From contig MU831910.1 in NCBI GenBank assembly GCA_029204225.1, forward strand, positions 1 to 64,000: 64,000 nucleotides of DNA. Reading direction: 5' to 3'. The notes under the pieces are model-generated. The model saw nothing but the letters and a program-made list of their open reading frames with translations, had not been told where the DNA came from and did no database searches. A program made the position numbers and the translations under genes. Source of the DNA: Diphasiastrum complanatum (taxonomy: Eukaryota; Streptophyta; Lycopodiopsida; Lycopodiales; Lycopodiaceae). Below are positions 1 to 64,000 of the stretch, piece after piece. Position 1 is the first letter of the stretch; each line of letters opens with the position of its first letter.

Positions 1-1925
1 CTTAAGGTAGGAATTATTGATCCCATCTTCAGCAGTGAATGAGTGTCTCCCATTGTTGTAGTTCCAAAGAAGACGATTGGCAAGAAAGATCACCATCCAT
101 TACCCTTCACGGATTCCATTCTAGACTAGGTTGATGGACAAGAACATTATAGTTTCTGTGATAGTTTCTTTGGCTATAATCAACTTGGAGTAAGGAAGGA
201 GGATCGATCAAAGACCATGTTTACTATAGATTGGGGCACACAATAGAATGCCTTTTGGTCTTTGTAATGCGCCAGAGACTTTTCAGAAAATTATGATGTT
301 TATTTTTTACTGCGTTCCTAAGAACAATTTTCAAAATTTTGATGATTTATGTGTTTATAGTGATATCAAGCCTCACATTCAGAAACTGAAACTTACATTG
401 CAGAGGTGTCGAGACACTTGTTTGTCACTTCACCCCGAAAAATGTTTTTTCAGTATGAGATAAGGTATACTTATGGGGCATAGAATATCTAGCAGAGGAA
501 TAGAAGTTGACAAAGATAAAGTCGAAGTTATAAAGAATCTATTAATATCAACAAATCTACATGAGCTAAGAGATTTCTTAGGACATGTATCGAAGATTTA
601 TCCAGAATCATGCCTCGATTGTTGCAGCCCTTACACAATTACTTAAGAAACAAGTCGCTTATATTTGGACGACAAAACAATAGGAAGCATTCAAAGAACT
701 TAAGCAGAAGTTGATTAATGCTCCAATTCTACAACTGCCTAACTGGACAATACTATATATTTCATAGTTATGTTGATATGTCAGCATTTGCTATTGGTGT
801 ATGTTTGAACTAGACGGACAAACAGAAGAAAGACCATCCAATATACTATGCTAGTAGACAGCTCAGTTCCTCAGTGAGAATTTATTCGGCAACAGAAAGG
901 GAAGCACTTGGAATGATTTTTACTATAAAGAATTTTTGGCATTATTTGCTGGGATATGTTTTTATATTCCATGTAGATCATTATGCTTTGAAGTATCTTG
1001 CTAATAAACCTGATTTATCTGGCCGAATTGCTCGCTGAGTTTTGTTGCTACAAGAGTTCACTTATCAAGTTGAGCTTCGTCAAGGAAAATATCATACTAA
1101 TGGTGATTATCTTGCACGACTTAGCATAGGAAAAATTGAAGAACCAATTAATGATGACTTTCCAAATGAGAATTTATTTGAGATATCATCTTCGAATTCA
1201 TTATATAATATCAGATATATTCTAAAGGATATGACTTGGAGAAGAAGACAATATTTCAATGTAAAGTTGCACCTTGTACCATTATCAACAATGTTCTGTA
1301 TAAGCTTGGTGCAGATAATTAGTTAAGAAGGTGTCTTGAAGCTGAAGATATTCCAAAGGGTATTCGATCCTTACATTCAGAAGATGTCGGTGGACATTTC
1401 GCCATGAAGAACACTATTAGTAAGATATTGACCGCCAAATAATGGTGCTACAATGTTTAAGAATGTCTCTAATTATATTCGATCTTGTGATCCATGCCAG
1501 AGATATGGTAGACCAACGAAAGCTATGAATTGGCCGTTGATGCCAATCATACCACTTGCACCATTTGAAAAGTGGGGGATTGACTTTGTCTCTCCAATCA
1601 AGCCAATGACCTGACACACTAGGTGTCGATATATTTTGGTTGCGACGGATTATGCAACAAAGAATGTGGAAGCTAAAGCAACGAAACAAAACGATGCGAA
1701 AACTGTCACAACTTTCATATTCAAATCTCTAATCACACGTTATGGTTGTCCTCTTGTAGTCAGTGGTCGTGGTACTCATTTTCTAAACGATACAATACGA
1801 CTGCTGACAAACTATTTTCTAATCAAACACAGAAAGACAACCCCTTATAATTCGAAAGCCAATGGATTGACTGAGAGAGCAAATGGAATATTATGCAAGA
1901 TCCTAAATAAGATCACTATTGCACA
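1..1925 (+). pseudogene. Ty3/Gypsy pol remnant: RT, RNase H, integrase
   Basis: This is a decayed pol region of a Gypsy LTR retrotransposon whose 5' part lies off the left edge. Read across several frames it shows, in order: an RT segment with MPFGLCNAPETFQ (from 248) and an FDD box in NFDDLCVYSD; an RNase H region ending in a VELRQGKYHTN-type motif (about 1071-1100); an integrase zinc-finger remnant with SCDPCQ (about 1487-1504); and an integrase core (about 1570-1915) with WGIDFVSPI, a GRGTHF box and GLTERANG. Frameshifts and in-frame stops are scattered throughout, and the second catalytic Asp of integrase appears replaced (SGRGTH where SDRGTH is usual), so it is dead. At about 1915-1926 the Gypsy similarity stops and Copia similarity begins on the same strand with no LTR between them. 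Family assignment is secure; lineage is not resolved. Confidence 0.85.
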
Positions 1926-2139
1926 TTGTGTATGCTTTGTGCATGTGCCTCTAGAAACTAGGAAGAAGGAAGATCCTAGTGCAGTAAAAGGAATTTTTGT
2001 AGGATACGCATCCACTAAAAAAGCATACAAGATTTATTTGCCCTCTACTGACAAAAATGTTGTTAGTAGAGATGTGATCTTCCATGAAGATCAGAAATTT
2101 AACTTGGATGATGCACAGATCAAGGAGACTCGTGCATGA
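1636..2139 (+). pseudogene. Chimeric Gypsy/Copia integrase frame (167 codons)
   Basis: This single open frame starts inside a Gypsy integrase core and ends as a Copia integrase C-terminus. Residues 1 to about 94 (MVATDYATKNVEAKAT to ERANGILCKIL) match the Gypsy core, including the TTPYNSKANGLTERANG block around the third catalytic residue. From about residue 100 the frame reads as Copia: CVCFVHVP, GIFVGY, KAYKIY and VVSRDVIFHED, the classic block after the Copia DDE core. No intervening LTR, PPT or PBS is visible, so this is a recombination junction and not a nested insertion. The product would have one integrase body with the wrong C-terminal domain. The frame stops at 2139, while the Copia sequence continues after further stops. 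Confidence 0.75.
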
Positions 2140-3843
2140 TCAACCATCAATATTGATGTTGTTCAAGAAGAGGTGAGGCCGAGGCTTGAGGAAGAGCAAA
2201 TGCAAGCTACCATAGCCAAAAGATCTACATGAGCAAGATCTGAGCCAAGGAGGCTCATTTATGATGAAGAAGGAAGGCAAGTGAAAGGTGAAACTTTCTA
2301 TCATGCACTTTTTATATCAGATGAAGAGCCTAAGGATGTCCAAGAAGCTTTTCAATCCAAGGAGTGGGTTGAAGCAATGACCCAAGAATTTGAAGCCTTG
2401 ATGTCAAATAACACATGGGAGCTTGTGGAGCCACCAAACAACATGCATGTGATTGGATGTAAGTGGCTATTCAGAATCAAGTATAATTGTGATGGATCTA
2501 TCAATAAGTATAAAGCAAAACTTTGTGCCAAAGGCTACTCACAGATCAAAGGTCTTGACTATGAAGATACCTTTGCACCAGTTGCAAAGATGGTAACAAT
2601 TCGAATACTCATCTCTCTTGCATGTTTTCACAAATGGAGTATGTTCCAACTTGATGTTTCTAATGCATTTCTCAATGGTTACCTTGACCAGGAGATTTAT
2701 ATGGAGCAGCCTCCAGATTTTGTGAAGGAAGGTGATGAATCAAAAGTTTGTCTTTTGTTCAAAAGTCTGTATGGACTGAAACAGACACCAAGGTCTTGGT
2801 ATGCAAGGCTCAATTCCTATCTCATATCACTCGGATTTTGTCTAAGTGAATATGACCCTTCTCTGTATTATAAGTTTGCAGATAACTTTGTAATTATTCT
2901 TCTCATCTATGTACATGATATCATTCTTTGTGAAAACAATGAGAAGTTAGTTGAAGAAACTAAGCATGCACTTGGTACTGAGTTTAAGATGCAATACTTA
3001 GGAGTTCTTCACTATATTTTAGGCCTTGAAATAGATTTTTGGAAAGGTCATGCATTTATAAGCCAAAGTAGATATGCACTTTCCATGCTCAGGAAATTCC
3101 ACATGGAGAACTGTAAAGACATAGATACACCTATGGAACACACTGTAAAAGTTTCTATTAGAGATGATGAAAAATCCTTTGAGGACATCACTCTTTATAG
3201 GAGCCTTATTGGCTCACTTATTTGGTTAACAGTGACTAGACCTGATCTAAGCTTTTGTGTTCATAAGCTAAGTCAACACATGCAGGATCCAAAGTTATAT
3301 CATTTGAAGTTGGCTAAAAGAGTCTTGAGGTATATATCTTCTACCTTGGATTATGGACTATTCTATGAAGGAGAAGATCTAACTTTGATTGCTTTTTCAG
3401 ATTCAGATTTTGCAGGAGACAGGTTGGATAGAAAATCCACAAGTGCTTACACTATATTTCTTGGAGGAAATTTGATTTCTTGGCTATCAAAGAAGCAGGC
3501 AACTATTTCCTTATCATCCTATGAAGCTGAATACAAATCTCTTACAACCACAACAAAGGAGGATTTATGGATCAAAAGGCTACTTTTGGAGCTAAAGTGT
3601 TATGCAGATGAAGATTTACCAATTATCAAGAATGATAACATTTCTGCTCAGGCTCTTGCAAATAATCTAGTCTTTCATGCAAGGAGCAAGCATATTGAAG
3701 TGGCTCATCATTTTGTAAGAGAAAAAGTCATTGGGAGAGAGATCTCATTGGAGCATGTTTCATCTTCAGATTGTGTTGCAAATCTTCTCACCAAGCCTCT
3801 ACTCAAGAATGTATTTATGAAGATGAGGTCTAACCTTGGCCTA
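1926..3843 (+). pseudogene. Ty1/Copia pol, 5' part: integrase end, RT, RNase H (interrupted)
   Basis: This is the Copia polyprotein remnant from the integrase C-terminal block through RT and RNase H. The longest frame, 2281-3843, is uninterrupted for about 520 codons. It has the RT entry (SKEWVEAMTQEFEAL, NTWELV, GCKWLFRIKY), TFAPVAKMVTIR, QLDVSNAFLNG, YGLKQTPRSWY, and an RNase H with SDSDFAGD, LSSYEAEYKSL, DNISAQ and the RSKHIEVAHHFVRE block. The RT catalytic box reads YVHD instead of YVDD, so polymerase activity is probably lost. Two stops (2137-2139 and about 2230) separate it from the integrase part. After NLGL at 3843 the frame is cut by a 7.7 kb insertion. The apparent stop at 3847-3849 belongs to the inserted LTR, and the true last codons are at 11557-11586. 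Confidence 0.9.
3839..3843 (+). repeat. Target-site duplication (gccta), left copy
   Basis: The 5 bases gccta directly precede the LTR start TGTTGA. The same gccta follows the last base of the inverted LTR at 11551. Five-base duplications are what LTR-retrotransposon integrases leave. Confidence 0.85.
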
Positions 3844-4670
3844 TGTTGAGAGTATTCCCAACAAAGTGTAAATAAATATAATCCTCCAATAAAATGTGTT
3901 GCGAGGGCATGGCATCCTAAGTGTATAAGCCCATGGCCCAATGAGCACGCAATTGAAGTTGTAAATAAAATAAACTTGACTTGGGCCTTGTAATTAAAAT
4001 AAACTAGAGGCCCAATGTCATTTTTTAACTTAGAGATCACGTTTTAGAGTTGGGTCCAAATTGGGACTTACATGAATCTTGTGATTTCTAATGTACTTTT
4101 TGTGGACCCTTGGATCAAGTTGGGTCCAAGATAAATGGTTAGGATCATTGTGAATATTAGCCAATAAGATTGAGGGGCAAGGGCCTTCCTTATTTTATAA
4201 AAAGGCACCATTTGTACACTATTTCCATGCTTAATGAGAAGGAGAAAACTCTACCATTTTTGGAAGAGAAGCATCCTCATTTGCTATTCACTACTTGCTA
4301 TTGCTCTTGGTTGTATTTTCTATTGCTTTCTATTTCCATGTTTTATTGTTTGCCATAGTGAATGTTTTTCCATTAGCAAGCATAAGGAGCATTTGAGCTA
4401 ACCTCCACCCTCACTCTCTTTCTCTCTCTTTCTCTTCTCTTCTCAATCTCTTCTTCTCCATCCCTTCCCTTCAACCAAAACTATGCTGAATGTTAGTGTA
4501 GAGGAGTAGAGTTAAAGAGGAGTAGTATAGTGGTGAGTAGAGTTAAGGGAGAAAGTAGGAAATTAAGTAAAAGTAGCATCTATGCATAGTTAAGCACCTA
4601 TCTAGTGATAGGTGCTTAACATATTTGTTGACAGGCGGAAGGGCTATACTACGAAAGATCTTCGACCCCA
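3844..4670 (+). repeat. LTR-A, left copy (forward)
   Basis: This 827-bp LTR begins TGTTGA and ends ACCCCA. Its first 20 bases contain a small inverted repeat (TGTTG/CCAACA). Promoter-like elements are present: ccaat at 4161-4165 and a TATA box in ttttataaaaagg at 4192-4204. A pyrimidine-rich CT/TC stretch lies at about 4410-4460. It is immediately followed by a PBS at 4674. The reverse-complement copy lies at 10738-11551. Confidence 0.85.
4161..4205 (+). promoter_or_regulatory. LTR-A core promoter (CCAAT + TATA)
   Basis: A CCAAT motif at 4161 sits about 30 bp upstream of a strong TATA sequence (ttttataaaaagg, 4192-4204) in the middle of LTR-A, where a Pol II promoter for element transcription is expected. 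The inverted copy keeps the TATA on the minus strand (about 11195-11208), so transcription from both ends would converge. Confidence 0.5.
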
Positions 4671-4673
4671 TAG

Positions 4674-4691
4674 TGGCGTCGTTGGCGAGGA
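4674..4691 (+). other. Primer-binding site, tRNA-Asp type
   Basis: TGGCGTCGTTGGCGAGGA lies 3 bases after the LTR-A end and matches the widespread plant Gypsy PBS complementary to tRNA-Asp (TGGCGCCGTTGCCGGGGA) at 15 of 18 positions. It marks LTR-A as a 5' LTR of a Gypsy-type element reading rightward. No equivalent PBS follows the inverted right copy. Confidence 0.65.
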
Positions 4692-5039
4692 TAGGTTTCC
4701 ACTAACTAGTTTAGTTGCATTTTAGCTATCTTCATGTTTTTTAGAGTAGTTTAGGTAGATTTTTGGGAGTTTAGAGTTAGTTTTCTATATTTTTTTGTGT
4801 TTGGACTGTTCACAGCTAGCAGAGGAGGTGTGAGAGGGTAGAGGAGGCCCTGAACAATCTCTAAGGGCTTGAAACCCAAACCAATCATCCAAAAAACTCA
4901 AAAAAACACACCAATCTGCATTTTGGAGGGAAAAAAACAAAAAAAAAAACTCATCAGATTTTTATATCTCCAGAATCAATGGGAATTAACCCTTGCATGA
5001 CTAGCAGCAACTCCAGGGTACTATTCTGCAAGTTCAATT
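4692..5039 (+). other. Untranslated leader after LTR-A
   Basis: This is non-coding sequence between the LTR-A PBS and the point where minus-strand Gypsy coding similarity begins. It holds T-rich and A-rich runs and no open frame of note. It is probably the truncated 5' leader of the LTR-A element. Confidence 0.4.
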
Positions 5040-7831
5040 AGCTCTGTTGAATCAGGTAAAATGATACCTTCCATTATACTGGCCTTGGTATGGCCATGAA
5101 TTTTGCGCATGGCTGTCTCCATAGATTTATTCCTGTCATCATTCTGGTTCCTATTTCTAAATTCTTGTTCGGATTCGTCAGATTCGTCATCAGTATCTTC
5201 ATTAGAATCTTCAGAATTCTTGTTTGCAATTTTTGATTCATTAGATATATCAGCTTCTGCATTGCAGACATCGAAGAATTCTTCTTTGTCATCCGATAAA
5301 TCATTATTCTCATAGCATTCGAAATAATTAAGTTCGATGTATGATGCATTAGAGAAAATATTAAGGGCATAAAAAGAATCTTAAAAAATAAAACTAGTGT
5401 CGGACATAGGATTTCGCCTTCATATCGATCACAACTCCAGGTAATAATTTGTTTCGCTAGCTTTCCACGATTATTAGTCTTACCAATTTGGAATCTTGGT
5501 TCTCTGGACTTCCAATGTACACTTGCATTGGACTGATAAAGCCAAGGTCATCCAATTAAAAAGGGTAAGAAGACAAACCAAGTGGTTTGATAACAATAAA
5601 GTTCATCGTAAAAGGCTTGGCTTGAATATATACAGTCACGTATTTTAGTTCGCCAACAGGTTTTCTTCGTGCTGAATCAGCCAACTTGATATTTCGTTGA
5701 GTTGGTTGAATGTTAGTCAAACCTAAGGCATGTGTGGTGTCTTCAGTTATAATATCACACTCAAACCTGAGTCAATCGGCACATTTTCAATTAGGCATCC
5801 AGTAATAGTAACATCGATTTCTGGTGCGTCGAGGTCTCCCAGATCAATAGATAAGACACCAACATCTGGTAGAGAAATTTGTTTCTTCTTCTTAGGGACG
5901 AAGAGACCTTTTAACTATTTTCGAAAAAAAGTGTTGTTTGCCAACAATTGTTCGAAAGTTATATTAGGATGAAGAGAGCCAATATCAGTTACAATGTCAT
6001 AGTCTTTCGTCTTTGCTTTTGAAATAGGCTTGTCAATCGTGGCATCAAAAAGTTTGGTCTTCGTGATTTCAACGTCCCCTTTCTCGAATGTGACTTTCTT
6101 CTCTATAGAAGCTGTCTAAAATTCAGAATTGATAATCTCTTTAGCTTTTGCAGAAATATCCTTCGAAAATAGTTTGGTTTCATCACGATCATAGTCAGGA
6201 TGGGCTTTTTTAAGATCTTTTTTCGAAATAGATTTGTCCAAAGATTTCTTCTTCGAGAAATTTCTCCGATTCTTTGAAGAAACTTTTGAGTCAGGTTTCG
6301 AGGAGCTTTTGCTTCTCGTGGTAACTTTGAATAACTTTTTGACATTGTTTGGCCAGGAATGGTCAATTGTCTTCATTGATTTGTCTTCAACGACATCAAT
6401 CATCTGCACAACAACATCTGTCGAAGGTTTTACTTTTGTATCAACAACAACAACAGGTGTAGCTACATACTGGTACTTTGGTTGCGGCTTCTACAGTTGT
6501 GGACAGTCAAAATATTGGTGGCTTGTGGTACCCTGAACGTAATTAGTAGTCGCATCATCTTAAAATATAAAGAGCACTTCCTGAAAAAGATCTTCAACAT
6601 ACTTTACGTTCACAGATTTGCAGTCTTCTTGAGAATGTCCAGATGTACCGCATTTTGTACACCATAGTCCTGAGTTCGAAGAAGAAGCTTTCGATCTTTT
6701 GTCTGCCACTTCTAAAATTTGAACTTTCAGATCATTGAACTTCTTATTAAGATCAGCCATATTACTTCTGCAAAGCTTTTCAACTTTAGAGGTTGCAGCC
6801 TTGTCCTCAATACTTTTGCTATCTTATTTTTGTTTGGACTTTTGTTTCTTTCTTCGATTTGCATCATCAATTTATGTGTCTGATGAATTACTAGAATCAG
6901 ATTCAAAACTGAAAGAACTTGGACTAAATTCAGATTTAGATTCGTCTTCACTGTCGCTGAAGTCATGCTTAGACTTTTGAGTTCGTCTGGTGGAACGTCT
7001 TTTGTGTACTAACTTGGAAGTCTCATAGTTCTCAACGCTTGTATGACTGCTGATAAAGAAGTCATATCTCCTTGTTTGCAATATCGATCAACTTTTGGTT
7101 GTAAACCTACCAAAAACCACTCGACTTGAGTTTCGACAAGATACTCTCCCGTAGTTTTCCAATTAGATTCTTTACTTTTCGTGTATACCTTCGAAGAGAT
7201 TCTATACTCTTATTTTGCACATTGTTAAGTTGTTTGTTAACTCAAGATGAATAACCAATTTTTCTGAACTGGTTTAAAAACACATCTTTCAATAGTAACC
7301 AGGTAGCCACACGTCTTGGTTCAACTTGGCTGTACCATATGCATGCTTGCTTTCTCAGAAGACCAGGAAAGATTCATAGCTTGTCAGCATCAGCACCTTT
7401 GTTGTTCGAGTTGGCAATTGACTCGAATTGTGAAACATAACTGTCAGCATCATCTGAAGATGCTCTTTTAAAATAATCGTATTTGATCATCGAGATTGAA
7501 GTGAAACGGGGAGCAGGGCCTTCCATAATCGGCTCTAGTTCTAGTTCAGAATCTGGATTTGAATCAGACTCAGGTTCTGATTCTAGATCAGATTCTAGAT
7601 TTGGATTAGGATCAAGATCAGGAACTGGACTTACAACTTCAGAACCTGGTTCAGCTGCAGCAGAAACTTCAGGATGCAATATTTCAGGTAAACTAACAAG
7701 ATTAAGAAGATTATCAAAGAAAGTTTCTTTACAAAATTTGATTCTCCTCTTTGAAAAAAGTCCTCAAGTCTTTTGAAAAACTCTTCTCGAAGTTTCCGAT
7801 ATCTTTCAAGTCTGGAAGCTCTCTCTAACAT
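5040..7831 (-). pseudogene. Ty3/Gypsy gag-protease remnant (minus strand)
   Basis: Read on the minus strand from 7831, this contains a Gypsy gag: a basic N-terminus (MLERASRLERYRKL), a Ser/Glu/Asp-rich linker, the capsid-type stretch PAPRFTSISMIKYDYF and SYVSQFESIANS (about 7374-7530), a Lys/Ser-rich region, and one CCHC knuckle CTKCGTSGHSQEDC (about 6615-6660). A retropepsin-like segment follows, with the active-site motif PIDSGLSVIL (about 5750-5790) and a downstream LADSARRKPVGEL block (about 5640-5690). An acidic spacer (about 5150-5340) leads to the cut at about 5040. Multiple frameshifts and stops make it non-functional. It belongs to a different Gypsy family from LTR-A, judging by its PBS and coding sequence. 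Confidence 0.7.
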
Positions 7832-7881
7832 GCACTAAGAATGGACATGGAGTTGTCAGTTTGGTATCAACTTTATTTGGC

Positions 7882-7901
7882 TATCCTCAGCAATGGCACC
7901 A
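7882..7901 (-). other. Primer-binding site of the minus-strand Gypsy
   Basis: On the minus strand TGGTGCCATTGCTGAGGA(TA) lies about 50 bp before the gag start. It is a tRNA-Asp-type PBS differing from the common TGGCGCCGTTGCCGGGGA at four positions, all transitions. It places this element's 5' LTR at higher coordinates. Confidence 0.6.
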
Positions 7902-7912
7902 AAATTGGCATA

Positions 7913-8194
7913 TGTTGTGATATACCAACATAGAAATGAAAAATTTGTGTAGTATTTAATGTCAAACCCCAGGAGGATGGCACTTAAAAGCTGATTTATT
8001 GATACAGTTCTGACTTATTTAAATGAAATGAAGTCGGGTGTTATTATGGTTGTCAAACAAACATTTTACAAATAACCAGTATTACTTTTGTTGTGTGTGT
8101 GATGATGGTAATTTTTTGAATAACAATCTTCCTCTGTTGAATTGAATGAAAAGCATTCTACAAGTGAAATGTTATTATAGTAGCACGAATGAAC
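7913..8194 (-). repeat. Truncated 5' LTR (LTR-B) of the minus-strand Gypsy
   Basis: The segment starts TGTTGTGATATACCAACA on the plus strand, which is an LTR 3' end (TG...CA) read on the minus strand, just outside the PBS at 7882. It runs up to the start of the Copia LTR at 8195, so it is probably truncated by that element. No second copy is visible in the window. Confidence 0.4.
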
Positions 8195-8833
8195 TGTGAA
8201 AGATTCAACTAGTTTCATCACATTTTGCTATATTTTCATATTTGGCATATTGAGGCCAAAACTTGTTTTATACTTAGAGGTTGACTTTTCAAAGTTCATC
8301 AGTCTAAATTTCATTTGAATAAACACTTTTTGAAAGTGTGAGAAAGTTAGAATGCAAGTTTGAGTAGATTCAAATTTGAATAGTGAATCTAGACCCAAAA
8401 TTAGTAGGGTTAGCATTTTGGTGAGAAAGCCAAGTGGCCAAATAGGGTTTGGACCTATTATAAAAGGATGTAACTCGTGGAGAGAGCTATCTTCTCTCTT
8501 CTCTATCTCATTTCATGCTTATACATGGTCCTCTTGGGTTCTACTATCCTTGGTGCACTATCTTGGTGATTGCTTGCAATTCTATGTGTATGATGATCTA
8601 TATTTACTATTTTTGGATCCACACGTGTGAAATACAGTAGCTTGCTGGTTTTGTATAGACAGCAATAGTACTTTATCATTTCATTCAAGTTTGATCAAGT
8701 TCTATTGGTGTTTGCATCTCATTTTGTATGTAGATGCTGATTTTTCTACATTCGTGAGATTGGTAGTATATTTCTCTTTCTAATCAGAGATCATTCAAGT
8801 AGATTGGATCTTTAGGATCTGAAATCTTTCACA
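8195..8833 (+). repeat. Copia LTR-C1 (5' LTR)
   Basis: This 639-bp LTR starts TGTGAAAGATT, ends ATCTTTCACA and is directly followed by the initiator tRNA-Met PBS. The ends form a short inverted repeat (TGTGAAAGAT / ATCTTTCACA). A 10-bp palindrome CACACGTGTG sits at 8620-8629. It resembles the LTRs at 54682-55311 and 62792-63352 in its start and in the internal palindrome position. The 3' LTR of this copy is absent. Confidence 0.8.
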
Positions 8834-8845
8834 TGGTATCAGAGC
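8834..8845 (+). other. Primer-binding site, tRNA-iMet
   Basis: TGGTATCAGAGC immediately after the LTR-C1 end is the standard Copia PBS complementary to the 3' end of initiator tRNA-Met. Confidence 0.9.
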
Positions 8846-9415
8846 TTGTGTTTTAGATTATGAAGGAGAAATCAGATCTATCAATGATTTGGTGAAGATA
8901 TCAAGTCTAGAGCATGCTAGAGAGAATTCTACACCAAAATCGAGTTTTTTGCTTTTGTAAATCAAAACACTATATAGGTCAATATACTTGATCAATTCTA
9001 ATTTTTGAATTCACATTCTGGATTTGGCCAATTTTTGAATCATTGAATCAGCCTAAGTGGTGTCTTATAGAATGCATATCAAATTTTTAGCATTTGCATG
9101 TTGAATTGGAATAGTCAATTTTTTGTGATTTTGTCAAGACCCTAATTTTGATTGGATCTCTAGATAGTGAGGTGCTGGACTTCATTTGAGTGTGTTTCAA
9201 TCTTAGGAAATGGAAAAAGTCATTAGATTGAAGATAGATCATAGGTTGATCAAGATTCCATGATTCTATGTGTTGATTTGCTTGGTATAAGTGCTAGAAG
9301 AGAATTTTGAGATAGTTTCAAATCTTGGTGATTTCTTTTGAAAGCATTTTTTGTTGTTCAAATGAGTTCTTTGTGCATTGAAACAGGTTGAAAGAGAAGA
9401 TCAGGTCATTGCTAC
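8846..9415 (+). other. Copia 5' leader
   Basis: This is AT-rich sequence between the PBS and the gag start. Its length (570 bp) and lack of open frames fit a Copia untranslated leader. Confidence 0.6.
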
Positions 9416-9961
9416 ATGGCAACCTCAATTGGAGTCATGTTGGAAGCCAATGATAGGCTTATATCAAGTAACTATTCATTATGGAAAGTGAGGATGGAGT
9501 CACTTCTTGAGATGAATGATGTTTTGGATATTGTTGTAGGTTTGGAGGAGAGACCAGCAACACAACAAGATCAATTGAGGTATGATAAGAGGGCCAAGAA
9601 GGCTCTACACATGATAAAGATGAATGTTACCAATGAACTTTTCAAGGAAGTTGGTAAGTGCACATCATCTTTGGAAGCTTGGAATTCATTGAAGAAGCTT
9701 TATGAATCCAAGTCTACATCTAGAGTGTTGACTCTTAGAAGGCAAATATGTTCTTGTTTGCAAAAGAATGAAGAAAGTCCAAGTACCTTTGTTTTGAGAA
9801 TGAAAGCATTGAATGATGAGTTAGCTTGCATAGATGAAAGCATTAAGGAAGGAGAGCTTATTCAAGTCATTCTTAATGGCTTGTTGGATGCTCATGCTAA
9901 ATTGTTCAAAGTATTGCTATTCAAAAGACTTTGTACAAAAAATGGGAATTACAAGGATTGA
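9416..9961 (+). pseudogene. Copia gag N-terminal part, truncated
   Basis: This open frame of 181 codons begins MATSIGVMLEAND in good context after the leader. It carries the Copia gag (UBN2-type) signatures SNYSLWKVRMESLL, ALHMIKMNV, SLEAWNSLKKLYES, RVLTLRRQI and LIQVILNGLL. Similarity stops near residue 160 (about 9900), where the frame runs into Gypsy sequence and ends at a stop. The capsid C-terminus, zinc knuckle, protease, integrase and RT are missing. The start and first 160 residues look intact, so a short Gag fragment could still be made. Confidence 0.8.
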
Positions 9962-10737
9962 AGCCAGTCAGATTCGCCATCAAACTGGCAGATCAATCCT
10001 GTGTGAAACCAAAAGGTGTAGTTGCTGATATTCCCATAAAGATAGCAGGCATGTAGTATGTGATTACTTTTGTGGTCATGGATATACCTGAATCTCCATC
10101 TGCATACCGTATTTTACTGGGAAGACCATGGTTGAGGGCTACGCAAGTAGTACACAACTGGGATACAAGAAAACTCACCTTTGAGGACAGAGAACAGGCT
10201 GTAAAGGTAGAACCAGCCACATGGGCGATGAAACCTATTGCACCCAAAGCTGATGACTGATCATCCATGACAAATCATACGATTGATCGCCCAAGGCCAG
10301 CCAAGGGAGGTCACTATCATTCATAGAGGGATGTCATGAGATGGACGGATGCATTAGCAACTATTTACTGCCAGGCATGTCAATATGAATTAGATCTTGA
10401 ACCGAGTACATCTTCACCCAAATGTTACACTATGGACACACCAATCACATTTGGAGTAAATATGATAAACGTAGCATGGCTGTCAGCGGAGCCGATTGAG
10501 AACCTAGTGGACGATGATCTAGTCCCTTGGCAACATGCTCTAACTTATAATAAGGAGATTGAGCTGACTGATGAACAAGTCCTATACCACATGGACCCAG
10601 ATTGTTACAGAACCAAGAAGGTACCAGCTCAACCACCACAAAGCTCTGATATGGCGAAAGTCTCAAGGATCGGACCACCCAAGACACCTGCGAATAAGAA
10701 GAATCAGTTGAAGCAACGCTACAACTAGGTGATCCAA
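9905..10737 (+). pseudogene. Gypsy aspartic protease region
   Basis: Joined directly to the Copia gag is a Gypsy retropepsin-like domain: VRFAIKLADQS, VVADIPIKIAG, then after a TAG stop (10054-10056) FVVMDIPESPSAY and LLGRPWLRATQVVHNWD (about 10060-10170). The following frame 10336-10728 is the spacer between protease and RT, with WLSAEPIENLVDDD. The RT is not reached, because the sequence stops at the inverted LTR-A. It may be the LTR-A element's own protease, since it has the orientation expected for an element whose 5' LTR is at 3844; that link is inference. Confidence 0.7.
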
Positions 10738-11551
10738 TGGAGTGACCTATCTTTCGTAGTATAGCCCTTCCGCCTGTCAACAAAGGTTAGATCACTAGAT
10801 AGGTGCCTAACTATGCATAGATGCTACTTTTAGTTAATTTCCTACTTTCTTCCTTGACTCTACTCACCACTATACTACTCCTCTTTAACTCTACTCCTCT
10901 ACACTAACATTCAGCATAGTTCTGGTTGAAGGGAAGGGATGGAGAAGAAGAGATTGAGAAGAGAAGAGAAAGAGAGAGAAAGAGAATGAGGGTGGAGATT
11001 AGCTCAAATGCTCCTTATGCTTGCTAATGGAAAAACATTCACTATGGCAAACAATAAAACATGAAAATAGAAAGCAATAGAAAACACAACCAAGAGCAAT
11101 AGCAAGTAGTGAATAGCAAATGAGGATGCTTCTCTTCCAAAAATGGTAGAGTTTCCTCCTTCTCATTAAGCATGGAAATAGTGTACAAATGGTGCCTTTT
11201 TATAAAATGGGGAAGGCCCTTGCCCCTCAATCTTATTGGCTAATATTCACAATGATCCTAACCATTCATCTTGGACCCAACTTGATCCAAGGGTCCACAA
11301 AAAGTACATTAGAAATCACAAGATTCATATGAGTCCCAATTTGGACCCAACTCTAAAAGGTGATCTCTAAGCTTAAAAATGACATTGGGCCTCTAGTTTT
11401 ATTTAATTTACAAGGCCCAAGTCAAGTTTATTTTATTTACAACTTCAATTGCGTGTTCATTGGGCCATGGGCGTGCAGAATGCCATGCCCTCGCAACACA
11501 TTTTATCGGAGGATTTTATTTATTTACACTTTGTTGGGAATACCTCCAACA
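10738..11551 (-). repeat. LTR-A, right copy (inverted)
   Basis: This is the reverse complement of the LTR at 3844-4670, read on the minus strand from TGTTGGAGGTATTCC (ending at plus position 11551) to about CACTCCA. Clear homology covers 10749-11551; the last 11 bases toward 10738 are weak. The TATA box is retained on the minus strand near 11200. There is no recognisable PBS beyond it. Confidence 0.85.
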
Positions 11552-11556
11552 GCCTA
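11552..11556 (+). repeat. Target-site duplication (gccta), right copy
   Basis: This matches 3839-3843 exactly and is followed by the continuation of the interrupted Copia frame. Confidence 0.85.
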
Positions 11557-11586
11557 ATTTCAAAGTCTATGTTGATAGGAACATGA
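11557..11586 (+). pseudogene. Last codons of the interrupted Copia
   Basis: Continuing the frame that stopped at 3843 gives I-S-K-S-M-L-I-G-T-stop. This matches the LGVISKAM and LGVLSKSM C-termini of the Copia copies at 57602 and 63348. This short stretch proves that the 7.7 kb segment is an insertion. Confidence 0.85.
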
Positions 11587-11600
11587 ATTATAAGGAGGAC
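11587..11600 (+). other. Polypurine tract
   Basis: attataaggaggac lies between the Copia stop codon and the LTR start TGTGAAG, in the normal position of the plus-strand primer. Confidence 0.65.
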
Positions 11601-12329
11601 TGTGAAGATTATTAAAATATTATCTTCCTATCTCGAGTTTGGGGTCATGTCCATAGTGATTTCCACTAGAATTCATGTTGTACATAAGAGGAGTGTGAAT
11701 TGAGCACATATCCTTCTAGTGTAGCTCGGATTTGAGTTAGATAGGTTCAATTATGATGACATGCAGATGTTTAGATAGCATGCAAAGTTTTACTGTATGC
11801 ATGCAAGCCACATGCAATCAGTGCATGCAACATGCAAAGTAGTTTCTGTGATCTACACATGTCTAGGCAGTTTTATGAGTTGACATGCAGTACATGCAAC
11901 ATACATGCATGCAGTTACACATGTGGATCTCTGGTAGGTGAATTAGTTCAGTTAAGTGGACTTTTCATGCAACTCCACTGTAGGAATTCGAGTCTCTCTC
12001 ATGTAGGGAAAGTTGGGCATGTTTTGCCATATTGTGAATATTGAGATTTTGGTGTTTTGGACTCATTCTCTCTCTACGCGAGTTTTCTATGCTTGACTTT
12101 CTCTCTCTACCCGAGAGCAGCCTCTTTTTCCCATACTGAACACTTAGAATTATTTCTGACATTCATTTCTCATAGTGAAGAGTTGGATTTTTTCATCAGA
12201 GGTATGCCATTGTGCTCTTGCCTTAGATTTTTCAAGCATACTGTTCTTTGATCAATCTTGTGCAATCACAACACCTCAGTCAGATCTTGTAGGGTGTGGG
12301 ATGAAGTTCACACTGCTAAAAACTTCACA
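11601..12329 (+). repeat. Copia LTR-D, shared by two internal regions
   Basis: This 729-bp LTR (TGTGAAGATT...AACTTCACA; the ends form an inverted repeat TGTGAAG/CTTCACA). It has a PPT and Copia 3' end on its left and a PBS, leader and gag on its right. It is therefore both the 3' LTR of the left Copia and the 5' LTR of the right one. It contains many ATGCATG/CATGCAT stretches (11760-11915). Confidence 0.8.
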
Positions 12330-12341
12330 TGGTATCAGAGC
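12330..12341 (+). other. Primer-binding site, tRNA-iMet
   Basis: TGGTATCAGAGC immediately follows LTR-D. It defines a second, right-hand Copia internal region. Confidence 0.9.
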
Positions 12342-13072
12342 TTCATGCTTTGAAGAGGTGAGGGTGTATACATCAGATCATCAGTGTTTTTGCTTGCAAG
12401 AACTCGGATTTGGGAGAGGGATTCAAACTCACTAAGAAATAAGCAATATGTGGATCAAATCAAGGCTGATCTGATCCAGCGGAGCTCTGTACGGACAGAG
12501 AGCTCACACATGTGAAATCAGCCCTCATTAATGAGTGCTACTTCTCAAGGAATGATAAAAATATGATGTTCTATAGCTTGTTGGATAGGTATTGGAGAGT
12601 AGAATGTATTGCTCTTGTTTTTAAATCAATTTGATTTTTTTTTAGAAGAGTTTTAGGCAATCAGAGAGTTTGAGAGGGTACTTAACTCGTGGGATATGCC
12701 AAAATGAGCACACATGTGTCTTTTTCACCATTTTCGTCAATTTTCACTATCAATCAAGTAGAATTGGATAGAAGTGAGTGTTTTGAGATCTTAGACATTT
12801 TATTTCACACATATTATTGTGTTTGAGTTGAAAGGAAGTTCCTAGAGAATTTATAAGTACTTTAAAACTCGTGGAAGAGATAGACTTCTTGCTTGCATGT
12901 GCTTCTTCTTTTGTGACTGAAACAAGATCCAAATTCAAGATAGATTGATTTTAGAATTTGTTCTCACATATGTTGCTAGATTTCATAGGGTGGATCAACA
13001 TCCGTGTTAGATCTAGATTGAGATAGCAAGCAACTCCATTTTTTATCATTACTAGAATTTCTCACCAAGAAG
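12342..13072 (+). other. Copia 5' leader
   Basis: This is a non-coding leader between the PBS and the gag start. It contains the near-palindrome CACACATGTG at about 12505. No other feature is seen. Confidence 0.55.
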
Positions 13073-13560
13073 ATGTCTTCATCTGGTTCACATTTCTTAG
13101 AAATCTATACATGTACCACTGCCAAGGAAGCTTGGGAGACTCTAAAAATAATTTATAAAATCAAAAATGCTTCTAGATTGCTTACACTTAGAAATCAAAT
13201 ATTTCTAAGTTATCAGAGAGTAGATGAGAGTGCTTCATCATATGTCATGAGAGTTAAGGATCTTCATCAAGAGTTAGTTGGTATTAGTGATGCTCTTAAG
13301 AACACTGAACTTGCTCAAGTAGTCCTAAATGGACTTAGAGATGAGTATGACAATATTGTACGAACTTATGCTGCCAGGGAGGATCTTCCATCCTTGGGGA
13401 CACTGTAAGGTGTTCTCATTGCTGAAGAAGTAGGCAAGAGAACAAGATGCTGAGGATCAACAGACTTTCATTGAAAGATGGTGGAGATGACAAAGCACTC
13501 TTCATCAGAGACAAGTCAAGAGGCAAGGGCAAAGGACAACAACACTTCAAGAAGGACAAA
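13073..13560 (+). pseudogene. Copia gag remnant
   Basis: The frame 13073-13408 begins MSSSGSHF and goes straight into the middle of Copia gag (TAKEAWETLKIIYK, RLLTLRNQIF, YVMRVKDLHQEL, LAQVVLNGLRDEYDN). The N-terminal NYSLWKVRMES block is therefore deleted. A stop ends it at 13406-13408. A shifted frame continues with SLKDGGDDKALF and SRGKGKGQ, the Gly/Lys-rich linker before the knuckle. At about 13560 it meets a minus-strand transposase-like sequence. It is non-functional. Confidence 0.7.
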
Positions 13561-14500
13561 GACTCCAATGTGCCATTAAACACAAGTGCTCCAACAAGAT
13601 GAACCTGAATAAAATCTACCTTGCGCAAATTTTATGGCACTCTAACAAAATGAGGTAACATTGTTTTCTTCTTATCCATGCCATTGATGGCAAGGCCCAG
13701 ATACTTTTGTGGACATTCCAAACATTTCTTTCGATGTTTCGCCAACTTTTGTCTTTTAATTGTTTGTTGATCTATGTGCACTTGAAGCGCTTTTGCAGCA
13801 TTCACTACAAATACAATTAAAATATTCAATAAAATTATGATAATATCATAACATCGATAATTTGAAAATTCAAAAATCAGAAAAAATAAATAAAGCTTTA
13901 AAACTATTGAAAGTTAATTAGTTTTTACCTTTCTCATCACTGGTCTTTGCTAGTTGTTTGACAGATTTTAACAACTCGCAAGTCAAACACACTATCATTT
14001 GTGATTTTTTAAGAATCTTCACCAAACCAAAATCTCTCTTCCAAATCCTAAGAAAGTATGATTAACTTAAATAGATAAAAATTTTTGTCTTACCGAACTC
14101 CTTGTACATCAAAAATATCTTCAATTTTGTAAAATTATCTGGCAAGTAAAAACATAACGAATTGGTAATTTCTCTCCATGCACATCCACAAAATGCTTTA
14201 GCCAAGCTGTAGCATTCAAAGCATCAAGAGACACAATTCTATCCTGCAATGATCCTTGCAAGTTGAATCTTTTTGAAGTCGTGCGTGCATTCTTTGAAGA
14301 TGAGAATTTCCAATTACATGAACAACTTTGTAGGCTTTTCGACAAACCTCCGTTGCATTTAGAAAATATGCATACGATTTTTTGTCAGGTCTCACTATTG
14401 CACACAAACAGTACTTCTTTTCATTTTTAAAGTTGGATCTCAATTCCTCGATCTCCTTGTTGTTGTATTTCTATAAGCAAGAGGATGAACAACAAATAAT
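13560..14500 (-). pseudogene. Transposase-like remnant (family uncertain)
   Basis: On the minus strand several short frames read like one protein split by a possible intron and frameshifts: KKYCLCAIVRPDKK, EVCRKAYKVVHVIGNS (about 14270-14440), TAWLKHFVDVHGEKLPI (about 14150-14215), and, after a stretch that could be an intron (about 13810-13930), INGMDKKKTMLPHF (13650-13690) and IQVHLVGALVFNG. The GMD-x-x-KT-x-LPHF block resembles the catalytic region of a widespread, poorly characterised DDE-type transposase family. I cannot name it with confidence. It is truncated at about 13560 by the Copia gag. Confidence 0.35.
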
Positions 14501-15639
14501 ACATCGTACCTTCTAAATCTCCTGTCTTGTAATCAATTGTTTTTGACGTTTTGTTAAAATAGGTGAAGATTTCAAGTCTCTCTTATATCTTTCCTTTCTT
14601 TTGAAGTCAGATTTGTAAATGGATCTTGTGGCACTTGTATAGTTGCTTGAATAGGTTAAGAAGGTGTGGGAATATCTGTCTGAACATCAGATTGTTAATT
14701 TACCTCAGTTGGTCTGCAGTGTCAGAAGAATCAAAATTTTTATAAATATAGTTCTTTTGGATTTGATCGGATTCAAGATTTGAGAAATAAAACTTCTTCG
14801 AATATGACGTGTAGTCGAACCCCACATTTTTAAACGTTGCCTCAAGAGGCAGCAGCCACGCCCTGTAGAGGCAACTTTCAGAAATGTGGGGGTCGGCCAC
14901 ATGTCGGAATTGCCGCTACCTTCGACATACATGGCAATTTGTGAAAGGCACTCTACCCTTTCTGTCTACAGCCCGGCCGAAAAATGAAAAATGGTAGGTC
15001 TAGGATGTTTGAAAACAAGATTTTCAGTTGCTTATGCGTTGAAATGGTGATAAGCACCTTTCCACTCCACTCTTTTTGTGAAATTCTGGTGTCAGAGATT
15101 TGTATTGTTGAAAAACATAGCTATTCGATGAAGCGAAGGGATGGAAATCGGTGCAAAAGAGAAAGAGCAGGAGAGAGAATACTTTGCCTAATTGCTGCTC
15201 CAACTGATAGTACCACATCATGAACTACAGAATGCCACAAATCTACAAAAGAGCAGGGCATAACAATCAACAGTGAGGCACATTACTCCATTTAGTCATT
15301 TTCCATGGAGTAGCTTTTAGTTGGGGGAGGGGGGGAGCCTCACATCTTGCGAGCACGGTGGCCCTCCTGACCACATTTTTTTTTTTCAAATGGCTGCCCG
15401 GACGCCACGTTTCCAGGCAACCAGTTTTTATCCCATAAGCAATCCTACAAGGGAACTGGGAGGGGATATATAGAGAAACCCACCCAATGCCTTGCATGTG
15501 TGTGTGTGTGACCCTAGGTGCCCGACGTCACCTGCCCAGCCTGGCTTGCCCCGGCTTCGTCACCTGGTTGCCCGAGACCGCTCGGGACCATAGCCCACAG
15601 CGCCACCATCCATATCTAATGATTTTATCATCAAAATCA
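14500..15639. other. No gene recognised
   Basis: Short frames here show no family motif I recognise. A locally GC-rich block (about 15300-15600), including a (TG) run near 15500, contrasts with the AT-rich surroundings and may belong to an unidentified repeat. Confidence 0.4.
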
Positions 15640-16260
15640 GCAAAACGATACCAATTCTTCAAACAGCAGTTGTAAAACCTGCTGGGCCTCTATATGATCA
15701 AATTGATCAAATGTTTAGTTGTTTTTCCAAAAGACTAAGACGCAAGAAGACATTTTCTTTACCAGTACTTCAGAGCATTGTTGAAGAATCATACATGCCA
15801 AAGCCAAATGTGTCGTTAATTGGATACACATATGATTTTCGTGAATATATTAAGACGTCCAATAAAATTTCTATGGGGCAAACAATTTTCAAGTTCAGTT
15901 TCATGGCCACTTGTTGAAGGAGTACGGTTTTTGCTCAATATGCCATCTAGTCAAATCAAGCTTACTGTGTTGTCTCCCTTGAAGTTCATCCAAAAAGAAC
16001 AAAAAGCACAAAGAGAGCATCGTGAGGTTGATCCATTTGCCTCATTAAATTTTTTTGGAATCAAGGAATCAATTTTTTCATGAGTTTGATCAGCAGTGGT
16101 GGATGGACTTTTTCGAGAAACAAAAAATTAGTTTGCTCAATTTCGAACATGCATCAACAACTGAAGAATTTCATTGGCATCATAAATTAGGAACTTCAAC
16201 TACAATTGTTGTAACCTACCACGAGATAATGATTTCTTGCAGCTTGTGAAAAGTGAGAAA
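15640..16260 (+). pseudogene. Unassigned coding-like remnant
   Basis: Overlapping plus-strand frames read as one decayed protein: PLYDQIDQMFSCF, PKPNVSLIGYTYDFREYI (about 15800-15860), a shifted FQFHGHLLKEYGF segment, then VDPFASLNFFGIKE and HEFDQQWWMDFFE (about 16030-16115). Conserved-looking Trp and Phe residues persist across the shifts. It may be the C-terminal part of the same transposase-like family as 13560-14500, here in the opposite orientation; that is a guess. Confidence 0.3.
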
Positions 16261-17994
16261 CGTGAAATTGATGTGGGCTTAGGGAAGAATAGGCAAAGTG
16301 TAAAAGCTACAAAAATGAAGCGGCATGGCGATCTGAATGAAATCCAAATTGGAAGCCTTGTTGCACTTCTAGCTTCAGAAAACAATGAACTTTGAAAAAA
16401 AAAAATGTATAATATAATTTAAGCCCTTTTGTACTTTAATGGTGTTTGGACTTTCAAAAATCAGGTGTTGTATTAAAATGTTATGTGGTATGTAATTATG
16501 ATGGTTTTATGAAATTTGCAAAAAAAAAAACTTATAGTGGTTCATAAAAAATAGGCACTTTTTGACATTTTTTTTTTAAATGCAAGTTAGAGAATCCTTT
16601 AAAAAAATCATGATTTTGGCCTAAAACTAGGACCATTAAAAAATACCGAAAAAAGTTACTCTTTTTTAGGTCAAAGTCCCAAAACAAATGCCATCGTGTT
16701 ACTCCCACCCCATGTTTTCTTTCTACAAGAAGCCATCCAAATGGGAAGTTCCAACAAATGATGTGATTTTGTAATCCCAGACAAGAACATTGCTCCAACA
16801 CCTGCGAAATTGGCAAGCATTTTAGTGCGAAGAATGTTGCCGATGTTTTTGGCCAAAAACAAGGGACGAGTTTTAGTAGAGCGGAAAACTCAGAAACCCA
16901 TGACTATAAAAGACCAAGGCATAGGACAAAAATATCAAAAATAGCACAAGCACGTATAGAGAAAGCCCTAACCATGAGTGCAAAGAACTTGCTATACTCA
17001 GCATAGAAAATACTTTCTTTGTCATGGCTCAGACAATCAAAATCTTAAAAAAGTTCAAAATCTGCACAAAAATATTGTTTTCTAATCAAATTTTTTGTTA
17101 AAAATTTACTCATCAAACATGAATTTCAAAGAAATTTTTGGTAAAATTCTAATAAAATAACAATAATAAATTGTCTCTTTTGTCAGATTTTGAGTGAGCT
17201 TTTCGAGAAATTAAGAATGTCGAAGATTTCTTTTGGATCTCAGACCGGGCTCAAGATGTTTCTTTAAAAGATAAAAACTAATACATGTTTTATTTTACAA
17301 AAGGTGTGAATAACACTAAATTTGATGAACTATTCATCCATATTGATGAGAAGACCGGAGTGTGAGGGCATCTGACACAATGTGATTGATATCCTAAGAT
17401 GTGTTTGATTGCACATAGATCTATCTTGCATAGGATACAAGCAATCTAGCTCCAAAAATCTAAAGCAAGAGCACTCTACACATGCATCTATCACATACCA
17501 TTCATCACACATAATGACAGGCAACTTTGGATGAAAAGAACTAAGTATAAAATTGGCTTGATCTCATGTAGAGAGAGAATGCTATATCAAGCTCTAGAGT
17601 AGAGTGAGAATGTGAAAAATAATCTAAGTGTTGGAGCATGCTATCTCCAAATCTCTCATCAAAAAACTAAGTGTGGACTCAATCTCACTCTCACTCATAG
17701 TAGCTCGGGATCCATGAAGAGTAATAATGGAGTACAATGATTGGACCTCTCTAAAATCACCTCTTACCATGGTTGGACCACCTAAGTGCCACCTCTTACA
17801 ATGGTTGGACCATTTTGGTGCATCTTACAATATGATTGGTCCAGTGGCAAATGAAATCAAGAGGTGCTATGTCACTAGACCTCTACCATCAAGCCAAGTG
17901 TAAGTAGCCTACACGATCACAATCTAATCCAACTCTAAATTTATCACAATCATTTATTTACAAGTGTACAATGAGTGGTTTTAATAGAGGACCC
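16261..17994. other. No gene recognised
   Basis: This is AT-rich intergenic sequence with A/T homopolymers. The part at 17530-17990 has repeated ggttggacca phrases and resembles LTR or leader sequence, but no ends, PBS or PPT could be fixed. Confidence 0.35.
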
Positions 17995-18003
17995 CCAACC
18001 TCA

Positions 18004-18457
18004 AGATATATAACTTTTACAGTTTCACACCAATTGCCTAGCCAGTATTTTGATTTTCTCTAAATGAGAATTCATGTCATCTTCGTTGCCCATCTTTGCA
18101 TTTGCTAGAAGCCTCTACAGAAGTAGAATGTTCACCATTTCTTGTGTCTCATAGGCCTGCTTCAGCGTCGTCCAGACCTTCTCAAAAGTTAGCATATCTC
18201 ACCTTGTTGATCCCTGCATCTCCAAGAGATAGGCAGATCATCAAATATGCTTTTCTATTCTGAGCTTCCCAAGCTTCCGCCATCGCTGGATTCACAACAA
18301 TGCCCTCCTCATCATGCTCAATGACCTTGCTCCCCTTGACTATGTGCCATAGCTCTCTTTCTTTGAGTATGAACCTCATTTTCCAACTCTAGTTCGCATA
18401 ATTCATGCCATCGAGCTTCTCAATCGCCCTTGATTCCACATAATTAAATGCCTCCAT
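18004..18457 (-). pseudogene. Copia-type gag (DUF4219/UBN2-like) remnant
   Basis: On the minus strand from ATG at 18457: MEAFNYVESRAIEKLDGMNYAN, a stop where Trp is expected (N-W-S-W), then WKMRFILKERELWHIVKGS, EAWEAQNRKAYLMICLSL, VRYANF, a frameshift region, and MGNEDDMNSHLEKIKILARQL. This is the standard Gag start of a second Copia lineage, distinct from the NYSIWKVRMES family elsewhere in the window. A premature stop and a frameshift make it non-functional. No LTR was assigned. Confidence 0.7.
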
Positions 18458-18769
18458 GGTTGCAACGATCTTTCTACCCTCTTCAAAGTCTCCACTAGTT
18501 CGTCGAAAACTGCTCACAATAGTACTAATGATCATCCTCAATGATGTGGGCCCATAACCTTTGAAGGTACAGGAAAATAAAAGCAATTAATAATGAACTA
18601 ATCAAAGCAATCTATCAAAATGTAAGCAAACATTTACAACAGTACAATCACATAAACAACCTTTGCCAAAAAATGAAGTGTCTTTATAGTCCCTCAATTC
18701 CCATCATGTATACCGTATTACGTGTGTACATATCAAGTTGCACATCACATCAAGAAACTCTAGATGCTA

Positions 18770-19095
18770 CCTTACTTTAAAGTTATATTCATGCTCATCT
18801 GAAACTTGGTCGTTAATCTTAGGCTTACAATTGCTAATACTAACACAAAATAGTAATTTGGGCAACCTCAACTTCCAACTGCTTTTCTCTTTCATTGTAT
18901 GTGAGCCTTGATGGTTGCATTCTTGCTCAACTTGACATTTTTGGAGAGTTTGTAAAGTATGCATGCTTGCTTCTCATTAATCCCTATTATTTCCTTGATA
19001 ATGGGCTTGCTAGTAGGCTTGATTGCATCATCATCAAACTTATGCATTCTAGATTCATCAAACAAGACATCTCTAAAAATGATATATGTTTGAGT
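18770..19095 (-). pseudogene. Copia integrase end / linker fragment
   Basis: The minus strand reads IIFRDVLFDESRMHKFDDD (about 19030-19090) followed by a Lys-rich linker to about 18780. This matches the block after the Copia integrase core (compare VVSRDVIFHED at about 2070). It is isolated and truncated at both ends. Confidence 0.5.
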
Positions 19096-21417
19096 ATGAG
19101 GAACACAAACACGCCTATTAGAATAATTCTTCTCTTAAACATTCAACACCAATTGCATTGATTTATTATTCTCAATAGACAACACAAAACTCAGTATACG
19201 AAATCTTTAAAACTTTCAATCAGTGACAACTTTACATGGTACACAATTACATCCTACATGGAAAAATTTACAAAATTTAAAAAATCTATCACGATCTATG
19301 TATGCATATTGGTCAGATTATTCGCTTATATACTATATATGTGAGTAACTGGAAAACATTATTGTGTAGTACTTTGTTAAAAAAATAATTTTTTATCAAA
19401 CGCAAATATAAAAACAATAACTAATTTCTGAAAAAAATATCACATGGACAATCCACGTGAGAATAATGCAACTGTGGATATTCCACGGACCACAATCATT
19501 AATGTCCTAATCCATCGAAGTGGTTAACAATGATTGTTTTCACATGAATAATCCACAGAAATAACCGCCGCTAGGTGCCTCCCGACTTCCCTCCCAAACA
19601 ATTGCCAGAATTTTCAAATTTATATTCACATGGATAATCCACTCGTGGATTATCTAGACAAATATAAATTTCAACGTCGTTGACCATAGGAACTGGCGGA
19701 ATTGTTAGAGACGTTTCAAAAAATTTGCACAGATAAGGATGTTCCACACGAATATAAATATGAGAAAATCAACTAAGTGTCGCGAGTCGCATGGATACTC
19801 TACGTAGATAAACAAAGAATCTAGTTCTGTGAAAAAGTAGTAAATTCTTCATTTGTAGTCTGTGGAGTCAAAATAAAAGACAACATTAGACATGTTTTAG
19901 ATTACCCACCAAAAGTTTTTTTCTTCTAAAGGATTCAATTGTTAGAACACATTGAAAGGAGTCGCTAATGATAGCATCCAACCATTTTATCAAGTGTTCT
20001 ACACATGAGATTTGCCCAAAAGTTTCATGACTTCTACTTGCCTTGTTGAAGTAGTTGGGTTGGCATTTGCATCTCTTGCAACTTGTATTCTTGAACTACA
20101 TTAATATTGCAAATTCATGACTCTCTCCACCCTTTCCAATAACTATTTCAATCGACATATATTGCTTGCTTTTATTAAGAATTTTTGAAAAGTTGTTTAA
20201 TTCTTGTCCCTAGAATATAGTTGTGTTGCAATTAGAAAAGAAAATCTCTTAATATTGTTGTACACATTTGGGGCAACCTTCAACCCACACTTCAAACACC
20301 TATCTTCTAAAGTTTTACAAATTATTTCTAATGCACTAAAATCACCAAACAATAAAGACAAGAAAAATAAGTCAAAGACTTCAAATTACCATCAGGGATA
20401 CAGCATCCTAGACCCAAAATACTTCTAAGCAAACCTCGAAATTTGAGCCAAAACAATCATTTTTAAAAGACTACATCAATGGCATATTCAACTTCATTCT
20501 ATTCAACATCCCAGTTGATTGCTTTCCATATTTTCTTTGCATACTCAAACTTTAGATAATTTTTGAAATTCCTAAGCAAACTTCCATGAACCCACAATTC
20601 GAGTCATTTGTTTGTATTGATCGTATGGTTTTTCAAAATCAAGGCTTTGTGAGTTTAGGCACTACATATATGATATATATTTTTGGATCAAACAGACAAT
20701 AACAATACTCCTCACTGCTACATACATGACTCCAACTGTTGATAACCTCTTTGGGCTTGGGTGATGATTATGCAACATGGTGCCTCATCTGTGGCTTTGG
20801 GGTTGGCACATCTACCTTATGGGTCTAAAAAATAGTACTTGCATTGTCTATATAATCTTTGAAATTGCACTTATAGAATAGCATTAAAAAATGATATAAG
20901 AAAAAAATTGTTTCTTAAAGTATTCTATATAGAATGGGAAAATTTTAATCTATATCTTGTCTAAAACATATTTTCTAGCTTAATTTAAAAGTTATAAGCT
21001 TAAAGTAGAATATTTTATATATCAAAACATGCATATCATATTAAATTGATTTATTTTGTAGGCTTGCAACCTCCTTGATTTTTTAGGATACTGTTCAACA
21101 CATTTGTAGAATTCCTACTAATTCAATTTTAATGAGGATCTATCAAGTATGTAGAGGCTTTTATCTCTAGACAATCTTCAAAATTACAAAAAAATGAAAA
21201 CAGTTGCAGAACTATAAAGGAATTGAAACAATCTATAGATTTACAAGGCATTTTATGCATACTGCTGGTTCTAAATCTATTTAGGCCCTGAGAATTGAAG
21301 CCTACTATAATCTTGGCCTAATAGGTCAAAGAGTTCAAATTCCATTTCAAGCTTGGATCAATGGTTTGAATTAAATTGGTGCTATTTTGATCCTTGGGGT
21401 CAAGATTCTGATCACAC
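19096..21417. other. No gene recognised
   Basis: This is AT-rich sequence with short frames only. It contains repeated ccacgtgga/tggataatcca phrases at 19440-19800 and the hairpin at 19616-19671. Confidence 0.35.
19616..19671. repeat. 56-bp hairpin
   Basis: The arms aaatttatatt...gataatccac and gtggattatc...aatataaattt pair around a 2-base loop with a 6-base mismatch block. The surrounding 350 bp repeat the ggataatccac/gtggat motif several times. It is possibly a MITE remnant. Confidence 0.55.
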
Positions 21418-21519
21418 CTATTCTGACCCTATATCTATTTTGATTCAACATCTATTTCGACCTAGTGTATATTTTGATCCAACATTTAATTTGACCCTGT
21501 GTCTATTATTGCGATCTTA
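21418..21519 (+). repeat. 17-bp tandem minisatellite
   Basis: Units start at 21418, 21435, 21452, 21469 and 21486, with a partial unit at 21503 and an exact 17-bp period. The approximate consensus is CTATTTTGACCCAACAT. Units differ at several positions, so the array is old. Confidence 0.7.
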
Positions 21520-21857
21520 TTTCAACTCTGAGAATTGAATTCCATTCAGACCTTAATCAATACAATGCATACAGAAATGAACAAATTTTTTACTTAAAAC
21601 ATAAATGTAGAAGTATCAACTATCCTTGCACTAATTTTAAACACTAGGCTATTCAAACGTCCATAACTTTTACAAAGTCAATAAATTTGAATAAGTACCT
21701 GAATTCTTGTATCTATCACATATAATAATAAGCACATGAGGTGGTCTTCCTATATAAGGAGCAGAGCATGGCGCCTCTTCGCTTGCAAAGGGCAGCGATG
21801 GAATAGCTACATTGTAGCGGTTTGGTTGCTTCAAACTAAAATACTTATGTATGCTTA

Positions 21858-22155
21858 TGTCCAGTGATGGACAACTAGCATGATTTCTTTACATTTGATG
21901 ATGGTCTTGCAAGTTAAATGGACTTTCTATTCAGCAATGGATAGCAAGCTCCATTGTTCCCTTTTTTTGATACTATATATGAAAATACACACTACTGTCC
22001 AACGATGGACAGTAGGTTCACCCACTTTGATTTTTTAGAAGGTGTAATGGTTCATATGCTTTGCTGTCCAGCAATGGACAGAAAGCACACTTCTTCTTTT
22101 AATGAATGGTTGCTTTCTCACTCTCATACCTTCTATTATCCAGCAATGGATAGAA
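21858..22155. repeat. Five evenly spaced short palindromes
   Basis: Variants of CTGTCCAGCAATGGACAG occur at 21858-21873, 21927-21944, 21994-22013, 22064-22081 and 22131-22155. Their centres are about 68-74 bp apart. Stem bases change together on both sides (TGTCCA/TGGACA versus TATTCA/TGGATA, and TTCTAT/ATAGAA), so pairing is mostly kept. A minus/plus frame through them would repeat C-P-A-M-D-R, but I take the structure as the primary signal. Confidence 0.65.
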
Positions 22156-23394
22156 GGAATGTTGAATGCTCACCTCTAAGAATTAGCTTTACTCTCTATT
22201 CTTACAAAGAACTGATATTCTCAAATGACGTTTTTTACGTTTCCAAGTCTCACCATATGATACTAAACTGTTAATTGGTGCATGTGATAATGTAGCATCA
22301 TCTCTTACTACGGCCTATAACTTCTATGCTCTCGTTCATACTCAAATCGTGCATTATCGTAGTCAAAACAAAGGTATGTCACTGACTAAAACTTCATAAA
22401 GCAGACGATTTGACACATTTCGTGTGCACTTTATTAAAACATTTTTTACTCTTGAACGTAGCTATGGACTAAACAGACTATTTTTTGTCATTATGATATA
22501 AAGAAAACTTTTTGTGGAAAAACAACGATGGCAGCCTCTCAAGAAGCCTCATCTACAAACATTCAGGTATGACTTCTCGTTATCGATTCATATATGAATT
22601 CTACGATGCACGAACAAGAATAAGTTAAGTATTTCCTTACACCTTCACATCGATACATTTCACCCTCTTTTTCGAAAGAAACAACTTTAGAAAAAAAGGT
22701 AATACTCCCCAAAAAGCAAATTTAACTAAATGATTCTTAAAGAAATCCCTATCTGAAACCTAACAATAGGAACTCCAATAAAACGGTCTTAGACAACATG
22801 GAAATGTGTAAGATATGTAGTTTTTACAAAAGGGTTAGAATGGCACGGATCTGCTCTAACACCTAGTAAAAATATTGAAAATTTCTTACTAAAAACCGAT
22901 CATGTCTATCTGAAACAGTGTCGTTGTTATATGATCTATGTATAACAATCTTGGTAATAATTAACCCCACCCTTTTTAAGTGTTACTTTAGACTTCTGGT
23001 GTGATACAACTGGAAAGCATGGATATGCTCAGGAGTATGGACAACATTGCGTGACATAGCTTGCTCTGCAAGGGTCACTTGGGTTAGCATGGCATGGATT
23101 TGTCCTAATACTAGCACACGTCCACACCAAGTCTTTTGGCTGAGCAAATTAAGAACAATTAAAACTTTTCATACTCTTGTATTACTAAAAATGAACTGAT
23201 ATGGACCAACTGACCCCGTAAGCTGATCAGCATGGCACTCGCCCTGATACGGTGATATAACGGCTTGGCCTATCGCCAAAAATATTGTCTGATTGGGAAG
23301 ACTAGACTACTTTTTTAAAATGCTACGCAAAGCTGTTAAGTAGTATAACTTCTTTTGGACATGAATAACAACTGTCGTTCAGCCATGACACCTG
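22156..23394. other. No gene recognised
   Basis: This is AT-rich sequence. A short frame at 22528-22566 (MAASQEAS...) ending at a GT looks like a first exon but nothing supports it downstream. Confidence 0.3.
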
Positions 23395-23566
23395 TCTTCC
23401 TCACTAAACTAACTTGAGCGGTTTTGTTTTGTGGGATGGTGGCAGGTATCAGCTGGATGTCTTGAAAGTGGTTATGCTTTATGGTGCTTTTTAGTACTGT
23501 ATTTTACTTTCCAACTATACTTTACCTTAGCTTCAGTCTTGCTTTGTCAAGAGAAATGAAGTGCAG

Positions 23567-23568
<2 letters not shown>
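23395..23568 (+). repeat. Dispersed repeat module, copy 1
   Basis: This sequence resembles 52741-52941: shared phrases include ttgttttgtggGATGGT, agctggatgtcttgaaa, and gctttgtcaagagaaatgaag. Both copies run directly into a long (CT)n tract. Confidence 0.5.

Positions 23569-23641
<73 letters not shown>
23569..23641 (+). repeat. (CT)n microsatellite
   Basis: About 36 uninterrupted CT units. Confidence 0.95.
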
Positions 23642-23643
<2 letters not shown>

Positions 23644-25412
23644 CATTATCTCTAAGAACAAGTTCAAGGTATAGCAACTAACTCGATTTTTAATTTTTCT
23701 ATCTCTATCTATAGTTATGTAGTTGCTCATTCAACATTGTTATTGAGTGAATCAATTTAACTAGCTTATTATAATTACCATAGCAGTCTATGATGCATCT
23801 AACAATTGGCTTGTTTGTATGTGTCTTTTCTACAATCATTGGAGCCTTCTCACCATGAGAGAGAGCTCGTGTACGTTACATGTGACTCGTGGGAAAATGA
23901 GTTTTGAGCTTCGAATGATTGAAATCTGAATTTTCGATATATGCACAATAGAGAGCGAGAGATTGTATGTGCTTGCTTCTTGGAGATGGTGATGCCTCTT
24001 GTACTATGAGAACTCGAGTGGGACATGTGGGGAGTCAAGCTCTACTCTAATGGCTCTGTTCATAAAACATGCCATGATCATCTCTATCCCACTGCATCTA
24101 ACAATGCCTAACCAAAACCTCTTGGGTGCCTACTCCAAATATGTTGTGGTTGACAACAACACCAATTGTTGGGCTAGAATTTTCCACCCGAATCGGTAGC
24201 ACATTCCCATTCCTAGAACTCAGAGAAGAGGATACAATTATTGGGTGTCCATGTAAGAATTTGAGTGGGAAGGCTCACTAAATTTACATGAACATTATGC
24301 TTCTAGGTTGCCTCCAAAATACAAAGAATACATTGAGCCCTTGGCATTATGTATGTACTATGGCATTGGTGTGGTTCCACGAAGGGGGTTGGAGGTCACC
24401 TTTCGAGGTTGTTTAGTCGAGGAAGGGTCTCCAATAGAGGGCACGACCCTTTCGATGGTGGAAGGGCCGAGGAGGCAGGTTTTCTTCCACGTAGAAATAA
24501 TATTTTCATTTTTTTTACACTTTTTTTTTTTAAGTAAAATGTTTTTTACATGCATCTTGTGTAGAAGGTGTGTAAAATGTTTCTATATCTTTTTACATAC
24601 TCTTTTAGACACTTAGAAGGTGCATCTCAAAATAAAATAAAAATAGGAGCATAGATTCCGCAGGAGTAGGTGGCTCGGTTTACTTCACTAAAAAGCAAAA
24701 TTTGGTTTTACGATTATTGTAGCAAGGTAGCTGCAGGTGCGCACAAGCTTCATGTTGCTTTTGATAATTGTATGGTTGCGTTCAGACAGTGCTCGAGGAA
24801 ATCGACAAAACATAGGAATAGAATCTGCATAATATCTAAAAAATTGATACCATAAAATCTTTGATGATTTTATATAAGCGTGTATGTCCTTCTATGAGTA
24901 ATAGTCTTCAAAAAATTGAAAAAAAAAAATTGCAAGCTTTTTTAGGATAATTCAGAAGAGGTTTCTAGAGCATTGTTTTGAGGTTGTTGCAACACCAAGC
25001 CCAAGCCACCCTTTTGATCCAAAGCAGCCTTTTGGCTTTCTTCACATGTAAACTTTTGCAATTGCTTGCTTCATGGAGGCAATATGATTGCTCATTTCAA
25101 GCCAAGGAGTGCATCCATTTACAGTGTACATATTGTCAATGTTTCTCATGGTCCAAAATGAATCCCTGCTTATGTTGACAAGGGCAAAGATGGGCAGATT
25201 ATTTTCAGGACTCATGTGACCCATGTGCATTGTACATTACTATCACTGTCTACATATTATCATAGTCACAAGTAAGTACTAAGGCCTCCCCACCCTTTCA
25301 CAAGCAGCGAGTGGCGGAGGCCACGAGCTGTCTGGGGACCGAATTATTTGTGCTAATGATCCGACCAATGGACCATTACCTCACGTAATTGCAGTTTCGG
25401 CTAATTTTTTTG
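23642..25412. other. Mostly unassigned; one dispersed repeat
   Basis: Positions 24285-24370 (cattatgcttctagg...ccaaaatacaaag...aaggcattatgt-like) resemble 56033-56110, which suggests a shared repeat or gene fragment. Otherwise there are short frames without recognised motifs. Confidence 0.35.
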
Positions 25413-25413
25413 G

Positions 25414-25457
<44 letters not shown>

Positions 25458-25480
25458 CTCTCTCCTCTCTCTCTCTCTCT
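25413..25480 (+). repeat. (CT)n microsatellite, interrupted
   Basis: CT repeats with two CC interruptions (about 25452 and 25464), followed by two cccggctctttctct units. Confidence 0.9.
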
Positions 25481-27072
25481 GCACCCGGCTCTTTCTCTAC
25501 CCGGCTCTTTCTCTGTATTGCTTTCGCTCTATCTATCATTTCTATAACAAAAATGAGGAAAAAAATATGGGCCCTATATTATGCAAAATAATAAAGAGCC
25601 CAAAAATTAGGCGAACGGCAATTAGGTGGGCTGTAATCTTTAGCGTGTGGAAAGACTCGGAAGGACATTGATTTTCAAGCTTTGCAATTTTTGAGAAACA
25701 GAGAACAGAGCGACGAAGCAAGCAGAATCCAGATCCGGCAGGCAGTATACTCGCTTGCACTACCACTGCGAATCTCTTTTGATTTCTCTTCCGCCTTCTT
25801 TTCTTTCAGGATATCGAGGTGATTAGTATTACCATAGTCTCTTTATAAATTCCTAATCTTCCTTCTTTGCAAATCTTTGTGTTCTGAATGATTTAAAGGA
25901 TTGACAGTGAAGATTAAGGTTAGGAGTTGGATCTTATAGCTGTATATCATGTTTTCGGAAGCAAAACGTTAAAAGAGCAAGCAAAACCTTTATTAGTAGT
26001 TTCTGGGTCTTTGAGTAAAGTAGTAACAGTGAAGTACGAAGTGGGATATAGTTGGTTGGATCTGAAAGCTAGAAAAACAAGGTTGGGAAGTAATTCGTTG
26101 GATATGTCATTTACAGATTGACGAGTTGATGCTATCTGGAATGATCGTTATACCAAAGTCTGTCTGTGAGTTTTGTAATTCACATTTGAAAGACATGGCA
26201 ATGAAGTTTGTATACCCTTTGATGATGTGATGTTCTTCGCTTTAAAACAAAATCAACCTGAATGTCACCTTGTTTGAAAAGAGCATGGTTGAGTTGCACT
26301 TTAGTCAATGCGTGGAAGCAGATCACACATGAGCAATAGATTCATGTTTTGAAATGTTGAGCATTGTCGTAACTATGAGTCAAAGAAACACCATGGTCTT
26401 GAAACAAAATGTCACGGATAATGTTTTGCAAAAATTTAAGCACTGTGAACGATTAGAAACAAGAACAATCTGGTATTGTACCATAAAGGCCTTGCCACCT
26501 AATATTTTCGTATTTGAACTTTTTGTAAAAATCAAAAGAATTTATAAAAAGCAGCATAGTAATACTTTGATAAACTTTTACTATCAAACGTTTATGGATT
26601 GTGGTGATGGTTTTTTTTTTTTTTGCTAATCCAACAATTTCAGCATTATGGTAAGGCCTTCACAACATAATACCACAATAGTAACTAGAATACATACATT
26701 TAAAATTTTAATATACAATAACAAAGTTCGATACAACTCATCTATTTTGGACTTGTAAATTCAAAATTTCTAAATATCAACTTATTATTGAGTTCAGATG
26801 AAGAGATATAACATGATAAGATTTGTTGGTGATTATGATTTCATTGTGTTAGACAATTCACAATTAACCAAACAAAGTTGTCTTACAAAAGACTTTGCTC
26901 AATCTCTGTTTTTCATTATAGATAAATTTGAAAACTATTCCAGATTTTAGGTCAACGAAGGCTATAGGGTAAGTACTTAGCTTGGTCGTCGCCAATCATT
27001 GATCATGTGGTCTTTAGGACACGTTAGGACACATATATGAAAAGTTGATTAATTCTTCATCCAATATGTGAC
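25481..27072. other. No gene recognised
   Basis: Several 60-90 codon frames occur (25927-26121, 26354-26629) without recognisable motifs. Confidence 0.3.
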
Positions 27073-27107
27073 GTTTAGGGTTTAGGGTTTAGGGTTTAGG
27101 GTTTAAG
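27073..27107 (+). repeat. Interstitial telomere-type repeat
   Basis: Five GTTTAGG units (the plant telomere repeat TTTAGGG), the last one degenerate. Shorter GTTTAGGGTTAGGG runs lie at about 47810-47835. Confidence 0.85.
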
Positions 27108-27296
27108 ACGTTCTGTATACATCCTGCAAAAGAAGATACAATTAGAAATAATGAAGATATATTGTCAAAGAAATTACCAAAATATAGTGTCAATTGTCAT
27201 ATTTCTTCATTCAAGCACGTGAGAGCACAATAAGAAGAATACACACGTGTGATTATTGTAATTTTCATTTTCACAATCAAGCATGCAATAGGCAAA

Positions 27297-27298
27297 TA

Positions 27299-27347
<49 letters not shown>

Positions 27348-27357
27348 GTATATATAA
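27297..27357. repeat. (TA)n microsatellite
   Basis: About 30 TA/TG dinucleotides, self-complementary. Confidence 0.9.
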
Positions 27358-28169
27358 TGCATGCAGTATATGCAAGTCACTTTTTGGCCATTTGCCAAAA
27401 TGTTGTTTACTATTTTTCATGCATGCATGATCACTTACATGTCAGATACTTGGGCTTTTAAACAAGGTCCAAACTTAACAAAAACATTTTCGACATATTT
27501 ATTGCCTAGTCATGATATCTTGTGATTTTCCTTTCTTCAGTCAATCATTTTTCCTATAGCCAATTTTCCGGCAGGAGTTCAAAAAATGGAGTTATTGAGC
27601 ATCATGGTAAGTCGTCATGAATCATAGTTGAACTAATTAAGCCTTGTAGCTTAGGGTTTAGACTCAACAAAGATACGATCAAATTGTGGCTTAAAGTTTA
27701 ACATAGATAATTTAACCATTGGCTAGTAGCTCAACTATTTCGGCTATGTCTTATCCCTAAAACTTTTCAAAGAATCTATCAAAGCACTTCATTATTGTTG
27801 CAGTAAGTAACGTAAACTAAAATAAAGTTTTAATGATGCATAGTAAAGCAATACATTTGCTACTTTTTTAACCTTATGGATTATGCCTTTGTAGGAAGTT
27901 TTATGGATTATGCATTATTTGCATGCCTTCATAGGAGTTTTTAATGGGAATAAATACATGTTAGTTTAACCCTCAACCAAGGTTCATGCGTTCAAATTTT
28001 AAGTCGCCGCCATAGAGTATCATTTAACGTCGACTTTTTTCCAAACTCCATTGACTGACCTCAACACATAGTATTGCCTTTGTAAGGCAAGGCCAACAAG
28101 GTTTACCCTTTACCTCCCTAGAACCATAAGGAAGTAGAACCGAGGCCTTAACTGTCCTACAATCCAATT
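27358..28169. other. No gene recognised
   Basis: AT-rich sequence without motifs. Confidence 0.3.
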
Positions 28170-29600
28170 TGGTCATCATAATCTATGTCTTTTGTTTGCA
28201 AAAAACCTTTTGCCACAAGCCTTGCTTTATACTTACGTATTGATCCATCTTGGTTATAAATCTATACACTCACTTGCAAGCAAGTGACCTTGTCCTTTGA
28301 GGAAGATGAACAAGATCCCAAGTATGATTCTCCATGAGAGCATCATACTCCACTTGCATGGCATCTATCCAACTTTGTGACTTACAAGCATCTTCATAGC
28401 AAGTTGGTTCATCAAGCATTGAAGTTAAAGAGTGTAAGAAGTGAATGGTTGAGTGTCTTCTCTTTTATCACCTTTGCAAACATATGTGAGCCTTGATGGC
28501 TTGGCCCTTTCTCTTGAAGACCTCCTTGGAGCTCTTGGGTCTTGAGGTGAATCCTCAAGATCTTCATTACTTTGTTGCTCCTTCTCAATCCTAGCAATAT
28601 CCTTGGCATCAAGATGATTAGTTGCACTTTCACTCACTTGAGAAACATGTCCATCATCAAATAAAACATCTCTACTCATTATGATTTTCTTAGTGATGGG
28701 ATTAAAGACTCTATATTCCTTGCTAGATTCACTATACCCAACAAAGACACCTTTGATTGATCATCTTTTTTTATTGTATCCAAAGATTGGTATACATAAC
28801 AAGGAGATCCAAATATTTTCAAATCTTTGAGATTCGGCCTCTTATCATATAGAGCTTCATATGGTGTGATCCCTCCAATGGCTTTATTTGGCAACCTGTT
28901 ACATAGAAAATTAGCACATGTAATGGCTTCACCGCAAAATGGTTTTGGGAGAGAGGCATCTAGCCTCAAGGCCTTAGCACACTCACAAAGAGATCTACTT
29001 TTCCTCTCAGCCACTCCATTTTGGTGAGAGCTATAAGGACAAGCTAGGTCCCTCTTAATGCCATTAGATTCACAAAGCTCTATCATCTTATTGGAGATGT
29101 ACTCTCCACCGTTATCACTTCTTAATACCTCCACATATTAAGTTGATTTTCAACTAGAGTTTTGAACTTCACAAATGAATAAAACACCATACATACTCTT
29201 CACAGGCAATAGATAGATCCAAGCATATCTTGAATGACACACAAACTTTTGCACCTCCATTAGATACTTGAGAGAAGCTATGCACATCCGAATGTATAGT
29301 CTCTAAAGAAGTGGAAGATCTTGAGAAAGTTAGCTTGTGAGTCTTTAAGAGACTACAAGCCTTATACAACTTACCACCCTTTGAAAAATTCTTGGGGAGG
29401 CCGATAGCTAGGTCCTTTGACATCATGATCTCCATAGACTTGAAGTTAGGATGGCCTAACCTCTTGTGCCATAGCTCCACTTGGGCGATCTCCTCCTTTG
29501 CCATATTCACGCTCTCAATGGCAACATTAGCATCCAATTTAAACAACCTTCCATGTTTAAATCCCTTTGCTATGCAAACATCAGTGCACCACTATACATG
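28170..29600 (-). pseudogene. Copia pol remnant: integrase to RT start
   Basis: The minus strand reads, in order: a pre-integrase finger (ELWHKRLGHPN at about 29460-29490, and CSLLKTHK); an integrase core in frame 28679-29134 with RSDNGGEY and a QNGVAERK block, plus TPYEALYDKRP; the C-terminal block SRDVLFDDGH (about 28650-28678); the linker PRRSSRERAKPSRLTYV; then RT entry (SWMDAMQVEYDALMENHTWDL, about 28315-28390) and KYKARLVAKGF before loss of similarity at about 28170. Frameshifts separate the blocks. This is the integrase region that the young Copia at 56906 lacks, from a related family. Confidence 0.85.
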
Positions 29601-30157
29601 ATTGGTCCATATTTAATGCACATCTTAAAGTGATTGGCCTTGTGATCTATGCCTCTAATGTGATTGGGCCAAATAGATGCATTCCAATCCTAATATCATG
29701 TGACAAATGTCACTATCTCACTAGATCTCAAGTTTGAAAAATATGACAAAAGAATATATATTGCAAATTTTCGTGCCAAGAAAGGGTCATTTTGTGTCCA
29801 AACATTGATTTTTTTATGAGATTTGATAGGAATCTGATGCAAACTCATTATATTTCCATTCAAACTTTGTGAAAGAGTGAGAGGACTGAGACTAGAAGTC
29901 CAAATCAAGGCTAGAAGTCTATTTTGAGTTGATCAAATCAAGTGAAGCTCTTTGTGAAACTTCTAGAATCAATCTATTCAATTTTCATGAGTCATTCTTG
30001 TAGAATCCTTCAAAATAGTTCTTTTGAATCGAGATCACTTAGATCTTGCTACTTATGTCTTTGTGAACATCAAGTGAGTTGCAAGTGAGGCAAATTTTGA
30101 AAAAGAGCTTAGGGAGGGCCAAGAAGTACATCTACATTAGTACAAGTCACTAGCAAG
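29601..30157. other. Spacer, possibly Copia leader
   Basis: This non-coding sequence precedes the plus-strand gag at 30158. No PBS or LTR end was found, so the 5' LTR is probably missing. Confidence 0.35.
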
Positions 30158-31100
30158 ATGGGATCACTTGGATCATTCCTCTTGGAAGCTAGTGGGAGGT
30201 TAAATTCTACAAACTACTCAATATGGAAAGTGAGGATGGAGTCACTCTTGGTGCTCCAAGACCTCTTTGATATTGTCCTAGATAAAGAGGATGAATCTCT
30301 TGGAGGACAAGTTGGCAAAGTAAAAAGGAGACAAGACTAGCACTTCATTGTATCAAAATGAATGTTGGTAATGATCTCCTAAAGGAGGTAGGCTCTTGTA
30401 CTTTGGCCAAAGAAGGATAGCCTTTCATTAAAGGCAATTTATGAATCCAATAACACCTCTAGAGTACTCAAGCTTAGAAATCAAATCTTTAAAAGTATGA
30501 GAAATAGTGGTGAGAGTGCACAAGAACATGTGCTTAGAATCAAATCTCTTAATAAAGAATTGCTTCTATAGGGGATTCTTGATAATGAACTTGTACAAGT
30601 GATCCTCAATGGCCTAGGAGATGAGTTCTCCAATTTGGTTCAAAGCTTTGCCATCCAAGATGTCTTACCTTCTATTGACAAGCTACATAGTGTGCTTGTG
30701 GCCGAGGAGTGTAGGATCCTACATGTCAGAGTAGGATGAGTTCCATATCCTTGCATGACAGAGATGAGAAATCCAACTTCTCATTCAAAGGCAAAATGAA
30801 GACCAAGGGAGTCAAGAAGAATCAAAACAAGGAGTTCAAGGAGGAGGATCAAGCTTCAAGTTCAAAGGGAAGAGGCATCAAGGACAAGACCAAGCAAAAA
30901 TGCTACTTTTGTGGAAAGAAGGGGCATTTTGCATCTGAGTGTGACAAGAAGAAGAATGTACAAATGGAGAGCAAACAAGAGAATCATGGTGGATTGATAG
31001 TGGGGTTAACTCCCACATCACTTTCCAAAAGGACTATTTCTCTACTTTACTCTCTTTCAATAGTGCTAAAAAGTCTATCTTTACTACAAGTGATCAAGAG
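30158..31100 (+). pseudogene. Copia gag-protease remnant
   Basis: This begins MGSLGSFLLEASGRLNSTNYSIWKVRMES in good context. Frameshifts and stops follow, with recognisable LKAIYESNNTSRVLKLRNQIF, LVQVILNGLGDEF and AEECRI. Frame 30736-31572 carries a CCHC knuckle CYFCGKKGHFASEC (about 30898-30940). The protease start WWIDSGVNSH appears in another frame at about 30985-31015, with Val in place of the usual Ala after DSG. Copia similarity ends at about 31100. Confidence 0.8.
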
Positions 31101-31104
31101 TGAA

Positions 31105-31170
31105 GTTGTTTTTTGTCAAGAAACATGGAGACAAACAGCGATTTTGAGTTGGTCAACCAAAGTTCTTACA
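31105..31170 (+). repeat. Short island repeated at 37785-37850, copy 1
   Basis: The segment from tttttgtcaagaaaca through ttggtcaaccaaagtt is about 93 percent identical to 37787-37847 on the same strand. On the minus strand both copies read LWLTNSKSL-x-VS-x-FLDK-x-QL, which suggests an old coding sequence of unknown type. Confidence 0.6.
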
Positions 31171-31179
31171 TGTGGTAGG

Positions 31180-31572
31180 CATCCTATTCTGTCGATTGAG
31201 TTTGAGGTGCCAACTTGTCAAATACAAGCACAACGAACAGAAGTAGAATGTACTAACGAAAGGTTGTTGACTATTGAAGAACTATTTGAAGCTCGAACCA
31301 ATTCGAAGGATGTTACAGAGAAAATCCAAGAACAACAAAAGAAAAAACATGATACTCATATCAAAACTGTTGATCTTAAGGCTGAAAATTATGCTTTGAT
31401 CTATGATAGTCACCATCTAAAATTTTTTGGAAAGCTTCATATCAGGTGGATGAGACCGTACAAGGTTATTGAAGTATTTCAAAACGGTTATGTCCAGCTT
31501 CAGTCATTGGAAGACAAATTATTGCCAACGGGTATTAACGGTTCCAAAGACAAAAAAAAATATTATCTCTAA
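31180..31572 (+). pseudogene. Gypsy integrase C-terminal fragment
   Basis: In the same open frame as the Copia knuckle, the sequence continues as a Gypsy integrase tail: HPILSIEFEVPT, LTIEELFEARTNS, EKIQEQQKKKHDTH, ALIYDSHHLKFFGKLHIRWMR, PYKVIEVFQNGYVQL and INGSKDKKKYYL-stop. The order matches the Gypsy integrase C-terminal (GPY/F-type) domain. Its catalytic core is absent. Confidence 0.8.
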
Positions 31573-33173
31573 CAAAGGAATTCGAGGGGAGAATTTTTCA
31601 AGTATCTTTCGAGTATCATTCAAGGATCCACCCCAAATTTTTCTTTTTCTTTGATTTATATCTTTATTACTTAATTGTTATTTATTATTTTATTCACTAT
31701 TTACTTTTTGAATTTTGGAAATCCCTTTTATTAAATGTATATGCGCACACGTGTTGCCACCTATCATTCATATTTATGTGTTTATTTATGATTTCACAAA
31801 AGATGTGATATTTCAATTTAAATGATCTAAAGGTAATTAAGATTATCCTTTGTGTTGTCACAAAGATCTGTAGAGATACTGCTCTTGATTATGAATTTGA
31901 CATATGTTAAATCAACATGCCACTTGATCATCTTCTCCACTGTGTCATTTGTATAACTCTATTACTTTCTATTTTCACCTTGCATTTTCTTTTTGCTCTT
32001 AGTTGTTCATGCTCACTTGCTCTCGCCTACCATTGTTCATGCTCTTGCTCTCGCATTTACCATTGCTTTGCTTTTTACCTTGCAATTAGCCGAGCGATAT
32101 GGATTCGAGTACAAGCACCAGCTCCAGTGTTAGTTGGAAAATTCGTGCATCCATTTGACTTGCATCAATTCAGTCACTTCTAGATCAATGCAGGTTTGGT
32201 AATCTTAAGGTGGACCCATCAATAGTTTTGCAAGAGATCAGCACTGATTTTGTGAATTCCATTCACACAGTGACTGAGTCTGATTTCAAGGTTTCACTAC
32301 GGAATTCCACTTCACAATCAATGAAGATGTCTTCTCTATGGCTCTTGGACTATCCACAGATGGCGTAGGCAATCCAACATCCAAGGACTCCATTGTAATA
32401 TGGCAGTTGAGATTGAGACATTGACTGCAAAGGTTCAGTTTTTTGAGGTAGACAACAAGAAACTGCTCGAACAAACACAATCACTTGGTTGAATGCTGCA
32501 GTAGGCAACCCAATAATCAGATGTGTATAAACTTAACAATAAGGCACTTAAGACCAAGTCTGCAGAGTTGCAGAAAAATTTTGATTCTTTGCAAGCTGAG
32601 AACTTATTTGTAAAGTATAAGTTTGTATAGTTTTCATCTCTTTTATTCCAACAAATTACACTACACAAGAATTCTAAGGAAGACTTTCAGTTAGTACAAG
32701 AATTATTTGATGGAACATTGCTTTCAGTAAGGTTGTCAAGATTTGGCAACTTATCTATCGGCAGATACTCTAAAGAAAAAGAAGAAATAACATTGCTCAA
32801 GTGCCAAAGAGATTTACAATTGGCACAACAGTTACATGATGAGATGAATACATGATGTTATTTCCCAAATTCTTCTTGTACATATGTTGCTGATTATGTG
32901 ATGCCCAGCTCTCATATGTGAATGATGTTCAAAGCCAATTTAATGATGTTTGTTCAGACGTATTTCGAATCAACCCACTCAACATCTGATTTTAAAATAA
33001 CAAATGAAGGTCATATATTTCAACAAATGAAAAAATATCTATACATTTGACCTAACGAATATTCAAAAGGAGAATTATTCAATGATATGAAAGTATTCTT
33101 TTCTAATGAATGAACAATTCTTGAGACGAAGATTATATGTTCACGAGGATGTTTCACATTTGAGGAGGGGGCT
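31573..33173. other. Gypsy 3' region with a coiled-coil-like remnant
   Basis: The part at 31570-31600 includes a purine run (ttcgaggggagaa). At about 32400-32850 broken plus-strand frames give heptad-like EIETLTAKVQFFEVDNKKL and LKTKSAELQKNFDSLQAEN, suggesting a decayed coiled-coil protein, possibly an extra Gypsy 3' ORF. The purine-rich tttgaggaggggg at 33158-33171 looks like a PPT just before a possible LTR start (tgtgatgtcatg, about 33175). Confidence 0.35.
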
Positions 33174-33586
33174 ATGTGATGTCATGAATTTGCTAAATAA
33201 TGTATATCTACTTGAATATGGCAATATATACTTGAAATTGAAGATATGCACTGGACAAATATATATTATGAAGAGGCCTATATCATTTTTTGGGATATAA
33301 TTGCTAAAGACTTGTCTTGTACTAAAGGACAAGACCTCCAAAATTGAAACGATGCTTGGAACAATCTTAATCCAGTCACCTACATGAATCAACTAGATTC
33401 GAATCGCCATCTTAAACTAGAGTAAATTAAAGTCGTAGTTAATGTACCTTTAATGATATAATTTACATGTAATTGTAACTCATCTATTAACTAGAGTTAG
33501 TTAATGGAGCGACGCACCTATAATCTCTAGAGGTGTGTTTGCTCACTCCGTAGGAAATATATGGAAGACACGCTTCATTCTCACAC

Positions 33587-33790
<204 letters not shown>

Positions 33791-33924
33791 AAGTGAATAG
33801 AGCATCAAAGATTATATTCTCTAATCTTGAGATAAACAATTTGTTTCAAGCCACAAAGAGTCTGCTAGCTTTAAAGCTCAATTCTGTAGAAATGCAAGGG
33901 AGCTGTCCGAACGCGAAGACCAAA

Positions 33925-34145
33925 GCTTCAAGGAGTAAAGACCCGAGGACGATGGTCAAATGTTTATTGACTGAAGGATACCCGAACACGAAGAAGGAAT
34001 GTTCGTGGACCCAGAAAGGCTCAATGGTGAAGACCAAGGTAGAAGAAGACACGAAAGGTGAAGAAAATACGAAGACCGAAAGGTGGCGGATCTTCATGTC
34101 TCAAAGTACAAAGGAGATCAGGAAAGTACAAGAAAGATGTCACTC
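33925..34145 (+). repeat. Direct repeat, copy 1 (221 bp)
   Basis: Near-identical to 35148-35368 over 221 bp (agcttc...gatgtcact). Both copies end at a purine run followed by TGTCACT, so they may be retroelement 3' ends at PPT/LTR junctions. A TATA-like ctatataaac lies at 34235. Frames through it are Lys/Glu-rich and not recognised. Confidence 0.6.
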
Positions 34146-35147
34146 CTCCATGGACCACTTGGGTACCATTAGAACGTGCTTAACCAGCCATTCTTGTAGC
34201 ACCTGATCAGCTTAAACTTGTTCTCTCCATCCATCTATATAAACAGATTGTGGATGAGAGGATATATTGAACATCATATAGATGTGTCAAACGTCATATG
34301 GATGTCCAAGAAGTCCGCTAGTAAGCGAGACAATCTTTGATTCATGAGAGAGATAGTGTCTCTTACACTGACATGCTGCGTGGACCTGTCACACAGCGCT
34401 CAAGAAATTCATTGATAATACAATAGATGTTATGCAGATGATTTTCTTATCTTGAATGTTTTTGAATGTTATGCAGATGATTTTCTTTTCTTGAATGTTG
34501 TTGAATGCCTTATTGTCAAATTGTTGTACGTTCGTTAGCAGTTGTTAATTCTTATTCCGCATACTGGTTTTACCTTGTTGAATGCTACAACAAATATTAA
34601 GTAGATTAGCAGTGTATGTCTACTCTTTGGAGGATTGTAGTTCTGTTGTCGTAGGCAGTAGCCTCGCAGACAGAATCAAATTTCATTCGGGTTCAAGGAG
34701 AATAGTACTAGAGCTTCATTCCAAACGGTGGATTCGGATTCTGAATCCCCTAAAAGCCTCAGGCTCACATCCGAGAGCTGATATAGCTTAAGAGCTATCA
34801 GGTCCAAGAGACAAGCATTCAGAACAAGAAACCAAAAAATAGACTGAAGAACAGCTTACAACAATGACATCCATAAGCAGCATGTAGTCGAAGATCTACA
34901 CAATCCTCGACTCAGCCAGGTCCAACTTCCTAGCATGGAAGGTGAAGACCTCTCTCATCTTGAAGGGAGAAGGGCTATTTCCCTGGGTAGATGGCACCGA
35001 AGAAATGCCTACAACCACCGGCAAAGAGCTATGAGAATGGAGAGAAAAGAACGACAAGGAAGTAGCCTTGTTGTCGTCATCCATCAAAGATACCCTACCT
35101 CACGACACTCTCTAATGCAAGAGAGATGTGAGATACATTATTTACCA
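34146..35147. other. Sequence between direct repeats
   Basis: No recognised gene; it includes a duplicated ttgaatgttatgcagatgattttctt phrase near 34430-34500. Confidence 0.4.
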
Positions 35148-35368
35148 GCTTCGAGGAGTGAAGACTCAAGGACGATGATCAAATGTTCGTTGACTAAAGG
35201 ATACTCGAACATGAAGAAAGAATGTTCATGGACCCAGAAAGGCTCAATGGCGAGGACCAAGGCAGAAGAAGACACAAAAGGTGAAGAAGACACGAAGACC
35301 GCAAGGCGGTGGATCTTCACGCCTTAAAGTACAAAGGAGATCGAAAAAGTACAAGGAGGATGTCACTA
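35148..35368 (+). repeat. Direct repeat, copy 2 (221 bp)
   Basis: See copy 1 at 33925. Sequence after the shared tgtcact differs between the copies. Confidence 0.6.
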
Positions 35369-36735
35369 TATGATATTGACAACACACATAAAATCAAAAC
35401 ATCAAACTCAAGAGGCTATGCAGTTATCTTTGAGAGGCATGTTTGAGAGAGAGATGTCGAGTGAAGAAAGAGCATCTTGGGCTGTGGGATGGGATTTCAA
35501 ATAGCGAAGTTTTCTCTTTTCAAAACAATCATTCTACCATTTTGAAAAAATTGATTTCCTGGAGCTGAAATGATAAAAAACTATATTTCTAAAAAATTAT
35601 CAGGCCTATCTTCACAACCAACTTTGCAATAATCCTTTGATTCTCAATAAATGCGACCATCAATTTGTATATTATGTACTCAAATAGCATCTCAAGAACA
35701 ACGATGTGCCCAATATCAAATTTCTAATTTTCAATAGTGACCTACTAACTAATTAACACTTTCAACCATAACAACAAAGCCATATTCCACAATGTGTACA
35801 AATCTCGTGATCTAAGAGATCATACTCAAACACCAATGTACAATAGAAAAAAATGAGTGAGATGCCCTCAAGAAGACATGGACAAGATGGATAAATATTT
35901 CAGTATGTAGCCTCATGTTGAACAAATTGGTGGAGAGCTTGATAAGCTGATGAAACAATCAACATAACCCAAATCACATCATGGAATAGATTGAAAACAA
36001 AAATGTACCAGTACTAAGTCACCAATGAGTGATGTGACTGCTTATGCAACAAATAGAAAATAGTAATTATGATAGTGTATCTATTTCAACCCTGCTTCAA
36101 ACCCCATGTAGAAGCACTTGGAAGACTAGTATACACATTATCCTAGACTTCAAACAATGCAAAGAGCATTCTATTGAAAACCAACATTGGCATAGTCACA
36201 TTAGATAGGAAGTGTCAACCAAAAATGATCCCGCATGCCACTACTTTAGAGCATCAATACGCTGATGTAGTGGGTGGCGTCCATTCAACACCAAACACTA
36301 CAAGCATCTTTTATGTATTGGCCTCGCCCAATTTTTTTTTAAAATCCTTACTGGGAATAATGGCCTGTGTGCCCGGCTCCTTCCATAATACGTAATGGAT
36401 ACATGGAATTTTTTTACAAGTACATTACAAAGCATAATAGGAAGTTTGACCTTGACTGACCACTATAAATGTGCCACGTGGCAGTCGTACGGACGGGCAC
36501 ATACAGGCAAAAAAAAAAAGTGCAAAATCTGCCTTTGAAGAAAACACATATATTTTTTGCTTTTTAATTTGTCTGAAAATGGGCATAATATTAATAAGGT
36601 ATCCATTACTCATAAATTAGTTCACTTATGTTTGCCAACTAAAATTTTTTCAAAAATATAGTCTAATTGAGATACTCTCAAGTAACTTGTGCTTAAAGTG
36701 TAAAAGCCAAAACATTGAGTGAAGGACTGTAAGTG
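35369..36735. other. No gene recognised
   Basis: AT-rich sequence. A tgccacgtggca palindrome is at about 36471-36482. Confidence 0.3.
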
Positions 36736-37680
36736 TCATCTGAGTGCTAAAAACTCATCCAATCTGTAGATTTCGCAAGAAATCCCAGACATACCTATAA
36801 AAAGAGACAAAGCAGTTGGCTCCTCTTTTGCTCTTAGCTGATGAGAAATGAACATCAAAGTGTACAAGTTCAAATGGTTGCTTTGTCTTGATACTTGATC
36901 TAGGAAAAGGCCTTTTGTGTGACTTTGCCAGCACACAAGCTTCACAAGGTAGAAGCTACTTTGATAGTGTCTTTGGTAGACCAATAGCTTTTCCTTCTTT
37001 GACCATAGATTGCATGGCTTTGAAATTGGGATGACCCAATCTCTTGGGCCACAGATCCTCCTGTAGAACCTTGGTCTCATAAGCAATATCTGAAATGTTA
37101 GCACTCTCCCTAGAATCTAGTTTGTACAACTTACCAATTCTAGATCCTCTAGCAATAACGTCATTTTCTCTTGAGATTATACACTTGTCAACTTGAAACT
37201 TGACATCCAATCCACTATCAAACAGCTGTCCTACACTAATGAGATTCTTGGTCAATCTAGGTACATACAGTATGTCATGTAAGCAAAAAGATCTTGATGA
37301 TGATGCATGCAATGGAATATTACCTATTCCTTCAATCCTACACTCTACATCATTAACAGTATAGATTGACCTTTTTGCACCTAGATATGGCATGAGATCA
37401 GTGAAAGAGTTCCTAGAACTAGACATATGGGAACTAGCCCCACTATCTATCCACCAGACTTCTTCATTCTTAAAAGGAAAAGATGAAAAAGTAGACATCA
37501 TTAATGAATCCTCTCTTTCACTCTCTACACCCGCACACTCATCCTCATTAGTAAGGTTACCTTGCTTAGATTGGTTCTTCTTCTTGAAACAATTTGATGC
37601 ATAATGTCCTTTCTTGCCACAGAAAAAACACTTGATCTTTGACAGCTTCTTCTTGCCATTCTATCACAAACAAAGATTCT
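36736..37680 (-). pseudogene. Copia knuckle-protease-integrase start remnant
   Basis: The minus strand reads: a CCHC knuckle C-F-F-C-G-K-K-G-H-Y-A-S-N-C (about 37580-37640); a 181-codon frame (36956-37501) with WWIDSGASSHMSSS (protease active site DSG), NLISVGQLFDSG, GKLYKLDSRES and KRLGHPNFKAM; then shifted frames with CVLAKSHKRPFPRSS and FELVHFDVH at the start of the integrase core. It is cut at about 36736. The first His of the integrase finger is Pro here (PKRLGHPN). It is the same family as 48780-49140. Confidence 0.8.
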
Positions 37681-38410
37681 TTATCACTATAGGCTCGGAA
37701 TCACTGAGAATTAACTGTATGATCTGTGATTCAGCCAAAAAAAACTCATTGCATCCTTGTTATCACTAAGAAACAAGGTCCAAAGTTGGTTTTTGTCAAG
37801 AAACACGGAGACAGACAGCGATTTTGAGTTGGTCAACCAAAGTTTCTGCCTGCAGGAGAGGCATAAGCCTTCTTTACTGCCTAAATAGGAATTTGCTATG
37901 AATTTCCACTCAGAAACTGCCAGCATCAGACAACGATTTCCACAAGGAAAAATCCTAGCTGCAAATCGCTGTCCCAGTTGGTCTACTACAACTTTAACAG
38001 TTACCAAAAGCTAGCAAAATTCTATATTGTTTTGTGAAAAACTATAGCATTCAATATACACCTTCTCGAAGAGAATTTCTGCAACAAGAAATTGATTACA
38101 TCCCAAACTCGCTCTTTGTTGTTAGTAGGTAGAGATCACAAACACTATTAGACTACCAAGGAATTCATTGTCTCCAAGGTCAATGGTTGCAATATAGCAA
38201 TTACATGGAGTGGTGATTGGGAGCATGATGAAGACTAGAAAATTGCTAGTATAGTGACATGAATGCTCACCACATATGATCATTTCAAATTGAAAGAGAT
38301 ACAATACAAACTGCTCCCTTAGGCCAATAAACTGGAAGGTGGAATAGCAAGTCTGTTATACCTAAAAAAGATCCTTTGCATAGTTGAAGAGGTTAGGATA
38401 ACTCTCGAAT
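37681..38410. other. Unassigned, with island repeat copy 2
   Basis: 37787-37847 repeats the island at 31105-31170. A 98-codon minus-strand frame (37711-38007) spans it. No family recognised. Confidence 0.4.
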
Positions 38411-38566
38411 TTGTCGCTTGTTGCACTTGAAGTTGATAGCACAAGCTTCATCAAATTGAATAAGGGTAATAAAGAGACGGATGTCAACATCAGTAAAGGT
38501 ATTACCAATGAGTTAGCGATGCTTTTCAAACAGGCTTTCAATGACGACGAGCTCAAGATGAATACG
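38411..38566 (+). other. Coding-like host sequence at the chromovirus insertion site
   Basis: An open frame reads MSLVALEVDSTSFIKLNKG ... LAMLFKQAFNDDELKMNT up to the TSD, with coding-like composition. Beyond the inserted element the frame would continue a further dozen codons to a stop. The product is not recognised; it could be an exon of a decayed host gene or another repeat. Confidence 0.25.
38562..38566 (+). repeat. Target-site duplication (atacg), left copy
   Basis: atacg precedes the 5' LTR. The partner appears as cgtat at 44890-44894, reversed by the later inversion. Confidence 0.75.
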
Positions 38567-39031
38567 AGTTACGGACTACAATATACAGGCCTACTGGGCT
38601 ACTCTGCATATATTTCGCAAGCCTCTTTACATTTACTTTTGGTTGTGTATATTTCTGGTTACGCATTTTGTATTAGTCATGTACAGGCCTTAGAGCCTTT
38701 TTATATGCTTATGACCCGCACTGGGTCCTTTTTTATGACATTGACTGGCCTTGGGCCCTTATTATATGGTTATATGTGGAGTGGGGGCCCGTAGGAGGGC
38801 GCACTATTTTTCCTCCACATTTTGCCTCCCTGTACTTTTGAATTCCTATTTTAGGGTTCATTGGTAGGGTATTTATAGGGGAATTTGTACACTCATTTTT
38901 CAGATTATTGATTGGTATTGCTTGGGCTCTTCGTGGGAGAACCTATTGTCTTGTCTATTGCTTGTAGGGCTTTAGTCTATTGCTGTCTTTTATGCTTCAT
39001 TGATTCAACACCTGAGATTTTGATCATAACT
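38567..39031 (+). repeat. Chromovirus 5' LTR (465 bp)
   Basis: It begins AGTTACGGAC and ends ATCATAACT, directly before the PBS. The ends match each other as AGTTA/TAACT and do not follow the usual TG...CA rule. The boundaries are fixed by the TSD, the PBS and the PPT of the other copy. A TATA-like tatttatagggg lies at about 38870. Confidence 0.8.
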
Positions 39032-39043
39032 TGGTATCAGAGC
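39032..39043 (+). other. Primer-binding site, tRNA-iMet
   Basis: TGGTATCAGAGC follows the LTR with no spacer. Confidence 0.9.
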
Positions 39044-39295
39044 ACTTTCCTGATTGCTGAATTTCTTCAGCAACATTCAGCACAGTTTGGAGGAGGACCA
39101 ACTCCCATCAGAGCATTTTCCTTGGCGGAGCTTTAGTAGATAGTTAGCGGAAGTACTTTTGCTAAATTTGGCGGCCGGAATTTTTTTTTTTTTTTTGGGC
39201 AGATTATTTCCGGCGCCCAAGTTCCAAATCCTTTTCCCTCTTTTTTTTTTAATCCTCCATTTGATTCAGGGAAAGGATTCTCAGCCATCTTTTCA

Positions 39296-39475
39296 GCATT
39301 GATTGGAGGCTGTCCAGCGCCCTACTTCATCACATTTTTCAGCCATTGTTCCAGCAGAGTTTCAGCCATATTTCAGTTTTGATTGGAGGCTGTCCATCGC
39401 CCTATTTCATCACGTTTTCCACAGATTTCCAGCCATATTTTCAGCATTGATTGGAGGGTGTCCAGCGCCCACTTT
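39296..39475 (+). repeat. Triplicated segment in chromovirus leader
   Basis: gattggaggctgtccagcgccc-type units start at 39301, 39381 and 39449, with ttcagccatatttcag between them. These are imperfect 68-80 bp tandem units in the untranslated leader. Confidence 0.6.
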
Positions 39476-39715
39476 CATTCTCCTTGTGGTCACATTTTCT
39501 AGCCAGCTCTTTGCACACGCTTGGAGCTTTATTGAGAGGTATCTTTGTTGGTTTTTCCTTGCTTTCCACACCTTTTCTTGACATTTGTCATTTCCTTTCT
39601 TACTCTTAGTGTCGTTTGTGTACCTAAAGTGTATTTGGGGTAACGACAAAAGTCCGCTCCCTCCTCCGATATTAAGCTTTTCTTACACTCTCTTCACTTC
39701 CTGCATTCCTTGACC

Positions 39716-40875
39716 ATGGATACTTCCCCTACATCTTCTGAGTCTCGCATACCGTCTTCCACTTACCTTGACAAAGCACGACGTGAATTTCGAGATCATC
39801 TTAGGGAAGCCATGATTGATGTACGCACAAATTTACACCAGGAGTTACGAGAGACGTTCACTGCTCTTTCTGCCCAGATTGCTACACTATCATTACAGTC
39901 CAATGTTTTTCCACTATCTCCACATGTTCCCCCACAGCGTACATTTCCACCACCTGAGACTCCTTCAATCTTCTGGTCCTTTGCCATGAGACTTTAAGGA
40001 TAAGGTTCAGCTTACTGTGTATTTTGGGTCATCCGATGGGAATGAACTCAAGAATTGGTATTCTAAGCTTGAGACCTACTTCTTTATGTTTCCTAAGACT
40101 GACAATCAGCGGATTAATTTGGCTGCTTTACATTTGGAGGGCCGTGCTACTACTTGGTGGCGCATGTTTCGCCAGACGGCTTCACACCCTGGCCTTGCTA
40201 GTTGGACTCAGTGGCTTATTCGACAACGCGATATCTTTCGCTCACACTGGTGACTTGGCTGCTTATACGACACGGTTTACAGAGCTTTCCTATCTATTCC
40301 CAAATATTTCTACATTGGAGCTCATCTCTCGATACGTTGCTAGTCTACGAGGCGCACTCAGGTATGATGTTTCTACTTTTTTTCCACTCACTCTTTCTCA
40401 CGCCATCTCCCTTGCTACCACATTGCAGCACAAGTACTCTCCCATCTCTTCCTCTGTTTCTCATCCTCTGCGTCCTTTCACATGTCCTATTTTTTCCTCT
40501 CCATCCTCTGCTAGTCCCACATCTATCAGTTCACCTTCATCCACTCTTCCTTCTGCACCACGTCCTCCTTTTTCTCCTCGTCTTGTTTTTGTTCGTCGCT
40601 ACTCATAGCCTGAGATGTCGGAGATCCGTGAGAAGCGCTTATGTTTCAAATGTAAGAGTCCTGATCATATCGCCTGTGATTGCCGACAGCCTGCCACTGC
40701 TATTGCCGTCTATTTCCATGATGCTGACACACCTGATGATAGTCCTGATTCTGCCATATGCCTTCATATTCTTGATGATGACCCACCTGTTGATCAGTTT
40801 GCCACACCCACTGAGCTTGTTCCTGATCCCCCTGATCTAGCTGTATGCCATGCTCAGCTTGCTTATGCTACTTAG
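39716..40875 (+). pseudogene. Chromovirus gag
   Basis: This starts at ATG 39716 (MDTSPTSSESR). The capsid-type domain continues in shifted frames (LTVYFGSSDGNELKNWYSKLETYF, RATTWWRMFRQ at about 40010-40180; LAAYTTRFTELSYLFPN at about 40255-40305), then a Ser/Pro-rich spacer, then a CCHC knuckle CFKCKSPDHIACDC (about 40642-40683) and an Asp-rich tail to a TAG stop at 40873-40875. Two frameshifts (about 39990 and about 40240) interrupt it. These features match a Gypsy Gag that would package element RNA in the cytoplasm. Confidence 0.8.
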
Positions 40876-41277
40876 GCCGGTAAGCTGGGTCCACGCCATA
40901 TCCGTCTTCGCGTACGTATCACTGGTCGGGAGTTTATTGCCCTTGTTGACATGGGTAGCACTCACTCGTATCTCAACAGTCATATTACTACACACATTCG
41001 TGCTATGCCAGTCACTATGCCTCATCCCCTGCATGTTGAGGTTGCCAGCGCACACTCTTTTTCTAGCACGCAGATGTATCAACAACTTTCATATCGGATT
41101 GGAGACTTCCTTGGTCAGGCAGATTTTCATATTATTCCACTTACACGGTACGATCTTATCCTCGGTGCTGATTGGTTTGCATCCCTTGGTGCGGTTACAG
41201 TAGACCTCCAACAGCAGACATTCACATTCTCTCATGATGGTACTCAGCATATATTTTCTGGTATTGATTCTCGGTAG
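40876..41277 (+). pseudogene. Chromovirus protease
   Basis: A retropepsin-like domain follows in frame after the gag stop: LRVRITGREFIALVDMGSTHSYL, SYRIGDFLGQADFHIIPL, YDLILGADWFASLGAV and LQQQTFTF. The active-site triad reads D-M-G where D-T-G or D-S-G is required, so it is probably inactive. It ends at a stop at 41276-41278 before the RT. Confidence 0.8.
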
Positions 41278-41279
41278 GA

Positions 41280-42640
41280 CTATAAGCTTATTTCCGAGAA
41301 GCAGTTCATACGGAGCCTCCCAAAGGCCCACTGTATGGCTATTCTTTATGTTCAGCCAATTCAGCCTATTGCGGATGCACCACCTTTTCCATAGGTATTT
41401 TCTGAACTGTTGCATGAATTTGAGCATGTTTTTAGAGAGACGACTCAGTTACCACCTTTACCAGATGTCAACCACCATATAGACCTTGTTTCCTCTGCAT
41501 CACCTCCTTCTCGTCCTCATTTTCGTATGTCTATTGTTGAGTGCGAGGAAGTCCAGCGTCAAGTGTTTGATTTATTACATCAAGGCCTTATTTTTCCTAG
41601 CCACAGTCCTTTTGGTGCTCCTGTTTTACTTGTTGATAAGAAGGATGGTACTAAATGTCTATGTATAGATTATCATGCTTTAAATAAACTTACTATTCGT
41701 AATCAGTACCCTATCCCTCATATGGATGACCTGTTTGACCAGTTAGGCCAAGCCAAGATCTTTTCTAAACTTGACCTTCGTTCTGATTATCACCATATTT
41801 GTATGCATCCTCCTGATGAGCACAAGACAACTTTCCGTACCCACTTTCGTCTGTATGAGTTTCGTGTACTTCCTTTTGGTGTTACCAATGGCCCACCCAC
41901 TTTTTAGAATGTCATGAATAACATCTTTCGTCCTCTGCTTGGAAAGTGTGTCATTGTTTATTTTGACGATATCCTTATTTATAGCACCAATCTCTCTCTT
42001 CATGTTCAGCACGTTGGTTCTATTTTTGTTTTGTTAGTTACTCATCATCTGTATGCTAAACATTCTAAATGTTCTTTTGTTGTTGTACAAATCAAGTTTT
42101 TGGGCTTCTTTGTTACTAATGGTACTATTCGTCTCGACCCTCGTAAGGTCCATTCTATTCTTTGCATCTCCTTTGCATGCTCTGTTGAAAAAAGAAACTT
42201 CGTTTGCTTGGACTCCCGCATGTCAGTCAACTTTTGATACTTTGAAGGTTAAGCTTACCACTGCCCCTGTTTTATGTCTTCCAGATTTTTCCCAGCGTTT
42301 TGCTGTTGAGACTGATGCTAGTTCCACAGGATTAGGTGCTTTGTTACGTCATCGTCAGTGTGTTATTGCATATGAATCTCATCGTCTTCATTCGTATGAG
42401 CAGCCCTATTCCACTCATGAAAAAGAGCTGCTTGCTATTATTTTTGCTTTAAAGAAGTGGCGTCATTATCTGTATCATGTTCCGTTTGATGTTTTTACTG
42501 ATCACCAGTCACTTCGTTATTTGTAAACACAAAAGGATCTTAGTGATAGTCAGTATCGTTGGCTTCAGTTTTTACAGTCCTTTCATTTTGATATTCATTA
42601 TAATTCTGGTAAAAGTAACGTTGTTGCTGATGCTTTGTCT
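41280..42640 (+). pseudogene. Chromovirus reverse transcriptase and RNase H
   Basis: RT motifs in frame 41410-41907: [40 protein letters not shown] and [15 protein letters not shown], then a TAG where Gln is expected (41907-41909). Next come VIVYFDDILIYS with the catalytic YFDD, and FLGFFVTNGTIRLDP. About 42160 the RT thumb is deleted and joins a shifted RNase H: HALLKKETSFAW, FAVETDASSTGLGALL, YSTHEKELLAIIFALKKWRHYL and TDHQSLRYL, a TAA, then QYRWLQFLQSF and VVADALSRLP. Broken but well preserved. Confidence 0.85.
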
Positions 42641-44191
42641 CGTTTACCTGCTCTTACTTACAGTCTTGTTATGTATCCCCACTCTTGGTATGATGATCTT
42701 CCTCAGGCTTATGCCATATGTCCAGACTTTCGTGATGTTATGTCGTTTGCCTCTCGTCCTTCCTCTCACCCTCACCAGGTTTATTCCATTGTTAATCATC
42801 ATTTGTTTCACTATGGTTCGTTATGTATTCCCAACACTCTCGACATACGTCCACAGCTCCTTCTTGATGCCCATTCATCTCCTGTTGGTGGCCATTTTGG
42901 TTTTCAGAAGTCCTTGTTCTGTTTGAAAGAACATTTTTATTGGCCTTCCATGAAGCGTGAACTTTCCCACCTTATTCATACTTGTGATTTTTGCCTTCGT
43001 AACAAGTATTCCCGTGAAAAACCTGGCGGTCTCCTTCAAAGTTGGCCTATTCCTTCCTGCCAGTGGACTGATATATCTATGGACTTCATTTTAGGTCTTC
43101 CCCGTACTCAGCATGGTCATGACTCTTGTTTGGTGGTAGTTGATAGGTTTTTTAAACAAGCTCATTTCATACCAGTCAGACGTACTATTACAGCAGAGCA
43201 GTGTGGTCGTATATTTATTTATGAGATTTTTCGCTTACATGGTCTCCCACGATCTATACTTACTGATCGGGATACCAAGTTTACATCAGGTTTTTGGACA
43301 AAGCTTATGCATATCTTGGATGTTAGGATACTTATGGGCACTGCTTATCATTCTTCTGCGGATGGTCAGTCTGAGATTATTAACCGGGTATTGGAGGATT
43401 ATTTACGATATTATGTTTCTCCTTTTGGTCGTGATTGGGATCAGCATTTATGTTTGGCTGAGTATAGTTATAACAGTTATGTTAGTTCCAGCACAAGTGT
43501 TTCTCCTTTCCTGCTTGCTCATGGATACTCACCAGTTCTACCCGGTATACCTGCTCCTCCAGATGATGCACCTGTTACTATTTCATCTTATCTTTCGAGT
43601 GCTCGGGAGATTATTACTAGAGCTGCTACTCATTTACAGCATATTCAGCAGTGGTACAAGACCATTGTTGATCGTCATCGGTGCCATGTTGAGTTTGCAG
43701 AGGGAGATACTGTTTTTCTTCGGTTACGCTTTGCTCGCCATCGTTTTGTACAGGGTCTTGCTTCTACTGAGAAGCTTGCGCCGCGCTATTATGGGCCTTT
43801 TCATATTCTTGAGCACCACAGTCCAGTTACATATCGTCTTGAATTACCTGCTGCTACTCGGGCTTGTGATAACTTTCATGTCAGTTTATTACGTGCTACT
43901 ATTGAGGACGATGCTCCTCGAGATTCCTCACATCCTACAAATCCAGAGCTTTTTCCATTCCGGCCAGCTGCTATTTTACAGGTGCGCTTATTGCATAGTC
44001 GTCGCCATCGGCAGGTTCTGTTTTTGGTCCAGTGGGATGGTCGTCCTATTAATGAGGCTACTTGGGAGCCCATTGATGTTTTTTATCATACCCCTATCCT
44101 GGCTGATCAGGCTCGATCACTTGCAGCTACCATTGCTTCTTGGGATGGTCTGGCTTCTCTTGATGTTCCTTTCTCAAATGGGATATCTTGA
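42635..44191 (+). CDS. Chromovirus integrase with C-terminal chromodomain
   Basis: An uninterrupted 518-codon frame, the best preserved part of the element. It has the RNaseH tail (SRLPALTY), an HHCC zinc finger (GGHFGFQKS ... CDFCLRNK, residues about 85-130), and an integrase core with the three acidic residues in ISMDFILGLP, LTDRDTKF and SADGQSEI. After it come a GPY/F-like RYYGPFHILEHHSPVTYRLEL and a chromodomain (ILQVRLLHSRRHRQVLFLVQWDGRPINEATWEP core, about residues 440-475). Chromodomains of such elements are known to steer integration to particular chromatin. It sits downstream of several pol stops, so as a polyprotein it would not be made unless by readthrough or a new start. Confidence 0.85.
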   Translation: MSRLPALTYSLVMYPHSWYDDLPQAYAICPDFRDVMSFASRPSSHPHQVYSIVNHHLFHYGSLCIPNTLDIRPQLLLDAHSSPVGGHFGFQKSLFCLKEHFYWPSMKRELSHLIHTCDFCLRNKYSREKPGGLLQSWPIPSCQWTDISMDFILGLPRTQHGHDSCLVVVDRFFKQAHFIPVRRTITAEQCGRIFIYEIFRLHGLPRSILTDRDTKFTSGFWTKLMHILDVRILMGTAYHSSADGQSEIINRVLEDYLRYYVSPFGRDWDQHLCLAEYSYNSYVSSSTSVSPFLLAHGYSPVLPGIPAPPDDAPVTISSYLSSAREIITRAATHLQHIQQWYKTIVDRHRCHVEFAEGDTVFLRLRFARHRFVQGLASTEKLAPRYYGPFHILEHHSPVTYRLELPAATRACDNFHVSLLRATIEDDAPRDSSHPTNPELFPFRPAAILQVRLLHSRRHRQVLFLVQWDGRPINEATWEPIDVFYHTPILADQARSLAATIASWDGLASLDVPFSNGIS

Positions 44192-44251
44192 TGCAATATT
44201 TTTCTCTGGCACTGGTTCTTATCTTATTTTGCCTACATTGGGGGCAATGTT

Positions 44252-44267
44252 CTTTATAGCCAGGGAG
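44252..44267 (+). other. Polypurine tract
   Basis: atagccagggag directly precedes the 3' LTR start AGTTACGG and confirms the non-TG LTR boundary. Confidence 0.6.
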
Positions 44268-44429
44268 AGTTACGGACTACAGGATACAGGCCTACTGGGC
44301 TACTCTACATATATTCTGTAGGCCTCTTTACATTTACTATTGGTTATGTATATTTCTGGTTACGCATTTTATATTAGTCATGTACAGGCCTTAGAGCCTT
44401 TATATATGCTTATGACCCGCACTGGGTCC
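44268..44429 (+). repeat. Chromovirus 3' LTR, first 162 bp (forward)
   Basis: Matches 38567-38728 up to actgggtcc and then breaks off into unrelated sequence. Confidence 0.85.
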
Positions 44430-44894
44430 CTGGATATCCCATGACTCATAAATAAAGGATAGCACCACAATGATACACATACACATGTACATCAACCATT
44501 CACAAACGTCTCAAGAGTTTAACCATGTCCAGGATCACGTTCCTATCTGTGATGAAACAGTAGCAAAAGAGGATCAAACAGAGACCTACATTCCTATGTT
44601 TGAAAATGACTCGATGTTGCATTGTGCACTAATGTTAGTCAATTGCAAGATTGTACTGCCAAACGTGTCGTGGTAATATGTTTTGGATGTCACAAAAGAG
44701 TGTGCAATTGTATCCAAAATTTTAGCTTAGAATACGGAACAGAGAATTCTGCAGTATTGGACTATGTACTGAAATCTACAGTGCACCATTAATCAGTCTA
44801 TTTTGCTTACGCGTCCTTGCCACCCATGTACTGCAGTGGCTTCCCTCCTAAGCTGATGCTGCGTTATTTGTTGCAGTATATTTATTTGGCGTAT
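44430..44894 (-). other. Host flank trapped in the inversion
   Basis: This is unique sequence between the two LTR parts. Read on the minus strand it follows the TSD directly, so it is the original right flank turned around. A 68-codon frame at 44470-44676 is not recognised. Confidence 0.6.
44890..44894 (-). repeat. Target-site duplication (atacg, inverted), right copy
   Basis: cgtat on the plus strand is the reverse complement of atacg at 38562-38566, adjacent to the inverted LTR end. Confidence 0.75.
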
Positions 44895-45196
44895 AGTTAT
44901 GATCAAAATCTCAGTGTTGAATCAATGAAGCATAAAAGACAGCAATAGACTAAAGCCCTACAAGCACTAGACAGGACAATAGGTTCTCCCACGAAGAGCC
45001 CAAGCAATACCAATCAATAATCTGAAAAATGAGTGTACAAATGCCCCTATAAATACCCTACCAATGAACCCTAAAATAGGAATTCAAAAGTAAAGGGAGG
45101 CCAAATGTGGAGGAAAATAGTGCGCCTCCTACAGGCCCCCACTCCACATATAACCATATAATAAGGGCCCAAGGCCAGTCAATGTCATAAAAAAGG
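44895..45196 (-). repeat. Chromovirus 3' LTR, last 302 bp (inverted)
   Basis: The reverse complement matches 38729-39031 from ttttttatgac to the LTR end ATAACT with about 3 percent difference. Together with 44268-44429 it rebuilds a full LTR of about 464 bp. Confidence 0.85.
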
Positions 45197-46562
45197 TACT
45201 GTAGAAAGGTAAATCCACTAAAAGGATGCTGTGAGTAGTGGCCATCTTCTCTCTAATAATAACTAAAGCGAAAATTCTCACCTCTTTTTTTAGTGAAACT
45301 TTCAGTACAGCAGAGAGGAAAGGTGTACCATGGCGACAAATGTCAGAGGGACTCCTTACTTCAAATGTATATGCTGAGAAGCCGCTTGTCGAAAATGCTT
45401 CTTTAGTGTACCCTGACTTGACTGTAAGCTCCTCACTGATGTCATGGAGGTTTTTCAGTTACACTTGAGCAATCTTTCAGTAGTCAAATAAATCACCCCA
45501 AAGTATTGTGCAAAAATCTAGTACAGTGGATTACTAAATTGCCTATGGTCATTGATTTTTTACCGTCATGCATGCTATGAGAATAATATAGCATAAAACT
45601 CAGTTCATAATGATATGCACTGACTGATATGTTTTCTTCCCAATGAAATGGTTTTTTCCTTATGGCCCCATAAAATTAGATAAATTTGATGTCTGCTTAT
45701 GGCAGCATCATTTGGCATTGCTGGTTTAGTTGTAATGTATGTGCAGCATTAAGCAAATGTCATGTTGATTATGGGTGGCCCTGTGTGTCATCATGATGCC
45801 TTTTCTGCTTGCTTCCAACTGTATTTCTGTCTTGGTATGTTTAACATGATTAATAATAGAGTCCAAAAAAGTGGAGAGCTAACGAGCCGACTTTGTTTCT
45901 AGTATTTTGTCTTTGTTTTGGTAACTCGTATACATATTATGATCCTTGTTCTTATTTATTATTTATTTTTAATTAGATCTATAAATTTTGAATTTTGAAT
46001 TTTGAATTTCATTTTATTTGAATTATTATTATTTTTTCTTTCTTTTTACTGGTTGTCTTTTGCTTCTTAGTCAACACTAGGTCTACCCAAGAGAATCCGG
46101 ATTCTTTCGAGACCCAGTTAGCAACTTATGCTTGGGTACTGATGAGACATAAGCAACGTTGTTTGGCTAAGATTTTTTGTTTATTGAATTTTATATTATT
46201 GTTTTGACATAGATCCTTTGACTTTTTGAGTTGCTCGTATATTGTTTCTAAGCTTCACCTTATGACATCAATGACTTCTCTATATAAATTTGTGAAATTG
46301 GATATATTCTAATTTCACAAATAGATATTTATTTCTATCTTATGTGTGCAATTTTGCATTTATTTCAATTTCACCAGAACAGTTGCAATTTTATAGTTAT
46401 TCACATTTTTTTTCTCTAGGGCTTATGACATTGATTTTACTTGATTTTGTTGATTCCCTAAACCCTAAACTGTAAAGTTTACTCTCTTATACAATCCAAA
46501 AGAACACACTCAAATGTAGATTATGTTCTTCTTGAAACATTGCACATTTTTTTTCTTAACAG
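45197..46562. other. No gene recognised
   Basis: AT-rich sequence, including a ttgaattttgaattttgaattt tandem near 45985-46008. It could hold introns of the following pseudogene. Confidence 0.35.
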
Positions 46563-47233
46563 ATTATTTAAAGGAGTTCCATGCTTATGAAGATGGCAAC
46601 CTTTCCTGGAAGGTAAGTTTCACGTCCATAAGGTTCCAGTTTTCTGTTTAGGTTTTAGGTTTCGGGTCCGCAGATGGAATGCATCTGAGCATTTTCTTTT
46701 GTTGATGCAATTGTAGATGTTGAAGATTGTTGCCCACAGGGCTGGGTTCATAACCATGTTTAGGGTTTAAGGTGGAGTTTTTTGTTTGTAGAGATATGAT
46801 AGAACTGTGACACAATGCAGGCTGATTATTTAGTAGGCAGCATTAGAAGTGAAACCTGCAACATTGTCCATGATTAGATGAGTGATTCCTGATGCAAAGT
46901 CAATGGATGAAGCCATGGAAGTCCTTCAAGGAAATTGGCTCAGAGCTATTGAAGAACATCATGTTCATTACTCTTGCCGGGAGATCTCTGTTATTCTTGA
47001 CATTGGCTGTTCTGTTGGAACCAGTACTTTGTGTCTTGTCGACAAATTTCCAGCAGCTCAAGTCACAGTTAAGTTTAGACTAATCAAGGGGTTTCTATTT
47101 ACAAATTTACAAAGTTGTGTTTATTCATCAACTTGATTTTCTGTTAATGAATGCCAGTTGTATTGTCATTTTCTTCACAGGGTTTAGATTTGTCTCGAGG
47201 ATCTGTAGATTTACTTGAATTCGTGACTGAGTG
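46563..47233 (+). pseudogene. Class I SAM-dependent methyltransferase gene fragment
   Basis: Three exon-like blocks with GT-AG junctions. Block 1, 46563-46612, reads DYLKEFHAYEDGNLSWK and ends at gtaagt. Block 2, 46837-47067, reads AALEVKPATLSMIR, a TGA, then VIPDAKSMDEAMEVLQGN, AIEEHHVHYS and the SAM-binding motif I LDIGCSVGTSTLCL, ending before gttaag. Block 3, 47181-47233, after ttcttcacag, reads GLDLSRGSVDLLEF and then a stop. Joined, motif I leads to the GLDLS strand typical of plant small-molecule methyltransferases. An internal TGA (Arg codon CGA to TGA likely) and the early stop in block 3 make it a pseudogene. This is the only clear host gene in the window. The exact family member is unknown. 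Confidence 0.7.
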
Positions 47234-48360
47234 AATTAAATCATGTGAATCATCACTCACTAACTCCCTTAATTCGCCAAAATGATTTTTCAATGTTGTT
47301 TCTCTAATATCTGAATCTAAAATGAAGAACTCATATTTGTAACAGGTTGTTCAAATGAGTCATTGACTAAAAAGTACTTAAATGAGAAATTTCAGATGAT
47401 ATTGTTGACGGGGAAACACAAAGGGTAATAGGATGAGAACCTAAAGGTGTGGCCTCATAATAATAGCTTTCATTAGTTGATGACTCAGATGTGGTTACGT
47501 ACTGTGTTACAACTACAAGAATAGAAGAAGAAAAACTACTTGCCATCATGAAAATAATAAAATTTTGATTCTATTCTTAGGCCAAGCATAGACAGAAATA
47601 AAAATTTGAACTGGAAAATCTACACAGCAAACAAAATTTTGACATTATGCTATGTTAGTCATAGAAAGAGTTAAACATCCTGTCCAACACCAATAGAAGT
47701 AGACACTGATATTCACAAAGCCCACATTTAACATAAAATCAACAATAAAAAAGATAATTTTCACCTGCAAAAGAAATTTCTTAAATGTTAGAGGGTTTCT
47801 TACTTGTAATTAGGTTTAGGGTTAGGGTTTAAGGTTTCATTCTAACGATAGGATTAGGGTTGGTAAAGTCGAGTTGGTTGCGGTCATCGAAAAAGTTGGT
47901 CGCAAAATTCATCGGTAGAGTTGGTGATGGTATCCGATCAAAAAAGGGGCCCACTAAATTTTGGAGGTTAAAAGTTTTCTTTATTTAAGGACCCAAAGAC
48001 TAGGACATGGCAACTCATTTGCAAATTTGCGCTCAAGGCTATCGTCAGAACAATATATGCATCCATTCGACGATCTTCTATAATCTCATGCATAATTTTC
48101 AGCAATCCACTTTCTGTTGAGGTATTATTTTTTATTTTTTAATTTTATTTTATTTTTTTATGCTCAGCATAGTATTACAAAGGTTAAATATATTTACGTA
48201 GATATTTTGAGTTTTTAAAATACATTAAAACTTACTATTTATGTTATGCTGAGCATAACATAGAAACATCCTATGCTATGGTTATTCAGAAAGAAAAGTT
48301 TATTTTTTTTATTAATCCTATGTTGAGCATAGTAAGTTCTTTTATTTTTCATAGATTCGC
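47234..48360. other. No gene recognised
   Basis: AT-rich sequence. A short TTAGGG-like stretch lies at 47812-47840. From 48160 onward isolated TATGCTGAGCATA palindromes precede the large foldback. Confidence 0.4.
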
Positions 48361-48776
48361 TATGCTCAACATAGGAACCTCTCTTCCTCTTGCTCGTGAT
48401 CTATGTTGAGTGTAGCGTCTCTTCAGTCTCCATGAGGTTATGTTATGCTCAATAGGATATTCCCTTCCTCTCACCCGTGTTCTATGCTGAGCATAACATC
48501 TCTTCAAACTCCATGAGATTATGATATGCTCAGCATAGGATATCCTCTTTCGCTTGCCCGCTCAACATAGAACACGGACGAGAGGAAGAGGATACCATAT
48601 GCTGAGCATAGCATAACCCCGTGGAGGATGAAGAGACGCTATGCTCAGCATAGAACGCGAGTGAGAGGAAGAGAATATCCTATGTTGAGCATAATATAAC
48701 CTCGTGGTGACTGAAGAGACGCTATGCTCAGCATAGATTGCGGGTGAGAGGAAGAGAGGTTCCTATGTTGAGCATA
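48361..48776. repeat. Large foldback (about 200-bp arms) built of TATGCTGAGCATA units
   Basis: The left arm 48361-48560 and right arm about 48575-48776 are reverse complements at roughly 84 percent by eye. Each arm holds about 2.5 tandem units of about 82 bp, each carrying the 13-bp near-palindrome TATGCTGAGCATA or TATGTTGAGCATA. Transcription through it would give a long hairpin RNA. It abuts a Copia fragment on the right. Confidence 0.8.
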
Positions 48777-48779
48777 TGC

Positions 48780-49140
48780 TGAGTGCACTAGCTCAAATTG
48801 ATGATGAGTCTTGATTTTGGATCTTGGAAAAGGCCTTCTATGAGATTTGGCAATAACACAAGCTTCACAAGGTTGAAGCTCCTTTGACATAGACTTTGAA
48901 GATCCAATAGCTTTTCCATCTAGATGTCATGGCCTTGAAATTGGGGTGGCCCAATCTCTTGTTCCATAGATATTCTTGAGTAATCTTGGTTTGTAGGCAA
49001 TCTCACAAATGTTAGCACTCTCACTAGAATCTAGTTTGTACAACTTCCCAAATCTATATCCTCTAGCAATCACTTCATCCTCTCTCTTGATGACATGTGT
49101 CAACATCAAATTTGACATCTAAACCATTATCAAACACTAA
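48780..49140 (-). pseudogene. Copia pre-integrase fragment
   Basis: The minus strand reads GDEVIARGYRFGKLYKLDSSESANI-like (about 48980-49070; E replaces G at the start), a frameshifted WATPISRP, then ELQPCEACVIAKSHRRPFPRSKIK and FELVHS (about 48790-48880). It is the integrase zinc-finger region of the same family as 36736-37680, truncated by the foldback. Confidence 0.7.
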
Positions 49141-49454
49141 TGTACAGATAGGAGGAGGAGAAAAAGTAAGAAGCATACACAAAATGTGTATGAAAGAAAG
49201 AGGTCGATGAATGCAGTCTTGTAGTAGCAGACACATATTATTAGACTAATGATTTAGTGCTAGCAGTAGCAGTTTTTAATAAGGGAGAATACCTCTTTTA
49301 CCTCCATGCGCTGATCTGGGAAACAGAGAGCACTAAAAAATACCATTGTTGTAATATAGACAAGTAATAGTTCTTCTACTCAATCTCCAAGGAGATTGAC
49401 AAGAGAAAGAAGAGCACCAGTCATATTTGTGCTTGACAGCTCTACAAATACAAA

Positions 49455-49520
49455 TATGGACCAGATAGCAACGCATCAAGATATAAAGCTAGACTTGTTG
49501 CTAAAGGTTTCTCACAGACA
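49455..49520 (+). pseudogene. Short Copia RT fragment
   Basis: About 22 codons in one frame resemble the start of Copia RT (ASRYKARLVAKGFSQ), then the similarity changes abruptly. It is probably a scrap of a separate element fused to the next one. Confidence 0.45.
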
Positions 49521-49674
49521 TCTCAAGATATTACTACTCAACCTCAAGAGACAGGTTGGAGAGATAGAGATAAAGCTTTTGGTGCAAGAAGGAATGAGAT
49601 TGCAGGTGACAAACGCAAGGAGAAGGATGTACCGTGGGATACATTTTCACCAGGAAGCTGATCACCTGACATGA

Positions 49675-51360
49675 AGCTCCCTAAGTGGTTTGAGAGATTG
49701 TTGGAGAGCCGTGACACGGATGACTTTCCAAGATCATCTAGCCAGGGAGAGCTACGATCAACAAGAGAAAAGACACAACCTGAAAGGTATGAAGCAAATT
49801 ATGCTCTCTTATCTAGCATTATTTAAAGCAAGGAACCTTCGACTTATGGTGAAGCAAAGGATGATGACATTTGGGTCAAGGCCATGGGAGAGGAGATGGA
49901 GTCAATTGCAAAGCATAGCACATGGGACTTAGCAGAACCACCAGTTGGCAAGAAACCCATTGGTTGCAAATGGGTATACAGGACTAAGTACCATGCAGAT
50001 GGAAGTATAGCAAAGCACAAGGCAAGATTGGTGATCAAAGGGTATGCACAAAGTAAAGGCATCGACTATGAGGAGACCTTTGCGCCAGTATGTAAGTGGA
50101 ATACTCTACGTCTACTTGTTGCTTTAGCTTCACATTTTGGTTGGCCTTTGCATCAGATGGATGTGAAATCTGCTTTTCTAAATGGTGAGTTAGAAGAAGA
50201 TGTGTTCATGGATAAACCTGAAGGTTTTGTAGCGAAGGGACAGGAAAATATGTCGCTTGCAGAAAGCGCTTTATGGTCTTAAATAGACACCACGTGCGTG
50301 GTATAGCAGGATTGATGCCTACTTTCGTTCAAAGGGAATGGTGAGAACACGTTCTGATCCAAATCTATATGTCTTATGCTTTGATGGTATGGTTGCTTTG
50401 ATTGTTCTTTATGTTGATGACTTGATTATTACGGGAAATAATCAAGAGATGATAGATATGATCAAGAAAGATCTCATGGAACAATTCGAGATGACAGATC
50501 TCAACCTGATGCATTATTGCCTTGGAATAGAGGTGTGGCAAAAAGGACACGAAGTGGGTTTAACACAGGTGAAGTATGTCAAAGAGTTGCTACACAGGTT
50601 TAGGTTGCAGGATTGAAAACCAATGAATACTCCTATTGAACTAGGTAAAAAGCTTTCTAAGCTTGATGAGTCACAGTCATTTGATGCTACGCTGTATAGG
50701 CAGTTAGTAGGGAGCTTGATTTACCTTACCACGACTAGACCAGATATATGCTATGCTGTTGGCATTGTAAGTCAGTTTATGGCATCACCTATGGAAACGC
50801 ATTGGAAGGCAGCTAAACGCATTTTGTGTTATGTGAAAGGCACTTCAGAGTATGGCTTGATTTACAGGAAACATGATGGTTTACTTGAGTTGTGTGGCTA
50901 TGTGGATGCGGATTGGGGAGGTGACTATGATGATCTTAGATCCACCACAGGGTATGTATTCCAGTTTTGTGGTAGTTGCTTTTCCTGGTCTAGTAAGAAG
51001 CAAAGTACAATTGCTCTATCCACCACAGAAGCAGAGTATAAGGCAATGTGTAGTGCAGCACAAGAAGCTATATGGTTGAGACAAATCTTGGAAGAAGTTG
51101 GCATGAAGCAAAAAAATCTCATGACATTACATAGCGACAGTCAGAGTGGCATTCAGCTAGCAAAGAATCCAGTGTTCCATGTGAGAACTAAACACGTTGA
51201 GATTCAGTATCACTTTATACGTGAGAGGTTGTTGAGTCGTGAAATTCATGTTGTCCATTGTAGTACAGAAGAACAACTAGTTGATATTTTCACTAAGCCA
51301 CTTGTTGGAGAAAAGTTTGATAAGTTTAGATCAAAGCTTTATGTACTTAAAGTTTGTTGA
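49675..51360 (+). pseudogene. Copia RT and RNase H (third lineage)
   Basis: A Copia pol remnant with RT entry (WVKAMGEEMESIAKHSTWDL, GCKWVYRTKYHADGS, ETFAPVCKWNTLRLL, QMDVKSAFLNGELEED), the intact catalytic box LYVDDLIITGNN (about 50410-50445), and RNase H in frame 50623-51360 (CGYVDADWGGDYDDLRSTTGY, STTEAEYKAM, SDSQSGIQLAKNPVFHVRTKH, IFTKPL). Defects are a stop at about 49824, a frameshift near 50245, a TAG at about 50282 (LK-stop-TPRAW) and a TGA at about 50616. Apart from these it is well preserved. Confidence 0.85.
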
Positions 51361-51413
51361 CTTTAAAGCTATGTATATGACTGTATAAAAAGTAGACTCT
51401 ACTTTAAGGGAGA

Positions 51414-51693
51414 GAGTTAGAATTAAAGTAGAATCACTGTGCTAGTGTACTGTGGGTCCGATCAGTTGATAAGGATTAGTTGGCCTCGCCACAAGGCAAG
51501 TCGACAGGACACGCGTCCCGCCCACGGCAACCTGGGTCATGATGGGTTGCCTGAGTGAACAACTATATGTACAGTGTAATTTAATTTTGAGAAATATAGT
51601 TGCTATGTGAGCTTGCTATGGAGAGTATTTTCTGTCTGTGTTGTGTAGCATGATCTGTGTTCCTATGCAAAGCAAATTCTAAGTGTTCCCACA
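51414..51693 (+). repeat. Probable Copia 3' LTR
   Basis: After a purine run (taagggagag, about 51404-51413) the sequence starts GTTAGAATTAAAGTAG and ends near AAATTCTAAG. TTAGAATT and AATTCTAA match as terminal inverted repeats, as in short Copia LTRs. The terminal TG/CA are degenerate. Confidence 0.5.
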
Positions 51694-52740
51694 TGTGAAT
51701 TAAATGCATATATCATTTAGATCAATCATTTAGTATGTACATATCATTTTATTTGAGATCTAGTGGCTAAAATGGCCAAAATCTAGTTTTCTAGCTATAT
51801 GCCACTTGGCATCTGTGCAGAATTGCCAAAAATTGGCAAATCTAGCTTGATAAAAAAACCATGTAGTATAATGTAAATTTTGTAATAAGTGGATTCCACA
51901 CATGTGAGGCCAAGATGTCACATGGCAATCCACTCCTAATGTAGGTTAGCTCAAGTCCATAGGGTTAATCATGTCATTTTGGTAGTGATTCCTAGTTTAT
52001 AGGACCTAAATCCTAGATTTAAGACAAAAAATTGACCAACTAGCTATCTATCAAGCATGACTCTAAGAAATAGACTAGGGTTTTATTTTAGGGAAAGAAG
52101 AGTGAGTTAACTTCCTTATTACATGCTGGAAATCCACCTGACTTCAAGAAGGAAGTCAAATTTGCTATGTATTCCAAGCTCCCATAGTGAGAAGATAGAA
52201 ATTTTTGGAGCTCATTGGCAATCTCAAGCTAGTTCACTATGTACATTGAGTTTTTGTGATCTAAATGAAACCAAATTAATTTTTACTTGTTTCTTAGCTT
52301 GAAGGCCATACTACAGCCTGTAGTACACACGTGTGGAATCGAATTTCAATGTTGATCAATGCATTTGATGTTAATGCTTGTTGTTTGTCAAATTGCCAAT
52401 CTAGATCAACTTTTTGATGACTAGTTTTTTGATAGATTGTTAAGCAAGGGGTAAAAAAAGCTATTTACATGGGTAGGAGGGATCTCACACGTGTTAAAGC
52501 ATCAGTAGTAGGTGAAATCCTACTTGTAGTAGATAATTGTGCAAGTCCCTATAAGTTAGGAAAATTGCCTCAAATCAAAGAAGGTGGCTATGAGTTAGGA
52601 ATCTTAGACCATGCTCCATATTGACGATTATTGGTGGATCCTATGATGACTAGGTACTCTCACACGTGTCAAATCAGTTGAGTCAACAACAGTTGTTGTG
52701 TATATATAGAGCCTCATTTGGCCATAATCAACAAGCAAGC
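51694..52740. other. LTR-like but unassigned
   Basis: Several CACACGTGTG-type palindromes (51899, 52326, 52487, 52658) mark probable LTR debris. No boundaries were found. Confidence 0.4.

Positions 52741-53750
<1,010 letters not shown>

Positions 53751-53823
<73 letters not shown>
53751..53823 (+). repeat. (CT)n microsatellite
   Basis: About 36 uninterrupted CT units. Confidence 0.95.
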
Positions 53824-53826
<3 letters not shown>

Positions 53827-54579
53827 CTTGCGAGCTTGAATACTCCTGAGCATTCTAGCTCACTTCTTAGTGTTGTTTTAGAGATTGCTATTGGAATGGA
53901 TGCAACTAATGGATCTAAAAAAAAAAAATTGTTCAATTTATTTGATGGTCAAGTGGAAGATCAAGAGGTTGATCTCAAAGGGCTTCACCAATACAAAAGG
54001 AAAGGTGGCAATTTGGAGCTAGAGCATCAAAGGGAAGTCAAGTGGAAAAGATACTTTGGATCTATTTTTGCAGGTTATTGAAGAGTAAATTAAGGTCAAA
54101 GGTGTAGCAAGGAAGTGTTGTTCAAGTTTACTTTACTTGTTCTATCTCATGTTTGAGAAATTTCATGTGAATGTGTGTGCAAATTGACAAGATATGGTGA
54201 AACTAGTTACATTGTTTTGCATCATTTTGATGTTGGAGTTGTACTAGCATTCTTGGATGGTTTTACTGATGGAAATAAATCTAAGGAACGGCTCATTATA
54301 TCACTCATTCATTGTCAAGTCATCAAGTGATGATGATATTTTATGGCAAGATGGAGATGGAGGCTCATTCATGATTTTCATGGAGGATACATATCAAGAA
54401 AGGACAAAGATTGAGGAGACATGCAAGCATTGGTTGATTACTCACATTTATTGTTTGGTTGTTGTTATTTTCTAGATATTTCAAAGTTTGAATCAAGGAG
54501 GAATCATTGCATTTACATGTAAGAAATAGTGAAGCATCCAATGTGGACACTATTATCTATATCAATTATGAAATATATT
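53824..54579. other. Unassigned
   Basis: Plus-strand frames of 81 (53836-54081) and 72 (54257-54475) codons are rich in Lys, Asp and Glu and unrecognised. Position suggests decayed internal sequence of the Copia whose 3' end follows. Confidence 0.3.
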
Positions 54580-54681
54580 ATAAAACCATAGAAAGGAAGT
54601 CTATGCTTAGGATGGAAATCATTCTTAAGATGGATCAAAGTAGTGTGGTCAAATCTATGCTAAAACTAGTTGAAGAGGGAG
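54580..54681 (+). pseudogene. Copia polyprotein C-terminal scrap
   Basis: Positions about 54640-54681 encode VVKSMLKLVEEGV, ending with the stop inside the LTR start. This is the same tail as LSKSMLKLVEEGV of the minus-strand copy at 63348. The agttgaagagggag purine run serves as PPT. Confidence 0.6.
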
Positions 54682-55311
54682 TGTGAAAATTGTCAACTAG
54701 TTTAGTTGATTTATCTTGCCAATTTTGAGGCCAACGTGAGTAGAGATAGATTTATTTTTGTCAATAAAAACCTAAACAGTGTTTTTACTATTTTTGGAAA
54801 TTACAAATTGGATGAGGTCGGATTTGGACCCATTGTAATTGGCATGATATAGATAAATTGCATCTAGACTAGAATTTCTAGGTTTTTTTTATGAAGTACC
54901 AAGAAGTTATCATTTAGGGCAAGTTTAGGGCAATTGGCCAAGTGAAATTTTGACAGCTATAAATATCAGTACCAGTGTGGAGAATTCTATTCTCATTTTA
55001 TGTGGAGAATTCATCTCTTTTGATTCTATGTCCATCTCATGTGTATTTCTCAAGATATCTTGATTTCTAGTGTCTAGAATGTGATTTTTATTGTTGATCT
55101 TGCATCCACACATGTGAATGACTGTAGTCTATTGTTGTTGTATGGATAGGGATGGTACCAAATTGGATCTAGTGCTTTTGATTAGATCTTCATGCATTTC
55201 CAAGTTCTAGCCTATGTAAAGTGATGATTTCTATCTTGTAGCTAAATCTAGATGTGCAACCAAAAAAGATCTTAGATCCATCAAGTGTGTCTTGGATATG
55301 ATTTTCTCACA
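54682..55311 (+). repeat. Copia LTR-C2 (3' LTR)
   Basis: It starts TGTGAAAATTGTCAACTAG and ends near TTTTCTCACA (630 bp), with CACACATGTG at about 55106. No PBS follows, so it is a 3' LTR. It is related to LTR-C1 and to the LTR at 62792-63352. Confidence 0.65.
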
Positions 55312-55536
55312 GTCCCTCTAAATAGTGTTGTGAAATTGATAACATATCCAGAACCTCAATAGAATTGGAGTGATTGGCATGGTTTGTGTTGTCACCAATT
55401 GAGGATGCGCAAGTATATGGTTTGAATTCAAATGATTATTCTTTAGAGGAGCAACACATGCAGGGATGCAAGATCTCAAGGGAAAATCACACATACATTG
55501 ATGGATTTCTAGACATGCATGGAACCATTGTTACAT
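55312..55536. other. No gene recognised
   Basis: A frame opens at 55374 but is not convincing as a gene. Confidence 0.3.
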
Positions 55537-55654
55537 GGGGGGGGAAGGCCCTGACTGAGGGCATTCCTTGCTGGGAGGGCCCTTTCCCGAGGGCGGGAGC
55601 CCGAGGGCAGTCCCCAACCAGCAAGGAAGGCCTGAGGGCTTCGGGCCTTCCCCT
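55537..55654. repeat. GC-rich hairpin
   Basis: The arms ggggaaggccctga...ccttgctgg (55540-55575) and ccagcaagg...cgggccttcccc (55617-55653) pair around a GC-rich loop (gggcgggagcccgagggc). It stands out from the AT-rich background. Confidence 0.65.
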
Positions 55655-55689
55655 ACGTAATGCCATTGTGCGAAGGTTTTTTTTTTTTT

Positions 55690-55812
55690 TCCATTTTTTG
55701 GCCGTACGGTACGGCCGTACAGCCGTATACATGGACCAGTATTTTTTATTTTTATTTTTTCGTTTTTTGGCCGTACGGTACCGTACGGACGTACGCGTGG
55801 ACCAGTTTTTTT
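55690..55812. repeat. Palindromic duplicated unit
   Basis: Two copies of a tttttggccgtacgg...gtggaccagttttttattttt unit. The second contains the perfect 18-bp palindrome CCGTACGGTACCGTACGG (55771-55788) and the first the near-palindrome GGCCGTACGGTACGGCC. Confidence 0.7.
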
Positions 55813-55914
55813 ATTTTTCAATTTTTTGCCCTTTTTTTTTTGCAAATTTTTTTACGTTTGTGGTGGAATGTGGATGTGGACAGCCAATGACGGGCTGCCA
55901 CATAGCACATGCAC

Positions 55915-56020
55915 ATTCCACCGGAGAGAGGAGAGAGAACGTGCATTTCACTGGAGAGAGGAGAGAGAAAGTAAATTCCACCGGAGAGAGGAGAGAGAAT
56001 GATAGATTCCTAAGAGAGAG
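55915..56020 (+). repeat. 30-bp tandem repeat
   Basis: Units start at 55915, 55945 and 55975, with a degenerate fourth at 56005 (attccaccggagagaggaga core). The period of exactly 30 keeps an open frame reading STGERREN-type decapeptides. Confidence 0.8.
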
Positions 56021-56028
56021 AAAATTGG

Positions 56029-56905
56029 ATGGACATTATGCTCCTGGAGGTGGTCCCAAAATACAAAGGACACCTGAGCACAAGGCATTACGTGCATATA
56101 AATAGTTCCATTGGCCACCCTTTATTGACAAATTGTGTGTTTGAGGAACGCACCAATGGAAAAGAAGAATATTTAACTAGGAATGTAAAGGGTACTTATG
56201 TAATGGTCTGTGCCACTAGATTTATCAAGGTTGGGAAAATTGTTCAACAAGTATAGTTTCAAGCGTCCTTTGCTAATATGTTTGCAAAAGACAATAAGTC
56301 AAATGGGAATATTTAAATTTTTTTTATATGCAAATATGTATAATCCATGCATTTCTGATTGTATTTGATTTGTGTAATTAAATTTGTCAAATCATAGGAG
56401 AACTATTTGGCTAATGTATGTGAAATTTGTAAATATATAAATATGTAGAAGCAGGGAATTCTTTGAGTTTATTGAATGTTAACAAGTTGGAATGAAGAAT
56501 ATTCTAAAAGATACATTGGTATGTTGGTATATTGTTGGTATATTGGTAGTTTTATTGTTGCTTATGATGATTTTCATTCCAGCATCATGTTTATTATTGT
56601 GATTTTCATTGAAACCCATCAGTGAAGAAGTAGAATATCTTAAGAGAATTACAAATGGCACTTATGTAAATGGTTTGTGCCACTAGATCTATGATCAAGG
56701 CTGGGGAGGAATTGTTCATCAAGTGTAGTAGGAGAACAATTCGTAAAGTATAGTCTCAATTGTCATTTGCCTAGATGTTTACAAAAGATAATAAGTGAAA
56801 GCTATTGTATGTGAAATTTATAACTATGTAAATACGTAGAAGAGTGCAATTTTTTGATCTCATTGAATGTTAACAAGTTGGAAAGAATAATGGTCTAATA
56901 GATAC
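56029..56905 (+). pseudogene. Possible SET-domain-like remnant, tandemly duplicated
   Basis: Frame 56029-56256 reads HYVHINSSIGHPLLTNCVFEE, NGKEEYLTRNVKG and VCATRFIKVGKIV. The order N-S ... NC-x-F ... ATRFIK-x-G resembles the end of a SET methyltransferase domain (NHS, PNC, ATRDIKAGEE). A second, more decayed copy of this 3' sequence follows at about 56653-56905 (GTYVNGLCH, DQGWGG), and a third partial one after the Copia insertion at about 62098-62215. The match is weak; an unrelated repeat is possible. Confidence 0.3.
56901..56905 (+). repeat. Target-site duplication (gatac), left copy
   Basis: gatac flanks the left LTR end and is repeated at 62098-62102. Confidence 0.9.
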
Positions 56906-57587
56906 TGTAAAAATTACAGCAAATAAGGATCCTAAAACACTTGAAATGATGAGGAAAACAATAGATTATGATTTCATAAGATTAGCACAAGTTGAACCAT
57001 CAAAATCCATCAAAAACCTATGCTTGAACCTCACTAAATGGCCCAAATCCTTGAAGAAGGCTTCACACGTGTGAAAGTACGGCCTCCCACAGTCTGAGTA
57101 CTGTACACCAGACCTACATTCAATCCTATAATCATTAGTAATCACAAGTACTCAAACAATTATGAACATAGAGAGCAATTGCACCATTATGAGAGAAAAA
57201 ACATGAAATTGCTTGATTGATTTTGGTGAGATATCATCACCTATATATACAAGATCCATCATGGTTTTGGGCAGGTATGAGTAGCCCTAAACCTATCCCT
57301 AATGCTAATTTTGGTGGATCTTTCATCCCTACCAAGTTAGGGTTGGAATCTTGGAGATCCCTCAACAATGCAAAAATTACCAAAAATAGCTCCTATTTTT
57401 TCTCCCTTGTATCTAAGCATAATTTGGACTCATTCCAAAGGTTCTAACACTTAGGTCTACTTGAGAACATCCTTATGAATGGAATCCTATGCTATTTGGC
57501 ACGTGTGACAAGCCACATCATGACCATTTAACTATTTACAAGTCATATGACCAAAACTAGTCAAGCTAGAATTGTGAATTTTTAACA
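56906..57587 (-). repeat. 3' LTR of the young Copia
   Basis: 682 bp. On the minus strand it starts TGTTAAAAATTCACA and ends GTAATTTTTACA. It contains TTCACACGTGTGAA at 57062-57075. Identical to the other LTR except one base. Confidence 0.95.
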
Positions 57588-57600
57588 CTCCTCCTCACTA
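57588..57600 (-). other. Polypurine tract
   Basis: On the minus strand tagtgaggaggag immediately precedes the 3' LTR, between the stop codon and the LTR. Confidence 0.8.
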
Positions 57601-57601
57601 T

Positions 57602-60600
57602 CTAGCTTGGTTCAATCATTGCTTTACTAATCACTCCAAGTGATGATCTGAACTTCATAAAAGGTGTCCTTTGAAGTGGTTTAGTAAGTAGATCAGCTAC
57701 ACATTCATTGCTTGGAACATGCTCCAAAGCAATCTCCTTGGCTTGCACCATTTCTCTCACAAAGTGATGGCATATCTCAATGTGCTTAGATGCAAGGTGT
57801 TGGGCTGATATATTGTCATTGTAGATGATTGGTGCCTCCTCTGAATCCATGATCTTTAGCTCCACCAATAATCTCTTGATCCAAAGTACCTCCTTTGTAG
57901 TGGTTGTCAAAGCTTTGTACTCGGCCTCGGTTGAAGATAGAGATATAGTTTCTTTCTTTTTTGAAAGCCATGAAACCACACCTTCTCCTATGAAAGTTGA
58001 ATAGGCACTTGTTGATTTCCTATCCCTCTTGTCCCCTGCAAAATCTGAATCACTAAATGCATGAAGGTTAATCACATCTCCTCTATATAGAATCCCAAAA
58101 TCCAATGTACCCGAGATGTATCTTAGAATCCTCTTAGCCTTTTTCCAATGGATATTCAATGGCTTTTGCATGGATTGGCTCAACCTACATACACTAAAGC
58201 TAAGATCTGGTCTAGTTATAGTGATCCACATTAAGGAACCTATAAGTTGCCTAAACAAAGTGATGTCCATGAAGGATCTTTCATCATCTTCATTTGGCAC
58301 TTTTACATCTTGCTCCATTGGTGTGTCAACACTTTTGCATACTTCCATCTTAAACTTCTTCAAAAGACTTTGAGCATAGTTTACTTGACTTATAAAGATA
58401 AAATCAGACCCTCTAAGTACTTCTATGCCTAAGATGAAGTGAAGACACCCTAGATCTACCATCTTGAACTCTAAGGATAGATCTATCTTGATTTTTTCAA
58501 TACCATCAACACTATTTTCACTAATGATGATGTCATCTACATAAATGAGTAAAAGTACAATACCAACATCATCAAACTTAATGTAAAGAGTGGGATCATA
58601 TTCACTTTGAACAAAAGAAAGTGAAATAAGATAGCAATGTAGTCTTGAATTCCAAGATCTCGAGGCTTGCTTCAAGCCATAGATGCTTCTTTGGAGATGG
58701 CATACTTTGTTCTCCATTCCATGCTTGATGAACCCTTGTGGCTGCTCCATATAGATATCCTCTTCCAAAAAACCATTCAAGAAAGCATTAGAGACATCCA
58801 TTTGACATAGAATCCATCCAAAATGTGATGCAAGTGCAATGATTAGTCTTATTGTGACCATCTTGGCCACGGGTGCAAAAGTTTCCTCATAGTCTATCCC
58901 TCTCTCTTGAGCATAACCTTTTGCAACTAATCTTGCTTTATGTTTGTTAACACTCCCATTTGCATTCAACTTAAGCTTGAAGACCCACTTGCATCCTATT
59001 ACATTCCTTTGAGGTCTCTCAACAAGCAACCAAGTTTCATTCTCAATCAAGGCATCATACTCATCCAACATAGCTTTATACCATTCTTTGGAGTTCAATG
59101 CATCTTCAACATTAGACGGTTCTTCAAAACTAGATAAAGCATAAGAAGTGGATGAGATACCCTCAACTTGCTGTCCTTTGCCTTGATATGTGAGCCTTGA
59201 TGGCTCCACTTTTGCCCTTAAAGATCTCCTTGGTGTGATAGGTGGGTTTGGTGCTTGCTCCTCCATGAGCTCCTCCTCAAAACCAAGATCTTGCTCCTCG
59301 GCTAACATGACAACATTAGTATCCACAAATGCATCCAGCTTATAAAGTTTGTCAAGTCTAGTGCCCTTAGCCACTATCTTACCCTTCTTCTTGATGAAAC
59401 ATTCATTTGAAGCAAAGTCAACATTGAAATCATTGTCTACCATTTGGCCAACACTTAGTAGATTCTTTGTTATTGTAGGAATGTACAAAACACCTTCTAT
59501 GTTGATCTTTTTGGAAGATCCTAAGCAAAGGGGAATGCTACCAACTCCTTCAATCTTACAAGCTTCATCATTTGCTGTATAGATAGACTTTATAGGTCCA
59601 TCATAAGATAAGAGAGAAGAGAAAAACTCCCTTTTACTAGTCATGTGTGAACTAGCACCCGAGTCAATCCACCAAGGATCTTCTCCTTTGAAGCTTGTTG
59701 AAGAAAATATGGACATCATGAGAGAGTCCTCATGTGAACTCTCCTCCTCCTCCTCTTTGCTCATGTTGGCTTGGCTTTGATCTTGCTTCCTCTTGAAGCA
59801 TTCCGAGGCATAATGCCCCATCTTGCTGCAATAGTAGCACTTCACCTTTGATTTGTCCTTCTTGACTTTGGTGGTTGATGGAGATGCCTTTGGGGGTCCT
59901 TCTTGATCCTCAAGCTTTGTAGACTTCTTGAATGTTGATCCTTTGCCTTTGGACTTTCCTTTGCCTTTGGTGAAGAGAGCTTGGTCATCTCCACCTTGGA
60001 TGGAAATCCTATCCATCCTCTCTTGCATTTGGCTCCTTCTTGATTCCTCGGCCATGAGCGTGCCTTGGAGTTCTTCAAGTATGGGTAGCTTACCCATAAT
60101 TGCATATCCCTGAACCAAATTGTCAAATTCAAAGCTTAGTCCATTCAATATGAGTTGAACAAGCTCTTCATCCTTGATAGGGTCACCTATAAAGGCTAGC
60201 TCTTTGTTCAATTCCTTTACTCTTAGGACAAAAGTATGTGCACTCTCTCCTTTCTTTTGATAGCTTCTGTAGATTTGATTCTTCAAAGCTAACATTCTAG
60301 TTTGGTTCTTGGATTCATAGACCTTTTGCAAAGTCTCCCAAGCATCTTGAGCTGAAGTGCAATCTCCTACCTCTCTTAAGAGTTCATTTGCAACATTCAT
60401 TTTTATGCAATGTAGTGCAACATTGCACCTCTTGATGTATTTGGCTTTTTCTTGAGGATGAATAGGTTCACCCTCCTTACCATTTACAATTTCCATCAGA
60501 TCTTGCATGATCATGATAGATTCCATTCTAACTTTCCATATGGAATAGTTAGTTTTGTTGAGCCTTTCATTAGTATCCAAAAGATATGCATTTATAGATG

Positions 60601-60604
60601 CCAT
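57602..60604 (-). CDS. Copia Gag-protease-RT-RNase H polyprotein lacking integrase
   Basis: One open frame of 1000 residues starting at ATG 60604 (MASINAYLL) and ending just before the PPT. Domains: UBN2-type Gag (residues about 15-200, NYSIWKVRMES, LVQLILNGLS); CCHC knuckle C256-C259-H264-C269; protease with D314-S-G-A in WWIDSGASSH; pre-integrase tail RLDKLYKLDA (416-425). Then, at about residue 437, comes an abrupt switch to the post-integrase linker (NPPITPRRSLRAK, 452-465). RT follows (about 505-760), catalytic YVDD at 688-691, then RNase H (SDSDFAGD, STEAEYKAL, DNISAQ). Copia polyproteins are usually about 1300-1450 residues; the missing part equals the integrase finger plus DDE core. 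The frame is preserved across the gap. RNase H also lacks about 8 residues after DNISAQHLA (residue 938), where relatives read NPVFHAR. Gag, protease and RT motifs look intact. Confidence 0.95.
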   Translation of the reverse strand: MASINAYLLDTNERLNKTNYSIWKVRMESIMIMQDLMEIVNGKEGEPIHPQEKAKYIKRCNVALHCIKMNVANELLREVGDCTSAQDAWETLQKVYESKNQTRMLALKNQIYRSYQKKGESAHTFVLRVKELNKELAFIGDPIKDEELVQLILNGLSFEFDNLVQGYAIMGKLPILEELQGTLMAEESRRSQMQERMDRISIQGGDDQALFTKGKGKSKGKGSTFKKSTKLEDQEGPPKASPSTTKVKKDKSKVKCYYCSKMGHYASECFKRKQDQSQANMSKEEEEESSHEDSLMMSIFSSTSFKGEDPWWIDSGASSHMTSKREFFSSLLSYDGPIKSIYTANDEACKIEGVGSIPLCLGSSKKINIEGVLYIPTITKNLLSVGQMVDNDFNVDFASNECFIKKKGKIVAKGTRLDKLYKLDAFVDTNVVMLAEEQDLGFEEELMEEQAPNPPITPRRSLRAKVEPSRLTYQGKGQQVEGISSTSYALSSFEEPSNVEDALNSKEWYKAMLDEYDALIENETWLLVERPQRNVIGCKWVFKLKLNANGSVNKHKARLVAKGYAQERGIDYEETFAPVAKMVTIRLIIALASHFGWILCQMDVSNAFLNGFLEEDIYMEQPQGFIKHGMENKVCHLQRSIYGLKQASRSWNSRLHCYLISLSFVQSEYDPTLYIKFDDVGIVLLLIYVDDIIISENSVDGIEKIKIDLSLEFKMVDLGCLHFILGIEVLRGSDFIFISQVNYAQSLLKKFKMEVCKSVDTPMEQDVKVPNEDDERSFMDITLFRQLIGSLMWITITRPDLSFSVCRLSQSMQKPLNIHWKKAKRILRYISGTLDFGILYRGDVINLHAFSDSDFAGDKRDRKSTSAYSTFIGEGVVSWLSKKKETISLSSTEAEYKALTTTTKEVLWIKRLLVELKIMDSEEAPIIYNDNISAQHLASKHIEICHHFVREMVQAKEIALEHVPSNECVADLLTKPLQRTPFMKFRSSLGVISKAMIEPS

Positions 60605-61402
60605 CTAGTCTCCTAATCAAGGACTTGACACAAATGAAAGTTACTTCTATTGATTTGATTGAAGGTCTACCTTATCTCACTTCTTAGGGACCTGAAAAGA
60701 TCAGTAATAGACTTCCTATAAAGATCTAAGAATGATCTCTAACAAAATCAAATCATAGAATACTAGAAACAATGCACTTGCTTGATTGAAGTAGACAATA
60801 CTAGTAGAATTGCCCCTCTTTCTATAAAGAACATTAAAGCTTCCAAATGATCTGATAAAGAGTGAATTTCAGCAACCTAATATACTTCCAAAATCACTTG
60901 TAAAAGATCTAAATGGAACTTAATGAGGATGCAACACAATCTACTATCCAATCACAAGCAAAAAATGATCAAAATTGATGAAAAATTGATCTAATTTGGT
61001 GCATAAGTCAAGCAATGGTTGGACTGAACCTAAATCACTCTAGGAGGTGCCTACTACACCTTAGAAAAGCCTTGAAGAGTCCCCAAAACTCTGATCTTCC
61101 CTCTCCTTGAATGCTAGAAAGCCTCCTCTATGAAATCACCTCCAAAACTCGCTTAGAAATCAATGCTTGGAGCAAGCAAAACTTGCTATCTTGGTAATGT
61201 GAATTGAATTCAACTTTGCCTCTGGTTTTAGACACCTAAACACCTGCAAATGAAGTCACACAACACCAATCTCCAATGTATTTGACTCACTTTGAGTTCT
61301 AGAATCAATACTAGATGCTAAGATCCAATCTACACAAGATTTAGATCAAAAATTGTGATCAAATTGAATGAAAACCAAGGATTTAGCTCATTTCAGCCTT
61401 TA
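60605..61402 (-). other. Young Copia 5' leader
   Basis: An untranslated region of about 800 bp between PBS and gag on the minus strand. No open frame of note. Confidence 0.7.
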
Positions 61403-61415
61403 GGCTCTGATACCA
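61403..61415 (-). other. Primer-binding site, tRNA-iMet
   Basis: On the minus strand TGGTATCAGAGCC directly follows the 5' LTR. Confidence 0.95.
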
Positions 61416-62097
61416 TGTAAAAATTACAGCAAATAAGGATCCTAAAACACTTGAAATGATGAGGAAAACAATAGATTATGATTTCATAAGATTAGCACAA
61501 GTTGAACCATCAAAATCCATCAAAAACCTATGCTTGAACCTCACTAAATGGCCCAAATCCTTGAAGAAGGCTTCACACGTGTGAAAGTACGGCCTCCCAC
61601 AGTCTGAGTACTGTACACCAGACCTACATTCAATCCTATAATCATTAGTAATCACAAGTACTCAAACAATTATGAACATAGAGAGCAATTGCACCATTAT
61701 GAGAGAAAAAACATGAAATTGCTTGATTGATTTTGGTGAGATATCATCACCTATATATACAAGATCCATCACGGTTTTGGGCAGGTATGAGTAGCCCTAA
61801 ACCTATCCCTAATGCTAATTTTGGTGGATCTTTCATCCCTACCAAGTTAGGGTTGGAATCTTGGAGATCCCTCAACAATGCAAAAATTACCAAAAATAGC
61901 TCCTATTTTTTCTCCCTTGTATCTAAGCATAATTTGGACTCATTCCAAAGGTTCTAACACTTAGGTCTACTTGAGAACATCCTTATGAATGGAATCCTAT
62001 GCTATTTGGCACGTGTGACAAGCCACATCATGACCATTTAACTATTTACAAGTCATATGACCAAAACTAGTCAAGCTAGAATTGTGAATTTTTAACA
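61416..62097 (-). repeat. 5' LTR of the young Copia
   Basis: 682 bp, see the 3' LTR. The CACACGTGTG palindrome is at about 61574-61583, which is about 160 bp from the LTR end next to the PBS. Confidence 0.95.
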
Positions 62098-62102
62098 GAT
62101 AC
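62098..62102 (+). repeat. Target-site duplication (gatac), right copy
   Basis: Matches 56901-56905. Removing the element restores gatac-attgttatgttg, which lines up with gatacattggtatgttgg at about 56508-56525 in the neighbouring repeat unit. Confidence 0.9.
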
Positions 62103-62369
62103 ATTGTTATGTTGTGTACATTTTAACAAAGAAAAGATTTGTATTCATGCAACAGTTAGATCTATCAAGTATGGGGAGGAAATGTTTATCAAGCATAGGT
62201 AGCATAGTTTCAACTTACTTTTTGTTGTTTTGTTTTTTGTGCAGGCCAAATCTTGTGTCAACATATTCTCATAGTATAAAAAAAGTTGTTTATGAAAATC
62301 ATTGTAAATACTTGCATGAAGTCCATCCATTCATAAACATTCATAGAAGAGGTTTTGGAGGAAGAGTTG

Positions 62370-62765
62370 ACTGATACATGCCTCCAAAGAGGATATTATG
62401 TGAAAGATTGGCGAAGACTTTGGGAGGAGTCTTCGAAAAAGCCAATTGATGGCATGAAAAGGTTATCTATATGTCATCATTTGGAATATTGGAACAATCT
62501 TTTGATTAATCACCGACTTGAGCCCATGCACATATTTAAAATGTGGGTGAATCTATATGGCAACACTTGATTGGTGAAAAAGATAGCATTGCTGCAAGGC
62601 ACGATCTAAAAGAATCAAATACCAAAAAAGAATATTGGATAAAGGATGGTGAAGATCATGCTCCAAAAGCACCTTTTGGACATTCACTAAGGAGGAGCTT
62701 GTGAAAAACTCAGATCCAAAAGATGCTAAAGTTTCATAAAGATCTTGGCCATGGAAGTTATGCAC
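62370..62765 (+). pseudogene. CACTA (En/Spm, TNP2-like) transposase fragment
   Basis: Frame 62355-62570 reads EEELTDTCLQRGYYVKDW, MKRLSICHHLEYWNNLLINH and LEPMHIFKMW. A shifted frame continues NVGESIWQHLIGEKDSIAARHDLKES, and further scraps such as LGHGSYAHLD follow. The LINH-LEPMHIFKNV block and the ARHDLKE motif resemble the central region of plant TNP2 transposases. There are two or more frameshifts, and no terminal CACTA repeats were seen. Confidence 0.5.
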
Positions 62766-62791
62766 ATCTAGATTGAAAAAATGATAGAAAT

Positions 62792-63352
62792 TGTGATGTT
62801 AAGCATACTAAACATCAACTAAACATCAAAATCTGATCATAAGCTTCCACAAACAGAAACTTGCTGTCCCTATCCGTACTTCAGAGCCTACAACCTGCAT
62901 TTCACACGTGTGAAGCCATAGCAACAAAGAAATCACAATTCTAGTGGCTAGAATGCAAGATATGAACAAAAAAGTGAGAGAGAAGAAGATGGACCTTCAA
63001 AGAGCATAACATTCATTCAATAGAATGAAAATGAGATGTGTACATACTCGTGGAGATGGCTATTTATAGCAGCCATAGTGCCTCTTGGCCACTTGTCTTA
63101 TGATAGGCTAAAATTGGGGTCCAATAGGATTCACCCATATACCTAGAAATTTGGTCAAATAGGAATGCACCAAATTATGAGCCAATAGAAGAGCTCCACA
63201 CTCGACCTCCTCTAATTAATGTGACCTCAAAAGTAGTGTACACATACTTTGGGCCTCTACATACATGTATGAACCTATCTCTAACTTTTATTTGGCCATA
63301 GGCCTACAAAATCTCAAGTTAGGAAAATACTACTAGTTGACAATTTTTCACA
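62792..63352 (-). repeat. Copia 3' LTR (LTR-E)
   Basis: On the minus strand it starts TGTGAAAAATTGTCAACTAG (ending at 63352) and probably ends ...AACATCACA at 62792. It contains TTCACACGTGTGAA at about 62901-62914. The right boundary is certain; the left one is inferred. Confidence 0.6.
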
Positions 63353-64000
63353 CTCCCTCTTCAACTAGTTTTAGCATAGATTTAGAAAGTACACCAAGAC
63401 TTGTTCTATGCTTGAAAAATAAGTCCTTTCCCAATGCTTTGGTAAAGATATCAGCCACACATTCCTTTGATGGGACATGTTCAAGCTTGATCTCTTTTGC
63501 CAACACTTGTTCTCTCACAAAATGGTAAGCCACCTCGATATGTTTGCTCCTTGCATGGAAAACCGGATTGCTTGCTAGACTTTGGGCTGAAAGGTTGTCA
63601 CAAAAGATGATTGGACTCTCTGAAAAATCCAGCAAATGAAGCTCCATAATCATCCTCTTGATCCACACCATCTCCTTTGTGCATGATGTCAAAGCTTTGT
63701 ACTCGGCCTCACTAGAAGAAAGTGATATAGTTGCTTGTTTCTTCGACATCCATGAGATAGCTCCATCACCTATGAAAATAGCATGTGCATTTATGGATTT
63801 TCTATCCATAAGGTCTCCTGCAAAATCTGAATCTGAAAAACCAAATAAGTTAGGTGATGAGCCTCTATAAACAATGCCAAAATCTTTTGTTCCCGAGATG
63901 TATCTCAAGATCCTCTTTCCTAGTTTCCAATGTTCTATGCTAGGATCTTGCATGAATTGGCTTAATCTACCAACACAATAAGATAAATCAGGTCTTGTGA
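63348..64000 (-). pseudogene. Copia RNase H, 3' end; continues past the window
   Basis: The minus-strand frame runs from the window edge to a stop at 63348-63350. It has GRLSQFMQDPSIEHWKLGKR, SDSDFAGDLMDRKSINAHA, SSSEAEYKALTSCTKEMVW, DNLSAQSLASNPVFHARSKH, VADIFTKAL and the tail SKSMLKLVEEGV. No defect is seen in the 200 codons visible. The stop lies inside the LTR start, after the PPT agttgaagagggag. The remaining pol lies to the right; because its RNase H is intact here, it is a candidate helper family for related defective copies. Confidence 0.85.

Follow-up and report, generated by a model that had tools for sequence, protein, structure and literature searches.

How does an LTR retrotransposon come to end in two LTRs of opposite orientation and yet lie between copies of the same five bases? 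The question is raised by positions 3844–11551 of the window, the 64,000-nucleotide stretch of Diphasiastrum complanatum DNA analysed here, which is the first 64 kb of a 97 kb contig (C392) in a genome of 1.74 Gb. On balance we think it probable that a Ty3/gypsy-type cDNA of a family designated LTR-A, carrying U3 at both ends, was inserted by integrase into a Copia element (Copia D) and was then split. Positions within LTR-A elements are given relative to a canonical copy at C5:73860210 (L065, L066), which is 11.9 kb long and has direct LTRs 2.5% apart (substitutions), U3 and U5 termini and the target-site duplication (TSD) CTAGC.

Two LTRs in opposite orientation

The two ends of the interval and their surroundings comprise the following features (basis in brackets).

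1912–3843, + strand: pol of the host Copia D, with RVT_2 and SH3_retrovirus (Pfam scan)
3839–3843, + strand: left TSD gccta, in the 3' end of the host Copia D pol (sequence; paralog with unbroken site)
3844–4672, + strand: LTR-A, outer end U3, TGTTG (sequence, BLAST, homology to canonical copy)
4674–4691, + strand: primer binding site GTGGCGCCGTTGCCGGGGA, like that after other LTR-A 5' LTRs (sequence comparison)
10749–11551, - strand: inverted LTR-A, outer end U3 (BLAST, homology to canonical copy)
11552–11556, + strand: right TSD gccta (sequence; paralog with unbroken site)
11557–11600, + strand: 3' internal end of Copia D with purine tract, to 11600 (paralog comparison)
11601–12329, + strand: Copia D LTR (copy alignment starts)
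12330, + strand: Copia D primer binding site (sequence)

The original prediction held that the two ends belong to one LTR family in opposite orientation, and alignment bears this out: the LTR at 3844 and the one ending at 11551, once the latter is reverse-complemented, match at 94.6% across 818 aligned columns (BLAST), the divergence of the pair being about 4.5% (4.4–4.5%; substitutions). That both termini are of the U3 type is likewise supported, as TGTTG begins both outer ends and is the U3 start in 24 of 28 other LTR-A loci; the others start with TGTCG (L003 and L004) or TATTG (L010), or are damaged (L025). On the U5 side many LTR-A loci read close to CGACCCCACA and then enter the primer site, which was flagged by script in 14 of the 28 and is seen by eye in L003, L004 and L014 too. 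The site at 4674–4691 we take to be complementary to tRNA-Asp.

In an LTR tree based on a 36-row alignment the two LTR-A copies of the locus are not sisters. The two LTRs of the canonical C5 element are likewise not sisters, and the tree is therefore uninformative on a common origin of the pair. The left LTR contains a perfect palindrome at 4590–4619 (TTAAGCACCTATC...GATAGGTGCTTAA), which is absent from the other rows of the alignment except C9_left, a row from the same locus; it looks like a short strand-switch mutation.

A single target site in Copia D

A perfect gccta duplication in the host Copia element had also been predicted. Copia D on two contigs, C20 and C127, is uninterrupted from pol through the insertion site and carries that site once, as gtcta; the two copies are nearly identical over the 301 bases compared and may be one locus. 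Given such an uninterrupted paralog, the gccta flanks belong to a single site, one on either side of it, and the duplication is a true one of 5 bp. The start of the Copia D LTR at 11601 is drawn from copies whose matches begin at query positions 63–72, that is, at the LTR start or at most 9 bases before it. This is the case in 33 of 40 scored copies (from 3939 candidates); of the remaining seven rows, four come from this locus, one begins at 53 and two, those on C20 and C127, reach 25.

The single site bears on the idea that two LTR-A elements were inserted in opposite directions at the same position of Copia D, or beside 5-mers equal by chance, and recombined thereafter. The several pieces of Copia D at the locus speak for such a history; the flanks, however, represent one position, so that a double hit would be required, and a chance 5-bp match of the flanks is expected about once in 1000. 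We consider it very improbable.

Two further arrangements of Copia D were observed. At C20:30987394-30988238 and C127:91716-92560 a Copia D LTR lies between the internal 3' end of Copia D and a Copia D primer site with leader, in what looks like a head-to-tail tandem. At 1855–1912 of the window a gypsy-type integrase, for which the rve match falls short of Pfam's cut-off, is fused to the Copia D pol (SH3_retrovirus) in a single open frame of 174 codons; we read this gypsy-type pol as belonging to a neighbouring element, gypsy B.

The interior and its counterpart on C9

The interval 3844–11551 had been predicted to be a single element, a reading that we reject. Within the window's first 15 kb, homology to the canonical LTR-A copy is confined to 3844–5020 and 9928–11553, and the middle consists of a minus-strand piece of gypsy B and the 5' part of another Copia element, Copia F.

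4692–5020, + strand: LTR-A leader; the left half ends at canonical position 1680 (homology to canonical copy)
5021–7900, - strand: gypsy B gag and protease region (zf-CCHC below Pfam cut-off; rest by eye)
8190–8194, + strand: TSD TGAAC of Copia F (sequence)
8195–8833, + strand: Copia F 5' LTR (sequence comparison)
8834, + strand: Copia F primer binding site (sequence)
9392–9930, + strand: start of Copia F gag (sequence comparison)
9931–10748, + strand: LTR-A protease region, canonical about 4697–5515, in a copied block (homology to canonical copy)
10745–10752, + strand: junction of protease and inverted LTR-A (copy alignment)

The first 14.5 kb of the window recur on the minus strand of contig C9, at 99.86% and in the same layout. 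At C9:58810254, about 0.24 kb past the start of the window, an LTR-A leader-gag-protease region begins that extends from canonical position 1689 to 5515, in three BLAST pieces that overlap or are shifted at the leader repeat. It is followed by an inverted LTR (canonical 1319–509), gccta, the 3' end of Copia D and a Copia D LTR; C9:58813356-58815773 is homologous to 9928–12337 of the window. On C9 the junction with the inverted LTR lies at 58814178, and the inverted LTR meets gccta at 58814986/58814987. The left piece in the window spans canonical 511–1680 and the piece on C9 resumes at 1689. Their fit to the canonical copy strongly indicates that the two are complementary halves of a single element about 5.8 kb long, with one half of the original insertion in the window and the other on C9. 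A direct joining of the left half to the right half was seen neither in the window nor on C9. The most likely history is a single insertion of a compact element (LTR>-PBS-leader-gag-pro / <LTR), which had U3 at both ends, was flanked by a 5-bp TSD and was subsequently divided by inversion and local copying.

Proposed order of events at the locus

In the window the leader break adjoins the gypsy B protease, and the matching break on C9 adjoins a gypsy-type reverse transcriptase (RT; by eye); a gypsy RNase H comes next in the window, after the gypsy-type RT side of the break. The break that terminates the LTR-A leader also separates the protease of gypsy B from its RT, and a single inversion accounts for both. 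Such an inversion, with breakpoints in the LTR-A leader and in neighbouring gypsy B, would have split the element and brought the gag-protease region of gypsy B to 5021–7900.

Copia F has likewise been divided: TGAAC precedes the 5' LTR in the window and follows the 3' LTR on C9. Also on C9, Copia gag and pol come after a Copia D LTR and lead up to the 3' LTR of Copia F, and Copia D thus sits in Copia F; a TSD of Copia D's own within Copia F was not found at the locus. The right LTR of the window lies in a 2.4 kb block (9931–12329) that duplicates a block on C9 at 97% (3.0% divergence) and is joined to Copia F gag at 9930 and to the Copia D primer site at 12330.

Divergence decreases from the LTRs of Copia F (6.0%) through the LTR-A pair (4.5%) to the copied 2.4 kb blocks (3.0%), which mostly agrees with the order expected of the explanation that we prefer. 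The two copies of the Copia D LTR at the locus are 3.8% apart as against 4.5% for the LTR-A pair: Copia D, necessarily the older, diverges less, which can be reconciled with its age only if local copying has overwritten the copy in the window. We infer both the local copying of the block, inverted LTR included, which would have taken place during repair, and the order of the inversions.

Inverted 2.4 kb blocks at 97% could mislead an assembler, and the leader break at C9:58810254 is reached neither by C392, which starts on one side of it, nor by C1227, which ends on the other, and is visible on C9 alone, with no second contig covering it among those compared. Against an assembly error stand the agreement of C9 with the first 14.5 kb of the window, the recovery of the Copia F TSD on both sides, and contig C1227, which matches the C9 block at 99.3% from C9:58811252 onward, a stretch that takes in both the junction and the U3|gccta boundary on the right. 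An artefact of this kind is extremely unlikely.

Other Copia-type elements are found further along the window. One, on the reverse strand at 56906–62097, is young, with LTRs 99.6% alike, the TSD GATAC on both sides and a primer site at 61404. Another Copia-type LTR (38566–39031) is followed by a primer site at 39032; a second copy of this LTR at 44267–45196 has its first 163 bp in direct (93%) and its last 305 bp in inverted (97%) orientation.

The inner junction

In 26 other aligned copies of this protease region (L037–L062) the sequence runs past the junction point with CCGAAGAGGC or similar. Here the sequence switches to the inverted LTR, with 1–4 shared nucleotides depending on the source protease variant, and the inverted LTR lacks 13–17 nt of U5. 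The shared bases are too few to separate reverse transcription from DNA end joining.

Cleavage at the polypurine tract fixes the 5' U3 terminus of plus-strand strong-stop DNA, and the molecule extends across R and U5 as far as the primer site. The inverted piece has very nearly the extent of one LTR, which points to strong-stop DNA and away from the autointegration-like product that had been put forward as a source; we do not favour the latter. Under the proposed mechanism, reverse transcriptase would prematurely join plus-strand strong-stop DNA (U3-R-U5) to plus-sense pro sequence, the jump being conceivable in either direction. A single such jump would leave the protease region joined to an inverted LTR, the normal second strand transfer would provide U3 at the left end, and integrase would insert the linear two-U3 cDNA into Copia D in the normal manner, with a 5-bp TSD. 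From the termini and the TSD we infer that integrase used a U3 end on each side. That the locus is a natural, retained case in which integrase inserted a two-U3 cDNA made by splicing strong-stop DNA to internal sequence has, in our estimate, about an even chance of being correct. Insertion of a two-U3 cDNA by integrase was part of the original prediction, and the unbroken paralogous site, the 5-bp TSD, the two U3 termini and a junction resembling a template switch speak for it; the single span that went with it does not stand.

Two U3 ends, one 5-bp TSD and an inner junction with short homology would also result if the U3 ends of two cDNAs were integrated at one target and host end joining then linked their inner ends. 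Two-donor integration of this sort occurs in vitro, and the 4.5% between the LTRs suits two different source copies. It requires, however, a second donor cut 13–17 nt from its U5 end, where strong-stop DNA ends nearby anyway; a random break at most 17 nt from the U5 end of an 11.9 kb element has a probability of about 0.14% (arithmetic). We regard this route as unlikely.

The inverted LTR may instead be secondary, a normal direct-LTR insertion having suffered a break whose repair, by two template switches, put an inverted LTR at the 3' part. The inversions and the copied block show that error-prone repair acted at the locus; a switch at the tip is conceivable as well, since U3 ends and U5 ends both begin with a TGT(T)GGGG-like sequence. 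Yet to leave CA/gccta exact, one switch must have occurred in the last few bases and a second near the U5 end, and we find such a history rather unlikely.

The junction is spanned in four of the 40 scored matches (from 4589 candidates), one on C392, two on C9 and one on C1227, which are two places in three contigs, all at this locus; the other 36 stop at the junction (query 200–203). A strict pattern, consisting of a break just inside U5 and an exact 26-base LTR anchor, matched this junction alone, on C392 and C9. Because this pattern is tied to one break position and fails on copies in which the anchor is altered, the second C9 block among them, two-U3 insertions with other break points are compatible with the result. 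An amplified inverted-LTR family is not supported: the spanning matches among the 40 scored are all one locus, and the strict pattern adds none. The data suggest a single event and not a new class, with no sign of spread in the two-U3 form.

Relation to known elements

The canonical C5 copy has gag followed by RT and RNase H, which is the gypsy order (Pfam). RVT_1 lies above the cut-off, with Retrotrans_gag (23.7 of 24.1 bits) and RT_RNaseH_2 (29.7 of 29.8 bits) just below; rve was not found in the 5 of 20 C5 frames scanned, and the copy looks deleted there. LTR, primer site, leader, gag, protease and a 5-bp TSD (CTAGC on C5, gccta in Copia D) are common to the canonical copy and the insertion in Copia D. 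The canonical copy differs in its length of 11.9 kb and in its U3 and U5 termini, and the direct LTR orientation that it displays is absent from the insertion. A Pfam scan of 20 pieces, LTR-A making up only part of them, found no tyrosine recombinase.

DIRS-type elements are not known to have a TSD, whereas the LTR-A insertion has one. As described in the accessible part of PMC5633606, DIRS-1-type elements have LTRs inverted relative to each other, as here, together with a tyrosine recombinase and circular intermediates that are thought to be integrated; LTR-A is, in contrast, Ty3/gypsy-like, its C5 copy carries LTRs in direct orientation, and the insertion in Copia D is the one inverted case known. 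The nearest prior report found concerns complex LTR insertions in Triticeae, rice and maize that arose by template switching (Sabot and Schulman 2007, PMC1950507). Those insertions, too, have a TSD around a rearranged element, but they contain three LTRs and two cores, attributed to a template switch from the R region of one RNA to that of another, whereas the LTR-A insertion has two LTRs, the last inverted. Autointegration of retroelements, called a suicidal pathway in the accessible part of PMC2644782, likewise rearranges a cDNA upon itself; the LTR-A product differs in having been integrated with a TSD. No report of a two-U3 insertion was found in the literature searched, a coverage outside which most subscription journals fall, and the word 'inverted' occurs 0 times in the accessible text of the LTRtype paper (PMC5379124).

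If the preferred account is true, a plant Ty3/gypsy-type element possesses an integrase that can work in vivo on two U3 ends, and stable inverted-LTR insertions can arise through errors involving strong-stop DNA. Annotation tools that seek direct LTR pairs are expected to miss such elements. There would then be a route to compact inverted-LTR insertions that resemble DNA transposons, in which two LTR promoters would stand face to face, and the inverted LTR pair could supply double-stranded RNA to silencing.
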